A DNA stretch of 64,000 nucleotides from Streptomyces venezuelae (GTDB lineage Bacteria; Actinomycetota; Actinomycetes; Streptomycetales; Streptomycetaceae): positions 5,563,501 to 5,627,500 of the forward strand of contig NZ_CP029190.1 in the NCBI RefSeq assembly GCF_008642295.1, read 5' to 3'. Both the position numbers and the translations under genes were made by a program. This document shows, piece after piece, positions 1 to 64,000 of the stretch (positions are counted from its first letter, which is position 1; each line of letters begins with the position of its first letter). The notes under the pieces were generated by a model that saw nothing but the letters and a program-made list of their open reading frames with translations, was not told the DNA's origin and did not search any database.

Positions 1-2
1 AC

Positions 3-248
3 CAGTTCCGCGGCGACCACAACGCGACCTACGGCGGGATCACCGTCAACATCGACCGCAACTGGCTCGATGTGGCGCTGTCCGGCGCGCTTGAGCCGGA
101 CCCGGTGGCGGACCCGGCGACGGACCCGGATGCCGATTCCGACGCGGACGCCGATGCGGATGCGGATTCCGACACGGACGCGGACGCGGATTCCGACGTG
201 GACACGGATTCCGACTCCGACTCCGACTCGGACTCCGACGACGACTGA
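3..248 (+). CDS. C-terminal end of a protein with an Asp/Ser-rich tail (partial)
   Basis: The gene enters from the left edge, so only about 81 residues are visible and the function cannot be judged. The readable part begins with a polar stretch containing GDHNATYGGITVNIDRNWLD. It then becomes a tail made almost only of Asp, Ser, Ala and a few Thr or Val (PDADSDADADADADSDTDAD-like), ending in DSDSDSDDD before TGA. Such tails are strongly acidic and probably disordered; in secreted proteins they are often calcium-associated spacers. The coding frame is supported by third-position G/C and the uninterrupted read-through to TGA. The family is not recognised. Confidence 0.6.
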   Translation, partial: QFRGDHNATYGGITVNIDRNWLDVALSGALEPDPVADPATDPDADSDADADADADSDTDADADSDVDTDSDSDSDSDSDDD

Positions 249-251
249 CCG

Positions 252-752
252 TCAGCCCTCCCGCGGTGGCTCGTCGTCAGTGCCCCGGCGCAGGGTGCGC
301 AGCCCGCGCGCCGGGGTCCAGGCCCGGATCACCAGGTCGTCGCCATCGACCCCGATGTGGACCACCTCGGTCAGCTCGGCGCGGAACAGGTGGAACGGAT
401 GCTCGGTACCCGTCTCCTCCGCGAACCGGTGCTGCTCCGGCGGGTCGACGACCTCGACGGCCCGGCCGGAGATCCGGACGTCCCCGTCCGGCATGGTCTC
501 GCCCGCCCCCGGGTTGGTGTGCAGCGCGAACCGCGGATCGCGCTGCAGGTCCTTCGCCTTCCGGGATTCCGGCATCATCCCGAGCCACAGCTCGCCGCCC
601 CGGAACTCTGTGTTCAGCCCGGCCACCCGGGGCGATCCGTCCTTGCGGAGGGTGGCCAGGACATGGTGGGGGTACTGCGCGAAGCGGGCCCGTACCGTCG
701 CCGCGAACTCGGGTTCCGCCTGCTCGAACGCTGCCCAGTTGTTCGTCGTCAT
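252..752 (-). CDS. pyridoxamine 5'-phosphate oxidase-fold protein
   Basis: This 166-residue protein has the split beta-barrel (PPOX) signature: VLATLRKDGSPRVAG near residues 30-45, then GGELWLGM, a KAKDLQRDPRFALH segment and VRISGRAVEV. The family binds FMN or F420 and includes oxidases and reductases of small molecules; the substrate cannot be told here. The ATG at 752 (MTTNNWAAFEQ) is chosen because the conserved domain starts about 20 residues later; the open frame continues further upstream but overlaps the PadR gene. It ends three bases after the stop of the converging gene to its left, with little room for a terminator. Confidence 0.85.
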   Translation of the reverse strand: MTTNNWAAFEQAEPEFAATVRARFAQYPHHVLATLRKDGSPRVAGLNTEFRGGELWLGMMPESRKAKDLQRDPRFALHTNPGAGETMPDGDVRISGRAVEVVDPPEQHRFAEETGTEHPFHLFRAELTEVVHIGVDGDDLVIRAWTPARGLRTLRRGTDDEPPREG

Positions 753-811
753 ACGGGTATCCAAGCCCAGGTTCCCCAGACCCGCGGGCGGCGCGCCGCC
801 AAGGGCCGCTC

Positions 812-1387
812 CTACGGGAGCGTGCCGAGCTCCTCGATGTCGGACAGCATGGCAGCCGCCAGGTCGCGCTCGGAGGCGTAGTACCGCTCCGCCCACTTGA
901 GGGTGAGCGCCGGGTACGCCCAGTCCGCCTCCCCGTGGGCCTCTTCCGCGTCGGCCACCGCCCGGCGGCGCATCGACTCCGCGTACTCCTGCTGCTGCAG
1001 GAGGACTTCGCGCATCTGCTCCGGTTCCAGCAGGTGGCCCAGCCAGAGCCGGAGCATCGGCCCGTGCTTGAGCACGGGCGGGTCGACCGGGGCTTCGCGG
1101 GCCCATTCCCGTACGGCGGCCAGCCCCTCGGGGGTGATCCGGTACACCCGTTTGTCGCGGCTGCCGGTCTCCTGGGCGACCATCCGGGACGAGGCGTAAC
1201 CGGCCTGCTCCAGCCGTTTGAGCTCGCTGTAGATCTGGCTGAAGGACGGGCTCCAGTAGAAGAACCGCAGCGACCGGTCCGACCACTTCTTCAGGTCGTA
1301 GCCGGAGAGCTCCTCCCCGAAGGAGAGCAGCCCGAGCACTGCCCAGCTGGTCGCGGGGAGCGTGCGCCTGTTCGTCTCTTCTGCCAC
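812..1387 (-). CDS. PadR-family transcriptional regulator
   Basis: This 191-residue DNA-binding protein has an N-terminal winged helix typical of PadR: AVLGLLSFGEELSGYDLKKW, SFSQIYSELKRLEQAGYASS and the wing KRVYRITPEGLAAVREW. The C-terminal half (about 95-190) is the long helical dimerisation region of the larger PadR subfamily. PadR proteins are usually ligand-released repressors of a neighbouring gene. It diverges from the SDR gene at 1499 across a 111-bp gap holding a perfect inverted repeat, so autoregulation and control of that SDR is the natural inference. The effector is unknown. Confidence 0.88.
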   Translation of the reverse strand: MAEETNRRTLPATSWAVLGLLSFGEELSGYDLKKWSDRSLRFFYWSPSFSQIYSELKRLEQAGYASSRMVAQETGSRDKRVYRITPEGLAAVREWAREAPVDPPVLKHGPMLRLWLGHLLEPEQMREVLLQQQEYAESMRRRAVADAEEAHGEADWAYPALTLKWAERYYASERDLAAAMLSDIEELGTLP

Positions 1388-1451
1388 GCAGCGAAGTCTA
1401 CGACCGGCCCCCGGCGGCCCCCTTCCCTCCGGCAGGAATGACTGCTAGAAG

Positions 1452-1468
1452 TATTCCTATTCGGAATA
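1452..1468. promoter_or_regulatory. inverted repeat TATTCC-N5-GGAATA, candidate PadR operator
   Basis: Perfect 6-bp arms (1452-1457 and 1463-1468) flank TATTC in the gap between the divergent padR and SDR genes. The AT-rich sequence stands out from its GC-rich surroundings and lies 31 bp before the SDR start. Placement and symmetry suggest the binding site of the adjacent PadR protein; this is inference. Confidence 0.5.
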
Positions 1469-1498
1469 TCGACGCATCGACGGACCAACGGAGGTCCC

Positions 1499-2227
1499 GT
1501 GAGCGCACTCGACGGCAAGGTGGTCCTGCTCACCGGCGCCGGCCGCGGCCAGGGCGCGGCCGAAGCGCGCCTCTGTGCGGCGGCCGGGGCCCGGGTCGTG
1601 CTCACCGACGTACGCGAGGAGGAAGGCCGGGCCGTCGCCGCCGAACTCGGCGGCCAGGGGCTGTTCCTCCGCCATGACGTGGCCGATCCGGCGAGCTGGG
1701 ACAGCGTCGTCCGGGCCACCGTGGAAGCCTTCGGCACGGTCTCCGCCCTGGTCAACAACGCCGCCCTGTGGCACACCGCGCATGTGGAGGAGCAGAGCCC
1801 GGAGGGCTTCGAGCGGCTGTTCAGGGTCAACCTGCTCGGCCCCTTCCTCGGCATCCGGGCCGTCGCCCCGGTACTGCGGGCGGCCGGCGGCGGTTCGATC
1901 GTCAACATCTCCTCCACCGCCGGCCTGGTCGGCATCCCGGGCCACGCCGCCTACGGATCCACCAAATTCGGGCTCCGTGGCCTGACCCGCTCGGCCGCAC
2001 TGGACCTGGGCGGGGACCGGATCCGGGTCAACTCGGTACACCCGGGGGCGATCGACACCCCGATGGTGGCGGACGCGGTGGCCGGCCGGGACTGGTCGCA
2101 CCTGCCGCTGGCCCGGATGGGCCGCCCCGAGGAGGTCGGCGAACTGGTCCTGTTCCTCTGCTCGGACGCCTCCTCGTACATCACCGGCGCCGAGTTCACC
2201 GTGGACGGGGGGATGACCACCGCATGA
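1499..2227 (+). CDS. short-chain dehydrogenase/reductase
   Basis: This 242-residue classical SDR has the cofactor glycine motif TGAGRGQG (about 12-19), the NNAA structural motif, the catalytic Ser in NISSTAG and the YGSTK (YxxxK) active site, followed by VNSVHPGAIDTPM. It resembles the 3-alpha/20-beta-hydroxysteroid dehydrogenase-like group, so NAD(P)-dependent alcohol/ketone oxidoreduction is likely, but the substrate is not readable. The GTG at 1499 has a good ribosome site (GGAGGT, 1490-1495). It is probably controlled by the divergent PadR gene. Distance from the steroid blocks leaves any link to them open. Confidence 0.88.
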   Translation: MSALDGKVVLLTGAGRGQGAAEARLCAAAGARVVLTDVREEEGRAVAAELGGQGLFLRHDVADPASWDSVVRATVEAFGTVSALVNNAALWHTAHVEEQSPEGFERLFRVNLLGPFLGIRAVAPVLRAAGGGSIVNISSTAGLVGIPGHAAYGSTKFGLRGLTRSAALDLGGDRIRVNSVHPGAIDTPMVADAVAGRDWSHLPLARMGRPEEVGELVLFLCSDASSYITGAEFTVDGGMTTA

Positions 2228-2269
2228 GCGGCGATGCCCTCTCTCCCGCCGCCCGCGCGCCCGCGCCGC

Positions 2270-3298
2270 CTACCTCAGCCGCCCCGACCGGGTCAGCTGG
2301 TCCAACGGCCGCAGCACACAGCGGTCCAGCAGCAGCGAAGGGCTGATCAGGGTCGAGCCGACCTCGTGCCCCTCCTTGACACAGCCGTACGGGGAGCTGT
2401 GCACCATCCGGTCGCTGCCCACCGCCGAGATCCGGGCCGCCAGCGCCGACTTCCGGGCGCAGACCACCGCCGGCCCGCGCACCTCGTCCGTGAGCCGGCC
2501 GCCCTCGACCCGCCGCACCCACAGCAGCTCCAGCACCACCAGCCCCCGCACCGACCAGCCGCCCACCGGGGTGCCCAGCAGCCAGCCCGCGCCCATCCGC
2601 CGCAGCAGCTCCGCCGGCGGACATGCCCCCGGGGCGACCTCCAGCACGCTGCACCGGGGCAGTGCGGCCCCCGCCGGGCCCCGCCCGTGGCCGGTGCTCC
2701 GCCCGCCGCTCAGCCGCCGGGTCGCCCGGTGGGTCAGCAGCCCCGTCCAGAGTCCGTCCGCCAGCAGGGTGACCGGCCGGGCCGGGGTGCCCTCGTCGTC
2801 GCGCCGGTAGCTGCCCGCGTACGGGCGGGCGCCCGGCCGGTCCCGGACCGTCAGGGGGGCCGCGGTCCACCGGTCGCCCAGCCGCCGGTCGGTGCCGGCC
2901 GCCTGCGCGGCCAGGTAGTTGTCCGCCTCGCTGGTGTGCCCGAAGCACTCGTGGACGAACACCCCGGCCGCGGCCGGCGAGAGCAGCGCCGGCCCGGCCA
3001 GCGGCCCGTCCACCGGCACCCGCTGCGCCACCAGCTCCCGGTCCCTGCGCAACTGTCTTATCCCGTCCGGCAGTTCACGGGCCACATAGCCGCCGTCATA
3101 GGCCGCCACCCCCCACTGCGGGGTATGGCCGTGCCGGGCCGGACCCAGCCGGATGTGCACCCGTATCAGGCCGTCGGCCCGCTCCCGCCGCGCTATCGAG
3201 GCCGCCGGGCCGAACACCCCGGCCGCCTCCCGCAGCCCCGCCGCCAGCAGCTCGTCCACGGCCCGGCCGGCAGCCCCGCCCGTCGTCCGGTCGGCCAC
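2270..3298 (-). CDS. TldD-type metalloprotease, putative RiPP leader peptidase
   Basis: This 342-residue protein carries the TldD zinc motif HECFGH (HExxxH), preceded by GVFVHE as in TldD, and the later TldD-like blocks GTPVGGWSV and GPAVV. TldD normally pairs with TldE to unfold and degrade peptides and mature microcin B17. Here it is the last gene of the RiPP operon, with its GTG four bases after the HEXXH gene stop, and no TldE partner is present. Removal of the leader from the 41-residue precursor is the inferred job. It is somewhat shorter than free-standing TldD (about 480 residues), suggesting a trimmed N-terminal domain. Confidence 0.8.
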   Translation of the reverse strand: MADRTTGGAAGRAVDELLAAGLREAAGVFGPAASIARRERADGLIRVHIRLGPARHGHTPQWGVAAYDGGYVARELPDGIRQLRRDRELVAQRVPVDGPLAGPALLSPAAAGVFVHECFGHTSEADNYLAAQAAGTDRRLGDRWTAAPLTVRDRPGARPYAGSYRRDDEGTPARPVTLLADGLWTGLLTHRATRRLSGGRSTGHGRGPAGAALPRCSVLEVAPGACPPAELLRRMGAGWLLGTPVGGWSVRGLVVLELLWVRRVEGGRLTDEVRGPAVVCARKSALAARISAVGSDRMVHSSPYGCVKEGHEVGSTLISPSLLLDRCVLRPLDQLTRSGRLR

Positions 3299-3301
3299 CG
3301 C

Positions 3302-4357
3302 TCAGCCGCCGCTCAGCCGGCTTATCGCGGCCCGGCAGCCGGCCAGCAGCCGCTCCCCGGCCGGCGTCGGCTCGGCCACCTCCAGCAGGTTCTTCTCCGC
3401 GGTCCGCAGCTGCTCCACCTTCTGCTGCCGGTACCGCTCCAACCGGTCGAGCTCCACCGGATCCCGCTCCACCGCCTGATGCCGCCAGGCCGCGTACGCA
3501 TCGTTGATGAAGGACAGGATGCCGTGCAGGATGTGCCCCAGCGGGCGCTCCGCCCCGACGAACGGCGAATGGTGGGTGGCCTTCGGGTTCCGCACCAGCG
3601 CCACACAGTCCAGCACCCCGCTGAACCGCTGGTGGGTCCCCTCGTGCACCAGCGTCTGGGCCAGCATGTACGCCGGGCGCTCGCTGGTCAGCACCAGCCC
3701 GCGCAACCCGTGCACACTGAAGTTCAGCGGCTTCAGCCCCCGGTGGTTGCCCAGCGCGGCGAACGCCCGGATGTCCCGCCCGGCCAGCGCCAGCCCCTCC
3801 GGCCACTCGGCCGCCAGCAGGTCCGCCGCCGCCTGCAGCCGGGCCGCGAACGCCCCGGCCCGGGCCGCATCCAGCCGCACCGGCCACTCGTCGCCCTCCG
3901 CGACCCAGTCCAGCAGCAGCGAACCCCCGGCGAGTCCCGCACCCGTGACCACCGGAGCCGGCCCGTCCGGCGAGCCCAGCCGCACCACCGCCGGCGCCGC
4001 CCCCGGGTCGTACGCCAGGCAGTCCGCCAGCACCCGCAGCAGCCGCGCCGGGTCCACCGAGCGCGCCTCGGCCCGCCACACCCAGCCCGTCACCTCGGGC
4101 CGCAGCGCCCAGCGCAGGGCCGCATCCACATCCATGGCGTCCAGCAGCTCCCGCACCCGGGTCAGCGCCGGATCCGCCCGGTGTTCCCCGTCCAGCCGCT
4201 GCACCGCCCGCAGCACCCGCACCAGGTACTGCCGGGCCACCACCCGGTTCAGCTGCTCATTGGCCGCCACCGCCGCCGCGTCCTCGGCCAGCACGATCAG
4301 CGCCAGGTCCGGCAGCCCCGCCGCCGACCGGTCCGCCGCCAGGTCCTTCACCCTCAT
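3302..4357 (-). CDS. HEXXH-motif peptide-modifying protein (candidate aKG-dependent beta-hydroxylase)
   Basis: This 351-residue protein has the sequence LVHEGTHQRF around residue 235, matching the HEXXH motif domain found beside RiPP precursors (model TIGR04267). Members of that family have been renamed alpha-ketoglutarate-HExxH peptide beta-hydroxylases after characterisation. Other family-like features are a helical N-terminus and a conserved GNHRGLKPLNFSVHGLRG block before the motif and SFINDAYAAWRH after it. It overlaps the JmjC gene by four bases (ATGA) and so is coupled to it. The likely substrate is the precursor peptide at 11607-11732; hydroxylation is inferred from the family, not from this sequence. 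Confidence 0.8.
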   Translation of the reverse strand: MRVKDLAADRSAAGLPDLALIVLAEDAAAVAANEQLNRVVARQYLVRVLRAVQRLDGEHRADPALTRVRELLDAMDVDAALRWALRPEVTGWVWRAEARSVDPARLLRVLADCLAYDPGAAPAVVRLGSPDGPAPVVTGAGLAGGSLLLDWVAEGDEWPVRLDAARAGAFAARLQAAADLLAAEWPEGLALAGRDIRAFAALGNHRGLKPLNFSVHGLRGLVLTSERPAYMLAQTLVHEGTHQRFSGVLDCVALVRNPKATHHSPFVGAERPLGHILHGILSFINDAYAAWRHQAVERDPVELDRLERYRQQKVEQLRTAEKNLLEVAEPTPAGERLLAGCRAAISRLSGG

Positions 4358-5175
4358 GCCCGTCCCCTTCCGTCCGCCGCCACGTCCGCCGCCACGTCCG
4401 CCGTGACGTCCCGCAACGCCCGTACCAGTGCCTCCTCCAGCCGCTGCGGGTCCTGCGGGCCCACCCCGGCCGGCGGCAGCGGCTCCCACCACGCCCGTTC
4501 CTCGGACAGCCGGCGGAGCAGCGGGCGCAGGTACCGGATCAGGGCGCTCTCCGCATTGCAGGAGAAGGAGACGCTGACCGAGCCCGCCGCCGAAGCTCCC
4601 TCCTCGGCACCCGCCGTCCCCTCGACCCCCTCGTGCGGGGCGAACACCGGCAGGTACAGCACATCGCCGGGCTCCAGCCGGACCCGGAACGGCTCCTCGG
4701 GCAGCCTTCCCGAGGGCACGAACCCCTTCACGTCCAGCATCCGCTTGCGCCGCCGGTCCGGGGAGGTGTGCTCCGGCAGCCCCACCAGCCAGTCCTTCGC
4801 ACCCTGCTGCTGCACCACGAAGTTGTCGCTGTGGTCGAAATGGCAGCCGATGCCCGCACCCCCGCCCCGGGTCACCGACAGGTCTGCGGTGCACTCCCGC
4901 CACCCGAACCGGCCGGCCAGCACCGCACAGGCCGCATCCAGCGCGGGCAGCACGTGCTGCGCCTGGTTCACGAACAACACCTGCCCGTCCTCCCGCCGCC
5001 GGACCTCCGCCCCGGCCGGCTCCTCCCGGGCCAGCCGTGCTTCCAGCGCCTCGATCCGGTCCCAGTCCAGGGCGGGGGAGAGGAACTCGCTTCCGCAGCC
5101 CCGCCACACCACCGGCCGCCGGCGCCAGAAGGTCTCGTAGAACTCGCCGATGTCCAGTACGGCCCGCTCGGTCAT
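4354..5175 (-). CDS. JmjC/cupin-type Fe(II) oxygenase
   Basis: This 273-residue protein has the JmjC/cupin facial triad: HFD in GCHFDHSDNF (about 120-128) and a second histidine in FAPHEG (about 195), with EPGDVLYLP in between as in RoxA-like and cupin-8 oxygenases. GAKDWLVGLPEH resembles the usual GxKxWxL segment. These enzymes use Fe(II) and 2-oxoglutarate to hydroxylate protein or peptide side chains. It sits between the HEXXH gene and an unknown gene, overlapping each by four bases. A second peptide hydroxylase in the same operon is the inference. The C-terminal tail (TADVAADVAADGRGRA) is repetitive and probably disordered. Confidence 0.82.
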   Translation of the reverse strand: MTERAVLDIGEFYETFWRRRPVVWRGCGSEFLSPALDWDRIEALEARLAREEPAGAEVRRREDGQVLFVNQAQHVLPALDAACAVLAGRFGWRECTADLSVTRGGGAGIGCHFDHSDNFVVQQQGAKDWLVGLPEHTSPDRRRKRMLDVKGFVPSGRLPEEPFRVRLEPGDVLYLPVFAPHEGVEGTAGAEEGASAAGSVSVSFSCNAESALIRYLRPLLRRLSEERAWWEPLPPAGVGPQDPQRLEEALVRALRDVTADVAADVAADGRGRA

Positions 5176-5930
5176 CGCAGCCCCCAGTTCCGCAGCCGTG
5201 CCTCCAGGGATTCCCGCACCTTCGGCGCGAGTGATTCCGCCCGGCCCGCCAGGACGGCGACCAGCGCGTCGAACACCGGCCGGGTACCCCGCCCGACCAC
5301 ACAGCGGCCCGGCGCCGCCAGGTAGAGGGTCGGCTCCAGCGCCCAGTCGGCCGGGGCCTCCGCGTATTCGCGGAACGCGCACTGCACCCCGCCGTGCGCG
5401 GCGAACCCGGCCAGCCCCACCGCGAAGGTGGCCTCCGCCCCGGTGGCCACCGCCTGCGCCACCCCGACGGCCGCCTCGTGGTGCACCAGCGGCTCCACCC
5501 CGGCCAGCGGGGGCGGGGACCCGGCCACGAACCGGTGGAAGCACTCCGGCAGCAGCCGCCCGCGCCCGGCTGCCGAGAACGGCACGTCCCGGAACTCCCG
5601 GAACTCCGCCGAGGCCACGAACAGTTCGGCCACCTCGTTCGCGGTCTGCCCGGTCCGCTCACGGATCACCTCCAGCGAGCGGGCGAAGCCCCGGGCCAGC
5701 CCCGGGCCGGTCCCGGTGCCGCCGCTGACCACCTCGGAGCGGATGTTCCGCCCCACCAGGGCGAGTTCGCGGACGTCCACCCGGGAGAAGGCGGCGACCA
5801 GCTCCGGGGCCAGGCCCAGCCGCGGATCGGCCGGCCCGTGCTCGATGAACGCGGCCCGTACCTCCTTGTCGTACAGCAGCCGGTCCAGTACCGCGAGGAT
5901 CCGGTCGTGCCGGTCGTGGTCAGCGGACAC
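5172..5930 (-). CDS. unrecognised protein of the RiPP operon
   Basis: This 252-residue soluble protein belongs to no family I can name. The N-terminal 45 residues (ILAVLDRLLYDKEVRAAF, then LGLAPELVAAF) weakly recall the LigA/Nif11-type helical leader-binding fold. The rest is alanine-rich and helical, with RERTGQTANEVAEL and an LVHHEAAVGVAQAVATG stretch. There are no clear metal motifs beyond scattered His. Its GTG start at 5930 lies 11 bases inside the end of the DUF692 gene, and its end overlaps the JmjC start by four. DUF692 enzymes usually work with a dedicated partner that binds the precursor, so this gene is a candidate for that role; this is inference from position only. Confidence 0.7.
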   Translation of the reverse strand: MSADHDRHDRILAVLDRLLYDKEVRAAFIEHGPADPRLGLAPELVAAFSRVDVRELALVGRNIRSEVVSGGTGTGPGLARGFARSLEVIRERTGQTANEVAELFVASAEFREFRDVPFSAAGRGRLLPECFHRFVAGSPPPLAGVEPLVHHEAAVGVAQAVATGAEATFAVGLAGFAAHGGVQCAFREYAEAPADWALEPTLYLAAPGRCVVGRGTRPVFDALVAVLAGRAESLAPKVRESLEARLRNWGLR

Positions 5931-6876
5931 CGGCACGGGCCTCCTCCTGCCAGGCACGGACCAGCGCGAACAGCCGCTCGGCGTTCGGCCGCGACTTCGG
6001 CACCAGCTCGCCCGCCGCATCGAAGTTCGGGTCCTCGTAGGTGACCCCGGTCAGCCGGGGCATCCGCGGCAGCAGATGGGCCAGCAGGGTCAGCTGCTCG
6101 TCGAGCAGCACCCCGTGGTGCAGGTCCCGGAACCGGCCGTCGACGATCTGGCAGCCCGACAGGTGCACCTCGTGGCACCGGTCCAGCGGCAGCGCCTCCA
6201 GCCCCTCGAACATGCGCTCCCCGGTCCGCCCCATCAGCCACTGGTAGGCGAGGATGTGCCCGATGTCGATGGTGGCGAGGGCGCCGGTCTCGCGGATCAC
6301 CGTGTCGAAGAAGGCGAACGCGTCCATGGTCCCGACCAGGAAGCTGCCGCCCTCGGTGAACCCGGGGAACTCCACCGACAGCGGGGCGTCCAGCCGCCGC
6401 ACCCACTCGCCGACATGGCCGATGCACCGGCGCAGCCCCTCGGCCGTCAGCACCGGGGGCATCGGGTACGGCAGACTGCGCCCGCCCAGCGACCAGATGC
6501 CGAGGTCCTCGATGACCCAGCGGAAGCCGTAGCGCTCGATCAGCGCATTGGTGAACTCCGCGACGGCTTCCTTCCCGTACTCCTCCGGGCTGCCCGTGTT
6601 CAGCATGGTGTGGTGGAAGGCACGCGGCCGGTCCGCCCCGAACAGGCCGAACAGCCGGTCGTAGGCCGGGAAGTAGCGGTCCGGCTCCAGCGGGCCGTAG
6701 TCGATCGGCTGGAAGGCCACGAACATGTAGTCGTAGTCCTGTGCGTGCCGGCCGAGGAAGGCCGCCACCTGGTCCGTGGGCCGGCCCTCCCCGGATTTCT
6801 CGAAGCCGATCCGCTCGCCCCACACCAGGTCCATGCCCAGCCCGAGACCGAGCCGCTCCGTTGCCGCGGCGTCCAT
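5920..6876 (-). CDS. DUF692 multinuclear non-heme iron oxidase (MNIO)
   Basis: This 318-residue TIM-barrel protein shows the DUF692 pattern: GLGLGMDLVW at the start, FHHTMLN, VIEDLGIW, SVEFPG, the metal-binding ATIDIGHI, EVHLSGC, DLHHG and GVTYEDPNFD. The family, which includes MbnB and TglH, holds two or three irons and makes oxidative rearrangements on RiPP precursors, classically at Cys but also at Asp or Asn. The precursor here has no Cys, so a non-Cys reaction is expected. The start at 6876 shares one base with the stop of the radical SAM gene (TGATG). Confidence 0.88.
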   Translation of the reverse strand: MDAAATERLGLGLGMDLVWGERIGFEKSGEGRPTDQVAAFLGRHAQDYDYMFVAFQPIDYGPLEPDRYFPAYDRLFGLFGADRPRAFHHTMLNTGSPEEYGKEAVAEFTNALIERYGFRWVIEDLGIWSLGGRSLPYPMPPVLTAEGLRRCIGHVGEWVRRLDAPLSVEFPGFTEGGSFLVGTMDAFAFFDTVIRETGALATIDIGHILAYQWLMGRTGERMFEGLEALPLDRCHEVHLSGCQIVDGRFRDLHHGVLLDEQLTLLAHLLPRMPRLTGVTYEDPNFDAAGELVPKSRPNAERLFALVRAWQEEARAGVR

Positions 6877-8834
6877 CAGATGCCCCCTTCCACTTCGAGC
6901 AGGCGTTTCTCCACCATCCGGGAGAGCCACCGGCGGGCCCCCGGTCCGTCTCCGGTCAGCCGCCCGTCCCCGGCCCGGGCCACCCCCGGCGGCAGCGCGG
7001 CCATCCGCGGCCACGCCAGGTCCGCCAGGAACCACTGCGTCCGTACGACGTCCAGCGCGACCCCGAACCGCGGCCGGACCGGCGCCCCCGCATCCACCAG
7101 GGCAGCCGCCGGGGCGGCCCCGGCCCCTGCCTCCGGCCGCTGCGCCAGGTCGGGCCGGCTCGACCGTTCCGCGTCGGGCACGGCCTCCACCCCCATCCGC
7201 AGCAGCCGCTGCCGGGCCTCCTCGGTGGCCTCCGGGTCCAGCAGGGCGCCACCGACCCGCCCGGCGGCGAAGGCCAGCCCCTCATTGGTGACCAGGTACT
7301 CGTCGTACTGGTCGTACTGGTCGTGTTCGCCGTGCTCGTCCCCGGCGGTGTCCGGGTGGGCCCGCCGGCTCTCCCACAGATGGCTGCCCGGCTCGGCGAC
7401 CAGCAGCTGCATCGTGTCCAGGCCCATGTCCGAGGGATGCCGCCGGATGACCTCGACGGTGTCCCGGTACCCCTGTTCGGCCCCCGGATGCGGAAAGCCG
7501 TCCATGAACGACAGGTTGGTGGTGATCCCCGCCGCGGTCAGATTGGCCACCGCCCGCTCGGCGTGCCGGGCGTCCTGGCCCTTGCGCAGCGAGTCGAGGA
7601 TGCCCTGCGCATCGGTCTCGTACCCCGCCGACATCTGGACGCACCCCAGGGCGTGGAGCTGCTCGCAGAACGCCGGGTCGGCCAGCTCCGGTTCGAGCCG
7701 GGCCCGGACCCGGAAGGTCAGCGCCGCGCCGCGGTCGCGGACCGCGCGCATCACCCGCATCAGATGCCGGAGTCCGGTGTTCTCGTCGGTGACCGCCACA
7801 TCGGTGATGCCCAGCCGGGCGGCCAGCTCGACCAGATGGCCCGCCGCGACCTCCGGGGAAACCTGCTGGAAGGCCCGGGCGTCGTGGTAGCGGTTGCCGT
7901 ACGAGCAGAAGGTGCACTTGCCCCAGAAGCAGCCGACGGTCAGCCGGTAGGGGAACTGGTGGGCCTGGTTGCTGTAGTCGGCGAAGTCGAACTGGCCGAA
8001 GTCCGGCATGGGCTGCTCGTTCAGGACGAAGCCGTCCGCGAGACCCGGCTCGTGCGGGGCTGCGTCCGGTGCGCCCGGGCCGTCCGGTGCCTCCGGGCCG
8101 TCGAGGATCCGGCCGAGGTAGTCCTCGCCGTGGCCCAGGCACCAGTGGTCCACGTGCCGGGCCGCCGCCACACTGCGGCGCAGCAGCCGCGCCCACATCT
8201 GCACGGTCGGCCCGCCGACCATGATCCGCAGGTCCGGGCGCTGCCGCTTGAGCAGGCTGCACAGGGCGAGGGTGGGCACCAGCTGGCTGAAGAAGGGGAC
8301 GGAGAAGGCCAGGACCCGGGGCCGGTGCCGGTCCAGCAGCTCCGCGAGCCGGGCCGCGCCCCAGCGGGCCGACCAGCCGGTGCTGCCGACCTCGACGAGC
8401 CGGTCCATCCGGGACAGCGGGAAGGGACCGGGCACCATCCAGCCGTCCTCGGTGGCCTGCTGGGTGACGTACCGGACGATGGCGCGGATGGCCACCTCCT
8501 GGTCGAAGCCGGAGGTCCGGTCGCGGGACCGGTCGAGCAGCCGCTGGCCGTGGTCCTCCCGGTAGCGCTCGCTGATCCGGCGGAAGGCCTCCTTGGCGGA
8601 GCCCGGGCCGGCGCCGGGCCCGGGGCCCGGGCCGGCCGGTGCCGCCTTGGCGGCCGACCGCCGGCGGATCACCGCGGTCCGGTACTCCAGGTTGAGATCG
8701 CGGCAGACCGGCCGGTAGCCGCGGGCGGTCCAGGCGGCGGCGAGCTGGGGCAGGGCGAGGTAGGGGAACTGCACGGCCTCGCTCACCGGCGGCATCACCA
8801 GCAGGACGTCACTGCCGTGGTCCGGGCCGCTCAC
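6876..8834 (-). CDS. B12-binding-domain radical SAM enzyme
   Basis: This 652-residue protein starts with a cobalamin-binding-like domain (DVLLVMPPVSEAVQFPYLAL, later IMVGGPTVQMW) and continues with a radical SAM core whose cluster motif is CFWGKCTFC at about residues 285-293. Spacing is CX4CX2C rather than the usual CX3CX2C. GYETDAQGILDSLRKGQD is the usual SAM-binding/substrate segment. A C-terminal extension includes an acidic EHGEHDQYDQYDEY stretch. Such enzymes methylate unactivated carbons or form C-C links in RiPPs. The GTG start overlaps the UPF0489 gene by four bases. Substrate inferred to be the local precursor. Confidence 0.88.
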   Translation of the reverse strand: MSGPDHGSDVLLVMPPVSEAVQFPYLALPQLAAAWTARGYRPVCRDLNLEYRTAVIRRRSAAKAAPAGPGPGPGAGPGSAKEAFRRISERYREDHGQRLLDRSRDRTSGFDQEVAIRAIVRYVTQQATEDGWMVPGPFPLSRMDRLVEVGSTGWSARWGAARLAELLDRHRPRVLAFSVPFFSQLVPTLALCSLLKRQRPDLRIMVGGPTVQMWARLLRRSVAAARHVDHWCLGHGEDYLGRILDGPEAPDGPGAPDAAPHEPGLADGFVLNEQPMPDFGQFDFADYSNQAHQFPYRLTVGCFWGKCTFCSYGNRYHDARAFQQVSPEVAAGHLVELAARLGITDVAVTDENTGLRHLMRVMRAVRDRGAALTFRVRARLEPELADPAFCEQLHALGCVQMSAGYETDAQGILDSLRKGQDARHAERAVANLTAAGITTNLSFMDGFPHPGAEQGYRDTVEVIRRHPSDMGLDTMQLLVAEPGSHLWESRRAHPDTAGDEHGEHDQYDQYDEYLVTNEGLAFAAGRVGGALLDPEATEEARQRLLRMGVEAVPDAERSSRPDLAQRPEAGAGAAPAAALVDAGAPVRPRFGVALDVVRTQWFLADLAWPRMAALPPGVARAGDGRLTGDGPGARRWLSRMVEKRLLEVEGGI

Positions 8835-10114
8835 ACCGGCTCCCCGGACGGTATTCCGGGCGGCATTCCGGACGGTGCCGTATGCGCCGGCCCGGTCAGC
8901 CGGTCCAGCAGCGCCAGCCGGCCGGCCGCCTCGGCAGCGGTGTCCGTGTCGCCGCACTGCCGCGCAAGCACCCGCAGGGTCCGCCACACCCCGGCCCGCA
9001 GCGGCAACTCCTTGGCCAGGCCGTGGAGTTCGGCCAGGGCCGGGCCGTTGCCGTCCAGTCGCGCGGTGGCCCGTACCGCCATGATCCGGGCATGCATCGC
9101 GAGGGTGTCCCGGCCGTCCACGGCGATCGCCTCGCGGAGCCAGTCCCGGGCCGTGCGGTGGCCGCCCCGGGCATAGTGGGCGATCCCGATCTTGTACGCG
9201 AGCCAGCTCGACCGGTATCCGCCGGCCGCAGCCCTCCCGTAGTACTCCTCCGCCGCGCCCGGGTCCTCGGCGGCCAGCGCCAGCCCGCGCAGGGCCACCG
9301 CCACTCCGGCGGCCTCCGGCGGCCCGCCGGACCCGGCCGCCCGGCCGTCCGCCGGACCGTCCGGCAGTGCTCCGCCCCGGTGGACGGTCAGCATCAGGTC
9401 CTCCGGCCACGGAGTCGACGGCAGGAAGGAGGAGGTACGGGCGTTCAGGCCGAGCCGGGCAGCGACGTCCGTACCGACCCGGCGGAACTCCCCGGGCAGG
9501 AAACCGGACCGGGTGGACCAGGTCATCGCCGACAGCTCACCGCCGCAGGCGCCGACCAGCTCGGCCAGCTCCTCCACCGAGTGATCGGCCCGGCCGTGCT
9601 CGTCCATCAGCCAGTCCAGGTCGATGTCCGCCACCACGTCCCCAGTGACGTGGGCCGCCAGATGCCGGGGCAGCAGATCGGGGGGCACCACGGCCAGCCG
9701 TACCCCGCACAGCCGCACGGCCAGGCAGCAGTCCGTGGTGTGCGGGTGGACGGGGGCGCCCCCGGTGGCGATCAGCGAGACGGAGTCGACCGCGGTCCGC
9801 GCCCAGCCCTCGTGGGAGGTCCAGCTGGGCACCCAGACGAGGTCGGTGAGCCCGCCCGCGATGGCCGCGGCCGACCAGAAGTCGTCCAGCCCGAACGCGC
9901 CGGGCACCCCGCGCACCGGGAGCCGCCGCAGCAGACCGGCCGGGTCCGCGCCGTGCGCGGCGGCGTGCCGCAGGGCGGCCTCGCCGCCCGGGGCGAGCGG
10001 TTTGAGGTCGAGGTGGCGGTCGAAGCACACGACGGTGCGGTCCCGGTAGCGGCCCTCCGGCCAGAGGGCGGCCACCTCGCCGTGCTCCTCGAAGAGGTCA
10101 ACGTGTCCCGGCAT
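8831..10114 (-). CDS. UPF0489 family protein with C-terminal TPR-like region
   Basis: This 427-residue protein has an N-terminal UPF0489 domain: VVCFDRHLDL (the DxHxD-like segment), TDLVWVPSW, and DIDLDWLMDEHG. UPF0489 is related to the arginase/deacetylase fold and has acidic and His residues that could bind metal, but no assigned reaction. From about residue 265 the sequence becomes a helical repeat (GLALAAEDPGAAEEYYGRAA, YKIGIAHYARGGHRTARDWL), as in tetratricopeptides. Its position between exporter and radical SAM gene, with 17-base and 4-base overlaps, ties it to the RiPP pathway as an enzyme or as a precursor-binding scaffold. Confidence 0.75.
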   Translation of the reverse strand: MPGHVDLFEEHGEVAALWPEGRYRDRTVVCFDRHLDLKPLAPGGEAALRHAAAHGADPAGLLRRLPVRGVPGAFGLDDFWSAAAIAGGLTDLVWVPSWTSHEGWARTAVDSVSLIATGGAPVHPHTTDCCLAVRLCGVRLAVVPPDLLPRHLAAHVTGDVVADIDLDWLMDEHGRADHSVEELAELVGACGGELSAMTWSTRSGFLPGEFRRVGTDVAARLGLNARTSSFLPSTPWPEDLMLTVHRGGALPDGPADGRAAGSGGPPEAAGVAVALRGLALAAEDPGAAEEYYGRAAAGGYRSSWLAYKIGIAHYARGGHRTARDWLREAIAVDGRDTLAMHARIMAVRATARLDGNGPALAELHGLAKELPLRAGVWRTLRVLARQCGDTDTAAEAAGRLALLDRLTGPAHTAPSGMPPGIPSGEPV

Positions 10115-11525
10115 TCTCGCCCTGTTCCGCGGGATCGGCCCGGCCGGGTCCCCGCTGGTCCGGTACTCCGTCGTCGGCGGCCGGGGCCGGCCCCGAGGTG
10201 AAGCGCCGGGCGTCCGTGCTGAGCATCGTCAGCACGGTGGTCACGATCACCAGCCCGCCGGCCCACAGCATGATCGCCTCGACCTCGAAGAACCGCAGCA
10301 GGGCCGCGCCCAGCAGCTGGCCGAGGGGGAGGGAGGCGAAGGAGAAGAAGAAGTCGGCGGAAAAGGCCCGGCCGTGCAGCCGCTCCGGCACCTCCCGGCG
10401 CAGGCCCGCCATCTTCACCACGTCGAAGGCCTGTTGGCCGACCCCGCCCACCACGAACGCGGCCATCAGCAGCAGCACCGAGCCGGTCAGGACGGGCGCC
10501 AGGGCGGTCAGGCCGAACAGCGCGAGCAGCGCCAGCGCGACCAGGCCGCGCCGGCCGCCGCGGATCCGGCCGCCGAGGAAGGCCCCGGCGACGGTGCCGG
10601 CCGCGAAGGAGCCGAGGACGAGGGCGTAGACGGTGGCGGAGTGCTCCCGTTCGATGATGAGCACCGGCAGGGCGACCATCCAGGGCCCGACGGCGAACAG
10701 CACATGGACCACGGCCAGTACCTGGACGTATCGCAGCCAGCGGATCCGCCAGAGCACCCCCAGCCCGCCGAGGGCGGACCGCAACAGCGGCTCGTCGTCT
10801 TCCTGTTCGCCGTCCCCCGGTCCGCCGTCCCCGGCCTTCAGGTCCGCCTGCCCGTCGGCCTTCTGCTCGGCGGCCTTCTCCCCGGCCCGCCGGGCGGCGC
10901 TGTACCGGCCGCCGGCCCAGCGGGTGGCCGCGGCGGAGAGTCCGAAGGCGAGAGCGGCGGCCAGGGCGCCCACGGAGGGGCTGAACAGGGCGATCAGTGC
11001 GGCGGCAAAGGTCGGGCCCACGATGCCGGAGAGGTTCCGCATGCCTTCGAGCAGCCCGTAGGCGGCGGTGATCCGGCTCTCCTCGGCGGCTTCCGCCTCC
11101 GCTGAGCGGGGGTTGAGGTCCGGATTGCGGGGAAGGATGCGGGGGGCGATGACGAGCAGGGCCGGCTCGCTGACCGCCTCACAGAGCCCGATGACCACGG
11201 CCACGGCCAGGACCAGGGCGTCCAGGTTTCCGTCCCAGAACAGGGCGAGCGCGATCAGTGCGCCCACCCGGGTGGCATCAGCGCTCACCGCGGCGATGAC
11301 CGGATCAATTCGGTCCAGTACGGCACCGCTGAACAACACCACGCCGCCGAGCGCAAGGAATCGGGCGGCGAATGCGGCGCCGATCGTTTCCGCGGGAGTT
11401 CCCGCCTGCGCAGCGGAAACCACCACGATAATCGGAAAAAGCGCGTCGCCGAGCAGGGAGACCGCCTGCCCGAAACAAAGCGCTGCGAACCGCCGGTGGC
11501 CGAGCAGCTCAAGATATATTCTCAC
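10098..11525 (-). CDS. MFS transporter, putative peptide exporter
   Basis: This 475-residue membrane protein has about 12 hydrophobic helices split by a charged, low-complexity loop (GEKAAEQKADGQADLKAGDG) near residues 215-245. The opening RRFAALCFGQAVSLLGDALF matches MFS drug-exporter proteins of the MFS_3 type, and a second half repeat runs LAVVHVLFAVGPWMVALPVL. It is the first gene after the precursor and its hairpin, so export of the finished peptide, and self-protection, is the probable role. The GTG at 11525 (VRIYLELLGHRRF) is used; the 3' end overlaps the next gene by 17 bases. Confidence 0.85.
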   Translation of the reverse strand: MRIYLELLGHRRFAALCFGQAVSLLGDALFPIIVVVSAAQAGTPAETIGAAFAARFLALGGVVLFSGAVLDRIDPVIAAVSADATRVGALIALALFWDGNLDALVLAVAVVIGLCEAVSEPALLVIAPRILPRNPDLNPRSAEAEAAEESRITAAYGLLEGMRNLSGIVGPTFAAALIALFSPSVGALAAALAFGLSAAATRWAGGRYSAARRAGEKAAEQKADGQADLKAGDGGPGDGEQEDDEPLLRSALGGLGVLWRIRWLRYVQVLAVVHVLFAVGPWMVALPVLIIEREHSATVYALVLGSFAAGTVAGAFLGGRIRGGRRGLVALALLALFGLTALAPVLTGSVLLLMAAFVVGGVGQQAFDVVKMAGLRREVPERLHGRAFSADFFFSFASLPLGQLLGAALLRFFEVEAIMLWAGGLVIVTTVLTMLSTDARRFTSGPAPAADDGVPDQRGPGRADPAEQGENAGTR

Positions 11526-11557
11526 CGGGAACGGGAAGCCTTTCGGGTGAGGCGGCG

Positions 11558-11600
11558 CACCGCCGGCCCCGGGTGGCGAACCGCACCGGGGCCGGCGGTG
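11558..11600 (-). terminator. 15-bp hairpin between precursor and exporter genes (attenuator)
   Basis: Perfect arms at 11558-11572 and 11586-11600 enclose a 13-base loop, only six bases after the precursor stop codon. No T-run follows. It probably stops part of the transcripts or stabilises the precursor mRNA, so that substrate is made in excess over the enzymes encoded downstream. Confidence 0.7.
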
Positions 11601-11606
11601 ATCGGG

Positions 11607-11732
11607 TCAGTTCTTGAAGCGGAAGGCGTGGAAGGCCACGCCCTCGTCCAGGTCCTCGGCCTCGAGGACTTCCAGGCTGTCGAGGGACTCGATGTCCTCG
11701 ATGATGGTCTGTTCGTTCACGGACTCGCCCAT
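11607..11732 (-). CDS. RiPP precursor peptide, 41 residues
   Basis: The peptide starts MGESVNEQTIIEDIESLDSL and continues EVLEAEDLDEGVAFHAFRFKN. It has the classic precursor make-up: an acidic helical leader with Leu/Ile at regular spacing, a possible cleavage region around DEG, and a short aromatic/basic C-terminus with no Cys, Ser or Thr. ATG at 11732 has a good ribosome site (GAGGA, five bases upstream). It is the first gene of the operon and lies just before a hairpin. The last five residues, FRFKN, resemble the FxSxx-COOH ending of another HEXXH-linked peptide class with Phe in place of Ser. The C-terminal Asn is a plausible DUF692 target. Confidence 0.8.
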   Translation of the reverse strand: MGESVNEQTIIEDIESLDSLEVLEAEDLDEGVAFHAFRFKN

Positions 11733-12077
11733 AATTCCTCCGATAAGGAAGAGAGAACCGATAAGCGGACGCCTATCGCATGTGAGCGGTAGTGAGTCTA
11801 TTGATGCCGCTTCGCGGTGGTAAAGGGCGCAATTCAACTTGGCCGGAACGAGGCCTGGCGGTTGCCCGGTGGTGCAAAATGAAACTTTTGCCCACCGGGC
11901 TGACCTGGTTCAACATCGGATGAAATACGGCGTCCGCATTCCGGCGACGCCCGGCTGGCCGGATCCGTGTGCGGGGGCGCATGCGGGTGTCCGGAACAAG
12001 CTCCCCGCAACCGCCCCGGCGGCGCCCCCGCAAAACGCCTGGCCCGGCCGCCCGGCCGCCGCCTAGGCTCGTGCCCC
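11733..12077. promoter_or_regulatory. 345-bp intergenic promoter region for the RiPP operon and the divergent gene
   Basis: No convincing gene lies here. The part next to the precursor is unusually AT-rich for this genome. On the minus strand TTTACC and TAGACT, 18 bases apart (about 11793-11823), could be a promoter for the precursor; a direct repeat GTGAG-N5-GTGAG (11782-11796) and a small palindrome CCGC-TTC-GCGG (11807-11817) sit close by and may be regulator sites. The right part is GC-rich leader for the gene at 12078. Confidence 0.35.
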
Positions 12078-12446
12078 ATGAACATCAAGGCCACCAAGGC
12101 CACCAAGGCCACCACGACCCTCTGGCGTCCCACCGGCCCGGCCGAGCTGGACCTGGTCCGCGCCCTCGACTGGCGGGCCTGGCCGCCCCGGCTCCCGGAG
12201 CAGCCGATCTTCTACCCGGTCCTCAACGAGGACTACGCGATCCGTATCGCCCGCGACTGGAACGTCAAGCACAGCGGCGCGGGCTTCGTGACCCGCTTCG
12301 AGGTGGACTCCGCCTTTGTCTCCCGCTACCCGGTGCAGCAGGCCGGCGGGCAGACGATCCTCGAGCTGTGGGTACCCGCGGAGGAGCTGGACGAGTTCAA
12401 CGCGCATATCGTCGGCCGCATCGAGCTGGTCCACGAGTTCCGCTGA
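12078..12446 (+). CDS. conserved small protein often labelled ADP-ribosylation/crystallin J1
   Basis: This 122-residue protein has a conserved block LWRPTGPAELDLV, WPPRLPEQPIFYPVLNEDYA, RDWNVKHSGAGFVTRFEV and ELWVPAEELDEFNAHIVG, which I recognise from actinomycete proteins carrying the label ADP-ribosylation/crystallin J1. That label is historical; no catalytic residues are evident and the real function is unknown. The N-terminus has three copies of a nine-base unit AAGGCCACC (KATKATKAT), an expansion not usual in the family, so the true start could also lie just after it. Confidence 0.75.
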   Translation: MNIKATKATKATTTLWRPTGPAELDLVRALDWRAWPPRLPEQPIFYPVLNEDYAIRIARDWNVKHSGAGFVTRFEVDSAFVSRYPVQQAGGQTILELWVPAEELDEFNAHIVGRIELVHEFR

Positions 12447-12474
12447 CGGCCGCTGCCGTGGCGGTTGCCGCGGC

Positions 12475-13041
12475 TTACTGGCCCACGCGGCCGTCGACCC
12501 GCTCGCGCAGCAGGTCGGCATGGCCGCAGTGGCGTGCGTACTCCGTGATCTGCATGACCACGATGTCGCGGATCTGCACGTCCCCGGCGGGTCTGGCGCC
12601 GAGGTCGGCGAAGCCGGCGATGAACCGGTCGGTCAGCTCCCGCTCGGCCCGCCACTGCCGCCACGCGTCCGCCACCACCTCCGGGTCGGCGGTCGCGCCG
12701 TTCCAGTCGCCGTCGCGGTCCTCGGCGGTGCGGTAGATCCTGGGAGAGTCCTGGCCGGCCAGCCGGCGGAAGTGCCGCTCGTCCTCGGCCATGTGCCGCA
12801 CCAGCCCGAGCAGGGACATCGTGGACGGCGGTACGGCGCGCCGGGCCAGCTGGTCGGCGTCCAGGCCGGCGCACTTCATCTCCAGCGTGAGGCGGAAGTG
12901 CCGCAGGCTGTCGAGCAGGGTGCTGCGTTCGTCGACGGTCTCCGGTCCGCTCTCCCGCGGGTCCTCGTCCGCGTCGACCCACATGTCGGTGTGGACGGTC
13001 GCCTGCGTCCACCGGTTCGCCGTCTGTTCCTCTGTATCCAT
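12475..13041 (-). CDS. DinB/DUF664 family protein
   Basis: This 188-residue four-helix protein has the DUF664/DinB features: TLLDSLRHFRLTLEMKCAGLDADQLARRAVPPS, then MSLLGLVRHMAEDERHFRR with the first metal-ligand His, and a C-terminal TEYARHCGHADLLRERVDG with the other histidines. Most actinomycete members are possible mycothiol-dependent S-transferases or metal-binding hydrolases; the substrate is unknown. The ATG at 13041 (MDTEEQ) is chosen because the frame upstream of it is not conserved in character. It converges with the gene at 12078. Confidence 0.85.
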   Translation of the reverse strand: MDTEEQTANRWTQATVHTDMWVDADEDPRESGPETVDERSTLLDSLRHFRLTLEMKCAGLDADQLARRAVPPSTMSLLGLVRHMAEDERHFRRLAGQDSPRIYRTAEDRDGDWNGATADPEVVADAWRQWRAERELTDRFIAGFADLGARPAGDVQIRDIVVMQITEYARHCGHADLLRERVDGRVGQ

Positions 13042-13090
13042 GCGCGCATGGTCGTGCGCTTCCCCGCCACCCGCCACCGAATAACCGGCC

Positions 13091-13846
13091 TCAGTCCGGG
13101 CGGCGGACGGCGATCCGCAAGGCCACGGAGTACTGCTCCTCGACCTCACCGGAGGGGAACCGGGCGGCCAGCAGCGCCCGTTCCGCCGCGAGGAACTCCT
13201 CGCCCTCGGGGCCCACGGTCAGGAACAGCGAGTGGGTGGAGAGTTTGGCCAGGTGGGTGCCGATCGGGATACGTCGGGACCAGGTGAGGGTGTGGTCGCT
13301 GAAGCCGAGGCCGAGATCTGTGTCGGGCACGGTGTGGTCGGCGATGTACCAGCCCTCGCCGAACCGGGCCGTCAGCCGGGCGTTCTGCTCGGCGATCCAT
13401 GGCACCGACACGTCCGGCTCGTTCCAGAACAGCGCGAGCGCGCCGCCGGGGCGGAGCACCCGGGCGGCCTCCGGGACGGACCGGGCCGGGTCGGTCCAGT
13501 GGAAGGACTGCGCGTACGTCAGGAAGTCCAGCGAACCGTCCCGCAGCGGCAGCCGGTTGCCGTCCCCCCGCACCACCGGTACGCCGGGCAGCCGCCGCCG
13601 GAACTCCACCGCCATGCCCTCACCGGGCTCGACCCCCACCACCCGGGCCCCGCGGTCCCGCAACTGGGCGGTGGCGATGCCGGTGCCGGCGCCGACGTCG
13701 GCGACCCGGGCGTCGCGCAGGGCGCGCCCGGAGACCTGCTCCAGGGTGTCGAACAGGGGGGCCGGGTAAGGGGGCCGGTAGGTGCCGTAGCGGGCGGCGG
13801 CCCGGCTGAAGGACCGGGCGCGGATCTCGCTGGAGGGCCTTGTCAT
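13091..13846 (-). CDS. class I SAM-dependent methyltransferase
   Basis: This 251-residue protein has Rossmann motif I VADVGAGTGIATAQL (about 48-62), motif II VVGVEPGEGM, then DGSLDFLTYAQSFHWTD and ARVLRPGGALALFWNEP (motifs IV/V). SFHW is typical of the ubiE/methyltransferase-11 group acting on small molecules; the substrate is not readable. The start is either ATG 13846 (MTRPSS) or ATG 13855 nine bases further up; both are compatible with nearby purine-rich sequence. It stands alone, 67 bp from the acyl-CoA dehydrogenase gene. Confidence 0.85.
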   Translation of the reverse strand: MTRPSSEIRARSFSRAAARYGTYRPPYPAPLFDTLEQVSGRALRDARVADVGAGTGIATAQLRDRGARVVGVEPGEGMAVEFRRRLPGVPVVRGDGNRLPLRDGSLDFLTYAQSFHWTDPARSVPEAARVLRPGGALALFWNEPDVSVPWIAEQNARLTARFGEGWYIADHTVPDTDLGLGFSDHTLTWSRRIPIGTHLAKLSTHSLFLTVGPEGEEFLAAERALLAARFPSGEVEEQYSVALRIAVRRPD

Positions 13847-13913
13847 ACCCACCATCCTGCCTTCGGCGGTGCAGCCGGAGTAGTGGGCCGAAACCTGAAC
13901 CACCGGACATGCC

Positions 13914-14891
13914 TCAGGGCAGCAGCAGGTCCGCCCGGCAGGCCGACGGGGTGCCCCACGCATCGCGGAGGGGGCGGGACTTGCGGAGCCAGAGGGACAG
14001 GTCCAGTTCCTCCGTGTAGCCCACCGCGCCGTGCAGCTGCAGTGCCGTCGCCGCCGCCCGGTACGCCGCCCCGCCCGCCGCCAGCTTCGCCGCCGCCACA
14101 TCCCGCCGGTCCAGCCGCACCGCCCCCGCCCAGACCAGCGGCCTGGCGAACTCCAGGCCCAGCAGGGTGTCCGCCAGCCGGTGCTTCACCGCCTGGAAGC
14201 CGCCGACCGGCGCCCCGAACTGGGTGCGCTGCTTCACGTAGTCGACCGTACGCGCCAGCAGCGCCTCCCCGACGCCCAGGCACTGCGCGGCGGTCAGCAG
14301 CCTGGCCCAGCACAGCGCGGTCCCGGCCGCGGCCCGCACCCGCGGCCCGGCGGCCAGCACTTCGCCCCCGGCCGGCAGGACCGACAGTCGCCGGGCCGGG
14401 TCCGTCGACGGCAGGGCCGGCCCGGGGCCCGGCGCCAGCCGGAGTTCGTCCCCCTCGACCGCGAACCGGTACCCGGCCCCGGCCGCCTCCGCGTCCAGTG
14501 CGTACGGGCCGCCGCCCGGCAGGACCAGCGTGGCCACCGCCTCGCCCGCCGCCAGCGCCGGCAGGAACCGCCCGGCCAGCGTGTCGTCGCCGAGCTCCGA
14601 GATCAGCACGGCCGCCGCCGCGGTCTCCACCACCGGCCCCGGCATCCCGGCCCGGCCCAGTTCCACGAAGGCCAGGGCCAGTTCCACCGGAAGCGGCCCG
14701 AGGCCCTCGTACTGCTCGGGCACCGGCAGCGCGAACAGCCCGGTGCCGGCCAGCTTCCGCCACACCTCCAGCCCCGGCGCCGGGTCGCCGGCCCCCCAGC
14801 GGCGGACCGCCGCCGGCAGATCGGCGGCACCGAGCAGCCGGTGCAGCGTACGGGCGAACTCCAGCTGTTCCCCGGTCGGCAGGAAGCGCAT
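13914..14891 (-). CDS. acyl-CoA dehydrogenase, small/partner subunit (steroid block)
   Basis: This 325-residue acyl-CoA dehydrogenase-like protein is divergent: the N-terminal helical part is short, the FAD/substrate middle domain is reduced, and the C-terminal domain has TVDYVKQRTQFGAPVGGFQAVKHRLAD and LQLHGAVGYTEELDLSLWLRKS. The usual catalytic Glu region is not obvious, as in the weaker partners of alpha2-beta2 steroid dehydrogenases. It starts at 14891, sharing one base with the stop of the larger dehydrogenase. Together they match the paired FadE enzymes of HIP degradation, such as the FadE31/32/33 group. The exact paralogue cannot be fixed without alignment. Confidence 0.8.
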   Translation of the reverse strand: MRFLPTGEQLEFARTLHRLLGAADLPAAVRRWGAGDPAPGLEVWRKLAGTGLFALPVPEQYEGLGPLPVELALAFVELGRAGMPGPVVETAAAAVLISELGDDTLAGRFLPALAAGEAVATLVLPGGGPYALDAEAAGAGYRFAVEGDELRLAPGPGPALPSTDPARRLSVLPAGGEVLAAGPRVRAAAGTALCWARLLTAAQCLGVGEALLARTVDYVKQRTQFGAPVGGFQAVKHRLADTLLGLEFARPLVWAGAVRLDRRDVAAAKLAAGGAAYRAAATALQLHGAVGYTEELDLSLWLRKSRPLRDAWGTPSACRADLLLP

Positions 14892-16036
14892 CAGCGGCGG
14901 CCCTTCGGAAGGCCGAGCAGCCGCTCGGCGATGATGTCGCGCTGGATCTCGTTGGTCCCCGCGTAGATCGGCCCGGCCAGGGAGAAGAGCCACGGCTCGG
15001 CCCACTCCCCGTCCGCCCGCTCGGCCTCCGGGCCGAGCAGGTCCAGGGCGGTCTCGTGGAGCGCGATGTCGTACTCCGACCAGAACACCTTGTTCAGGCT
15101 GGACTCCGCACCGATCACCTCGCCCGCTGCGAACCGGGCGGCGTTGGCCCAGGTGAACAGCTCGTACGCGCGGGCCCCGGCCACCGCGTCGGCCACCCGG
15201 TCGCGCAGTGCGGTGTCGGCGGGGTCGGCCGTGGACCGCCAGAGCGCGGCCAGCCGTTCCGCCGCCGCCAGGAACCGGCCGGGGGAGCGCAGGGTCAGTC
15301 CGCGTTCGTTGCCGGTGGTGGACATGGCGATCCGCCAGCCCTGGCCCGGTTCCCCGATCACGTCCTCGTCCGGGACGAACACCTCGTCGAGGAAGAGCTC
15401 GGCGAAGGCCGGCTTGCCGTCGAGGCGGCCGATGGGCCGGACCGCCACCCCGGGCGCCCGCAGGTCGAACATCAGGTAGGTGAGCCCCTGGTGCGGCCGG
15501 GCCGCCCCGGGGTCGGTGCGGAAGATCCCGAAGGCGCGGTCGGCGAAGGCGGCCCGGGACGACCAGGTCTTCTGCCCGGACAGCAGCCAGCCGCCCTCGG
15601 TCCGTACCGCCTTCGAGGTCAGGGAGGCGAGGTCGGAGCCGGCCTCCGGTTCCGACCACGCCTGGGCCCAGACGACCTCGCCGCTTGCCATGGACGGCAG
15701 CACCCGGGCCCGCTGCTCCGGGGTGCCGTGGTCGAAGAGGGTCGGGGCCAGCAGGTTGATGCCGTTCTGGGAGACCCGGCCGGGGGCCCCGGCCGCGTAG
15801 TACTCCTCCTCGAACAGCAGCCAGCCGAAGATGTCGGCGCCCCGGCCGCCGTACTCGGCCGGCCAGGACACCACCGACCAGCGGCCGGCGTACAGCTCCG
15901 CCTCCCACTCCCGGTGCGCCGCAAAGCCCTCCGCCGTCTCCAGCGAGGGCAGCGGGGCGGCCGGGACGTGCGCATGCAGCCAGTCCCGGGCCTCCGCCCG
16001 CAGGGCCTCGGCCGCCGGCGTGTGGGTCAGGTCCAT
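14891..16036 (-). CDS. acyl-CoA dehydrogenase, large subunit (steroid block)
   Basis: This 381-residue acyl-CoA dehydrogenase has WSVVSWPAEYGGRG, the FAD loop WAQAWSEPEAGSDLASL, QKTWSSRAAFADRAF and the C-terminal GPIYAGTNEIQRDIIAERLLGLPKG. The pairing with a smaller downstream subunit is the hallmark of actinobacterial heterotetrameric steroid dehydrogenases. The ATG at 16036 has a good ribosome site, and a KstR2-like operator starts 19 bp upstream. It diverges from ipdF, and the context points to oxidation of a CoA ester of the remaining steroid rings rather than an ordinary fatty acid. Confidence 0.88.
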   Translation of the reverse strand: MDLTHTPAAEALRAEARDWLHAHVPAAPLPSLETAEGFAAHREWEAELYAGRWSVVSWPAEYGGRGADIFGWLLFEEEYYAAGAPGRVSQNGINLLAPTLFDHGTPEQRARVLPSMASGEVVWAQAWSEPEAGSDLASLTSKAVRTEGGWLLSGQKTWSSRAAFADRAFGIFRTDPGAARPHQGLTYLMFDLRAPGVAVRPIGRLDGKPAFAELFLDEVFVPDEDVIGEPGQGWRIAMSTTGNERGLTLRSPGRFLAAAERLAALWRSTADPADTALRDRVADAVAGARAYELFTWANAARFAAGEVIGAESSLNKVFWSEYDIALHETALDLLGPEAERADGEWAEPWLFSLAGPIYAGTNEIQRDIIAERLLGLPKGRR

Positions 16037-16054
16037 CGGGTCCTCGCCTCCTTC

Positions 16055-16074
16055 CCTAACAAGTGTTTGGTAGG
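16055..16074. promoter_or_regulatory. KstR2-type operator between fadE and ipdF
   Basis: CCTAACAAGTGTTTGGTAGG is an imperfect palindrome in the 51-bp divergent gap. Its core AACAAGTGTTTGGT fits the remembered KstR2 consensus AnCAAGnnCTTGnT at all fixed positions but one. Sixteen bases recur with one change, in reverse orientation, at 27578-27593. It overlaps the likely promoters in both directions. Confidence 0.7.
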
Positions 16075-16087
16075 TTAACGTACCGCC

Positions 16088-16138
16088 ATGAGCAGCGTCG
16101 AGGAGTTCCTCGGCCTTCCCGAGGAGGTACGGGCGTGA
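16088..16138 (+). CDS. 16-codon leader-like ORF overlapping ipdF
   Basis: ATG at 16088 opens MSSVEEFLGLPEEVRA and stops at TGA 16136-16138, which overlaps the ipdF GTG (GTGA). The reading looks protein-like, not random. It has no strong ribosome site but begins only 14 bases after the operator, so a nearly leaderless transcript could translate it and couple to ipdF. It could also be the former N-terminus of IpdF lost by a frameshift. Unproven. Confidence 0.35.
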   Translation: MSSVEEFLGLPEEVRA

Positions 16139-16917
16139 ACGAGCCGGACTACGTCCCCGGGCACGGCCTGCTGCGCGACCGGTCGGCCGTCATCACCGCC
16201 GCGGCCGGTGCCGGCATCGGCGGCGCCACCGCCCGCCGCTTCCTGGAGGAGGGCGCCCGGATCGTCATCGGCGATGCGCACGCCCGCCGGCTGAAGGAGA
16301 CCGAGGAGGCCCTCGCCGCCGAGTTCGGCGCCGGCCAGGTCACCTCACTGCCGTGCGACGTGACCGACGAGCAGCAGGTCCAGGCGCTGTTCGCGCTGGC
16401 CGAACAGACCCACGGAGCCCTCGACATCGTGGTCAACAACGCCGGGCTCGGCGGCACCGCCGCCCTCGCCGACATGACCGACGAGCAGTGGTCCAAGGTC
16501 CTCGACGTCACCCTGAACGGCACCTTCCGCTGCACCCGGGCCGCCCTGCGCTCCTTCCGGCGGACCGGCTCCGGCGGGGTCATCGTCAACAACGCCTCGG
16601 TCATCGGCTGGCGGGCCCAGACCGGCCAGGCGCACTACGCCGCCGCCAAGGCCGGGGTGATGGCCCTCACCCGCTGCGCGGCCCTGGAAGCCGCCGAGTT
16701 CGGGGTCCGCGTGAACGCGGTCGCACCCAGCCTGGCGATGCACCCGCACCTGGTGAAGGTCACCAGCGCGGAACTGCTGGAGCAACTGACGGCCCGTGAG
16801 GCCTTCGGCCGGTACGCGGAACCCTGGGAGGTCGCCAACGTGATCGTCTTCCTCGCCAGCGGCTACTCCTCCTATATGACCGGCGAGACCGTCTCCGTCA
16901 GCAGCCAGCACGCCTAG
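16135..16917 (+). CDS. ipdF: IpdF-like short-chain dehydrogenase (5-OH-HIP pathway)
   Basis: This 260-residue SDR opens with SAVITAAAGAGIGGATARR, the unusual TAAAGxGIG cofactor motif I associate with IpdF (Rv3559c), and ends SSYMTGETVSVSSQHA, also IpdF-like. It has NNAG, the catalytic Ser in NNASVIG and the YAAAK motif. IpdF oxidises the 5-hydroxy group of the HIP-derived CoA ester during steroid ring C/D breakdown. GTG 16135 has a strong ribosome site (GAGGAGGT, 16121-16128). It is followed by kstR2 and fadA6 on the same strand. Its TAG stop lies within the terminal repeat of a MITE-like element. Confidence 0.82.
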   Translation: MNEPDYVPGHGLLRDRSAVITAAAGAGIGGATARRFLEEGARIVIGDAHARRLKETEEALAAEFGAGQVTSLPCDVTDEQQVQALFALAEQTHGALDIVVNNAGLGGTAALADMTDEQWSKVLDVTLNGTFRCTRAALRSFRRTGSGGVIVNNASVIGWRAQTGQAHYAAAKAGVMALTRCAALEAAEFGVRVNAVAPSLAMHPHLVKVTSAELLEQLTAREAFGRYAEPWEVANVIVFLASGYSSYMTGETVSVSSQHA

Positions 16918-17082
16918 TGCTGTGACCGGAAACGTTCACCGGCCCGCGGCGCCCGGCACGGCACCTCGCCGCGTTGTCGGGCCACGCAAGTACGTCCAGT
17001 ACGAGCCGTGGCCCTCCGCCTTGCGATGCACCGCACCGGACGCCGCGGGCCCACCGGCAAAAGCTCCCGGCCACAGCACTAG
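16914..17082. mobile_element. 169-bp MITE-like element with 16-bp terminal inverted repeats
   Basis: Left end CTAGTGCTGTGACCGG (16914-16929) and right end CCGGCCACAGCACTAG (17067-17082) are inverted repeats with one mismatch. There is no coding capacity. The interior contains a TTGTCGGGCCACGCAAGTAC segment that I recall from many Streptomyces intergenic repeats. CTAG at both ends may include a target duplication. The left end supplies, or exactly coincides with, the ipdF stop codon; the right end stops 12 bp before the kstR2 start, so it probably carries or alters that gene's promoter. Confidence 0.65.
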
Positions 17083-17094
17083 CACAATGGCCGG

Positions 17095-17709
17095 GTGCCA
17101 ACGAACAAGAAGAAGCCCCAGGTGACCGCCTCGCCCGAGCGGCGGCGGGAACTCCTCGACACCGCCGCCGAGGTGTTCGCCGCGCAGGGCTACAACGCCA
17201 CCACCGTCCGCAAGATCGCCGACGCGGCCGGCATGCTGGCCGGCAGTCTCTACTACCACTTCGATTCCAAGGAATCGATGCTGGACGAGATCCTCTCCGC
17301 CTTCCTGAACGAACTGTGGGAGGGCTACGACGCGGTGCTCGCCGCGGGGCTCGGCCCCAGGGAGACCATCGAGGCCCTCGTCACCGAGTCCTTCCGGGAG
17401 ATCGACCGGCACCGCGCCGCCGTTGCGATCTACCAGAAGGAATCCCGCACCCTGTCCTCGCAGCCCCGCTTCCACTACCTCTCGGACTCCCAGGTGAAGT
17501 TCGAGAAGGCATGGCTGGGAACGCTGGAGCGCGGGGTCGCCGCCAAGGTCTTCCGGGCCGACCTGGACATCCGCCTCACCTACCGCTTCGTGCGCGACAC
17601 GGTGTGGGTCGCGGCCTCCTGGTACCGGCCGGGCGGACAGCACAGCCCCGAGGAGATCGCCCGCCAGTACCTGTCGATGGTGCTGGACGGGATCGCCGTC
17701 CGTACGTAA
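17095..17709 (+). CDS. kstR2: KstR2-like TetR repressor of steroid ring degradation
   Basis: This 204-residue TetR protein has an N-terminal helix-turn-helix (AAEVFAAQGYNATTVRKIAD, then LAGSLYYHFDSKESMLDEIL) and a ligand domain with ESFREIDRHRAAVAIYQKE, FRFVRDTVWVAASWYRPGG-like and QYLSMVLDGIA. These blocks closely match KstR2 of Mycobacterium as I remember it; that protein releases DNA on binding HIP-CoA. Two KstR2-like operators occur in the window, at the divergent promoters of both steroid blocks. The GTG at 17095 follows a MITE-like element by 12 bp. Read from the gene itself the fold is certain; the ligand is inferred. Confidence 0.85.
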   Translation: MPTNKKKPQVTASPERRRELLDTAAEVFAAQGYNATTVRKIADAAGMLAGSLYYHFDSKESMLDEILSAFLNELWEGYDAVLAAGLGPRETIEALVTESFREIDRHRAAVAIYQKESRTLSSQPRFHYLSDSQVKFEKAWLGTLERGVAAKVFRADLDIRLTYRFVRDTVWVAASWYRPGGQHSPEEIARQYLSMVLDGIAVRT

Positions 17710-17729
17710 CCCGCGAAGGAGCAGTCGTC

Positions 17730-18887
17730 ATGCCCGAGGCCTACATCGTCGAAGCGGTCCGCACCCCCGTCGGCCGGCGCAAGGGGGGTCTGGCCGGGGT
17801 CCACCCGGCGGACCTCGGCGCGCACGTCCTGAAGGCGCTGGTCGAACGCTCGGGTGTGGACCCGGCCGCCGTCGAGGACGTGGTGTTCGGCTGCCTCGAC
17901 ACGGTGGGCCCGCAGGCCGGCGACATCGCGCGGACGGCATGGCTGGCGGCGGGACTGCCGGAGGAGGTGCCGGGGGTCACCGTCGACCGGCAGTGCGGCT
18001 CCTCGCAGCAGGCGGTCCACTTCGCGGCCCAGGGAGTCCTGTCCGGCACCCAGGACCTGGTGGTCGCGGGCGGCACCCAGAACATGACGATGATTCCGAT
18101 CGCCTTCGCCTCGCGGCAGGCCGCCGAGCCGCTGGGCCTCACGGAAGGCCCCTACCTGGGCTCGGAGGGCTGGCGGGCCCGGTACGGGGACGCCCCGGTC
18201 AACCAGTTCCACGGGGCGCAGCTGATCGCCGGGAAGTGGGGGATCTCGCGCACCGACATGGAGGAGTTCGCCCTCCGCTCCCACCGGCGGGCGGTCCGGG
18301 CCATCGACGAGGGCCGCTTCGACCGCGAGACGGTGCCGTGGGGCGAGGTGCGGGTGGACGAGGGGCCGCGCCGGGACACCACCCTGGAGAAGATGGCGGC
18401 CCTGGCGCCGGTGGTGGAGGGCGGCACCATCACGGCGGCGGTCTCCTCCCAGGTCTCGGACGGCGCCGCGGCCATGCTGCTGGCCTCGGAGCGGGCGGTC
18501 CGCGAACACGGCCTGACCCCGCGGGCCCGCATCCACCACCTGTCGGTGCGCGGCGAGGACCCGATCCGCATGCTGTCGGCACCGATACCGGCGACGGCGT
18601 ACGCGCTGAAGAAGACCGGCATGACCATCGGGGACATCGACCTGGTCGAGATCAACGAGGCCTTCGCCCCGGTGGTGCTGGCCTGGCTGAAGGAGACGGG
18701 CGCGGACCCGGAGAAGGTGAACGTGAACGGCGGCGCCATCGCCCTGGGCCATCCGCTGGGCGCGACCGGGGTGAAGCTGATGACCACGCTGCTGCACGAG
18801 CTGGAACGCACCGGCGGCCGGTACGGCCTCCAGACCATGTGCGAGGGCGGTGGCCAGGCCAACGTCACGATCATCGAGCGCCTCTAG
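17730..18887 (+). CDS. fadA6: FadA6-like thiolase of steroid ring degradation
   Basis: This 385-residue thiolase has the nucleophile Cys in DRQCGSSQQAVHFAAQ (about 86-100), the His motif NEAFAPVVLAWL and GGAIALGHPLGATG, and the second Cys in MCEGGGQANVTI. Its opening EAYIVEAVRTPVGRRKGGLAGVHPADLG matches FadA6 (Rv3556c), which cleaves a ring-derived beta-keto CoA ester in the HIP pathway. It begins 20 bp after kstR2 and is probably in the same transcript as ipdF and kstR2. It is the last steroid gene before the five-gene interruption. Confidence 0.87.
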   Translation: MPEAYIVEAVRTPVGRRKGGLAGVHPADLGAHVLKALVERSGVDPAAVEDVVFGCLDTVGPQAGDIARTAWLAAGLPEEVPGVTVDRQCGSSQQAVHFAAQGVLSGTQDLVVAGGTQNMTMIPIAFASRQAAEPLGLTEGPYLGSEGWRARYGDAPVNQFHGAQLIAGKWGISRTDMEEFALRSHRRAVRAIDEGRFDRETVPWGEVRVDEGPRRDTTLEKMAALAPVVEGGTITAAVSSQVSDGAAAMLLASERAVREHGLTPRARIHHLSVRGEDPIRMLSAPIPATAYALKKTGMTIGDIDLVEINEAFAPVVLAWLKETGADPEKVNVNGGAIALGHPLGATGVKLMTTLLHELERTGGRYGLQTMCEGGGQANVTIIERL

Positions 18888-19072
18888 GGACGCCGCGATG
18901 CCGAGTGTCACGCTGCGGGTGCCACGTGTTCCGACCGAGGTGTGCTAGCTTGGGTGCATTGCAGTTGTGGTACCCATGAACGTATGTGCGCCTGACGGGA
19001 ATGATCCTGCAGGCGCATTTTGTTTTCCGGCATCTCCGGATGGGGCCCTCACCTATTAATCAGGAGATTGCT

Positions 19073-19276
19073 ATGGCCAACGGCACCGTGAAGTGGTTCA
19101 ACTCGGAAAAGGGCTTCGGCTTCATCGAGCAGGAGGGTGGCGGCCCGGACGTGTTCGCCCACTACTCGAACATCGCCACCCAGGGCTTCCGTGAGCTCCA
19201 GGAGGGCCAGAAGGTGACCTTCGACGTCACGCAGGGCCAGAAGGGCCCGCAGGCCGAGAACATCCTGCCTGCCTGA
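19073..19276 (+). CDS. cold-shock domain protein
   Basis: This 67-residue protein has the whole CspA-type domain: [18 protein letters not shown] with RNP1 KGFGFI, and VFAHYSNI as RNP2. It binds single-stranded RNA and DNA and unfolds mRNA. ATG 19073 has a near-perfect ribosome site (CAGGAG). The 185-bp upstream region contains a T-rich CATTTTGTTTTCC leader resembling a cold-shock 5' untranslated region. A 15-bp perfect terminator follows, but the DEAD-box gene 57 bp further may be served by read-through, a common pairing for RNA remodelling. Confidence 0.93.
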
Positions 19277-19289
19277 CACCCGTCGCAGG

Positions 19290-19324
19290 GCCGGGGTCCG
19301 CATCGCCATGATGCGGACCCCGGC
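19290..19324 (+). terminator. perfect 15-bp terminator hairpin after the cold-shock gene
   Basis: Arms 19290-19304 and 19310-19324 are perfectly complementary and enclose a five-base loop GCCAT. The stem is GC-rich and followed by TTGTCTGCTGTCTTG, a weak T-rich tail. It lies 13 bases after the stop codon. Confidence 0.85.
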
Positions 19325-19380
19325 TTGTCTGCTGTCTTGACTGACTGTTCCACCTGCCGGTTTCAGAAGGGCGTCCCCGC

Positions 19381-21102
19381 ATGACCAGCTCCAGCTCCAG
19401 CTCCGCACGTTCCGGCCGACGTCCCGTCCGGGGCCGCGGCGCTGACCAGGGACGTCCGAAGGCCGGCGCGGGCCGGTCGAAGGGCGCCAAGGGCGCCGCC
19501 GCGCAGCCCGCCCGGCCGCAGGAGTTCACGATGCCCGAGACGCTGACGCCCGGGCTGCCGCCCGTGGCCGCGTTCGAGGACCTCGACATGCCCGAGGCGC
19601 TCCTGAAGACCCTCGCCGAGCAGGGCGTCACCGCCCCGTTCCCGATCCAGGCCGCCACCCTCCCGAACTCCCTGGCCGGCCGTGACCTGCTCGGCCGCGG
19701 ACGCACCGGCTCCGGCAAGACCCTGGCCTTCGGCCTCGCCCTGCTGGCCCGTACGGCCGGCCGCCGGGCCGAGCCCAAGGCCCCGCTGGCCCTGGTGCTG
19801 GTCCCGACCCGCGAGCTCGCGCAGCAGGTCACGGACGCTCTGACCCCCTACGCCAACGGCCTGCGGCTGCGGATCACCACCGTGGTCGGCGGTATGTCGC
19901 TGAACCGGCAGGCGAGCGCCCTCAAGCGCGGCGCCGAGGTGCTGGTGGCCACGCCCGGCCGGCTGGCCGACCTGATCGACCGCGGCGACGTCACGCTGGA
20001 GCGGGTCTCGATCACGGTCCTGGACGAGGCCGACCAGATGACCGACATGGGCTTCCTGCCGCAGGTCACCAAGCTCCTGAAGCAGGTGGAGGAGGGCGGC
20101 CAGCGGCTGCTGTTCTCCGCGACCCTGGACAAGAACATCGACAAGCTCGTCAAGATGTTCCTGACCGACCCGGTCACGCACTCGGTCGACCCGTCGGCGG
20201 GCGCGGTGACCACCATGGAGCACCACGTCCTGTACGTGCTGGACGAGACCGACAAGAAGGCCGTCGCGACGAAGATAGCCGCGCGCGACGGCCGGGTGAT
20301 CCTCTTCCTGGACACCAAGCGGGCGGTGGACCGCATGGTCAAGAAGCTCCTGGCCAGCGGTGTACGGGCGTCCGGCCTGCACGGCGGCCGGTCGCAGCCG
20401 CAGCGCAACCGCACCCTGGACTGGTTCAAGACGGGCGAGGTCACCGCGCTGGTCGCCACCAATGTCGCGGCCCGCGGCATCCACATCGACGACCTGGACC
20501 TGGTCGTGAACGTGGACCCGCCCACCGACCACAAGGACTACCTGCACCGGGGCGGCCGGACCGCCCGGGCGGGCGAGTCGGGCAGCGTGGTCACCCTGGT
20601 CCTGCCGGAGCAGAAGCGCGAGATGACCCGGCTGATGTCGGACGCGGGAATCCGCCCGCGGACGGCCGCGATCAAGTCCTCGGACGAGGAGCTCACCCGT
20701 CTGACCGGGGCCCGGGAGCCCTCCGGCGTTCCGGTGGTCCTGGACGTCCCGCAGCCGACCCCGCCGAAGCAGCCGAAGGCCGGCGCCAGCCGGCCCTCCC
20801 GCCGCCGCGGCACGGGCCAGGCCGCCGCCGGCTCGGGCTCCGCCACCGGCTCCGGCCAGGCACGCCGCTCCGGCGCCGAGCAGGGCTCCGGCCAGGGCGG
20901 CAGCCGGTCCGGCTCGGGCCAGGGCGGCAGCCGGTCGGCCTCCGGCCAGGGCCGCCGCAGTGGTTCCGGCCAGGGCGGCGCGGACCGGGCCCGCCGCACC
21001 GGCGGCACCCAGGGCGGCAGCGCCTCCGGTGGCGCGGCCGGCGCCTCCGCGCGCAGCCGGATCGGCTCCGGCCGCCCCGCCCGCCGCAGCCCGGGCGCCT
21101 GA
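19381..21102 (+). CDS. DEAD-box RNA helicase
   Basis: This 573-residue protein has all the DEAD-box motifs: Q region FPIQAATLP, motif I GRTGSGKT, Ia PTRELAQQ, VATPGRL, motif II LDEADQM, motif III SATL, then VATNVAARGIHIDDL and motif VI HRGGRTARAGESG. The first 45 residues are basic and Ser/Gly/Ala-rich, and the last 110 are a disordered RNA-binding-like tail of Gly, Ser, Arg and Gln repeats (GQGGSRSGSGQGG). It unwinds RNA, probably for ribosome assembly or mRNA turnover in the cold, given the neighbouring Csp gene. Confidence 0.93.
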   Translation: MTSSSSSSARSGRRPVRGRGADQGRPKAGAGRSKGAKGAAAQPARPQEFTMPETLTPGLPPVAAFEDLDMPEALLKTLAEQGVTAPFPIQAATLPNSLAGRDLLGRGRTGSGKTLAFGLALLARTAGRRAEPKAPLALVLVPTRELAQQVTDALTPYANGLRLRITTVVGGMSLNRQASALKRGAEVLVATPGRLADLIDRGDVTLERVSITVLDEADQMTDMGFLPQVTKLLKQVEEGGQRLLFSATLDKNIDKLVKMFLTDPVTHSVDPSAGAVTTMEHHVLYVLDETDKKAVATKIAARDGRVILFLDTKRAVDRMVKKLLASGVRASGLHGGRSQPQRNRTLDWFKTGEVTALVATNVAARGIHIDDLDLVVNVDPPTDHKDYLHRGGRTARAGESGSVVTLVLPEQKREMTRLMSDAGIRPRTAAIKSSDEELTRLTGAREPSGVPVVLDVPQPTPPKQPKAGASRPSRRRGTGQAAAGSGSATGSGQARRSGAEQGSGQGGSRSGSGQGGSRSASGQGRRSGSGQGGADRARRTGGTQGGSASGGAAGASARSRIGSGRPARRSPGA

Positions 21103-21303
21103 CCGCTCCCGCCCGGCCCCGCCACGTACCCGACGGCCGCCGCCCCCGCCCGGGGCGGCGGCCGTTCGCGTACCCGCACACGTACCTGCGCACACTCGGC
21201 GGACCGGAAATATGATGGGCGCGGGCCCCACACACACCCAACCCGCCGGCGGAAGCAGAGGCACGCGGAAGCAGAGGCACATGGATATGGCTCGGAGCGG
21301 TCC

Positions 21304-22134
21304 GTGACCCGGCGCCGTGCCCCGGGCGCCGCCAGCGCCGAACTCCTCAGCACGCTCGGGCGGCTCACCGCCCAGGCGCGGGAGGGCGCGGAGCTGCACC
21401 ACGCCCGGCTGGAACTGGCCGAGGCCCTCCAGCGCGAGATGCTGCCCTCGGCCCTGCCGGTGGTGCCGGGGCTGCGCACCGCGGCCCGGTACGCGCCCGC
21501 CCGGGACGGCCTGGACATCGGCGGGGACTGGTACGACGGGTTCTGGCTCCCGGAGGGCGGGCTCGCCTTCTCCATCGGCGACGTCCAGGGACACGATGTG
21601 GAGGCAGCCGCCTTCATGGGGCAGGTCCGGATCGGCCTGCGCGCCGTGGCCGCCATCGTCACCGATCCGGGCGAGGTCCTGCGCACCGCCAATGACGTGC
21701 TGCTCTCGATGGAATCCCGGCTCTTCGCGACCTGCAGCCTGCTCCGCTTCCATCCGGAGACCTGGGAGATCGAGAGCGCGCGGGCCGGTCACGTGCCCAC
21801 GGTCTGGGCCACGGTCGACGGCCGGTACGGCATCTCCGAGGACGAGGGCGGGCTGCCCCTGGGCATGCTGCCCGGGTCGGGATACCCGGTGACCCGGCGC
21901 CGGCTGACCACGGCGGGAGCGGTGGTCCTGGTCACCGACGGGGTGGTCGAAGGGCCCGCCTTCCCGATCGAGGTGGGTCTGCAACGGGTGGTCCGGCTGG
22001 TCCGGGAGGCGGCCGGCGCCGATCCGGACGAGCTGGCCGCCGAGGTGATGAAGGTGGCCGATTCCACCGGCCACGCGGACGACGCCGCGGTGCTCGTCCT
22101 CCGCCACGACGCTCCGGGCCCGCCGTTCCGGTAG
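21304..22134 (+). CDS. SpoIIE-type PP2C phosphatase
   Basis: This 276-residue protein contains the PP2C/SpoIIE domain: ALQREMLPSALPVVPGL, RYAPARDGLDIGGDWYDGFWL with the metal Asp, GDVQGHDVEAA, LVTDGVVE and GHADDAAVLVLR. It has an N-terminal helical linker (about 1-50) but no GAF, PAS or kinase domain. Such phosphatases dephosphorylate anti-anti-sigma factors in Streptomyces stress and development pathways. The GTG at 21304 is used. The MASE1 protein gene follows 47 bp later and may give membrane-linked sensing. Confidence 0.9.
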   Translation: MTRRRAPGAASAELLSTLGRLTAQAREGAELHHARLELAEALQREMLPSALPVVPGLRTAARYAPARDGLDIGGDWYDGFWLPEGGLAFSIGDVQGHDVEAAAFMGQVRIGLRAVAAIVTDPGEVLRTANDVLLSMESRLFATCSLLRFHPETWEIESARAGHVPTVWATVDGRYGISEDEGGLPLGMLPGSGYPVTRRRLTTAGAVVLVTDGVVEGPAFPIEVGLQRVVRLVREAAGADPDELAAEVMKVADSTGHADDAAVLVLRHDAPGPPFR

Positions 22135-22181
22135 CGCGTGTCGCGCTCCGCCGGGCGCGCGGGCTGTTGTCTGATGCTGGG

Positions 22182-23132
22182 ATGCCCACCCAGGAATGGC
22201 GCCGCGTGCTCCCGACCCTCCTCGGGATCGTGGCCCTCGCCGTGGCCTACTACGGGACCGGGCGGCTGGGCCTGCACCACCAGGTGGTCGTCGACGGCGC
22301 CATGGTCACGCCCCTGTGGCCGCCCACCGGAGTCGCCCTGGCCTGTCTGCTCTGGATGGGGCTCCGGGTCTGGCCGGGGATCCCGCTGGGCACCTACCTG
22401 GCCATCGAGCGGATCAGCAGCTTCGACCTCGCCGACGCCCCGATCCTGGCCGGCAACACCCTCGCTCCGGTGGCCGGGTACCTGTTGCTGCGCGAGGCCG
22501 GCTTCCGTACCGAGATCGACCGGCTGCGGGACGGGGTGGCCCTGGTGTTCCTGGGCGGTCTGCTGCCGATACTGATCAGTTCGACCGTCGGGACCGCCAC
22601 CCTGGTGCTCACCGGCGACCTGCCGCTCTCCGAGTTCTGGCCGGTGTGGTCGGCCTGGTGGGCCGGGGACGCGATGGGCGTGCTGGTGGTGACCCCGCTG
22701 CTGCTCGTCCTGCGCCGCGCCCGGATGCCCCGGGACCCCTACCGGATGGCCGAGGCGGCGGTGCTGGCGGTCATCGCCGTCCCCGTCACCCTGTTCGCCA
22801 CCCGGACCTCCCTCTCCCTGCTGTTCCTCGTCTTCCCGCTGCTGATCTGGGCGGCCGTACGGTTCCAGCTCGCCGGGAGTGCGCCCTGCACCCTGCTGGT
22901 GTCGGTCCTGGCCATCGCGGCGGCCACCGACCGGGACGGGCCGTTCGCCGGCCAGACACTCCTGGCGATCATGGTCAACCTCCAGGCCCTCAACGGGGCG
23001 GCGGCCCTGACCGGACTGCTGCTCGCCGCGCTCGTCACCGAGCAGAACGGCATCCGTCTGAAGATCGAGCAGGTGTGCGAGGACCTGGCGGAGGTGGTGC
23101 AGCGGCTGAGCCCCGGGAAGCCGGCCGACTGA
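22182..23132 (+). CDS. MASE1-domain membrane protein
   Basis: This 316-residue protein is almost all membrane: about eight or nine helices including LLGIVALAVAYYGTGRLGL, TPLWPPTGVALACLLWMGLRVWPGI and LFLVFPLLIWAAVRF. LWPPTGVALA and GIPLGTYLA are typical of MASE1, an integral-membrane sensing module. A short cytoplasmic tail (KIEQVCEDLAEVVQRLSP) could interact with a partner, and no output domain is attached. The upstream PP2C phosphatase lacks a sensor, so the two may act together; this is inference. The ATG at 22182 (MPTQEW) is preferred to a TTG at 22167. Confidence 0.85.
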   Translation: MPTQEWRRVLPTLLGIVALAVAYYGTGRLGLHHQVVVDGAMVTPLWPPTGVALACLLWMGLRVWPGIPLGTYLAIERISSFDLADAPILAGNTLAPVAGYLLLREAGFRTEIDRLRDGVALVFLGGLLPILISSTVGTATLVLTGDLPLSEFWPVWSAWWAGDAMGVLVVTPLLLVLRRARMPRDPYRMAEAAVLAVIAVPVTLFATRTSLSLLFLVFPLLIWAAVRFQLAGSAPCTLLVSVLAIAAATDRDGPFAGQTLLAIMVNLQALNGAAALTGLLLAALVTEQNGIRLKIEQVCEDLAEVVQRLSPGKPAD

Positions 23133-23150
23133 CGGCCGGCCGGCCCCCGG

Positions 23151-23181
23151 GGGTGCGCCCGGTCACACCCCGGGCGCACCC
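23151..23181. terminator. 12-bp hairpin between convergent genes
   Basis: GGGTGCGCCCGG (23151-23162) and CCGGGCGCACCC (23170-23181) pair perfectly across a seven-base loop. It lies between the plus-strand MASE1 gene and the minus-strand phosphatase gene and so can terminate both. Confidence 0.75.
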
Positions 23182-23203
23182 TGCTCGCAGCCGGGTGCCG
23201 GGG

Positions 23204-24142
23204 TCAGCGCACCAGCTTGTCCTGGAGCTTCACCAGGTCCCGCAGGCTCAGCCCGAGCCCCTGCGTCAGATACCCGTAGAAGCTCCCGTACTCCGCCTCC
23301 AGCTGCGCGGTCGCCGCATCCAGGTAGTCCTGCCGGACCTCCTGCAGCGGAATCAGCAGATCGGGGTTCTGCATCCGGCCCGACTGCTTCAGCCCGGCCC
23401 GGACCTTGGCGTCGTAGGCCCCGCGGAAGGTGTTCGACGCCAGGTAGTCGCGCTCGGCCGAACTCTGCGGGACGCCGAGGGCCCGCAGCAGCACGTAGCT
23501 CAGCCAGCCCGTCCGGTCCTTTCCGGACGTGCAGTGGTACAGCATCGGGCCCTGCCGGCCGTCTGCCGTCTCCCGCAGCGTCGCCGCGAACTGCGCCCGG
23601 TTCTCGGGGCTGGTCACGAAGGTGCGGTAGATGTCGCGCATGTACGCCTCGGCGCGCCCGCCGCCGAGCATCTGCTCCTGCTTCACCGGGTCGCCGCTGG
23701 AGATCGCGCCGACCAGGGTCCCGTACAGGCCGAGGTCGCTGACCGGCCGTGCGGTGGCGGTGAGTCCGGGCGGCAGCCGGTCGGCGCCGTCGTACTGGAG
23801 CTCCATGGGGATCCGGAAGTCCACGACCTTGGTGAGGCGCAGACCGGCGATCGTGGTGAGGTCCGCATCGGTCAGCTTGCTCAGTGCATCGGAGCGGTAG
23901 ACCAGCCCCTGGCGGACCTGCCCGCCCGTGTAGGTGCGGTAGCCGCCCAGGTCGCGGACGTTGACCGCGCCCTGGAGGGGGATCTGGCGAATCGTTTCAG
24001 CCTGCGGGCGGTGCTGCCCGGCCGTGGCGGCGGCGGCCGGACCGGCAGGCGCCTGACCGGCCTGCGCAGTGGCGGGAAGGGTCCCGATGGCGAGCGCGGA
24101 GAGCATCACCGCGGTCGCCAGGCGGATTCGGGCACGGCTCAT
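23204..24142 (-). CDS. secreted tyrosine-type phosphatase
   Basis: This 312-residue protein has a signal peptide (MSRARIRLATAVMLSALAIG, then LPATAQAG, cleaved near residue 28) and a Y_phosphatase3 domain: AVNVRDLGGYRT and the active-site loop LYHCTSGKDRTGW with nucleophile Cys and Arg. MptpB-like enzymes act on phosphotyrosine or phosphoinositides. Here it is exported, so it acts outside the cell. It starts 28 bp after ipdC in the same direction with ribosome site AAGGAG, so read-through from the steroid operon is possible, but a role there is not evident. Confidence 0.88.
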   Translation of the reverse strand: MSRARIRLATAVMLSALAIGTLPATAQAGQAPAGPAAAATAGQHRPQAETIRQIPLQGAVNVRDLGGYRTYTGGQVRQGLVYRSDALSKLTDADLTTIAGLRLTKVVDFRIPMELQYDGADRLPPGLTATARPVSDLGLYGTLVGAISSGDPVKQEQMLGGGRAEAYMRDIYRTFVTSPENRAQFAATLRETADGRQGPMLYHCTSGKDRTGWLSYVLLRALGVPQSSAERDYLASNTFRGAYDAKVRAGLKQSGRMQNPDLLIPLQEVRQDYLDAATAQLEAEYGSFYGYLTQGLGLSLRDLVKLQDKLVR

Positions 24143-24170
24143 CTTGACGACTCCTTGCGGAGAAGGGGGA

Positions 24171-25229
24171 TCACCCTGGTGGAGGCAGGGTGCGGAGCGA
24201 GTGCAGTACTGCATGTGCCTCGGCCATCACGCGGTCCACGAGCTCCGCACACGACGGGAGATCCTCGATCACGCCCGCGACCTGGCCGGATGCCATGACA
24301 CCGAGGTCCGTACGGCCCTCGACCATGGACGCCTTGAGGAGCATGGGGGTATTGGCGGCGAGCAGCACCTGGCTCCAGGACAGGTCCTTGCCGTGTTTCA
24401 TCGCCAGCCCGTCCCGGACCAGCTGCGCCCAGGACAGGCCGGAGAGCTTCCGGAACCCGGCCGCATGCCGGACCGCCCGGGCCAGCGCCCCGGCGCGGCC
24501 CGCCCGCTCCAGGGAATCGACCAGCGGGGTACGGAGCATCCGGTGCGGCAGCCCGTCCACCGCCGTGGTGACGGTGACGTCCTTCACCCCGGCTGCCAGG
24601 TACCGGGCCTTGACCGGGTCCGGGACGGTGGAGTCGGAGGTCAGCAGGAACCGGGTGCCCATGGCGACTCCGGCCGCGCCGTAGGCGAGGGCGGCGACCA
24701 GGCCCCGGCCGTCGTGGAAGCCGCCCGCGGCGACCACCGGGATGTCCACGGCGTCCACCACCTGGGGGAGCAGCACGGTGGTGGCCACGTCCCCGGTGTG
24801 CCCGCCGCCCTCGCCGCCCTGCACGATCACCGCGTCGGCGCCCCAGCCCGCCACCTTCTCGGCGTGCCGGCGGGCCCCGATGGACGGGATCACCACCACG
24901 CCCGCGTCCTTGAGCCGGGCGATCAGCTCCCGGGACGGCGCCAGGGCGAAGGAGGCCACCCGTACGCCCTCGTCGACGATCAGCCGGGCCCGCTCGGCCG
25001 CGTCCCCGGCATCGGCCCGCAGATTGACCCCGAAGGGCTGCTCCGTACGGGACTTGACCTCGCGCACCGCCGACCGCAGCTGCTCCAGGGTCATGGTGGC
25101 CGAGGCCAGGATGCCCAGCGCCCCGGCGTTCGCCGCCGCCGACACCATACGGGGGCCGGCGACCCAGCCCATTCCGGTCTGCACGATCGGGTACCGCACC
25201 CCGACGAGCTTGGTGAGTGCCGTCTCCAT
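24171..25229 (-). CDS. ipdC: IpdC-like flavin reductase (nitronate monooxygenase fold)
   Basis: This 352-residue FMN TIM-barrel protein has PIVQTGMGWVAGPRMVSAAANAG at the start, then VIVQGGEGGGHTGD with the FMN-phosphate loop, and IPVVAAGGFHDGRGLVAALAYGA. The fold is that of 2-nitropropane dioxygenase, but its place directly after ipdB and ipdA identifies it as IpdC, which acts on a CoA ester in ring C/D degradation of steroids. It shares one base with the ipdB stop (TGATG). It is the last steroid gene in the four-gene minus-strand operon. Confidence 0.83.
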   Translation of the reverse strand: METALTKLVGVRYPIVQTGMGWVAGPRMVSAAANAGALGILASATMTLEQLRSAVREVKSRTEQPFGVNLRADAGDAAERARLIVDEGVRVASFALAPSRELIARLKDAGVVVIPSIGARRHAEKVAGWGADAVIVQGGEGGGHTGDVATTVLLPQVVDAVDIPVVAAGGFHDGRGLVAALAYGAAGVAMGTRFLLTSDSTVPDPVKARYLAAGVKDVTVTTAVDGLPHRMLRTPLVDSLERAGRAGALARAVRHAAGFRKLSGLSWAQLVRDGLAMKHGKDLSWSQVLLAANTPMLLKASMVEGRTDLGVMASGQVAGVIEDLPSCAELVDRVMAEAHAVLHSLRTLPPPG

Positions 25230-25960
25230 CAGGCGGTCCGGACTTCGCGGTCCCGCAGGCCCCTGGGGTCGATCACCTCGCGGATCAGCCGCAGCTCCTC
25301 GGCGGTGGGCTCGCGGGTGTACGGGACCTCCGCCGCGATCACCAGCTCGAAACCGGTGGCCTCCCGGACCTGTTCGACGGTGACGCCGGGGTGCAGGGAG
25401 GCCAGCCGCATCCGGTGGTCGGGGGTGGCGAAGTCGAACACGCCGAGATCGGACACCACCCGGGGCAGCCGGTGGTAGCGGGCGGCGGAGGGGCCGGCCG
25501 CGGCGGCCCGGTCGTACCCGACCCCGCTGACCATGTCCACGCGCTCGACGAACACCCGGGCGGAGTGCTTGGGCACCCAGTAACTGACCGGGTTGTTGAG
25601 GGTGTTGACGGGTGCCCCGCGCACCCCGAGGAGCTGGCGGGACGGCCGCTGCCAGTCGCCGATGCAGGAGATGTTCTGGTTGCCGTACCGGTCGATCTGG
25701 CTGGCGCCCATCATCACGTGCCGCCGGCCGCCGGTGACCATCGTCAGATGGCGCCGGTAGGGCAGCCAGCCCTCGACGGTGCCGTCCAGGCCGACCAACA
25801 TGGCCTCGCCGTCGGTCAGCAGCAGGTCGGGGGAGAAGGTGCGCTTGGCGAGCCGGGCGCCGAAGGCCGGAACGAGGCCCATCGGGCTGGCGAGCACCTC
25901 CCCGTTGTCGCGCCAGGCCTCGGCGCAGGCGATCACACAGTATTCGGCGCGGGTGGTCAC
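25229..25960 (-). CDS. ipdB: IpdB-like CoA-transferase-fold hydrolase subunit
   Basis: This 243-residue beta-subunit of the CoA-transferase fold has TTRAEYCVIACAEAWRDNGE, SPDLLLTDGEAML, MMGASQIDRYGNQNIS and VVSDLGVFDFATPDHRMRLASLHPGVTVEQV. IpdA and IpdB form a heterotetramer that opens the last steroid ring (COCHEA-CoA hydrolysis) and, unlike true transferases, uses water. The GTG at 25960 overlaps the ipdA stop by four bases, ensuring paired translation. Confidence 0.87.
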   Translation of the reverse strand: MTTRAEYCVIACAEAWRDNGEVLASPMGLVPAFGARLAKRTFSPDLLLTDGEAMLVGLDGTVEGWLPYRRHLTMVTGGRRHVMMGASQIDRYGNQNISCIGDWQRPSRQLLGVRGAPVNTLNNPVSYWVPKHSARVFVERVDMVSGVGYDRAAAAGPSAARYHRLPRVVSDLGVFDFATPDHRMRLASLHPGVTVEQVREATGFELVIAAEVPYTREPTAEELRLIREVIDPRGLRDREVRTA

Positions 25961-26808
25961 TGCTGCTCCTCGTGCCAGGCGCGGACGGCGGACTGGTAGT
26001 CGTGCTCGCTCGCGCCGGACAGGAAGCGGGCGGCGAACTCGGGCCAGGGGGTGGTGGCGTACAGCCTCTGGAAGGCCTCGTCGCGTTCGTAGTCGGGGGC
26101 GCAGGAGGTGAAGTGGGCGCCGTTGGGAGCCTCCACCACCCCGGTCACGCTGTGACGGCTGACCAAGAGGGTCTGCGGGGGGCCGGCCTTGGCGAGTTCG
26201 GCGGTCTCCACCAGCTGCTCGCAGGAGACGTACGCGGTGTCGGCGGCCTCGCAGAACAGGTCGTCGAAGTAGGGGTCGGGGCCCAAGTACCGGGCGTTGC
26301 CGAGGCGGTCGGCGCGGCCCAGGTGGACCAGGGCGGCGTCCATGCGGAGGGCCGGGACGGCGACGAACTCCTCGCCGTCGGCGTAGGGGGAGGTGACGGT
26401 GCGCAGCTCCGGGTTGACCCGCATCACGTCGGAGCCGAGGCCGGCCCGGACGGGGAGGAAGGGCAGCCGGTTGGCGGCGGCGTGCAGGCCCCACATGAAC
26501 ATGGCCTCGTCGAGCTCGGTGAGTTCGAGGGCACCCTGTTCGCGGGCGGCCCGGAAATGGGGTTCCAGGGGGATGGAGTCGAGGGTGACGAAGGGGGCGA
26601 CCAGCTTGCGGATGCGGCCGGCGGCGGCGAGCAGGCCGATGTCCGGGCCGCCGTACGAGATCACGGTGAGATCGGTGATCTCGGATCGGAGCAGTGCTCG
26701 AACCAGGGCCATCGGCTTGCGGCGCGACCCCCAGCCGCCGATGCCGAGGGTCATCCCGCTGTGCAGCTGCCCGATCACGTCCTCGCACGTCATGCTCTTG
26801 TCGGTCAT
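25957..26808 (-). CDS. ipdA: IpdA-like CoA-transferase-fold hydrolase subunit
   Basis: This 283-residue alpha-subunit has TCEDVIGQLHSGMTLGIGGWGSRRKPMALVRAL, the GGWG loop of CoA transferases, and VPALRMDAALVHLGRADRLGNARYLGPDPYFDD. The matching subunit IpdB follows with a four-base overlap. The pair acts on the CoA ester of the last steroid ring fragment. The start at 26808 overlaps the echA20 stop by four bases, so echA20-ipdA-ipdB-ipdC are one operon. Confidence 0.87.
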   Translation of the reverse strand: MTDKSMTCEDVIGQLHSGMTLGIGGWGSRRKPMALVRALLRSEITDLTVISYGGPDIGLLAAAGRIRKLVAPFVTLDSIPLEPHFRAAREQGALELTELDEAMFMWGLHAAANRLPFLPVRAGLGSDVMRVNPELRTVTSPYADGEEFVAVPALRMDAALVHLGRADRLGNARYLGPDPYFDDLFCEAADTAYVSCEQLVETAELAKAGPPQTLLVSRHSVTGVVEAPNGAHFTSCAPDYERDEAFQRLYATTPWPEFAARFLSGASEHDYQSAVRAWHEEQQ

Positions 26809-27554
26809 GAACGCGGTTCCTTCCCGAAGGTGTCCCGGACCCGGTCGGCCACCCCGCTGAGGTTGGCCTCGAAGGTGAAGCCCTGCTCGAAGCGGTAGCT
26901 GCGGCGCACGTCGACGGGGTCGATGCCGTTGATGGCCGCCTTGGCCAGCCGGATCAGGTAGCCGTCCTTGCGCGCGATCTCCCGGGCCAGCTCCAGGGCT
27001 GCCGCCCGCAGCCCGTCGGCCGGGACCACCTTCCAGACCGAGCCGTGGGCGTGCAGTTCGGCGGCGGTCGCGGTGCGCGAGGTGTAGTAGAGGGCGCGCA
27101 TCAGGTGCTGGGGGACCAGCCGGGCCAGATGGGTGGCCGCGCCGAGGGCGCCGCGGTCCAGCTCCGGCAGCCCGAAGACGGCGTCCTCGGCGGCGACGAT
27201 CGCGTCCGCGTTGCCGGCCAGGCCGATCCCGCCGCCCAGGCAGAACCCGTTGACGGCCGCCACCACGGGCACCTCGCACTCGTACACCGCGGCGAAGGCC
27301 TCGTAGCAGCCCCGGTTGGCGCCGATCAGGGAGCCGTGCCCGGTGTCGCGCTGCATCTCCTTGATGTCGACGCCGGCGTTGAAGCCGCGGCCTTCGGCAG
27401 CCAGGACCACGCACCGGTTCCCGGGGTCGCGGCCGGCGGCGCGCAGGGCGTCGGCGAGCTCGTACCAGCCCTGTACCGGAAGGGCGTTGACGGGCGGGAA
27501 GTCGACGGTGACCAGTGCGATGCCCTTGTCGGGGCTTGAGGTGGAGACACCCAT
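26805..27554 (-). CDS. echA20: EchA20-like enoyl-CoA hydratase/ring hydrolase
   Basis: This 249-residue crotonase has GRGFNAGVDIKEMQRD (oxyanion hole) and VAAVNGFCLGGGIGLAGNADAIVAAEDAVFGLPELDRGALGA. These and GANRGCYEAF match EchA20 (Rv3550), which hydrolyses a ring in the HIP pathway rather than hydrating a simple enoyl-CoA. The ATG at 27554 (MGVSTSSPDKG) is preferred to an upstream ATG in the operator. A KstR2-like operator begins 21 bp upstream, shared with the divergent SDR genes. Confidence 0.87.
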   Translation of the reverse strand: MGVSTSSPDKGIALVTVDFPPVNALPVQGWYELADALRAAGRDPGNRCVVLAAEGRGFNAGVDIKEMQRDTGHGSLIGANRGCYEAFAAVYECEVPVVAAVNGFCLGGGIGLAGNADAIVAAEDAVFGLPELDRGALGAATHLARLVPQHLMRALYYTSRTATAAELHAHGSVWKVVPADGLRAAALELAREIARKDGYLIRLAKAAINGIDPVDVRRSYRFEQGFTFEANLSGVADRVRDTFGKEPRS

Positions 27555-27574
27555 AAGCGGATCAGCTACCTTTC

Positions 27575-27594
27575 CACCAAACATTTGTTAGGTG
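27575..27594. promoter_or_regulatory. KstR2-type operator between echA20 and SDR gene
   Basis: CACCAAACATTTGTTAGGTG is a 20-bp palindrome with eight of ten arm positions paired, in the 56-bp divergent gap. Its reverse complement contains CTAACAAATGTTTGGT, which differs from the operator at 16056-16071 by one base. It must overlap the promoters of both operons. Confidence 0.72.
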
Positions 27595-27610
27595 AGGAAG
27601 GTAGCAGCCC

Positions 27611-28375
27611 ATGGAGCTCGACGGGAGGGTTGTCGTCGTCACCGGCGGCACCCGGGGGGTCGGCGCCGGGATCGCCCGGTCGTTCCTCGAAGCCGGCGCG
27701 GAGGTCGTCCTCTGCGCCCGCAGACCGCCGGAGGAACCGGTGTCCGCGGCGGGCCGGAAGGCCGTCTACCGGGAGGTCGACCTGCGGAACGGGGCCGCCG
27801 TGCGGGAGTTCACCGACGCGGTCGCCGCGGACTTCGGGCGGCTCGACTGCCTGGTCAACAACGCGGGCGGGACCCCGTACCGGCTGCTGGCCGCGGGGGA
27901 GGCGGAACGCCATGCGCGGGTGCTGGAACTCAACCTGCTCGCACCGATGACCGCCTCGCTGGCGGCGTTCCCGTATCTGCGGGCGGCCCGCGGCTCGGTG
28001 CTGATGGTCGGCAGCGTCAGCGGCACCCGCCCCTCGCCGGGCACGGCGGCATACGGGGCGGCCAAGGCGGGTCTGGAGAACCTGGCCCGCTCGATGGCCG
28101 TCGAATGGGCCCCCGAGGTACGGGTGAACACGCTGGTCCTCGGCATGGTGCGGACCGAACTCGCCCACCTCCACTACGGGGACGAGACCGGGATCGCCGC
28201 GGTCGGGGCCACCGTCCCGCTGGGCCGGCTGGCCGAGCCGGCCGAGGTGGGGGCGGCGGCGGTGTTCCTGGCCTCGGACCGGGCGGGATACGTGAGCGGG
28301 GCGAGCCTGCTGGTGCACGGGGGCGGGGAGCGCCCCGCGTTTCTGGATGCGGCAACGGTCAACAAGGAGAGCTGA
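27611..28375 (+). CDS. short-chain dehydrogenase (Rv3549c-like, steroid block)
   Basis: This 254-residue SDR has VVTGGTRGVGAGIA, the NNAGG motif, catalytic SVSGTRPSPGTAAYGAAKAG (YGAAK) and a C-terminal DRAGYVSGASLLVHGGGERPAF. Length, motif style and place next to echA20 match Rv3549c of the KstR2 regulon; the precise reaction of that protein is not settled. The ATG at 27611 has a purine-rich ribosome site (GAGGAAGG). One base separates its TGA from the ATG of the next SDR in the sequence TGAGATG. Confidence 0.83.
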   Translation: MELDGRVVVVTGGTRGVGAGIARSFLEAGAEVVLCARRPPEEPVSAAGRKAVYREVDLRNGAAVREFTDAVAADFGRLDCLVNNAGGTPYRLLAAGEAERHARVLELNLLAPMTASLAAFPYLRAARGSVLMVGSVSGTRPSPGTAAYGAAKAGLENLARSMAVEWAPEVRVNTLVLGMVRTELAHLHYGDETGIAAVGATVPLGRLAEPAEVGAAAVFLASDRAGYVSGASLLVHGGGERPAFLDAATVNKES

Positions 28376-28376
28376 G

Positions 28377-29357
28377 ATGGCGGAGGCGACGGAGATGACG
28401 GAGAAGGCGGAGAAGGCGGAGAAGGCGAAGCCGGCGGAGACGGCGGAGACGGGCATGTGTGCGGGCCGGGTCGCGATCGTGACCGGCGCCGGCCGGGGAC
28501 TGGGCCGGGCCCATGCGCTGGCCTTCGCGGCCGAGGGCGCCAAGGTCGTGGTCAACGACCTGGGGGTCGGCCCGGACGGCGGCGGCTCCTCCGGGGGCCC
28601 GGCCGAGGAGGTGGTGGCGGAGATCCGCGCGGCGGGCGGCTCGGCCGTGGCGCACGGCGGGGACATCGCCACCGGCGCGGGCGCGGCCTCCCTGATCGCC
28701 TGCGCGGTCGACACGTACGGCCGGCTGGACACCCTGGTCAACAATGCGGGGTTCCTGCGCGACCGGATGCTCGTCAACCTGGACGAGGACGACTGGGACG
28801 CGGTGATGCGGGTCCACCTCAAGGGGCACTTCCTGCCGCTGAGGGAGGCGGCGGCCTGGTGGCGGTCCGAGGCGAAGGCGGGGCGCGGGGCGGCGGCCCG
28901 GGTGGTCAACACCTCCTCGGGGGCGGGGCTGCTGGGCTCGGTCGGTCAGGGCAACTACAGCGCGGCCAAGGCGGGCATCGTGGGGCTGACCCTGGTGGCC
29001 GCCGCCGAGATGGGCCGGTACGGGGTCCAGGTCAACGCGATCGCCCCGGCCGCCCGCACCCGGATGACCGAGCGGACTTTCGCGGAGACGATGGCGGCCC
29101 CGGCGGCCGGCACCTTCGACGCCATGGCCCCGGAGAACGTCTCCCCCCTGGTCGTCTGGCTGGGCTCCACGGCCTCGGCCGGGGTCACCGGGCGGGTCTT
29201 CGAGACCGAGGGCGGCCGGATCACGGTGATGCAGGGCTGGCACCGGGGCCCGACGGCGGACCGCGGCTCCCGCTGGACCCCGGCGGAGGCGGGCGAGGCC
29301 ACCCTGAAGCTCCTCGCGGACGCCGAGCCTCCGCTGCCGGTGTACGGGGCGCGCTGA
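28377..29357 (+). CDS. short-chain dehydrogenase (Rv3548c-like, steroid block)
   Basis: This 326-residue SDR has VAIVTGAGRGLGRAHALAFA, VVVNDLGVGPDGGG with the glycine loop as in the peroxisomal multifunctional enzyme type, NNAGFLRDRML, VVNTSSGAG and the YSAAK active site. About 24 extra N-terminal residues are a low-complexity run of Glu, Lys and Ala (EKAEKAEKAKPAETAE) from tandem nine-base repeats, not usual for the family. It lies directly after the Rv3549c-like gene as in mycobacteria. Hydroxyacyl-CoA dehydrogenation of a steroid fragment is the inference. Confidence 0.83.
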   Translation: MAEATEMTEKAEKAEKAKPAETAETGMCAGRVAIVTGAGRGLGRAHALAFAAEGAKVVVNDLGVGPDGGGSSGGPAEEVVAEIRAAGGSAVAHGGDIATGAGAASLIACAVDTYGRLDTLVNNAGFLRDRMLVNLDEDDWDAVMRVHLKGHFLPLREAAAWWRSEAKAGRGAAARVVNTSSGAGLLGSVGQGNYSAAKAGIVGLTLVAAAEMGRYGVQVNAIAPAARTRMTERTFAETMAAPAAGTFDAMAPENVSPLVVWLGSTASAGVTGRVFETEGGRITVMQGWHRGPTADRGSRWTPAEAGEATLKLLADAEPPLPVYGAR

Positions 29358-29511
29358 GCGGCCCGGCCCGGGGCGGGGAGGGAAACGACTCGGGCCCGGC
29401 CCCCTGGCGAGGGGTCGGGTCCGAAGCGTTGTGGTGCGACGCGGGTTTACTACCCACTTCGGCCATCCGCTGAACCGCAGCCGGCCCATCATGTTGGGGC
29501 GGCCACGCCGT

Positions 29512-30429
29512 TCAGGTGTCGCAGTCCAGGACGGTGCCGCAGAGCGCGCAGCGGGCCCGGAGCCGCCCGCGGACCGGGACCCGGACCCGCTGCTCGCACA
29601 CCGGGCAGGGGAAGCTGACCCGCAGCTCCGCCCCGGCGCCCTCGAAGCGGTACGGGGCCCCGGCCGGGGATGCCGCCGCCCCGGCCGCGGCCCGCCGGGC
29701 CCGGGCGTAGCGCCGGCGCGCCACCGGCCCGGCCGCGGCCAGCGGGGGCCGCTGCCGGTCCCGGCGCGCGAGGCCGGCTCCGCGGACGTACGCCTCGTAC
29801 GCCTGCGGGCTGGTGAACAGTACGGCCGGGTCGGCGGCGGGCCCGAAGAACGCGGCCCGCTTGGCGAGGACGTACCCGAACTCCTCCGGGGTGAGGTAGC
29901 CGAGCTTCTGGTGGCCGAGGGCGTCCTCCCGGTAGGCGTCGAGCAGCAGCCAGCCGGCCCCCAGATAGGCGGCGGCGGTGTCGGTGAGGATCTCGTCGGC
30001 CGGGGTGCCGTCGGCGCCGGTGCCCGGGAACCGCAGGCCGAGCCGGTGCAGCAGCACATGGGTGACCTCGTGCGCGAGGGCGGCGGCGAGGTCCCGCCGG
30101 TGGGTCCGGAACCGGTCGTTGACCTCGATGAAGTACTCCGGGCCGGCGGCGAGTTCGACGGCGGCGGCCTCCTCCATGGCCCGGTAGGCGATGACCATCC
30201 GGGCATCGGGCAGCCGCAGCTGGCGGACGACCGCGGCGGCCACCCGCTGGGCGCCCAGGTACAGGTCGTCGGAGTCGGTGAAGGCGGCGTCGGCGGGGGC
30301 GAGTCCGGCCGCGTAGGCCTGGATGCCGTCCCGGGGCAGCCGGCGGTGCAGGGCGGTGAGGGCCGCCCGGACGGTGGCCAGATGCGGAAACCCGTGCTCT
30401 ACGGGGCTGTTCCGCCTGCGGTTCTGCAT
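29512..30429 (-). CDS. HExxH zinc-metalloprotein with C-terminal zinc ribbon
   Basis: This 305-residue protein has AAALAHEVTHVLLHRLGL (HEVTH zinc site) at about residue 118-135 with an acidic ILTDTAAAYLG downstream that could give the third ligand, and a C-terminal CPVC...CALC zinc ribbon (about 275-300). Between them is an Ala/Arg-rich linker. This looks like an intracellular peptidase-like protein rather than a secreted one: there is no signal peptide. The family is not recognised by name. It converges with the SDR gene across 154 bp with no clear hairpin. Confidence 0.8.
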   Translation of the reverse strand: MQNRRRNSPVEHGFPHLATVRAALTALHRRLPRDGIQAYAAGLAPADAAFTDSDDLYLGAQRVAAAVVRQLRLPDARMVIAYRAMEEAAAVELAAGPEYFIEVNDRFRTHRRDLAAALAHEVTHVLLHRLGLRFPGTGADGTPADEILTDTAAAYLGAGWLLLDAYREDALGHQKLGYLTPEEFGYVLAKRAAFFGPAADPAVLFTSPQAYEAYVRGAGLARRDRQRPPLAAAGPVARRRYARARRAAAGAAASPAGAPYRFEGAGAELRVSFPCPVCEQRVRVPVRGRLRARCALCGTVLDCDT

Positions 30430-30509
30430 CAGGCCGCCCTCCCCACCGCAAACCTTGCCGGAGATTGGCCGAAAACACCGTCTTGTTGGCGCACCGCCCG
30501 CTGATGTGA

Positions 30510-31367
<858 letters not shown>

Positions 31368-31368
31368 G

Positions 31369-31420
31369 GGCCCCGGCCCCGGCCCCGGCCCCGGCGCGGG
31401 CCCCGGCCTGGGCCCCGGCC
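31369..31420. repeat. GGCCCC tandem tract
   Basis: Four perfect GGCCCC units (31369-31392), then degenerate copies, directly after the trypsin stop codon. It may form G-quadruplex or i-motif structures, or add to the terminator that follows. Confidence 0.8.
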
Positions 31421-31434
31421 CGCACCGCACACCC

Positions 31435-31479
31435 GCCTCGTCCTTCTGGCCGGTCCCGCACCGGCCGGAAGGGCGAGGC
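31435..31479 (+). terminator. 20-bp hairpin downstream of the trypsin gene
   Basis: Arms 31435-31454 and 31460-31479 pair over 20 bases with two G-U wobbles and a five-base loop CCCGC. It lies about 70 bases after the protease stop and before the response-regulator promoter. Confidence 0.75.
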
Positions 31480-31575
31480 ACCCCGCTGCGCGGTTGCGGG
31501 CCGACCCCCGGCCCGGTCCCATGGGAAGGATCCGAAGGATCCACCCGCACCGGGCGACAGTGGGGCAGGCAGCGC

Positions 31576-32232
31576 ATGACGATCAGCGTGGTCATCGCGG
31601 ACGACCAGGAGATGGTCAGAACCGGCTTCCGGATGATCCTGGAGAGCCAGCCGGACATGACCGTGCTCGCCGACGCCGGCGACGGCGAAGCCGCCCTCGC
31701 CGCCGTCGAAGCACACCGGCCGGACGTCCTCCTCCTCGATATCCGCATGCCGAAACTGGACGGCCTCGAAGTCACCCGCCGCCTCGCCGGCCGCAGCAGC
31801 CCACCCCGCATCGTCATCGTCACCACCTTCGACCTCGACGAATACGTCCACGCGGCGCTCCACGGCGGAGCCTCCGGCTTCCTCCTGAAAGACGCCAGCC
31901 CGGCCATGCTGGTTGAAGCGGTCCGTGCCGCCGCCGTCGGAGACGCCCTGGTGTCACCGGCCATCACCGTCCGCCTGCTCCGCGACATGGCCCCCCGCAC
32001 CCCGGCCGCCTCCGCCTGGCACCCCGCCGAAGCCCTCACGGAACGCGAACGGGACGTCGTACGCTGTCTCGCCCGCGGCCTCACCAACGCCGAGATCGCC
32101 GCGGAACTCTACGTCTCGCTGTCCACCGTCAAGACCCACCTGGCCAACGTGCAGGCCAAACTCGGCGCCCGCAACCGCGTCGAGATCGCCGCCTGGGCCT
32201 GGGAGAGCGGCCTGGCCGCGAGCACCCCATGA
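31576..32232 (+). CDS. NarL/LuxR-family response regulator
   Basis: This 218-residue regulator has a receiver domain: VVIADDQEMVRTGFRMIL, the phospho-acceptor Asp in LLLDIRMP, and TTFDLDEY then FLLKDASP. A LuxR helix-turn-helix follows: LTEREREDVV-like LTERERDVVRCLARGLTNAEIA and YVSLSTVKTHLANVQAKL. The cognate sensor gene begins 13 bases after its stop. It is a typical Streptomyces NarL-type pair with unknown signal. The start at 31576 is supported by a purine-rich ribosome site. Confidence 0.93.
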   Translation: MTISVVIADDQEMVRTGFRMILESQPDMTVLADAGDGEAALAAVEAHRPDVLLLDIRMPKLDGLEVTRRLAGRSSPPRIVIVTTFDLDEYVHAALHGGASGFLLKDASPAMLVEAVRAAAVGDALVSPAITVRLLRDMAPRTPAASAWHPAEALTERERDVVRCLARGLTNAEIAAELYVSLSTVKTHLANVQAKLGARNRVEIAAWAWESGLAASTP

Positions 32233-32245
32233 ACCCCGCGAACCC

Positions 32246-33406
32246 ATGAGCCCCCTCGCCGGCTGGGCCCGACGCCACCCCCGCGCCGCCCTCTGCGCCC
32301 GTACCGCCCTCACGGCCGTCCTCCTGGGCCTGGTCACCCTCGAAGGCATCCTCCTCGCCCGCCAGCCCACCTTCCCGCACGCCGTCGTCTGGACCTCCGG
32401 CCTCCTCGTGTGCCTCAGCGCCGTCCCCTGGCCGGGCCTGTCCCTGACCCTCCGGGCCGCCTTCGCCGCCGCCACCACCTGGACCACCACCCTCATCCTC
32501 ATCCTCACCAACCGTCCCCTCGTGGTCTGGGGCATCGGCGAGGCCGCCGCCCTGCTCGTCCTCCTCAGCTCCGTCCTGCTCCGCGCCCCCACCCGCACCG
32601 CCGCCGTCCTCGGCCCGCTCCTCGGCCTCGGCTGCATGGCCGTACCCGTCCGCGACATCGACCCCGGCCGCTTCTCCCTCCTCTTCTCCGTCCTCACCGT
32701 GGTCGTCGGCGGCTACTCCCTCCTGCTACGGGTCCAGGCCGCCCAACGCGTCCGCGACCTGCACGCCGTACGCACCGCCGAACGCCTGGAGCTGGCCCGC
32801 GAGCTCCACGACCTGGTCGCCCACCACGTCACCGGCATCGTCGTGGAGGCCCGCGCCGCCCGCTTCACCCAGGTCGCCGCCGACCCGGACCCCGCCCGCA
32901 CCGACGCGATCCTCGCCCGGATCGAACGCGCCGGAGACGAGGCACTCGGCTCCATGCGCCGCCTGGTCAAGGTCCTCCGCGAAGAGGACGCCCCGGCCGG
33001 CACCGCCCCCGTCGCGGGCCTGCAGGAGCTCCGCGAGCTCACCGAACGGTTCTCCGCCACCGGCCCGCCCGTGGTCCTCACCATCGAGAACGGCCTGGAC
33101 GACCGGCTGCCCGCCGAGATCGCCGCCACCGCCCACCGCATCGTCCTCGAAGCCCTCACCAACATCGCCAAGCACGCCGCCGGCGCCACCGCCGTCCGGA
33201 TCGGCCTGCGCACCGTCCCGGCCGGCCTGGAACTCCGCATCACCGACGACGGAGGCCACCCCGCCCGCCTCTCCGACCAGGCCCGCGGCGGCGGCTACGG
33301 CCTGGCCGGCATGACCGAACGCGCCGAGGCCATGGGCGGCACCCTCACCGCCGGCCCCACCCCCGAAGGCGGCTGGACGGTCACCGCCGTCCTCCCCCTC
33401 GGCTGA
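32246..33406 (+). CDS. two-component sensor histidine kinase
   Basis: This 386-residue kinase has a membrane N-terminal half of about five or six helices (ALTAVLLGLVTLEGILLA to FSLLFSVLTVVVGGYSLLL) without a large outside loop, then a HisKA_3 dimerisation domain with the phospho-His in ELARELHDLVAHHVTGIV (about residue 190) and an HATPase_c domain (VLEALTNIAKHA, ITDDGG, GGGYGLAGMTERAE). It partners the upstream response regulator. The lack of an external domain suggests sensing within the membrane. Confidence 0.92.
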   Translation: MSPLAGWARRHPRAALCARTALTAVLLGLVTLEGILLARQPTFPHAVVWTSGLLVCLSAVPWPGLSLTLRAAFAAATTWTTTLILILTNRPLVVWGIGEAAALLVLLSSVLLRAPTRTAAVLGPLLGLGCMAVPVRDIDPGRFSLLFSVLTVVVGGYSLLLRVQAAQRVRDLHAVRTAERLELARELHDLVAHHVTGIVVEARAARFTQVAADPDPARTDAILARIERAGDEALGSMRRLVKVLREEDAPAGTAPVAGLQELRELTERFSATGPPVVLTIENGLDDRLPAEIAATAHRIVLEALTNIAKHAAGATAVRIGLRTVPAGLELRITDDGGHPARLSDQARGGGYGLAGMTERAEAMGGTLTAGPTPEGGWTVTAVLPLG

Positions 33407-33513
33407 CCCCACCCCGGCTAGGCGGAGCCCGCCTCGCCCACCGCTCGAGGAAGCCGTCTCACAGACCGGCCGACCACGAAAACCCCCGGCCCGGCCACGT
33501 AAGCTCAAGGACC

Positions 33514-33861
33514 ATGAACAGCAGCGACGACGTGATTGCCGAGGCCCTCACCGCCGAGGACCTGACCGCCCCCGAGGTGGTCGCCGAACTGGCCCGGCTC
33601 CGGGACAGCATCGACAACATCGACGCGGCCGTGGTCTACATGCTCGCCGAACGCTTCAAATGCACCCAGCAGGTCGGCCACCTCAAGGCCCGGCACCAGC
33701 TGCCCCCCGCCGACCCCGGCCGCGAGGCCCGCCAGATCGCCCGGCTGCGCCAGCTCGCCGAGAACGCCAAACTCGACCCGGCCTTCGCCGAGAAGCTTCT
33801 GAACTTCATCATCGCCGAGGTCATCCGCCACCACGAGACGATCGCTGCGGGCGAAGAATAA
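33514..33861 (+). CDS. chorismate mutase
   Basis: This 115-residue AroQ-type protein has LRDSIDNIDAAVVYMLAERFKCTQQVGHLKARHQLPPADPGREARQI, the usual Arg, Lys and Glu residues of AroQ helices, and FIIAEVIRHHETIA. It converts chorismate to prephenate for phenylalanine and tyrosine. There is no signal peptide, so it is the cytoplasmic type. ATG 33514 lies 107 bp after the kinase gene and has a weak AAGGACC ribosome site. Confidence 0.9.
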   Translation: MNSSDDVIAEALTAEDLTAPEVVAELARLRDSIDNIDAAVVYMLAERFKCTQQVGHLKARHQLPPADPGREARQIARLRQLAENAKLDPAFAEKLLNFIIAEVIRHHETIAAGEE

Positions 33862-33913
33862 GGCGGCCGGAGGCCCCTGTGACCCGGCCGCTCCGTCGGG
33901 CAGCATGGGCCCC

Positions 33914-36463
33914 ATGCCCGTACTGACGCGCAACGAAGCGCACACCCGCGCCCAGCTCCTCGACGTCCACCGCTACACGGTCACCCTCGACCTGACCGGC
34001 GGAGACACCGGCTTCGACTCGACCACCGTCATCCGCTTCACCACACGCGCAGCGGGCGACACCTTCGTCGAACTGAAACCCGAAGAGCTGCGCTCCGCCA
34101 CCCTCGACGGCGACCCCGTCGACCCGGCGACCCTCACCGACAACCGGCTGCCCCTCACCGGCCTCACCGAGGGCCCGCACGAGCTGCGCGTCGACACCCG
34201 GATGCGCTACTCGCACACGGGCGAGGGCATGCACCGCTTCACCGACCCGGCCGACGACCGGACGTACGTCTACACCCAGATGTTCATGGACGACGTGCAG
34301 CGCGTGTTCGCCGCCTTCGACCAGCCCGACCTCAAGGCCGTCTTCGAGTTCACCGTCACCGCCCCGGCCGGCTGGACCGTCCTCGCCAACGGCATCACCG
34401 AGCACACCGGCACCCGCGACACCGACGGCGCCGGCATCTGGCAGTCCGCCGCCACCCCCGTCATCTCCACCTACCTGGCCGCCGTCGCCGCCGGCCCCTG
34501 GCACTCGGTGACCACCGAACACGCCGGACTGCCCTTCGGTATCCACTGCCGCCAGTCCCTGGCCCCCCACATGGACACCGACGCCGAGGAGATCCTCTCC
34601 GTCACCAAAGCCTGCTTCGACCGCTACCAGCAGAAGTTCACCGAGCCCTACCCCTTCGACTCCTACGACCAGGCCTTCGTCCCCGAATTCAACGCCGGCG
34701 CCATGGAAAACCCCGGCCTGGTCACCTTCCGTGACGAGTTCATCTTCCGCTCGGCCGTCACCGACACCGAACGCCAGACCCGCGCCATGGTCATCTCCCA
34801 CGAAATGGCCCACATGTGGTTCGGCGACCTGGTCACCCTCCGCTGGTGGGACGACATCTGGCTGAACGAGTCCTTCGCCGAATACATGGGCTACCAGACC
34901 GCCGCGGAAGCCACCCGCTTCACCGGCGCCTGGACCGAATTCGGCATCACCCGCAAGGCCTGGGGATACGACGCCGACCAGCGGCCCTCCACCCACCCCG
35001 TCGCCCCCGACCCCGACGGAGTCCCCGACACCGCCGCCGCCCTCCTCAACTTCGACGGCATCTCCTACGCCAAGGGCGCCTCCGCCCTCCGCCAGCTCGT
35101 CGCCTGGCTCGGCGAAAAGGACTTCCTGGCCGGCATCAACACCCACTTCGCCCGCCACAAATTCGCCAACGCCTCCCTCGCCGACTTCGTCGACTCGCTG
35201 GCCGCCCACACCGACCGCGACGTCCACGCCTGGGCCGACACCTGGCTGCGCACCACCGGCATCGACACCCTCACCCCCCGGATCCAGGAGAGCACCGGAG
35301 GCTGGACCCTCACCGTCGACCACAACGGCAGCCGGCCGCACCGCATCACCGCCGGCCTGTACGACCGCACCCCCGACGGCCAACTGGAACTCCGCGAGCA
35401 CCTCGACCTGGACGTCCCCTCCGACGAGATCATCTCCGTCGCCGGGCCCCGCCCCACCCTCCTCCTCCTCAACGACGGCGACCTCGGCTACGCCAAGATC
35501 CGCTTCGACGAGACCTCCCGGGAGACGGCCCTCCGCTCGCTCTCCGCGATCCCCTCCGCCCTGACCCGCGCCGTCGTGTGGAACGCCCTCCGCGACATGG
35601 TCCGCGACGGCGAACTCGGACCCGTCGCCTACCTGGAGACCGTCCACGCGCACCTCCCGGAGGAGACCGACCTCGCCATCGTCCAGGGCGTCCTCGGCTT
35701 CGCCCGCACCCAGATCGCCGACCGCTACCTCCCGGCCGCCGACCGCCCCGGCGCCCTCGCCCTCATCACCTCCGTCGCCCGCGCCCTGATCCGCCGTACC
35801 GAAGGCCTGACCTCGGAGGACTGGACCAGCACCGCCGCCACCTCAGGCACCGGACCCGGCCTGCGCCTCGCCGCCGTACGCACCTTCATCGACAGCGCCA
35901 CCCAGCCCGACGCCATCGCCGCCTGGCTGGCCGACGGCACCGTCACCGGCGGCCCCGAACTCGACCCCGAGCTGCGCTGGCGCATCCTCGCCCGGCTCGC
36001 CGTCCTCGGCGCGATCGACGAACCCGAGATCGCCGAAGCCCTCGCCGCCGACCCCAGCGCCACCGGCCAGGAAGGCGCGGCCCGCTGCCGGGCGGCCCTG
36101 CCCCACCCGGAGGCCAAGGCCATCGCCTGGGACCGCATGTTCCACGACGACACCCTGTCCAACTACCTGTTCACCGCGACCGCGCAGGGCTTCTGGCAGC
36201 CCGAGCAGTCCGAACTCGTCGGTTCCTACGTCCCCCGCTTCTACACCGACGCGGTCGCCCTCGCCGCCCGCCGCGGCCCCGCCATCGCCGAAGCGGCGGG
36301 CCGCCACGCGTTCCCCGTGTACGCCATCGACGAGGACAACCTCCAGCTGGCCCGCACCTGCCTGAAGCACGAGGACCTCCTCCCCCTCCTCCGCCGCAAA
36401 CTCACCGACCACCTGGACGACCTCACCCGCGCGTTGAACGTGGGCCGGGTCAACGGCAGGTAG
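33914..36463 (+). CDS. pepN: aminopeptidase N
   Basis: This protein of about 849 residues is an M1 zinc aminopeptidase with the GAMEN motif (FNAGAMENPGLVTFRDE), zinc site HEMAHMWFGDLVT and NESFAEYMGY supplying the third ligand Glu. The C-terminal ERAP1-like helical domain runs from about 530 to the end. It trims N-terminal residues from peptides in the cytoplasm. Two in-frame starts are possible, ATG 33905 (MGPM) and ATG 33914 (MPVLTRNEAH); the second is preferred because the conserved region starts just after it. Confidence 0.93.
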   Translation: MPVLTRNEAHTRAQLLDVHRYTVTLDLTGGDTGFDSTTVIRFTTRAAGDTFVELKPEELRSATLDGDPVDPATLTDNRLPLTGLTEGPHELRVDTRMRYSHTGEGMHRFTDPADDRTYVYTQMFMDDVQRVFAAFDQPDLKAVFEFTVTAPAGWTVLANGITEHTGTRDTDGAGIWQSAATPVISTYLAAVAAGPWHSVTTEHAGLPFGIHCRQSLAPHMDTDAEEILSVTKACFDRYQQKFTEPYPFDSYDQAFVPEFNAGAMENPGLVTFRDEFIFRSAVTDTERQTRAMVISHEMAHMWFGDLVTLRWWDDIWLNESFAEYMGYQTAAEATRFTGAWTEFGITRKAWGYDADQRPSTHPVAPDPDGVPDTAAALLNFDGISYAKGASALRQLVAWLGEKDFLAGINTHFARHKFANASLADFVDSLAAHTDRDVHAWADTWLRTTGIDTLTPRIQESTGGWTLTVDHNGSRPHRITAGLYDRTPDGQLELREHLDLDVPSDEIISVAGPRPTLLLLNDGDLGYAKIRFDETSRETALRSLSAIPSALTRAVVWNALRDMVRDGELGPVAYLETVHAHLPEETDLAIVQGVLGFARTQIADRYLPAADRPGALALITSVARALIRRTEGLTSEDWTSTAATSGTGPGLRLAAVRTFIDSATQPDAIAAWLADGTVTGGPELDPELRWRILARLAVLGAIDEPEIAEALAADPSATGQEGAARCRAALPHPEAKAIAWDRMFHDDTLSNYLFTATAQGFWQPEQSELVGSYVPRFYTDAVALAARRGPAIAEAAGRHAFPVYAIDEDNLQLARTCLKHEDLLPLLRRKLTDHLDDLTRALNVGRVNGR

Positions 36464-36809
36464 CGGGGCGGGACTTCACTCCCGGCTCTCCAAGTGCGGG
36501 GGGAGTCGGGAGGTTTGGCTGCAGGAGGGAATATCTGACGCTGTGACAGGTGAGGTGCTAGTGTCTTCCATGACACACGCCACTTGGTGATACGTGACGC
36601 GGTGTCCGGCATTGGCCGGATGCTCCGGTAGGAGCCCCGAACTGGCCCTGTTGCCCCGACCGTATAGGGCGAAAGGGTGCGAGCGACGGTCCGTCGAGCG
36701 AATCTCCGGGTCGACGCAGCGCGTATCGCATGGATCCACACCCCGGGTCGAGCGGTGCAGCCGCACGACACCCGAGTCCTGACTGGATCCATCGAAGGGC
36801 ATTCCAGCC
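36464..36809. promoter_or_regulatory. 346-bp intergenic region upstream of the DUF3800 gene
   Basis: No protein-like reading was found. It is clearly less GC-rich than its surroundings. CTGACG and TAGTGT, 18 bases apart near 36536-36565, could be a promoter pointing right. Short repeats of GTCGAGCG and GATCCA are present. The part around 36780-36810 gives the DUF3800 reading frame no normal start codon. Confidence 0.4.
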
Positions 36810-37466
36810 ATCAACGCGCACCACTCCGTCGACCAGATCATCTACATCGACGACTCCGGTATCCCCAACACGTTCGCCTCCTTCACCGCCATCGCCGCGG
36901 AACCCGCCGCGTGGCACGCGTTCGACCGGGCCTGGGCCGAACTCCGCTTAACGTGGTTCCACGATTACGGTGTTCCGGTCGAATACGAGCTTCACGCCAG
37001 CCCCTTCCTCGGCGGCCGGGGGCGACCCGGCGCACGCAACCCCACGAAGGCCGACCGCCGCCGCATGGCGCAGAGCGCGTTGGACCTGATCGGCGGAAGC
37101 CCTGGACTGGCTGTCCGCTCGGTCTATTCCGTCCATCGTGACTTCCGTGCGGCCAAACAGCTCGCCTTCACCGGGCTCGTACGCGAGGTGGACAGCCGGC
37201 TCGCACAGGACGGCCAGACCGCCGGCCTCGTCATCGACGGCGACGGAACCGACCGCCTGTACGACCAGGTGTACGACGAACTCCAGCCAACCGGCATCGT
37301 CCGCCCCGTCCTCCAGGTCCCCGCCCACGAATCCGTACCGCTCCAGGCCGCCGACCTGGTGGCCTGGACCGCCTGTCAGGTCATCGCCGGCGACAGGGGG
37401 CAGGACTACGCACGGCACTGGCACCAGCGCCACCTGCCGAAGGCTGCGCTGCCGCGAGAGGCGTGA
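36810..37466 (+). CDS. DUF3800 family protein with no canonical start codon
   Basis: About 218 residues read from 36810: QIIYIDDSGIPNTFASFTAI is the family's YxDxSG block, followed by WFHDYGVPVEYELHASPFLG and, near the end, LVIDGDGT and VPLQAADLVAWTACQ. DUF3800 has an RNase H-like arrangement of acidic residues and is frequent in defence and mobile regions. An in-frame TGA at 36780-36782 precedes the frame, leaving only CTG 36783, ATT 36801 or ATC 36810 as starts before the conserved domain. A ribosome site GAAGGG (36794-36799) suits ATC. Either a rare start is used or the 5' end is damaged. Confidence 0.72.
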   Translation: MNAHHSVDQIIYIDDSGIPNTFASFTAIAAEPAAWHAFDRAWAELRLTWFHDYGVPVEYELHASPFLGGRGRPGARNPTKADRRRMAQSALDLIGGSPGLAVRSVYSVHRDFRAAKQLAFTGLVREVDSRLAQDGQTAGLVIDGDGTDRLYDQVYDELQPTGIVRPVLQVPAHESVPLQAADLVAWTACQVIAGDRGQDYARHWHQRHLPKAALPREA

Positions 37467-37479
37467 ACCCGCACACGAC

Positions 37480-37509
37480 GGAGCCCCGGCCTACCGGCCG
37501 GGGCTCCGT
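37480..37509 (+). terminator. perfect 13-bp terminator after the DUF3800 gene
   Basis: Arms 37480-37492 and 37497-37509 are perfectly complementary around the tetraloop TACC, 14 bases after the DUF3800 stop. This isolates it from the next gene, which has its own ribosome site. Confidence 0.85.
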
Positions 37510-37636
37510 GAAAGCAGACCTGGCCGCACCAAGGCGCGACCCGGACTACGCCTCCAGTGTAGCGGCCTTTACCACACGAGGCCATTGGAATGGTCAGAGC
37601 CTCACCCTCAGAACACCTGAAAATCGAAGGAGAAGG

Positions 37637-39829
37637 ATGGGAATTCCGACTCAATTCCAAGAGCCTGTGACAACTGAAGGTGATGAGGCGGAGGAGGCCG
37701 GTCAGGGGCCACAAACGTTTACCTTCCTTTACGAGAACGAACAGTTCACGGTCTCCGGGTTCGAGCGAAGCCTCCCCGACCTCTCTTCGGTATCCGAGCG
37801 AGGGGCACTGGTCAAGGCCGGCCTGACGTCGACAGGCACGGCACTGGGGCTGGACTCCTGGCACGCGGTCGCCCGCGCGATTGTCTCCCCCGACTCGGCG
37901 GCAGCTCAGCTTCGCGCCCAGAAGGGCCGACTCGCCGCACTCATCGAGGAGCATGTCGAAGGCGCCACGCTGCGGTCGCTCCACACCCGGGCCTGGCTCA
38001 CCGAACTCTTCCCAGGACTGCAGCCGCGTACCGGACAGGAAGCCCTGCCCATCGAGGACCCCCACGTACTCGGTGATATCGACGACACCGGCAAGCCACT
38101 CGCCTGCGTTGTCTACACCTACCGTGACCTCGCACACCTTCGCGCACACCTCAGGCAGACCATCGCAGCAACCCGGCGAGCCAACCCGGATCCGTACGAC
38201 CAGTCGATCCTCGCCCGACGGATCACCCGAGCCGTCATCGCCCATCCGGCGCGCCTCGAATTCACAGACGGGTCCGAGCCGATCGACGTGCTGGTGGTCC
38301 GCGACGGCATCACCAGGCTCACCAGCGCCTGGGCCCTCCTCACGGGAGAGGACTCGCCCGGACCGGAGCAGATTGCCAGGACAGCCACAGATCTGCTGCT
38401 CGCCGAGAAGCCCCAACGCCGCGGAATGGAGAAGCCGCGCAGCCAGCGCATGGCCGTCGGACGTCAGGAAGCCCTCGCCGGCCTCCAGGCCGAGTTCTAC
38501 CAAGGGCTCGGCTCCCAGCACCCCGCAGACCGGTCCGTCCGGCTGGGGCAGACCCTCGTGGTGCCGGCACAGATCACCGTGGGTCTCCGCATGCACGGGG
38601 CGACCGGGCTCCCGGCCGAGGAAGTGTTCGACGACGCGGTCCGTAGCATCCTCGCCTCGGTGCACGTCGAGTTCAAAGTCTGGGAATCCGCCGCCCAGAA
38701 CGTGGAAGTCGGCTCGCGCGCCCTGCGCAGGGTCCATCTCAGCGGCCAGACGGAGACCGCGCTGCTCGAAGGAACGGTGGGTCTCGCACTCGGCCGCAGA
38801 AGCCCGGAAGAACTCCCGCAGATCTTCAACGACCAGCGCATTCCGGGAACACCGCTCTGGCGAGCCGTCTACCTGGTCCACCAACTCACCAGGCCGGAGG
38901 TGTTCGACCAGGTCAAGCGCCATGCCAAGGACATCAAGGGCACCCGCCGGATGACGACCCCGGGCTATGCGGAACTCCTGGGGCCGATCATCGACCTGCC
39001 GTGGCGGGGGGCCAAATCGGCCACGCTGAAGCAGGCGCGCAACGCATGGGCCAACGGCGGCGTGCTGTCGAAGGCGGTGATGGGCGAGTGGTCCCCGGTC
39101 CCTTGCGAGGACTTCACCACCCTTGTCCCGCCGGCCCTTGCCGGTGACAGGGACGCTCAGCGGACACTGGCGGTCGCGGGCGGAACAGCCCTGCTGACCG
39201 ACAAGCTGGTGACACGGAACGTCGGCTCGGCCGTCGGCAACACGGTCCCCTGGCGGACCAACGTCGACCAGCTGATCGCGGGCCTCGCCGAGAACGAAGA
39301 GGGCCTGTGGCTCCTGGCGGTCGCGGCCAATGCCTTCGACGCGGAACGCGAATGCGCGAACTCCTTCTCGCCGGCGCAGCTGCTCAGCCGCGATCAGGCA
39401 GAGATGTACACCATCCCGGACGTCGACCTCGCCCGCCCGGACCGGCTCCGCAGAGACCGAGGTGGCGTCGCAGCCCTGGCCCTTACCCCCTGGCGACTGG
39501 TACTGGCTTCCGACCCCGTCAGAGCGCGGGAGCTGGAGGACGAGGAAGAGGGCGAGGACACAGAGCTCGACATCGCCGAACTCATCGAAACCAAGCGGCG
39601 GGCACTCGTACGGGCCATCGAGACCGCCGAGGAGAAACTCGACGACCTCCTCGCCTGCGTCGCATCGCCCGAGGCCAAGCAGACGACACTGACCGCCTTC
39701 GGCTCCCTTCCGGAGTGGGAGCCCATCGACGACCGGGTTCGTGCGCTGGCGGCCGTCATCTACAACCACCGGCCGGAAGCGCTGGACGAGGACGACGAGG
39801 ACGAGGAGACCGAAGAGGACTGGGAGTAG
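37637..39829 (+). CDS. 730-residue protein of unknown function in an accessory island
   Basis: The ATG at 37637 is preceded by a strong ribosome site (GAAGGAGAAGG). The open frame reaches back to 37463 but would run through a terminator. I recognise no family. Visible features: a variable N-terminus (GDEAEEAGQG), a helical middle, a segment DVLVVRDGITRLTSAWALL (about residues 213-231) that faintly recalls the DGxxR loops of ParB/DGQHR-type proteins, a coiled-coil-like ELIETKRRALVRAIETAEEKLDDLL (about 655-680) and an acidic tail DEDDEDEETEEDWE. No signal peptide or membrane helices. Lower third-position GC and the DUF3800 neighbour suggest horizontal acquisition and a possible defence role. 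Confidence 0.7.
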   Translation: MGIPTQFQEPVTTEGDEAEEAGQGPQTFTFLYENEQFTVSGFERSLPDLSSVSERGALVKAGLTSTGTALGLDSWHAVARAIVSPDSAAAQLRAQKGRLAALIEEHVEGATLRSLHTRAWLTELFPGLQPRTGQEALPIEDPHVLGDIDDTGKPLACVVYTYRDLAHLRAHLRQTIAATRRANPDPYDQSILARRITRAVIAHPARLEFTDGSEPIDVLVVRDGITRLTSAWALLTGEDSPGPEQIARTATDLLLAEKPQRRGMEKPRSQRMAVGRQEALAGLQAEFYQGLGSQHPADRSVRLGQTLVVPAQITVGLRMHGATGLPAEEVFDDAVRSILASVHVEFKVWESAAQNVEVGSRALRRVHLSGQTETALLEGTVGLALGRRSPEELPQIFNDQRIPGTPLWRAVYLVHQLTRPEVFDQVKRHAKDIKGTRRMTTPGYAELLGPIIDLPWRGAKSATLKQARNAWANGGVLSKAVMGEWSPVPCEDFTTLVPPALAGDRDAQRTLAVAGGTALLTDKLVTRNVGSAVGNTVPWRTNVDQLIAGLAENEEGLWLLAVAANAFDAERECANSFSPAQLLSRDQAEMYTIPDVDLARPDRLRRDRGGVAALALTPWRLVLASDPVRARELEDEEEGEDTELDIAELIETKRRALVRAIETAEEKLDDLLACVASPEAKQTTLTAFGSLPEWEPIDDRVRALAAVIYNHRPEALDEDDEDEETEEDWE

Positions 39830-40149
39830 ACCGGGCCTGCCAGAAGCACCGGACGGGCCGGGGCGGACCGCCGGGCGAAGCCCTGGCGGGGGAGGAGCCG
39901 GGGCGGAGCCCAGAATCGGCCGGGCGGAGCCCGGGAAGCGGGGTCCGGGCCGGAGCCCCCCCACGCGGCGGAGCCCCATATCGGTACAGCCGGGGGAGGG
40001 GCGGGTGGGGGAACGGTGCCGCGCAGCGTCAACCCGCCCGCCGAGATCAACCGTGTGGCCGGAACCCGGGGTTACCTCCACCCCCACCCACTCGTTGCAC
40101 CCACCGGGGCACACCCCCACCCCGCCCCCGCCCGCGCAACGAGGACCCC
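39830..40149. promoter_or_regulatory. 320-bp GC-rich intergenic region before the siderophore pair
   Basis: No coding signal. The left part has four copies of a GCGGAGCCC-like unit (about 39901-39980) that can fold into GC hairpins and may terminate the previous gene. Near the right end GGAACCCGGGGTTACC (40061-40076) is a near palindrome. No match to the iron-box sequence of DmdR (AGGTTAGGCTAACCT type) is visible. Confidence 0.4.
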
Positions 40150-41604
40150 ATGCCAGCGCACCCCGGCCCGCACCCGCCCCCCACCGGCGGAGCCGACGGC
40201 CCGCCCGGACCGCCGCTCCCGCCCCTCGCCGGCGGCGCCGACGGCCCTGCCGCCCTGCGCCCCCTCCTCGACACCGTCCTCGACGCCCTGCACGCCGGCG
40301 CCCGCGACCGCCACGGCCCCCTCCCCGCCGGCGGCCCCTCAGCCGTCGCCGACTCCATCAGCGCACTGGGCGACGTACTCCCCACCACCGGCACCGGCAC
40401 CGCCGAAGCCCTCAGCACCCTCGTCCACACCCTCGCCGCCGGCTCCGCAGACCCCGCCGAACCCCTCTGCGCCGCCCACCTCCACACCCCGCCCCTCGCC
40501 CTCGCCGCCGCCGCGGACCTCGCCGCCTCCGTCCTCAACGCCTCCCTCGACTCCTGGGACCAGGCCCCCGCCGCCTCCGCCCTCGAAGCCCGCCTCACCC
40601 GAGCCCTCGCCGCCGCCCTCTACCCCGGCCACCCCACCGCCGACGCCCTCGTCACCACCGGCGGCACCGAGTCCAACCAGCTCGCCCTGCTCCTCGCCCG
40701 GGAACGCCACGGCCCCGCCCTCACCGTGCTCCACGGCGCCAACGCCCACCACTCCATCCCCCGCGCCGCCTGGCTCCTCGGCCTCCCCACCCCCCGCACC
40801 CTCCCCACCCCCACCGGCACCCTCGACCCCGCCACCCTCGACCGGGCCCTCGCCGACACCCCCGGCCCCGCCCTCGTCACCGCCACCGCCGGTACCACCG
40901 ACGCCGGCCTCATCGACCCCCTCGACGCCCTCGCCGACGTCTGCGACCGGCACCACGCCGACCTCCACATCGACGCCGCCTACGGCGGAGCCCTCGCCCT
41001 CAGCTCCGACCCCCGCCACCACACCCCCCTGCACGGCCTCCAACGAGCCCGATCGGTCACCCTCGACCTGCACAAACTCGGCTGGCAGCCGGTCGCCGCC
41101 GGACTCCTCGCCGTCCCCGACGACACCCTCCTCACTCCGCTCGCCCACCAGGCCGACTACCTCAACGCCGCCGACGACACCGAAGCCGGCCTCCCCGACC
41201 TCCTCGGCCGTTCGCTGCGCACCACCCGCCGCGCCGACGCCCTCAAGATCGCGGTCACCTTCCGCGCCCTCGGCCGGAACGGCCTCGCCCAGCTCATCGA
41301 CAGCACCCTCACGGCCGCCCGCCGGCTCGCCCGCCTCCTCGAAGCCGACCCCCGCTTCGAACTCCACTCGGCGCCCACCCTCAGCACCGTCCTCTTCCGC
41401 CCCGCCGGCGCCCGCGACGAAGACCTTGCCGCCCTCCGCCGCAGCCTCCTCCACGGCGGCCACGCCGTCCTCGGCCGGGCCCTCGCCGACGGCCGCCTCT
41501 GGCTCAAGGCCACCCTCCTCAACCCCCACACCACGGCTGCGGACCTGGACACCCTGGTGCGCGTCCTCCGACACGTCCCGGAAGCGGAAGGTACCCAGCG
41601 ATGA
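40150..41604 (+). CDS. PLP-dependent decarboxylase (DesA-like)
   Basis: This 484-residue group II decarboxylase has TTGGTESNQLALLLAR, HHSIPRAAWLLGL, LHIDAAYGGALALS and the Schiff-base lysine in VTLDLHKLGWQP (about residue 305). It resembles DesA, the lysine decarboxylase making cadaverine for desferrioxamine, though ornithine or diaminobutyrate cannot be excluded. The first 35 residues are Pro/Gly-rich and likely disordered. Its stop overlaps the next start (ATGA). DesC and DesD homologues are not found next to it. Confidence 0.87.
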   Translation: MPAHPGPHPPPTGGADGPPGPPLPPLAGGADGPAALRPLLDTVLDALHAGARDRHGPLPAGGPSAVADSISALGDVLPTTGTGTAEALSTLVHTLAAGSADPAEPLCAAHLHTPPLALAAAADLAASVLNASLDSWDQAPAASALEARLTRALAAALYPGHPTADALVTTGGTESNQLALLLARERHGPALTVLHGANAHHSIPRAAWLLGLPTPRTLPTPTGTLDPATLDRALADTPGPALVTATAGTTDAGLIDPLDALADVCDRHHADLHIDAAYGGALALSSDPRHHTPLHGLQRARSVTLDLHKLGWQPVAAGLLAVPDDTLLTPLAHQADYLNAADDTEAGLPDLLGRSLRTTRRADALKIAVTFRALGRNGLAQLIDSTLTAARRLARLLEADPRFELHSAPTLSTVLFRPAGARDEDLAALRRSLLHGGHAVLGRALADGRLWLKATLLNPHTTAADLDTLVRVLRHVPEAEGTQR

Positions 41605-43022
41605 CCGCCCAGCTCGATGCACCCCACGACCTCGTCGGAATCGGCATCGGCCCCTTCAACCTCTCCCTCGCCGCCCTCGCCCACGGCCTCCAGCAGCACG
41701 AATGGTCAGGCGGCGGCCTCAGCACCGCCTTCTACGACCAGTCCCGCGACTTCCGCTGGCACCCCGGCCTCCTCATCGACGGAGCCACCCTCCAGGTCCC
41801 CTTCCTCGCCGACCTCGTCACCCTCGCCGACCCCACCAGCCCCTGGACCTTCCTCAACTACCTCAAGCACAAGGAACGTCTCTTCCCCTTCTACTTCGCC
41901 GAGCACTTCCACATCCAGCGCGCCGAGTACGACGCCTACTGCCGCTGGGTCGCCGGCCGGCTCCCCGGACTCCACTTCGGCCACCAGGTCGACGCCGTCC
42001 GCTGGAACCCCGAACACGACCTCTTCGAAATCGACTTCACCCAACTCGATGCCGACGGCGAAGCCGGAGCCCTCGGCCGCACCCACACCCGCCACCTCGC
42101 CCTCGGCGTCGGCACCGCCCCGCACATCCCCGAACCGCTCCGCCCCCTCGCCGAAGCACCCACCGTCCCCGTCATCCACTCCGCCGACTACCTCGACAAC
42201 CGGGCCCGCATCCTCGGCGCCGAACACGTCACCGTCATCGGATCCGGCCAGTCCGGCGCCGAAATCTTCCTCGACCTGCTCCGCTCCCGCCCCGTCGGCC
42301 GCGAACGCCTCACCTGGCTCGCCCGCACCCCCTCCTTCGCCCCCATGGAGTACTCGAAGCTCGGCCTGGAACACTTCACCCCCGACTACACCCACTACTT
42401 CCACGCCCTCCCCGAACCCGTCCGCGACCAGCTCGTCCCCGCCCAATGGCAACTCCACAAAGGCATCGACGCCGGCACCATCGCCGCCATCCACGACGAG
42501 CTCTACCGACGCACCCTCCACGGCGGCTGGCCCGACGCCGTCCTCACCCCCGGCGTCACCGTCCGCACCGCCGGCCGCATCGCCACCACCAAGGTCGAAC
42601 TCCACCTCGAACACACCCAGCAGAGCACCCGGTCCCGGCTCACCACCGACGCCGTCGTCCTCGCCACCGGATACCGCGAACGACCGCTCAGCGGCCTCCT
42701 CGCCGGACTCGACCCCTACCTCCGCAGGGACTCCGCCGGACGCCCCCGCATCGACCGCAACCACCGGATGATCCTCGACCCCGCCATCACCGGATCGGTC
42801 TTCGTCCAGAACGGCGAACGCCACACCCACGGCGTCGGCACCCCCGACCTCGGCCTCGCCGCCTGGCGCAGCGCAGCCATCCTCAACACCCTCACCGGCA
42901 AGGACCCCTACCCCCAGCCGGCCCGTACCGCCTTCACCACCTTCGGCCTCGACCAGCGGGAACAGCACCGCCACCGCCCACCGGCAACCGGCGAACTGCT
43001 CCCACTCGTCGAACACCTCTGA
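41601..43022 (+). CDS. lysine/diamine N-hydroxylase (DesB-like)
   Basis: This 473-residue flavin monooxygenase has DLVGIGIGPFNLSLAAL (FAD site), WHPGLLIDGATLQVPFLADL, HVTVIGSGQSGAEIFLDLL (NADPH site) and VVLATGYRERP near the C-terminus. These are the SidA/IucD/DesB features, so it N-hydroxylates a diamine or amino acid for a hydroxamate siderophore. ATG 41601 overlaps the decarboxylase stop by four bases, so the two are coupled: decarboxylate, then hydroxylate. The later acyl-transfer and condensation genes are absent here. Confidence 0.92.
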   Translation: MTAQLDAPHDLVGIGIGPFNLSLAALAHGLQQHEWSGGGLSTAFYDQSRDFRWHPGLLIDGATLQVPFLADLVTLADPTSPWTFLNYLKHKERLFPFYFAEHFHIQRAEYDAYCRWVAGRLPGLHFGHQVDAVRWNPEHDLFEIDFTQLDADGEAGALGRTHTRHLALGVGTAPHIPEPLRPLAEAPTVPVIHSADYLDNRARILGAEHVTVIGSGQSGAEIFLDLLRSRPVGRERLTWLARTPSFAPMEYSKLGLEHFTPDYTHYFHALPEPVRDQLVPAQWQLHKGIDAGTIAAIHDELYRRTLHGGWPDAVLTPGVTVRTAGRIATTKVELHLEHTQQSTRSRLTTDAVVLATGYRERPLSGLLAGLDPYLRRDSAGRPRIDRNHRMILDPAITGSVFVQNGERHTHGVGTPDLGLAAWRSAAILNTLTGKDPYPQPARTAFTTFGLDQREQHRHRPPATGELLPLVEHL

Positions 43023-43032
43023 ACTATCTGAA

Positions 43033-44823
43033 CTAGAAGACCAGCACCCCGGCCCGGGTCAGCCGCCAGTCCACCGAAGCGAACTGCGCCGGATCCACCG
43101 TCCCCTTCGCCTTCACCCACTGGATGATCGTGTTACGGATTTCATCCGAGTTCGCCCACACCTGCCGGGCCCCCGCCACATGCGGGAACGCCCCGCCGCC
43201 GGACGCCCGGTAGTTGTTCACCGCGAGCACGAACTGCGCAGCCGGGTCCACCGGCACGCCCCCGAACGACAGCCCGGTGATCCGCGACCCCACCGGCTGC
43301 GCAATGTCGATGTCGTACGTCAACCCGTACACCGCGTCGTAGTTGTAGTCCGGAATGCCCTCCGCATTCGTCAGCTTCGCCGCATCCACCGGAGCCTCCG
43401 GCGCCGTCCGCACGAAATACCGGGCCGAGTACTCCAGATAGTCCCTCAGCTGCGCACCCGTCAGCACCCGTGCCTCCAGCGTGTTCTCGAACGGGTACAG
43501 ACCCGCCGCATCCCGGATCGTCACCTGACCCGCCGGAATCGCCGCCGTCCGGGAGAAGCACGAGGCCTGCGACAGCACCGGCAACGCCGCCCACTCCGAA
43601 CCGGCCAGCGCCCCCCGCACCGTCTCCGCCTGCACATGGTTGATCAGATCGATGATCGCCACGTCCTTGACCGGACCCTCGGCCGACACCATCGCCTGCG
43701 TGGACGTCCCGATCACCTGGTTCACATACGCCACCACCTTGCGGTGCTCGTCCGACAGCAGCCGGACGATCTTCGGGTCCTCCGCGACCGTGTTCGAGTT
43801 CAGCACCTTCGCCGACACCCGCTCCACCGACCACCGGCCCCGCGACCACACCAGCTCGAAATCGAACAGAGTCAGCCGCTGCCCCCACTTCAACGGCTCC
43901 GACAGCACCACGTCCTTGCCGGTCGCCTTGTTCTTCACCCGGTACTCCGGGATCTCCGTGTGCGCATGCCCCACCAGGATCGCGTCGATCCCCGGCACCT
44001 GCTCCGCCACCAGACCCGCCGCATTCTCCACATACGGCAGCTGATCACCGTACGAAGACGTACCGCTCGACCCCGAATGCGCCGACACGATCACCACATC
44101 CGCACCCATCGACCGCAGCCGCGGCACATACTTCGCCGCCTGCTCCTCCAGCCCCGGGAACGTCATCTTCCCCTGCACGTTCGCCTTGTCCCAGATCGCG
44201 ATCCCCGGATTCGTCAGACCCAGCACCGCCACCTTCACATCCCGCCCGCACGGCGTCCGCAACCGGTGCACGCTGTACGGCGGAAACGCCGGCCGCGCCG
44301 TCTTCGCATCCAGCGCATTCGCCCCCAGCAGCGGGAAATCACACTGCTCCTCGAACTTCCGCAACACCGGAATGCCGTAATTGAACTCGTGGTTCCCGAG
44401 CGCCGCCGCGTCATAGCCGATCGCATTCATCGCCTGCGCCATCGGATGCACCGGACCACGCCGCGCCGTGATCGGATCCACCTTCGCGTAGTAGTACGAC
44501 AACTGGGTGCCCTGAATCGTGTCGCCCGCATCGATCAGCAGCGTGTTCCGCCGCCCCTTCTCCGCACGCACCTGCTCGACCAGCGTCGAGATCTTCGCCA
44601 GACCGACATCGTTGTGCGCCTTGTCGTCGAACTCCCGGTCCGTGAAGTAGTCCCAGTTGAAGACGTTCCCGTGCAGATCGGTCGTCCCCATCACCGTGAA
44701 CGAGTACGTCCGCGGCGGCCTGCCACCGTGCGCGGCAGCCGGCGCAGCCGAACCCCCCGCCAGCGCAACGGCCGCACCCGTAGCGGCCGTGGTCCCCAGA
44801 AACGTCCTGCGATCGAACGCCAT
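43033..44823 (-). CDS. Tat-exported 5'-nucleotidase/2',3'-cyclic phosphodiesterase
   Basis: This 596-residue protein begins with a Tat signal (DRRTFLGTTAATGAAVALAGG), then the metallophosphatase domain: GTTDLHGNVFNWD, IDAGDTIQG, ALGNHEFNYG, VSAHSGSSG and VGHAHTEI, the metal-ligand set of the family. The C-terminal 5'-nucleotidase domain includes SQASCFSRTAAIPAG, YPFENTLEARVLTGAQLRDYLEYSARYF and NYRASGGGAFPHV. It releases phosphate and nucleosides outside the cell for salvage. It ends 11 bp from the converging hydroxylase gene. Confidence 0.93.
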   Translation of the reverse strand: MAFDRRTFLGTTAATGAAVALAGGSAAPAAAHGGRPPRTYSFTVMGTTDLHGNVFNWDYFTDREFDDKAHNDVGLAKISTLVEQVRAEKGRRNTLLIDAGDTIQGTQLSYYYAKVDPITARRGPVHPMAQAMNAIGYDAAALGNHEFNYGIPVLRKFEEQCDFPLLGANALDAKTARPAFPPYSVHRLRTPCGRDVKVAVLGLTNPGIAIWDKANVQGKMTFPGLEEQAAKYVPRLRSMGADVVIVSAHSGSSGTSSYGDQLPYVENAAGLVAEQVPGIDAILVGHAHTEIPEYRVKNKATGKDVVLSEPLKWGQRLTLFDFELVWSRGRWSVERVSAKVLNSNTVAEDPKIVRLLSDEHRKVVAYVNQVIGTSTQAMVSAEGPVKDVAIIDLINHVQAETVRGALAGSEWAALPVLSQASCFSRTAAIPAGQVTIRDAAGLYPFENTLEARVLTGAQLRDYLEYSARYFVRTAPEAPVDAAKLTNAEGIPDYNYDAVYGLTYDIDIAQPVGSRITGLSFGGVPVDPAAQFVLAVNNYRASGGGAFPHVAGARQVWANSDEIRNTIIQWVKAKGTVDPAQFASVDWRLTRAGVLVF

Positions 44824-44907
44824 GCCATCTCCCCATGTGAGGCGTGAACACTGAACAACGCGCGTAGATTCTGCCCCCCAACGGGTGACAGTGCGAGAGT
44901 GATGTTC

Positions 44908-45615
44908 ATGACCTCAGACGCAGCGCCCGCCCAGCCCTACGGAACCCCCGAAGTGCCCCGCGTCGCCGTCCGCGGCGAGGCCCGCCTCGAAGTCGACCCC
45001 GAAATCGCCCGCATCGGCATCAGCGTCAGCGCCCGCGGCACCGACCGCCGCACCGCACTCGAAGACCTCACCCGCCGCAACAACGCCGTCCTCGACCTCA
45101 TCAAGAGCTACGGCGACCCGGTGGAGAAACTCGAAACCGGAGCCTTCTCCATCACCCCCGAACTCACCCGCCACGGCCGCGGCGAACGCATCCGCGCCTA
45201 CCACGGACGCGTCCACATCACCGCCGAACTCAACGACTTCACCGCCCTCGGCGAACTCACCACCCGCCTCGCCGACCTCGACCTCACCCGCGTCGACGGC
45301 CCCTGGTGGGCCCTGCGCCCCGACTCACCCGCCCACGGCCAGGCCCGCCGCCAAGCCGTCCTCGAAGCCGTCCAGCGCGCCCGCGAATACGCCGAGGCCC
45401 TCGGCGCCCGCCTCGCCGCCCTCCTCGAACTCGCCGACCTCGGCGCCGAGAACGCCGCCCCCGTCGCCATGGCCGCCCAGGGCGGCGCATTCCGCGCCAT
45501 GGCCTACGGAGCCGCCGAAGACGCCGGAGCGCCCCCGCTTGACCTCGAACCCCAGCGCCAGACCGTCTACGCCCAGGTCAACGCACGCTTCACCATGACC
45601 CCGCCACAGCTCTGA
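44908..45615 (+). CDS. SIMPL-domain (DUF541) protein
   Basis: This 235-residue protein has the DUF541 pattern: VAVRGEARLEVDPEIARIGISVSARG, SITPELTRHGRGERIRAYHGRVHITAELND, then ARRQAVLEAVQRAREYAEALGARLAAL. SIMPL proteins are associated with oxidative stress and signalling in other organisms, with no known reaction. No signal peptide is seen, unlike many periplasmic members, so it is likely cytoplasmic. ATG 44908 is preferred to ATG 44902 and GTG 44899 by ribosome-site spacing, though the three are close. It diverges from the 5'-nucleotidase by 84 bp. Confidence 0.85.
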   Translation: MTSDAAPAQPYGTPEVPRVAVRGEARLEVDPEIARIGISVSARGTDRRTALEDLTRRNNAVLDLIKSYGDPVEKLETGAFSITPELTRHGRGERIRAYHGRVHITAELNDFTALGELTTRLADLDLTRVDGPWWALRPDSPAHGQARRQAVLEAVQRAREYAEALGARLAALLELADLGAENAAPVAMAAQGGAFRAMAYGAAEDAGAPPLDLEPQRQTVYAQVNARFTMTPPQL

Positions 45616-45750
45616 CCCGCCACCCCCGGGGGTGCTCATCAGAGCGCCCCCGCGCCCATTCAACACATGTCAACAAGCTTTTCCCCAAAGGTTGTTGGGC
45701 GGACACCGACACCCCACTTCCTACCGCCCGGTAGGGCATACGCTCGGCCC

Positions 45751-47178
45751 ATGCGCCGAGCGAAAATCGTATGTACCCTGGGCCCCGCCACCGCCTCATA
45801 CGACCAGATCAAGGCCCTGGTCGAAGCCGGAATGGACATCGCCCGCCTCAACCTCAGCCACGGCACCTACGCCGAACACGAGGAGCGCTACCAGCGCGTG
45901 CGAAAGGCTTCCGACGAGACCGGCCGCAGCGTCGGAATCCTCGCCGACCTTCAAGGCCCGAAGATCCGACTCGGCCGCTTCCGCGAAGGACCCGTACTCC
46001 TTGAACGCGGTGACGAATTCACCATCACCGTCGAAGACATCGAAGGCGACCGCCACATCTGCGGCACCACCTACGACGGCCTCGCCGACGACGTCACCAC
46101 CGGCGAACGCATCCTCGTCGACGACGGCCGCGTCACCCTCCAGGTCACCGCCATCGAAGGCCCCCGCGTCCACACCACCGTCATCGAAGGCGGCATGGTC
46201 TCCGACCACAAGGGCCTCAACCTCCCCGGCGTCGCCGTCTCCGTCCCCGCCCTCTCCACCAAGGACGTCGAAGACCTCCGCTGGGCCCTGCGCACCGGCG
46301 CCGACGTGATCGCCCTCTCCTTCGTCCGCAGCGCCGACGACATCACCGACGTCCACCGCATCATGGCCGAGGAAGGCCGCCGCCTCCCCGTCATCGCCAA
46401 GATCGAAAAGCCGCAGGCCGTCGAGAACATCGACGAGATCGTCGCCGCGTTCGACGGCATCATGGTCGCCCGCGGCGACCTCGGCGTCGAAATGCCCCTG
46501 GAACTCGTCCCCATCGTCCAGAAGCGCGCCATCAAGCTCGCCAAGCGCAACGCCAAGCCCGTCATCGTCGCCACCCAGATGCTCGACTCGATGATCGACA
46601 ACTCCCGCCCCACCCGGGCGGAAGCCTCCGACGTCGCCAACGCCATCATCGACGGCACCGACGCCGTCATGCTTTCGGGCGAAACCAGCGTCGGCAAATT
46701 CCCCGTCGAAACCGTCCGCACCATGTCCCGCATCGTGGCCGCCGCCGAGGAAGACATCCTCGCGAAGGGGTTGCCGCCGCTCACCGAACGCAATAAGCCC
46801 CGGACGCAGGGGGGTGCGGTCGCGCGAGCCGCCGCCGAAATGGGCGACTTCCTCGGCGCCAAGTTCCTGGTCGCCTTCACCCAGAGCGGCGACACGGTCC
46901 GCCGCCTCTCCCGCTACCGCTCACCGATCCCGCTCCTGGCCTTCACCCCGGAGCCGGCCACCCGCTCCCAGCTCAACCTCACCTGGGGGGTGGAAACCTT
47001 CCTCGGACCGCACGTGGACTCCACCGACGCGATGGTCGCCCAGGTCGACGAGGAACTCCTGCGGATCGGGCGCTGCGTCCCGGGTGACGTGGTGGTCATC
47101 ACCGCGGGCTCCCCGCCCGGCGTCCCGGGCTCCACCAACCTGGTCCGCGTCCACCACATCGGCGACCCCCTCCGCTGA
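45751..47178 (+). CDS. pyk: pyruvate kinase
   Basis: This 475-residue glycolytic enzyme starts RRAKIVCTLGPATASYDQIKALVEAGMDIARLNLSHG and has the DLQGPKIRLG, active-site VIAKIEKPQAVENIDEI (lysine) and MVARGDLGVE blocks, TQMLDSMIDNSRPTRAEASDVANAIIDGTDAVMLSGETSVG, and a C-terminal regulatory domain. It converts phosphoenolpyruvate and ADP to pyruvate and ATP. The ATG at 45751 matches the family start; the open frame runs further up but reads poorly. AT-richer sequence with TAGGGCATACGCT just before it probably includes the promoter. Confidence 0.96.
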   Translation: MRRAKIVCTLGPATASYDQIKALVEAGMDIARLNLSHGTYAEHEERYQRVRKASDETGRSVGILADLQGPKIRLGRFREGPVLLERGDEFTITVEDIEGDRHICGTTYDGLADDVTTGERILVDDGRVTLQVTAIEGPRVHTTVIEGGMVSDHKGLNLPGVAVSVPALSTKDVEDLRWALRTGADVIALSFVRSADDITDVHRIMAEEGRRLPVIAKIEKPQAVENIDEIVAAFDGIMVARGDLGVEMPLELVPIVQKRAIKLAKRNAKPVIVATQMLDSMIDNSRPTRAEASDVANAIIDGTDAVMLSGETSVGKFPVETVRTMSRIVAAAEEDILAKGLPPLTERNKPRTQGGAVARAAAEMGDFLGAKFLVAFTQSGDTVRRLSRYRSPIPLLAFTPEPATRSQLNLTWGVETFLGPHVDSTDAMVAQVDEELLRIGRCVPGDVVVITAGSPPGVPGSTNLVRVHHIGDPLR

Positions 47179-47209
47179 CACCCCGCTCCGCGCCGCGCCG
47201 GCCCCGAGC

Positions 47210-47989
47210 TCAGTGCTTGGGGCCGACGTGCAGATCCATGAGGGCGACGGACGCTTTGCGGGCGATGGACACGTTGTACGGCTTGCCGTGGCGGGTGCAG
47301 TTCCTCCACGCGACCCCGAGGCGGTCGAGTGTGTCCGTGAAGAGCCGCCTGATGTCGTCCGAGACGTTGGTGAACCAGTACCGCGGGTACTCGTACCGCT
47401 TGCCGTTGCGGACGGTCCAGTTCGTGATGCGGCAGCCGTCCGAGTGGATCAGCCCTCTGACGAACTCCCATGGGTGTCCATCGACGATCTCCTGCTGCCA
47501 TGCTTCGAGCGCTATCAGGCGTTCATGCTTCCTGCCCGGTCCGTGCTGTGGGAACAGGCAGGGCAGGTGTTTCGAGTACACCTTGACGTTGTGGGCACCC
47601 TTCACACGAACCCGGCAGGTCGAGCGCGCTGGGAACACCGTTCGCAGTGCCGCTTCTGCCTCGTTCTGGATGCCGGGCCAATGGTCGTCCAACGTGATCA
47701 TGAGGCTGTACGTCCGGTGCCCGGAGTACTTGCTGATGTGGCCGTCGCCCAGATACAGCCCTAGGAGGTACGAGTAGGCGGCACGGTCCAGAGGTGCGTC
47801 ATGGCAGCGTGGGCAGTCCCGGGAACCTCCTCGTCCCGGACACTCGCCGCGTTTGGCACGGTCCAGGTGCTTCCAGTAGCCGATGGTGCCGAGGGGAACG
47901 CTGAGCCGTCGGGCGACCTCCGCGTTCTTGACGCCGGAGCGGAGGAGCGTGAGTGCGACCTGGCGCACTTCGAGGCTGTGAAAGTGCAT
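47210..47989 (-). CDS. LAGLIDADG-type protein with N-terminal helix-turn-helix
   Basis: This 259-residue protein begins with VRQVALTLLRSGVKNAEVARRLSVPLGTIGYWKHL, an HTH, then a CPRC-like zinc pair (GSRDCPRCHDAP) and two LAGLIDADG-like helices, SYLLGLYLGDGHIS (about 74-87) and FVRGLIHSDGCRI (about 184-196). It matches free-standing homing-endonuclease-like genes in Streptomyces; no intron or intein surrounds it. GC is lower than neighbours. It lies 85 bp downstream of tRNA-Leu on the same strand but beyond that gene's terminator. A role as mobile nuclease or adapted regulator is open. Confidence 0.78.
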   Translation of the reverse strand: MHFHSLEVRQVALTLLRSGVKNAEVARRLSVPLGTIGYWKHLDRAKRGECPGRGGSRDCPRCHDAPLDRAAYSYLLGLYLGDGHISKYSGHRTYSLMITLDDHWPGIQNEAEAALRTVFPARSTCRVRVKGAHNVKVYSKHLPCLFPQHGPGRKHERLIALEAWQQEIVDGHPWEFVRGLIHSDGCRITNWTVRNGKRYEYPRYWFTNVSDDIRRLFTDTLDRLGVAWRNCTRHGKPYNVSIARKASVALMDLHVGPKH

Positions 47990-48027
47990 GCGATTACTCT
48001 GGGCGAGCGGGCCCGCCTCAGAATGCG

Positions 48028-48066
48028 AAAAAGCGAACGTTCACACGAAGGTGAACGTCCGCTTTT
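48028..48066 (-). terminator. terminator of tRNA-Leu
   Basis: On the minus strand the arms (48051-48066 and 48029-48044) pair at 15 of 16 positions, with a six-base loop and a run of T after the stem. It lies seven bases past the tRNA 3' end. Confidence 0.8.
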
Positions 48067-48073
48067 CGGACGG

Positions 48074-48157
48074 TGCCGGGTATGGGATTCGAACCCACAC
48101 GTCCTTTCGGACAGAGGTGTTTGAGACCTCCGCGTCAGCCAGTTGCGCCAACCCGGC
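48074..48157 (-). tRNA. tRNA-Leu(CAA)
   Basis: The minus strand folds as a class II tRNA: acceptor GCCGGGT/ACCCGGC, anticodon arm GAGGT-CTCAAAC-ACCTC with anticodon CAA (reads UUG), long variable arm with GTCC-GAAA-GGAC, and T arm GTGGG-TTCGAAT-CCCAT. The discriminator base is A; CCA is not encoded. Length 84 is right for leucine. Confidence 0.95.
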
Positions 48158-48248
48158 GTGCTGCATGTCGGAGTGTACCGGGTGCGTGCGCGAGCGCGCT
48201 GCTAGGTAGGCTCATCCAAGCAGCACCGCCCCGCATCAAGGAGCCACC

Positions 48249-48902
48249 GTGACCGCCGAGCACGAGTCGACGCCTACGCCCGACGCCGACCAGTCGCACG
48301 TCCCCCCGCTGACGACCCGCGTCGTCATCGCCGAGGACGAGGCGCTCATCCGGCTCGACCTCAAGGAGATGCTGGAGGAGGAGGGCTACTCCGTCGTCGG
48401 TGAGGCCGGCGATGGGCAGACGGCGGTGGAGCTGGCCCGGGAGCACCGGCCCGATCTGGTGATCCTCGATGTGAAGATGCCCGTTCTCGACGGGATCTCC
48501 GCGGCTGAGAAGATCGCCGAGGAGTCCATCGCCCCCGTCCTCATGCTGACCGCGTTCTCGCAGCGCGATCTCGTCGAGCGGGCCCGGGACGCCGGTGCCA
48601 TGGCGTACCTGGTCAAGCCGTTCAGCAAGAGCGATGTGGTGCCCGCCATCGAGATGGCGGTGTCGCGGTTCTCGGAGCTGAAGGCTCTGGAGAAGGAGGT
48701 CGCCGACCTCTCGCAGCGGCTGGAGACGCGGAAGCTGGTGGACCGGGCGAAGAGCGTGCTGCAGACGCAGTACGGGCTGACCGAGCCGGCTGCGTTCCGG
48801 TGGATCCAGAAGACGTCGATGGACCGGCGGATGTCCATGCAGCAGGTGGCCGAGGCCGTCATCGAGGACGCCGAGGAGAAGAAGAACGCCGCCCAGGGGT
48901 GA
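48249..48902 (+). CDS. ANTAR-domain response regulator (PdtaR-like)
   Basis: This 217-residue protein has a receiver domain: RVVIAEDEALIRLDLKEMLEEEGYSVVGEAGDG and the acceptor Asp in LVILDVKMPVLDG, then LTAFSQRDLV and YLVKPFSKSD. A coiled coil (ELKALEKEVADLSQRLETRKL) leads to an ANTAR RNA-binding domain, VDRAKSVLQTQYGLTEPAAFRWIQKTSMDRRMSMQQVAEAV. ANTAR proteins bind hairpins in mRNA leaders and prevent termination. GTG 48249 has ribosome site AAGGAG. No histidine kinase is adjacent. A strong shared terminator lies after it. Confidence 0.93.
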   Translation: MTAEHESTPTPDADQSHVPPLTTRVVIAEDEALIRLDLKEMLEEEGYSVVGEAGDGQTAVELAREHRPDLVILDVKMPVLDGISAAEKIAEESIAPVLMLTAFSQRDLVERARDAGAMAYLVKPFSKSDVVPAIEMAVSRFSELKALEKEVADLSQRLETRKLVDRAKSVLQTQYGLTEPAAFRWIQKTSMDRRMSMQQVAEAVIEDAEEKKNAAQG

Positions 48903-48917
48903 CCCCGGGCAAACACC

Positions 48918-48949
48918 GAGGCCCGGCTCCCCCGAGGGAGCCGGGCCTC
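48918..48949. terminator. perfect 14-bp hairpin between convergent genes
   Basis: GAGGCCCGGCTCCC (48918-48931) and its exact complement (48936-48949) around a four-base loop. It ends transcripts both of the response regulator and of the liv operon. Confidence 0.88.
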
Positions 48950-48972
48950 AGTCGTCGGGCCTGGGCGGGAGG

Positions 48973-50660
<1,688 letters not shown>

Positions 50661-50663
50661 GGG

Positions 50664-52490
50664 TCAGGCCCCTGCCTTGCTGAGGACTGTGGGCGCTTCG
50701 AGGTCCTTGTGGAGCTCGAGCTGGTTGCGCCGGTTGGGGATGAGGCCCTCGGGACGCAGGCGCATCAGGATGACGAGCGCGATTCCGAAGGCGAGGAGCT
50801 GGTACTCGCCGAGCGACTGGAGCTTGTTGGGGAGCAGGAAGAGGAGTGCTCCGCCGACGAGCGGGCCGGAGATGGTGCCCATGCCGCCGAGGACGACTGC
50901 GGCGAGGAGGAAGGCGGAGTTCGGCGGGACGGCGTTGGCGAACACGTACTGGTCGGGGGTGACCGTGTAGTTGACGTGTGCCTGGACGGCTCCGGCGAAG
51001 CCGGCGAGGGTGGCGCCGAGGGCGAAGGCGATGAGCTTGACGCGGAAGCCGTTGATGCCCATGGCTTCGGCGGCGGTTTCGTCCTCGCGGATGGCGACCC
51101 AGGCGCGGCCGATGCGGGATTCGGCGCTCCGGCGGAAGACCAGGATCACGATGAGGGTGATCAGGAGCATCAGCAGGAAGTAGTTGGCGAACCGGCCGAT
51201 GGTGAATCCGGCGATGGTGTGTGCTGCGCCGAAGTCGAACCCGAAGAGGTTGACGTTGGGGACGTTGGCGATGCCGTTGGGGCCGTTGGTGACGTCGGGG
51301 CCGGAGACTCCGTCGAGGTTGTTCATCGAGATACGGAAGATCTCTCCGAAGCCGAGGGTCACGATGGCGAGGTAGTCGCCGCGCAGTCGCAGGGTCGGGG
51401 CGCCGATGAGGACGCCGAAGACCATGGAGGCGAGGGCGCCGACGAGGAGTGCGGCCCAGAAGGGCAGGTGCACGCCGAACGGCGAGTTGGGGGAGCCGGA
51501 GACCAGGGCGGCGGTGTAGGCGCCGACGCCGAGGAAGGCGACGTATCCGAGGTCGAGGAGGCCGGTGAGGCCGACGACGATGTTCAGGCCGAGGGCGACC
51601 GTGGCGAAGATGAGGATGTTGACGCCGAGGTTCGCGTACTGGTCGTCGGTCTGGGTGAGCGGGAAGGCTGCGGCGGCGGCGAAGGCGCCGACCAGGGCGA
51701 CGTTGCGGTGCTTGGTGGTGAGTGCGGTGAAGCGGGCCACCAGGCCGGCCTTGCCGAGGGCGGCGAAGCCGAAGCCGGCGCAGATCAGGAAGCCGATGAA
51801 GAGTTCCTGGTACGGGGTGGTGATGCCGTACGTGAAGACGCCGAGGCCGAGTGCGAGGACCGCGGTGATGATCAGGATCTCGACGTAGGAGGGGAGGGCG
51901 CGGGCCGGGGTGGGGGTGCCGGCGGCGAAGGAGGCCTTGACCGTCGTCCACTGGTTGGCGGCGCCGTGCTTGAACTGGTCCCAGGGGCCGTCGTCCGGGT
52001 CGGCCGCTTCGAGCGCGGGGCGCTTGAAGGGCAGGGCGAGGGCGCCGAGGAGGGTGGCCAGGGTGGCGAGGGCCACGATGGCGCCGCCGGGTTCGAGGTC
52101 GACGAGGGCGCCGAGCTTGGCCACGATGGCGATGACGGTGTACCAGGCGGTGACGAAGGCGGCGAGGGCCGAGAGCTTGAGCGCCGCGTCGGCGCCGGCC
52201 GGGGCCAGCCAGCCGAGGCCCTTGACTCCGTAGGAGGCGAGGCCGAAGAGGGTGGTGAGGGCGCCGCCGACGAGGACGAGCCACTGGAGGCCGCCGGGGT
52301 ATCCGTAGACGGTGAGGTCGCCGGGGAAGGCGGCCGTCCAGGTCCAGGAGAGGAAGCAGGAGGCGACGGTGAGGAGGCCGCCACCGGTGGCGAGGGCGCG
52401 GGCCGCCTTCTCGGGGATGGGGAGGAAGCCCTTGTCGGCTGCGGGGGTGGTCTGTGCGGTGTCCGCGGTGATGATCGTCATGTTTTTCAC
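50664..52490 (-). CDS. livM: branched-chain amino-acid ABC transporter permease LivM, extended
   Basis: The C-terminal 310 residues are a normal LivM permease: LGLNIVVGLTGLLDLGYVAFLGVGAYTAAL, APTLRLRGDYLAIVTLGFGEIFRI and VLGGMGTISGPLVGG. The N-terminal 250 or so add about five hydrophobic helices (TGGGLLTVASCFLSWTWTAA, LVLVGGALTTLFGLASYGV and others), making 608 residues instead of the usual 320-420. The GTG at 52490 overlaps the livH stop (GTGA) and is preferred; ATG 52481 is in frame three codons later. Confidence 0.92.
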   Translation of the reverse strand: MKNMTIITADTAQTTPAADKGFLPIPEKAARALATGGGLLTVASCFLSWTWTAAFPGDLTVYGYPGGLQWLVLVGGALTTLFGLASYGVKGLGWLAPAGADAALKLSALAAFVTAWYTVIAIVAKLGALVDLEPGGAIVALATLATLLGALALPFKRPALEAADPDDGPWDQFKHGAANQWTTVKASFAAGTPTPARALPSYVEILIITAVLALGLGVFTYGITTPYQELFIGFLICAGFGFAALGKAGLVARFTALTTKHRNVALVGAFAAAAAFPLTQTDDQYANLGVNILIFATVALGLNIVVGLTGLLDLGYVAFLGVGAYTAALVSGSPNSPFGVHLPFWAALLVGALASMVFGVLIGAPTLRLRGDYLAIVTLGFGEIFRISMNNLDGVSGPDVTNGPNGIANVPNVNLFGFDFGAAHTIAGFTIGRFANYFLLMLLITLIVILVFRRSAESRIGRAWVAIREDETAAEAMGINGFRVKLIAFALGATLAGFAGAVQAHVNYTVTPDQYVFANAVPPNSAFLLAAVVLGGMGTISGPLVGGALLFLLPNKLQSLGEYQLLAFGIALVILMRLRPEGLIPNRRNQLELHKDLEAPTVLSKAGA

Positions 52491-53407
52491 GCCCTGTCCG
52501 CCACGCGCTGCCCCAGCAGGCCCTGTGGCCGGAAGAGGAGCACGAGGATGAGGAGGACGAACGCCCAGGTGTTGCCCCAGGACTGTCCGCCGAGCTGCTC
52601 CATGCCGGGGATCTCGGAGACGTAGACGGTGGTCAGGGTCTCGGCGAGGCCGAGGACCAGGCCGCCGATCATGGCGCCGTAGATGTTCCCGATGCCGCCG
52701 AGGACGGCGGCGGTGAAGGCCTTCAGACCGAGCAGGAAGCCCATCTTGAAGTTGACTTCGCCGTACTTGAGGCCGTAGGCGACGGCGCCGACGGCGGCGA
52801 AGACGGCACCCAGGGCGAACGCCATCATGATGATGCGGTCGGTGTTGATGCCCATGAGCTTGGCGGTGTCGGGGTCCTGCGCGGTGGCCTGCATGCCGCG
52901 GCCGGTGCGGGTCTTCTTGACGAAGAAGCCGAGGAACGCCATGGAGATGGGGGCGGCGATCAGGAGGAAGACGTCGCCGGTCTGGATGGTGACGCTGCCG
53001 AAGTTGAAGGGGCCGCCCTCGATCTCGGGGAAGACCACGGAGGACGGGTACCAGGCCCAGACCGCCTGCTGCAGGACGATGGAGAGGCCGATGGCGGTGA
53101 TGAGCGGGGCGAGTCGTGGTGCGTTGCGGAGGGGACGGTAGGCGAACCGTTCCGCGGCGACGGCGACGAGGGTGGCGACGACTATCGCGCCTATGAGCAT
53201 GATCGGCAGGGCGAGCCACATGGTGGTGCCGCCGGGGAGGGCCATCCAGGCCCAGAGGGCTCCGAACCCTCCGATCATGAAGATCTCGCCGTGGGCGAAG
53301 TTGATGAGCTGGACGATGCCATAGACCATCGTGTAGCCGATGGCGACGAGCCCGTACATGGATCCCAGTAGCAGGCCGTTGACCAGCTGTTGCGGCAGTT
53401 CGTGCAC
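52487..53407 (-). CDS. livH: branched-chain amino-acid ABC transporter permease LivH
   Basis: This 306-residue membrane protein has eight or so helices and the family features QQLVNGLLLGSMYGLVAIGYTMVYGIVQLINFAHGEIFMIG and the coupling segment FAYRPLRNAPRLAPLITAIGLS. It forms the membrane pore with LivM. GTG 53407 (VHELPQQL) is used. It follows livK by 117 bp that carry a strong hairpin. Confidence 0.94.
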   Translation of the reverse strand: MHELPQQLVNGLLLGSMYGLVAIGYTMVYGIVQLINFAHGEIFMIGGFGALWAWMALPGGTTMWLALPIMLIGAIVVATLVAVAAERFAYRPLRNAPRLAPLITAIGLSIVLQQAVWAWYPSSVVFPEIEGGPFNFGSVTIQTGDVFLLIAAPISMAFLGFFVKKTRTGRGMQATAQDPDTAKLMGINTDRIIMMAFALGAVFAAVGAVAYGLKYGEVNFKMGFLLGLKAFTAAVLGGIGNIYGAMIGGLVLGLAETLTTVYVSEIPGMEQLGGQSWGNTWAFVLLILVLLFRPQGLLGQRVADRA

Positions 53408-53440
53408 CGCAGTCCTCCGAGTCTTTCGACGGATGTGACA

Positions 53441-53476
53441 CCGCGCGGGGCGCTTTGTGGTGCGCGCCCCGCGCGG
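53441..53476 (-). terminator. 13-bp hairpin between livK and livH
   Basis: CCGCGCGGGGCGC (53441-53453) pairs perfectly with 53464-53476 around a ten-base loop. There is no U-run. It likely limits transcription beyond livK, giving more binding protein than permease. Confidence 0.7.
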
Positions 53477-53524
53477 CAGGTGTGGGTGGGTGCCGGCCCG
53501 GTCAGCGGGCCGGCCGGGAGGAGG

Positions 53525-54757
53525 TCAGCCGCCGTAGGTGCCGGACTCGACGGACTTCCACTCGGTGCCCTCGACCTTGTAGACCGTGAGCTGCTTGTTG
53601 GTGGCGTCGCCGTACTCGTCGAAGGAGACCTTGCCGGTCACGCCCTCGAAGGAGACGCCCTGGACGGCCTCGAGGACCTTGGCGCGGGCGCCCTCGGGGA
53701 GCTTGCCGCTGTTGGCCTCGACGACCTTCTTGACGGCCTCGATGACCGCCCAGGCGGAGTCGTAGGAGTAGCCGCCGTAGGCCGCGTACGGGTCCTTGTA
53801 GCCGGCCTTCTCGTAGTTGGCGATGAACTCCTTGGCGGACGGCAGGCTTTCGACCGGGGCGCCGACGGAGGTGGCCAGGTCACCGGCGGAGCCGGAACCG
53901 GCGAGCTCGATGAACTTCTTGTCGTAGATGCCGTCGCCGCCGACGAGCGGGATGTTGGCGCCCGCGGCCTTGATCTGCTTGCTGAGCGGGCCGGCCGCCG
54001 GGTACTCGCCGCCGTAGTAGACGACGTCGGCGCCGGAGCTCTTGACCTGGGTCACGATCGCGGAGAAGTCCTTGGACTCCGGGTCGATGTGGCCCTCGCC
54101 GGCGACGGCGCCGCCGAGCTTGGTGAACTCGCCCTTGAAGGTGCCGGCGAGGCCTGCGCCGTAGGTCTTCTTGTCATCGATGATGAAGACCTTCTTCTTG
54201 CCGCCCTTGTTGTAGAGGTACTGCGCCGCGAACGGGCCCTGGATGGCGTCCGTGGTGGCGGTGCGGAAGTAGCTCTTGTAGGTGCGGGCCTTGGTGCCCT
54301 CGGCCCACTTGGGGCCCTGGGTCAGCGAGGGGCTGGTGTTGGCCGGGGAGATCTGGGCCAGCTTGGCGTCGTCGAAGACCTTCTGCATGGCCTCGGAGAC
54401 GGAGGAGTTCAGCGGGCCGACGACGCCGAGGACGTCCTTGTTGGCGACGAGCTTGGTGGCGTTCTGCTGGCCGGAGGAGGCCTGCGCCTGGTCGTCGAGG
54501 GCCTCGACCTTGAAGGTGACGCCGGGGACGTACTTCTTCTCGTTGGCGGTCTTGGCCGCGAGGTCGGCGGAGTTCTTGATGCCGAGGCCGAGGGCCGAGA
54601 GGTCACCGGTCAGCGGGGCGTCGACGCCGATGACGACCGTGACGCCGCCGGCGGTGTCGCCGGCCTTGTTGCCTTCGTCGCGCGATCCACAGGCGGTGAG
54701 CGTGAGGGCACCCGCGGCGAGTGCGGCGGTCACGGCAATGAGCTTACGTTGACGCAC
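53525..54757 (-). CDS. livK: branched-chain amino-acid ABC transporter substrate-binding lipoprotein LivK
   Basis: This 410-residue type I periplasmic-binding-like protein has a lipoprotein signal (ALAAGALTLTACG; lipobox Cys near residue 23) and the family's VVIGVDAPLTGDLSALGLGIKNSADLAA, LGVVGPLNSSVSEAM and VVYYGGEYPAAGPLSKQIKAAG. It captures amino acids outside and delivers them to LivHM. GTG 54757. First gene of the operon. Confidence 0.94.
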   Translation of the reverse strand: MRQRKLIAVTAALAAGALTLTACGSRDEGNKAGDTAGGVTVVIGVDAPLTGDLSALGLGIKNSADLAAKTANEKKYVPGVTFKVEALDDQAQASSGQQNATKLVANKDVLGVVGPLNSSVSEAMQKVFDDAKLAQISPANTSPSLTQGPKWAEGTKARTYKSYFRTATTDAIQGPFAAQYLYNKGGKKKVFIIDDKKTYGAGLAGTFKGEFTKLGGAVAGEGHIDPESKDFSAIVTQVKSSGADVVYYGGEYPAAGPLSKQIKAAGANIPLVGGDGIYDKKFIELAGSGSAGDLATSVGAPVESLPSAKEFIANYEKAGYKDPYAAYGGYSYDSAWAVIEAVKKVVEANSGKLPEGARAKVLEAVQGVSFEGVTGKVSFDEYGDATNKQLTVYKVEGTEWKSVESGTYGG

Positions 54758-55057
54758 GAGCAGTCCTTTCCAGGCACGGCGTCCCCCCTGGGACGCACCG
54801 AGTCGAACGCGGGAAACCGAACTGGAAGGAATCCGGTGGTCGCGGTGACTGGCCGTGACTCTAGGCGGCGGACCGGAGGTTATGGAGGGCTCGGGCCAAT
54901 GATGTGACTCTCTTGTTATGCCACGGCGTAATGCATAGCGGATGTCTGTGGGTGGATCGGGGGAATTCCGGCCGGTTCGTCTTGTCCGTATGCTGAGACA
55001 GGGCAGGACTGTTTCTGAGTTTGAGTCCTGACTTCCCAGGAGTCTGAAGGGTTTTGG
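54758..55057. promoter_or_regulatory. 300-bp intergenic region upstream of livK
   Basis: Much more AT-rich than the genome average (about 54880-55050). It must carry the livK promoter on the minus strand, for example near the GGCATAACAAGAG segment (about 54905-54925). A 66-codon open frame on the minus strand (54861-55061) has poor codon character. No clear terminator for the gene at 55058 was found. Confidence 0.4.
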
Positions 55058-55669
55058 TCATGACGGTCTGCTCACGCTCTGGTCTCGTTCTTCGGGACAG
55101 GCCCTGGTCAGAGCCGCAGAAAGATCCCTGGCATATCGGTCACCGAGGATGTAACTGTGTGCCTCTTTTTGCTTTTCATTACTGAGGGTTACCTCTAGGA
55201 ATGGGAGCCCCGCATTCCGTGCTACATGCACGCAATCGGTCGCAAGAATCTCCACCAGGACTTCACGGACCCCGCCCGCCTCCACCGTCACGGGCAACTG
55301 TGGCCGAATGTTCACCCTCAGTGCCCGTGACGGCTGGTCGATCCGCTCCACGATCACGGGTGTCCGGGAGGAGCTGCGGACACGGAGGGTGAAGGCGAAC
55401 GAGCTGCCCGCCGGGGCCGGGTCCGCCGGTTCCCCGTATCTGAGCGTCACCTGCTGGGAGGGTGCGGGCGGAGGCAGCGGCTCCGGCGCGGGTGCGGGTT
55501 CGGGCCGGGTGATCAGGAGGTATCCGGCGGTCGCGCAGACCGCGCCGGCGACGGCCGCCGCCAGCGCGGTGCGGCCGTGCCGGAAGGCGGGCGCACGGGT
55601 GCGGGCGGCCGGCGGCGGCGCGCTCTCCGCGGTGCCCTCTCCGGGCTCGACGGGGCCGATGCCGCTCAT
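55058..55669 (-). CDS. membrane-anchored extracytoplasmic protein, unknown function
   Basis: This 203-residue protein has a disordered cytoplasmic N-terminus, a single transmembrane helix (TALAAAVAGAVCATAGYLLI, about 34-53), a Pro/Ala linker (PEPAPAPEPLPPPAPS) and an outer domain of about 130 residues reading FAFTLRVRSSSRTPVIVERI and VTVEAGGVREVLVEILATDCVHVA, which suggests a beta-sandwich of immunoglobulin type. Two Cys in the outer domain may pair. I recognise no named family. Nothing in its neighbourhood indicates a role. Confidence 0.75.
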   Translation of the reverse strand: MSGIGPVEPGEGTAESAPPPAARTRAPAFRHGRTALAAAVAGAVCATAGYLLITRPEPAPAPEPLPPPAPSQQVTLRYGEPADPAPAGSSFAFTLRVRSSSRTPVIVERIDQPSRALRVNIRPQLPVTVEAGGVREVLVEILATDCVHVARNAGLPFLEVTLSNEKQKEAHSYILGDRYARDLSAALTRACPEERDQSVSRPS

Positions 55670-55779
55670 GTCCGTACGCCGCCGGTCGGCGGGATGCGCC
55701 GCGGCGCCGGTCCGGTACCCATGCGGGGCACGCTAGACCGGCGCCGGAATGTTTACAACGCCCGGTGATTGCCGGGGTG

Positions 55780-56238
55780 TTACTCGTTCATGTCGCGCAG
55801 CAGGCAGGTGAGCCGGGCGGTGCAGACCCGCTTGTCCTGCTCGTCGGTGATGACGATCTCGTACGTGGCGGTGGACCGGCCGCGGTGGACGGGGGTGGCG
55901 GTGCCGGTGACCAGGCCGGAGCGGACGCCCCGGTGGTGGGTGCAGTTCAGGTCCACACCCACGGCGATCTTGGTGTGGCCGCCGTGCAGCATGGCGCCCA
56001 CCGAGCCGAGGGTCTCGGCGAGCACGGCGGAGGCGCCGCCGTGCAGGAGGCCGTAGGGCTGGGTGTTGCCCTCGACCGGCATGGTGCCGACGACGCGGTC
56101 GGCCGCGGCTTCCAGGATGTGGATGTCCATCCGCTCGCCGAGGTGGCCCGCCGAGAACAGCGAGGGCAGGTCGATGCCCAGGGCTGCGTACTCGTCGAGG
56201 ACCTCCTGCGGGAACTTCACGGCGTGCTGCTCGCCCAT
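55780..56238 (-). CDS. PaaI-family hotdog thioesterase
   Basis: This 152-residue hotdog-fold protein has the PaaI features NTQPYGLLHGGASAVLAETLGSVGA (HGG with catalytic region), VGVDLNCTHHRGVRSGLVTGTATPVHRGRSTATYEI. It hydrolyses acyl- or aryl-CoA thioesters, often phenylacetyl- or hydroxybenzoyl-type; the substrate is not readable. ATG 56238 (MGEQHAVKF). It is separated by 56 bp from the molybdoenzyme gene on the same strand. Confidence 0.9.
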   Translation of the reverse strand: MGEQHAVKFPQEVLDEYAALGIDLPSLFSAGHLGERMDIHILEAAADRVVGTMPVEGNTQPYGLLHGGASAVLAETLGSVGAMLHGGHTKIAVGVDLNCTHHRGVRSGLVTGTATPVHRGRSTATYEIVITDEQDKRVCTARLTCLLRDMNE

Positions 56239-56294
56239 GGGCCGTCTCCGTTTCTGGTTGCGTCAACGATCGTTAACGCAGTCTTCCTATCAGC

Positions 56295-58601
<2,307 letters not shown>

Positions 58602-58725
58602 GTCGCTCCCCTTCGAGCTGCTGCGCGTACGTCTGCGCCGCGTACGTTTCCACCTCCGATCCTGTCACGGTCCGCCGACATCGCCGACGCCGGAATTGTC
58701 AGCGGGGCCGCCTAGGATCGGAGGC

Positions 58726-61461
58726 GTGGCAGAGACAGCATCGAAGAAGACCAGCCAGAAGATCGCCCCGACGACCGCGGCGGACCGTCCGCGCCTGATG
58801 CTCATGGACGGGCACTCCCTGGCGTACCGGGCGTTCTTCGCGCTGCCCGCGGAGAACTTCACCACCGCCGGCGGCCAGCCGACCAATGCCATCTACGGCT
58901 TCGCGTCGATGCTGGCGAACACGCTGCGCGACGAGGCGCCCACGCATTTCGCGGTGGCCTTCGACGTATCGCGCAAGACCTGGCGCTCGCAGGAGTTCCC
59001 CGAGTACAAGGCGAACCGCTCCAAGACCCCCGACGAGTTCAAGGGGCAGGTGGAGCTGATCGGCGAGCTGCTCGACGCGATGAGCGTGCCGCGGTTCGCG
59101 GTGGACGGCTTCGAGGCCGACGACGTGATCGCCACGCTGGCCACGCAGGCCGAGGCGCTCGGGTTCGAGGTGCTGATCGTCACCGGTGACCGGGACTCCT
59201 TCCAGCTGGTGTCCGAGCACACCACCGTGCTGTACCCGACCAAGGGCGTCTCCGAGCTCACCCGGTTCACCCCGGAGAAGGTCGAGGAGAAGTACGGGCT
59301 GACCCCGCAGCAGTATCCGGACTTCGCGGCGCTGCGCGGGGACCCGTCCGACAACCTGCCCGGCATCCCGGGCGTCGGCGAGAAGACCGCGGCGAAGTGG
59401 ATCAACCAGTTCGGGTCCTTCGCCGAGCTGGTGGAGCGGGTGGAGGAGGTCAAGGGCAAGGCCGGGCAGAACCTCCGCGACCACCTGGAAGCGGTCAAGA
59501 TGAACCGCGTCCTGACCGAGATGGTCAAGGACGTGGAGCTCGGCCGGACCCCCGCCGACCTGGAGCGGCTGCCGTACGACCGGACGGCCGTGACCGGGGT
59601 CCTGGACGTGCTGGAGATCCGCAACGCCTCGCTGCGCGAGCGGTTGCTGGCGGTGGACCCGGGCGCCGAGGAGGCGGCGGCCCCCGCCCCGGCCGCCGGG
59701 GTGGAGCTGGACGGGTCCGTGCTGTCCGCGGGCGAGCTGGCGCCCTGGCTGGAGGCGCATGCCGGCGGCCCGCTCGGGCTCTCCACGGTGGACAGCTGGA
59801 TGCTGGGCGCCGGCAGCGTCGCCGAGGTCGCGCTGGCCGCCGCCGACGGCGCGGCCTGCTGGTTCCAGCCGGCCGAGCTGGACGAGGCCGACGAGCAGGC
59901 CTTCACCGGCTGGCTCGCCGACGCCTCCCGGCCGAAGGTGGTCCACAACGCGAAGAACCTGTGGCGCGTCCTCCCGGAACACGGCTGGACCGGCCTGGCC
60001 GGGGTCACCATGGACACCGCCCTCGCCGCCTACCTGGTCAAGCCGGGCCGCCGCTCCTTCGCCCTGGACGTGCTGTCGGTGGAATACCTGGGCCGCGAGC
60101 TCCAGCCGCCGGCCGCCGACGGCCAGCTGGCCTTCGGCGCGGACGAGACCGCCGAGGCCGAGGCCCTGATGGCGCAGGCCCGCGCCGTCCTCGACCTGGG
60201 CGAGGCCTTCACGGAGAAGCTGGAGGAGGTCGGCGCCACCGCCCTGCTCCACGACATGGAGCTGCCCACCTCCGAGCTGCTGGCCCGGATGGAGCGGAAC
60301 GGCATCGCCGCCGACCGCGACCACCTGGAGGCCATGGAGCAGCAGTTCGCGGGCGCCGTGCAGCAGGCCGTGAAGGAAGCGCACGCCGCGGTGGGGCACG
60401 AGTTCAACCTCGGCTCGCCCAAGCAGCTCCAGGAGGTCTTCTTCGGCGAGCTGGACCTGCCCAAGACCAAGAAGACCAAGACCGGTTACACCACCGACGC
60501 GGATGCCCTGGCCTGGCTGGCCACCCAGACCGACCACGAACTTCCGGTGATCATGCTCCGGCACCGGGAGCAGGCCAAGCTGCGGGTCACCGTGGAGGGC
60601 CTGGTCAAGACGATCGCCGCGGACGGCCGGGTGCACACCACCTTCAGCCAGACCGTGGCCGCGACCGGACGCCTGTCCTCCACCGACCCCAACCTGCAGA
60701 ACGTGCCGGTGCGCACCGACGAGGGCCGGGCCATCCGCCGCGGATTCGTCGTCGGCGAGGGCTTCGAGTCCCTGATGACCGCCGACTACAGCCAGATCGA
60801 GCTGCGCGTCATGGCCCACCTCTCCGAGGACGAGGGCCTGACCGAGGCCTTCCTCTCCGGGGAGGACCTGCACACCACCGTCGCCTCCCAGGTGTTCGGC
60901 GTGGAGCGGTCCGCGGTCGACGCCGAGATGCGCCGCAAGATCAAGGCGATGTCGTACGGCCTGGCGTACGGGCTGTCCGCCTTCGGCCTCGCGCAGCAGC
61001 TGAACATCGAGCCCGCCGAGGCGCGCGGTCTCATGGAGACCTTCTTCGAGCGGTTCGGCGGGGTCCGGGACTACCTCCAGCGCGTGGTCGACGAGGCCCG
61101 CGCCACCGGATACACGGCCACCGTCTTCGGCCGCCGCCGGTACCTGCCCGACCTCAACAGCGACAACCGGCAGCGCCGTGAGGCGGCCGAGCGGATGGCG
61201 CTGAACGCCCCCATCCAGGGCACCGCCGCCGACATCGTCAAGGTGGCGATGCTCCGCGTGGACAAGGCGCTGTCCGAGGCGGGGCTGAAGTCCCGGATGC
61301 TACTCCAGGTGCACGACGAAATCGTGCTGGAGATCGCTCCCGGCGAGCGGGCGCAGGTCGAGGAGCTGCTGCGCCGCGAGATGGCCGCCGCCGTCGACCT
61401 GCGCGCCCCGCTGGACGTCTCGGTGGGCGTCGGCGCGGACTGGGAGTCCGCCGCGCACTGA
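58726..61461 (+). CDS. polA: DNA polymerase I
   Basis: This 911-residue enzyme has a 5'-nuclease domain (about 25-310: LMLMDGHSLAYRAFFAL, DGFEADDVIATLA, IVTGDRDSFQL), a 3'-exonuclease-like domain (about 325-510) and a polymerase domain: motif A DYSQIELRVMAHLSED, motif B RRKIKAMSYGLAYG and motif C LLQVHDEIVLE. The exonuclease domain lacks the DxE pair (reads LGLSTVDSWM) and the NxxxD acid, so proofreading is probably lost, as in other actinomycetes. The O-helix residue is Tyr. It repairs DNA and removes RNA primers. GTG 58726 has a GGAGG-like site. Confidence 0.96.
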   Translation: MAETASKKTSQKIAPTTAADRPRLMLMDGHSLAYRAFFALPAENFTTAGGQPTNAIYGFASMLANTLRDEAPTHFAVAFDVSRKTWRSQEFPEYKANRSKTPDEFKGQVELIGELLDAMSVPRFAVDGFEADDVIATLATQAEALGFEVLIVTGDRDSFQLVSEHTTVLYPTKGVSELTRFTPEKVEEKYGLTPQQYPDFAALRGDPSDNLPGIPGVGEKTAAKWINQFGSFAELVERVEEVKGKAGQNLRDHLEAVKMNRVLTEMVKDVELGRTPADLERLPYDRTAVTGVLDVLEIRNASLRERLLAVDPGAEEAAAPAPAAGVELDGSVLSAGELAPWLEAHAGGPLGLSTVDSWMLGAGSVAEVALAAADGAACWFQPAELDEADEQAFTGWLADASRPKVVHNAKNLWRVLPEHGWTGLAGVTMDTALAAYLVKPGRRSFALDVLSVEYLGRELQPPAADGQLAFGADETAEAEALMAQARAVLDLGEAFTEKLEEVGATALLHDMELPTSELLARMERNGIAADRDHLEAMEQQFAGAVQQAVKEAHAAVGHEFNLGSPKQLQEVFFGELDLPKTKKTKTGYTTDADALAWLATQTDHELPVIMLRHREQAKLRVTVEGLVKTIAADGRVHTTFSQTVAATGRLSSTDPNLQNVPVRTDEGRAIRRGFVVGEGFESLMTADYSQIELRVMAHLSEDEGLTEAFLSGEDLHTTVASQVFGVERSAVDAEMRRKIKAMSYGLAYGLSAFGLAQQLNIEPAEARGLMETFFERFGGVRDYLQRVVDEARATGYTATVFGRRRYLPDLNSDNRQRREAAERMALNAPIQGTAADIVKVAMLRVDKALSEAGLKSRMLLQVHDEIVLEIAPGERAQVEELLRREMAAAVDLRAPLDVSVGVGADWESAAH

Positions 61462-61471
61462 CCCGGTGTAC

Positions 61472-61529
61472 GGACGCCCGGGCGCCCGCTGCTACCGCCG
61501 GCCGGCGGGGGCGGGCGACCCGGGCGTCC
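61472..61529. terminator. inverted repeat at the 3' ends of polA and the DUF4184 gene
   Basis: GGACGCCCGGG (61472-61482) and CCCGGGCGTCC (61519-61529) are exact complements, with a GC-rich region between that can form inner hairpins. It lies partly within the converging gene's end. Confidence 0.5.
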
Positions 61530-62391
61530 GCGTACGGTCCTGGTCATGCTCCGGGTCCCGGTGCCGGTCATGGCCGGGGGGCCGGACGGCTCCGCGGTGG
61601 CGCAGCCGGAACAGGGCGGCGTACAGCACCAGCCCGGCCATCAGCCCGCTGCCGGCGCCGAAGCAGACGGTCGGGACGATGTCGAGCGGGGTGCGGATCC
61701 GGTCGAAGTACGTGTAGAAGCGCAGCACGCGGAAGGTCACCCCGACCGCCACGCACCCGGCCACCAGCGCGAACGCGGCCACCCGCTCGGCCCGGCCGAG
61801 CGCCGGCACCGATGCGGGGACCGGTCCGGCGGGCAGCCGGCGCAGCGCCGAGACCAGGAACCACAGCAGCGCGCCGGCCGCCAGCGCGGAACTGCCGTAC
61901 TGCAGGTAGGTATAGAGGGGGAAGCCCCCGTAGTAGCCGGACAGCCAGGGCAGGGCGTTCGTCCCGTACCGGTCGAGGTGGGTGAAGGAATCCCAGCCCA
62001 CATGCGTCAGCGAACCGGCCACCGCCGAGAGGTAGAACGCGCCGAGGAGCCGGGCCGGCGGCCGTCCGCCGGGCCAGTGCGCTCCGCGCAGCAGTGCGTA
62101 CGTCCGCCCGCGCCAGGCGGCGGGCAGCAGGGCCACCAGCGGTTCGCGCAGCAGCAGCCAGCAGCCGACCAGCACGGCCGTGATCACCGCATCGACCGTC
62201 AGCACCCCGGGCAGGGAGTGGGTCGTGGAGCCGAACTCCATCGCCCCGGGGATCACACTCGCCGCGAAGTAGGTCATGTCGGGCGCAAACGACCCCATGA
62301 CCAACGCCGAGGCCAGGAAGGGACCCCGGCCGTGTCCGCTCCGCCGGATTCCCGGCAGGACGGCGGCGGCGTGGCTGAGAGTGAACGGCAT
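61492..62391 (-). CDS. DUF4184 family membrane protein
   Basis: This 299-residue protein opens PFTLSHAAAVLPGI and has SALVMGSFAPDM, the conserved DUF4184 blocks with His and Asp near the membrane, then about seven helices and LTHVGWDSFTHLDRYG. The conserved H/D set resembles membrane-bound metal hydrolases of the YdjM/LexA-binding type, but the function is unknown. The tail is polar and charged (HDRHRDPEHDQDRTRTPG). It converges with polA with only 30 bp between. Confidence 0.87.
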   Translation of the reverse strand: MPFTLSHAAAVLPGIRRSGHGRGPFLASALVMGSFAPDMTYFAASVIPGAMEFGSTTHSLPGVLTVDAVITAVLVGCWLLLREPLVALLPAAWRGRTYALLRGAHWPGGRPPARLLGAFYLSAVAGSLTHVGWDSFTHLDRYGTNALPWLSGYYGGFPLYTYLQYGSSALAAGALLWFLVSALRRLPAGPVPASVPALGRAERVAAFALVAGCVAVGVTFRVLRFYTYFDRIRTPLDIVPTVCFGAGSGLMAGLVLYAALFRLRHRGAVRPPGHDRHRDPEHDQDRTRTPGSPAPAGRR

Positions 62392-62538
62392 GGAACCTCA
62401 TTTCCCCCTTGACGGACGCGCCCAGTATGCGGTCAGGTTCCCGACTCGTGGAAAAACGGTGAATGCGCAGGCCAGAACGTTTCTTCTGGCCTGCGCCTGA
62501 CATAGGGTCACGCGAACGTCGAGGGGGAGGGGTTCGTC

Positions 62539-63747
62539 ATGACCAGGACGGCTCGGTTCGGCCGGAGGCTGCGCAGGGGCGGGGTGGCCGCCGTGGCCGC
62601 CGCACTCGTGGGCGCCGTGCTGACGGCATCCCAGGCGACCGGCGGCGGCTCCGGCGGCCCCGGCGCGCCCGGTGGCCCCGGCCGGGCCGCCCAGGCGGCC
62701 CCGCCGCCGGCGCCCGCCGACGGCAACGGCGGCGACTCCGCCTACTTCACCGAACTCCCGCCGCTGGTCAGCCCCGAACCGCCGGCCGTGGTCCTGGACG
62801 ACGCGCCGCCCGCGTCGGCCCCAGCCCCCACACCCGCGCCGAGCCCGGCCCCGACGGGCGGGCCGGGTGGCGGCGCGCCGCGGGCGCAACCGGTGGTCCT
62901 CACCGGGCTGGGGGAGGGGGCCAGGGGGATACCCGCCACCGTCCTCGCCGCCTACCGGAAGGCGGAGAAGACGGTCGCCACGACCGACCCCGGCTGCGGG
63001 CTGCGCTGGCAACTCCTCGCCGGCATCGGCAAGGTCGAGTCGGGCCAGGCCCGCGGCGGCCGGTTGGACAGCGCGGGCACCACCCTGACCCCGATCCTCG
63101 GCCCCGTCCTGAACGGCAACGGGTTCGCGAACATCAGCGACACCGACGGCGGGGCCTACGACGGCGACACCGTCCACGACCGGGCGGTCGGGCCGATGCA
63201 GTTCATCCCGTCCACCTGGGCGGCCTGGGGGCAGGACGCGGACGGCGACGGCCGCCGCAACCCCAACAACGTGTACGACGCGGCGCTGGCGGCCGGGCGC
63301 TATCTGTGCGCCGGCAGCCGTGATCTGCGGGTCGGCGCCGACCTGGACCGGGCGATCCTGTCCTACAACCGGTCGACGGAATACCTGCTGACGGTGAAGT
63401 CCTGGTTCGCGTACTACGACAAGGGCACCCACGAGGTCCCGGACACCCCGACCGGGCCCGCAAAGCCCAAGCCGACCCCCACCCCCAAGCCGAAGCCCAC
63501 ACCCACGCCGACCCCGACCCCGACCCCCAAGCCGACCCCCACCCCGAAGCCCAAGCCGACCCCGACTCCGACCCCGAAGCCCAAGCCGACCCCGACTCCG
63601 ACCCCGAAGCCCAAGCCCACCCCGACTCCGACCCCGAAGCCCAAGCCCACCCCCACCCCGAAGCCCACGCCGACGTCCAGCCCCACCCCGACCCCGACGG
63701 TCGAGCCGACCCCGACCCCGACCCCTTCCTCCTCGGCGAAGCCGTAG
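62539..63747 (+). CDS. secreted lytic transglycosylase-like protein with repetitive tail
   Basis: This 402-residue protein has a signal peptide (about 1-33: [19 protein letters not shown]), a Gly/Pro/Ala linker, then a transglycosylase domain: [18 protein letters not shown] (catalytic Glu in KVESG), [42 protein letters not shown] and [13 protein letters not shown]. From about residue 305 the rest is Lys-Pro-Thr-Pro repeats. It cuts peptidoglycan glycan strands; the tail likely threads through or binds the wall. ATG 62539 has ribosome site GAGGGGGAGGGG. Confidence 0.9.
63468..63735 (+). repeat. Pro/Thr/Lys codon repeat in the transglycosylase tail
   Basis: Nearly continuous repeats of a CCGACCCCGACCCCGAAGCCC-like unit, coding for (KPKPTPTP)n and (TP)n. 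At least three almost identical copies of a 36-base block occur at about 63550-63660. Copy number is likely to vary between strains by slippage. Confidence 0.85.
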
Positions 63748-63755
63748 CCCCGTCC

Positions 63756-64000
63756 TCAGTCACCCTGGCAGCGCTTGCTGTTGAGCGCGGTCTCGGCGCC
63801 CTTGTCGTAGCCCGCCTGCCAGTTCGGGTCCGGAGCCGCGAGGCCCTTCGGCGGGTTCTTCTCGCAGGTCTCCAGGGTGTCCTTGAGGCCCTGCTGGTAT
63901 CCCGTCCGGTACTGCTCCCTGGCCGCGCCCTCCGTGTTCCCGTCAGGCTTCTGCGGGGGGTTCGGCTGCTTCGCGACGAAGGTGCAGGTAACCGCAGAGA
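63756..64000 (-). CDS. C-terminal part of a small Cys-containing protein (partial)
   Basis: The gene starts beyond the right edge, and about 80 residues are visible: TCTFVAKQPNPPQKPDGNTEG, then two related GY-type segments, QYRTGYQQGLKDTLETCEKN and NWQAGYDKGAETALNSKRCQ, ending in GD. The repeated GYxxG pattern and four Cys suggest a small exported disulphide protein with two repeats. No family is recognised. It converges with the transglycosylase gene, eight bases from its stop. Confidence 0.6.
   Translation of the reverse strand, partial: SAVTCTFVAKQPNPPQKPDGNTEGAAREQYRTGYQQGLKDTLETCEKNPPKGLAAPDPNWQAGYDKGAETALNSKRCQGD

Follow-up and report, generated by a model that had tools for sequence, protein, structure and literature searches.

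A nine-gene operon of Streptomyces venezuelae as a very probable biphenomycin biosynthetic gene cluster

Biphenomycins, which are small cyclic peptide antibiotics, act strongly on Gram-positive bacteria, and Padhi et al. described their mechanism as unknown (PMC12257519). Their biosynthetic pathway of nine genes was published in 2025. The precursor family is defined by the motif FHAFRF (PMC12257519), and the published core is the three residues FRF (PMC12707348). In Streptomyces griseorubiginosus No. 43708, the bip cluster described by Strunk et al. 2025 (PMC12707348) is a single operon that starts with a 41-residue BipA, the last residues of which are FRFRS. An MFS protein (B), an arginase (C), a B12 radical SAM enzyme (D) and an MNIO (E) come next, and then a hypothetical partner protein (F), a JmjC protein (G), an HExxH protein (H) and a TldD protein (I). 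Assays of orthologues described in the text of both papers showed that E together with F carries out double ortho-hydroxylation of FRF, that C converts arginine to ornithine, and that G hydroxylates ornithine at the gamma carbon (PMC12707348, PMC12257519). Ring coupling by D and the trimming of both leader and tail by I were also assayed (PMC12707348), and the pbs pathway of Peribacillus simplex BE23 was reconstituted by Padhi et al. (PMC12257519).

The window analyzed here is a 64,000-nucleotide stretch of Streptomyces venezuelae DNA, in which a minus-strand operon at 2270-11732 carries nine open reading frames, all present and open. The start codons were picked from reading frame and overlap, and the features are as follows, each with the evidence for its assignment.

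11607..11732, minus strand: bipA, 41-aa precursor MGESVNEQTIIEDIESLDSLEVLEAEDLDEGVAFHAFRFKN (leader, core FRF, tail KN); open reading frame, FHAFRF motif
11526..11606, minus strand: gap between bipA and bipB, forming a strong hairpin rich in G+C; folding against shuffles
10098..11525, minus strand: bipB, MFS exporter; Pfam/NCBIfam, 65% identity to L005
8831..10114, minus strand: bipC, putative peptide arginase (arginine to ornithine); motifs, 67% identity to L005
6876..8834, minus strand: bipD, B12-dependent radical SAM enzyme, predicted to form the biaryl cross-link; Pfam and motif, 63% identity to L005
5920..6876, minus strand: bipE, MNIO (DUF692), predicted to ortho-hydroxylate both Phe of FRF; Pfam, 86% identity to L005
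5172..5936, minus strand: bipF, MNIO partner protein; 63% identity to L005
4354..5175, minus strand: bipG, JmjC-type, putative ornithine gamma-hydroxylase; Pfam and HFD motif, 67% identity to L005
3302..4357, minus strand: bipH, alpha-ketoglutarate HExxH beta-hydroxylase (predicted); TIGR04267 and HEGTH, 67% identity to L005
2270..3298, minus strand: bipI, TldD-type protease, predicted to remove leader and C-terminal tail; Pfam and HECFGH, 63% identity to L005

Six of the eight junctions overlap, by 1-17 bases (B/C 17, C/D 4, D/E 1, E/F 17, F/G 4 and G/H 4), while A/B and H/I are separated by gaps of 81 and 3 bases, respectively. The nine-gene, minus-strand operon with overlapping genes that had been claimed by an earlier, sequence-only reading was therefore borne out, as was its view that this is a RiPP operon with all modifying enzymes acting on one short precursor. 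The core of about ten residues proposed at the same time was not, as the BipA C terminus is FHAFRFKN, that is, the published motif followed by a KN tail, and the published core has three residues.

Profile searches with Pfam and NCBIfam assigned bipB to the MFS family. With Pfam, bipD matched Radical_SAM and B12-binding domains above cut-off, bipE matched MbnB_TglH_ChrH (that is, an MNIO), bipG matched JmjC_2 above cut-off, and bipI matched PmbA_TldD and PmbA_TldD_3rd above cut-off. The bipH product matched TIGR04267, the aKG-HExxH-type peptide beta-hydroxylase family (71.5 bits, E 8e-20; cut-off 40 bits). The motifs HFD in bipG, HEGTH in bipH and HECFGH in bipI are intact, and a single MNIO match was found in the source genome at E up to 0.001. 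There was no Pfam match for bipA, bipC or bipF at E up to 0.1, nor an NCBIfam match for bipF, the orthologues of which, PbsD and BpmF, are named as RRE-containing in the published descriptions. The earlier label of UPF0489 for bipC thus has no backing from Pfam. In the literature, bipC orthologues were annotated as TPR proteins and the enzyme is described as a TPR/UPF0489 arginase (PMC12707348). The arginase motifs EEHGE, DRHLD and DIDLD are present in bipC in all eight close clusters, and a trio of the EEHxE/DxHxD/DIDLD type is given for BipC by the same authors (PMC12707348).

Two motif details concern bipD and bipI. The cysteine motif of bipD, at 7905-7931, is CX4CX2C (e.g. CFWGKCTFC), and this spacing is present in 19/19 BipD sequences, comprising the window and 18 related loci (L002-L008, L022-L032). 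The usual radical SAM cysteine motif is CX3CX2C. With the search terms used, no mention of CX4CX2C was found in the main text of either PMC12707348 or PMC12257519. In bipI, all eight close clusters have HExxxH (HECFGH) and no HExxH, the TldD protease motif being written as HExxH by Strunk et al. (PMC12707348).

The operon was compared with the described systems. Likeness to bip of strain No. 43708 and to bpm (PV659837) was taken from the text of the papers, while identities were measured against S. griseorubiginosus DSM 40469, which is another strain. The bip cluster as described has the same nine genes A-I, of the same families and in the same order, and a 41-aa precursor with the core FRF common to both, though with an RS tail there and KN here (PMC12707348). 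The bpm cluster of NRRL 3217, a biphenomycin producer named S. filipinensis in PMC12707348, has the arginase, B12-rSAM, MNIO, RRE partner, JmjC, HExxH and TldD proteins in common with the window, and its precursor motif AFHAFRF is followed by an Arg-Ser tail rather than KN (Padhi et al. 2025, PMC12257519). Two Peribacillus clusters were compared as well: pbs, from P. simplex BE23 (PMC12257519), and Ps_bip, from P. simplex_D (PMC12707348). In both, MNIO and partner, arginase, B12-rSAM, ornithine hydroxylase and protease are shared with the window, as are the FHAFRF precursors of pbs; however, pbs has four precursor copies and Ps_bip three, the HExxH enzyme is absent from both as described, and biphenomycin B is the sole product of P. 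simplex_D.

The DSM 40469 locus (L005) contains nine genes in the same order, with 73% identity between the precursors and the values listed above for B to I. Its precursor is 41 aa long and ends FRFRS, which is like that reported for the published strain of the species and so argues for the biphenomycin identity. In relatives, this operon recurs together with its precursor ending, which makes it more than a chance arrangement. Taken together, the nine-gene operon is almost certainly a cluster for the biosynthesis of biphenomycin (bipA-bipI). It is real, but it had been explained before and offers no new type of chemistry; as another intact cluster, it is a possible source of biphenomycin.

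By analogy with the orthologues studied experimentally, the steps assigned to C, D, E/F, G and I would be the same in the window cluster. BipE with BipF would convert both phenylalanines of FRF to ortho-tyrosine, BipC would convert the arginine between the two ortho-tyrosines to ornithine, and BipD would form the C-C bond between the two rings. BipG would then hydroxylate the gamma carbon of ornithine, BipH would probably add a beta-hydroxyl to the C-terminal ortho-tyrosine, and BipI would cut off the leader and tail, with BipB presumably exporting the product. For BipH, the Results of PMC12707348 contain no experiment, although its abstract states that all maturation steps were elucidated. 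Strunk et al. contrast the presence of the HExxH gene in a producer of biphenomycin A with its absence in a B-only producer (PMC12707348). Padhi et al. use the words 'likely responsible' for BpmH (PMC12257519), while a later preprint from the same group cites the work as reporting the involvement of BpmH.

The Phe-Arg-Phe core would likely become two cross-linked ortho-tyrosines around a hydroxyornithine, with one beta-hydroxyl. The presence of bipH with an intact motif makes biphenomycin A, with some B, the most likely predicted product. A densely modified product, as the earlier reading had expected, matches the biphenomycin pathway.

One alternative interpretation is that this is a biphenomycin cluster from which part of the product keeps its Lys-Asn tail, giving a new congener of the biphenomycin C type beside A. 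The KN tail of BipA does differ from the RS of known producers, and Arg-Ser is retained in biphenomycin C (PMC12707348). However, different tails were removed in vitro by BipI of two species (PMC12707348), so that A or B would normally be the final compound, and we regard the retained-tail congener as possible but doubtful. That the cluster is silent or decayed is a good deal less probable, and nine open frames, intact catalytic motifs and the tight overlaps that have been kept all speak against decay. A new, undescribed RiPP class, which the sequence-only reading had favored, taking the operon to have no described counterpart, is most improbable and was rejected on the published bip and bpm literature, because the genes and their order match bip one to one, as does the precursor motif, and the same enzymes recur in bpm, with pbs also matching (PMC12707348, PMC12257519).

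The biphenomycin assignment was examined further across related loci. A scan of genome contigs gave seven loci. A genus search (392 genomes) gave 10 matches and an order search (391 genomes) eight, each including the source genome, and a phylum search (396 genomes) returned the source genome as sole match; the genus, phylum and order samples overlap in part. In all, 18 related loci were analyzed (L002-L008 and L022-L032, with L003 and L005 taken as the matches in G153 and G222). A precursor open reading frame near a radical SAM or MNIO gene was present in 18/18, and loss of the precursor with conservation of the enzymes, which the earlier reading had named as evidence against its view, is thus not the case. 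The cores were FHAFRF in 12 loci, FHTFMF in one and YHxYxY in five, which correspond to the three classes of motif that Padhi et al. describe (PMC12257519). In a Thermoactinomycetaceae MAG (L006:7677-7884), one open reading frame contains two leader-core repeats, with FHAFRF in each.

Gene presence was scored by tblastn with the window proteins at E up to 1e-5 within each locus stretch, these being ~20,000 bases long except for L008 (15,991 bases), so that a gene counted absent may sit outside the stretch. The arginase was detected in 12/12 FHAFRF loci and in 0/6 with other cores, and its confinement to FHAFRF loci is as the pathway predicts. JmjC was present in 11 of the 12 FHAFRF loci, and HExxH in six of the 12 (three at 28-39% identity), against none of the six others for either. 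Partner F was found in 9/18 related loci, and exporter B and TldD protease I in 11/18 each; with these genes in only part of the loci, the operon appears to have diverged, or been remodelled or reordered, beyond the seven close Streptomyces clusters. This, the different tail and the missing Pfam match for bipC count against the biphenomycin assignment. Linkage to viruses or plasmids was also considered and rejected. A viral contig scan, which detects close relatives only, gave no match, and five of 72,556 plasmid records matched at 23-32% identity, which marks them as distant DUF692 relatives.

Among the eight close clusters, window included, four contain bipH and the other four lack it. For those lacking it (L003, L022, L029 and L030), genome-wide searches also found bipH absent, with a best match at E 9e-5, and biphenomycin B only is predicted for them. 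On a tree of five joined proteins with eight rows, the distribution of bipH takes at least two changes; 96/500 shuffled labellings were as clustered as the observed presence, and on eight rows the distribution is therefore near random. In S. inusitatus JCM 4988 (L004), bipH is present and bipG is missing, its place lying between 11768 and 11843 of that locus, and a search of the genome, for which completeness is not stated, gave no bipG match at E up to 0.001. The predicted product of this cluster is a congener whose ornithine carries no hydroxyl. The variability of bipG and bipH between close relatives suggests that there are natural congeners which structure-activity work could use. A more far-reaching proposal, which we advance tentatively and consider rather unlikely as a whole, is that the window strain is an unreported producer of biphenomycin A together with a new Lys-Asn analogue of C, that the relatives without bipG or bipH make other undescribed congeners, and that gain and loss of the hydroxylases tunes the antibiotic.

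The flanks of the operon, at 815-2224 and 12081-16036, encode a PadR regulator, an SDR, a mycothiol transferase, a methyltransferase and an acyl-CoA dehydrogenase, and these genes look unrelated to the operon. When the eight window flank proteins were compared with the other bip clusters, the sole tblastn match was the SDR (36% in L003). The flanks of the eight close clusters, with ~20 kb per locus overall, were also compared with each other using stop-to-stop open reading frames of at least 120 codons. At >40% identity, all 30 groups of flanking frames join L029 and L030 only; at >30%, 29 of the 32 do so, and the other three groups each join two loci at differing places. No conserved immunity or regulator gene adjoining the operon was found in these flanks, and within A-I no family except the exporter suggests a role in immunity. 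With flanks common to L029 and L030 only, A-I behaves as a unit.

Within that unit, the gap between bipA and bipB contains the hairpin 3' of bipA (11526-11606), which folds at -45.6 kcal/mol (z -3.05), with 1/200 dinucleotide shuffles equally good. The corresponding A-B gaps in the eight close clusters fold 1.5 to 3.2 sd below mononucleotide shuffles, the effect being weak, at 1.5-1.8 sd only, in L003, L022 and L030. One interpretation is that the hairpin may be a partial terminator or an mRNA stabilizer, through which the precursor would be made in excess of the enzymes.
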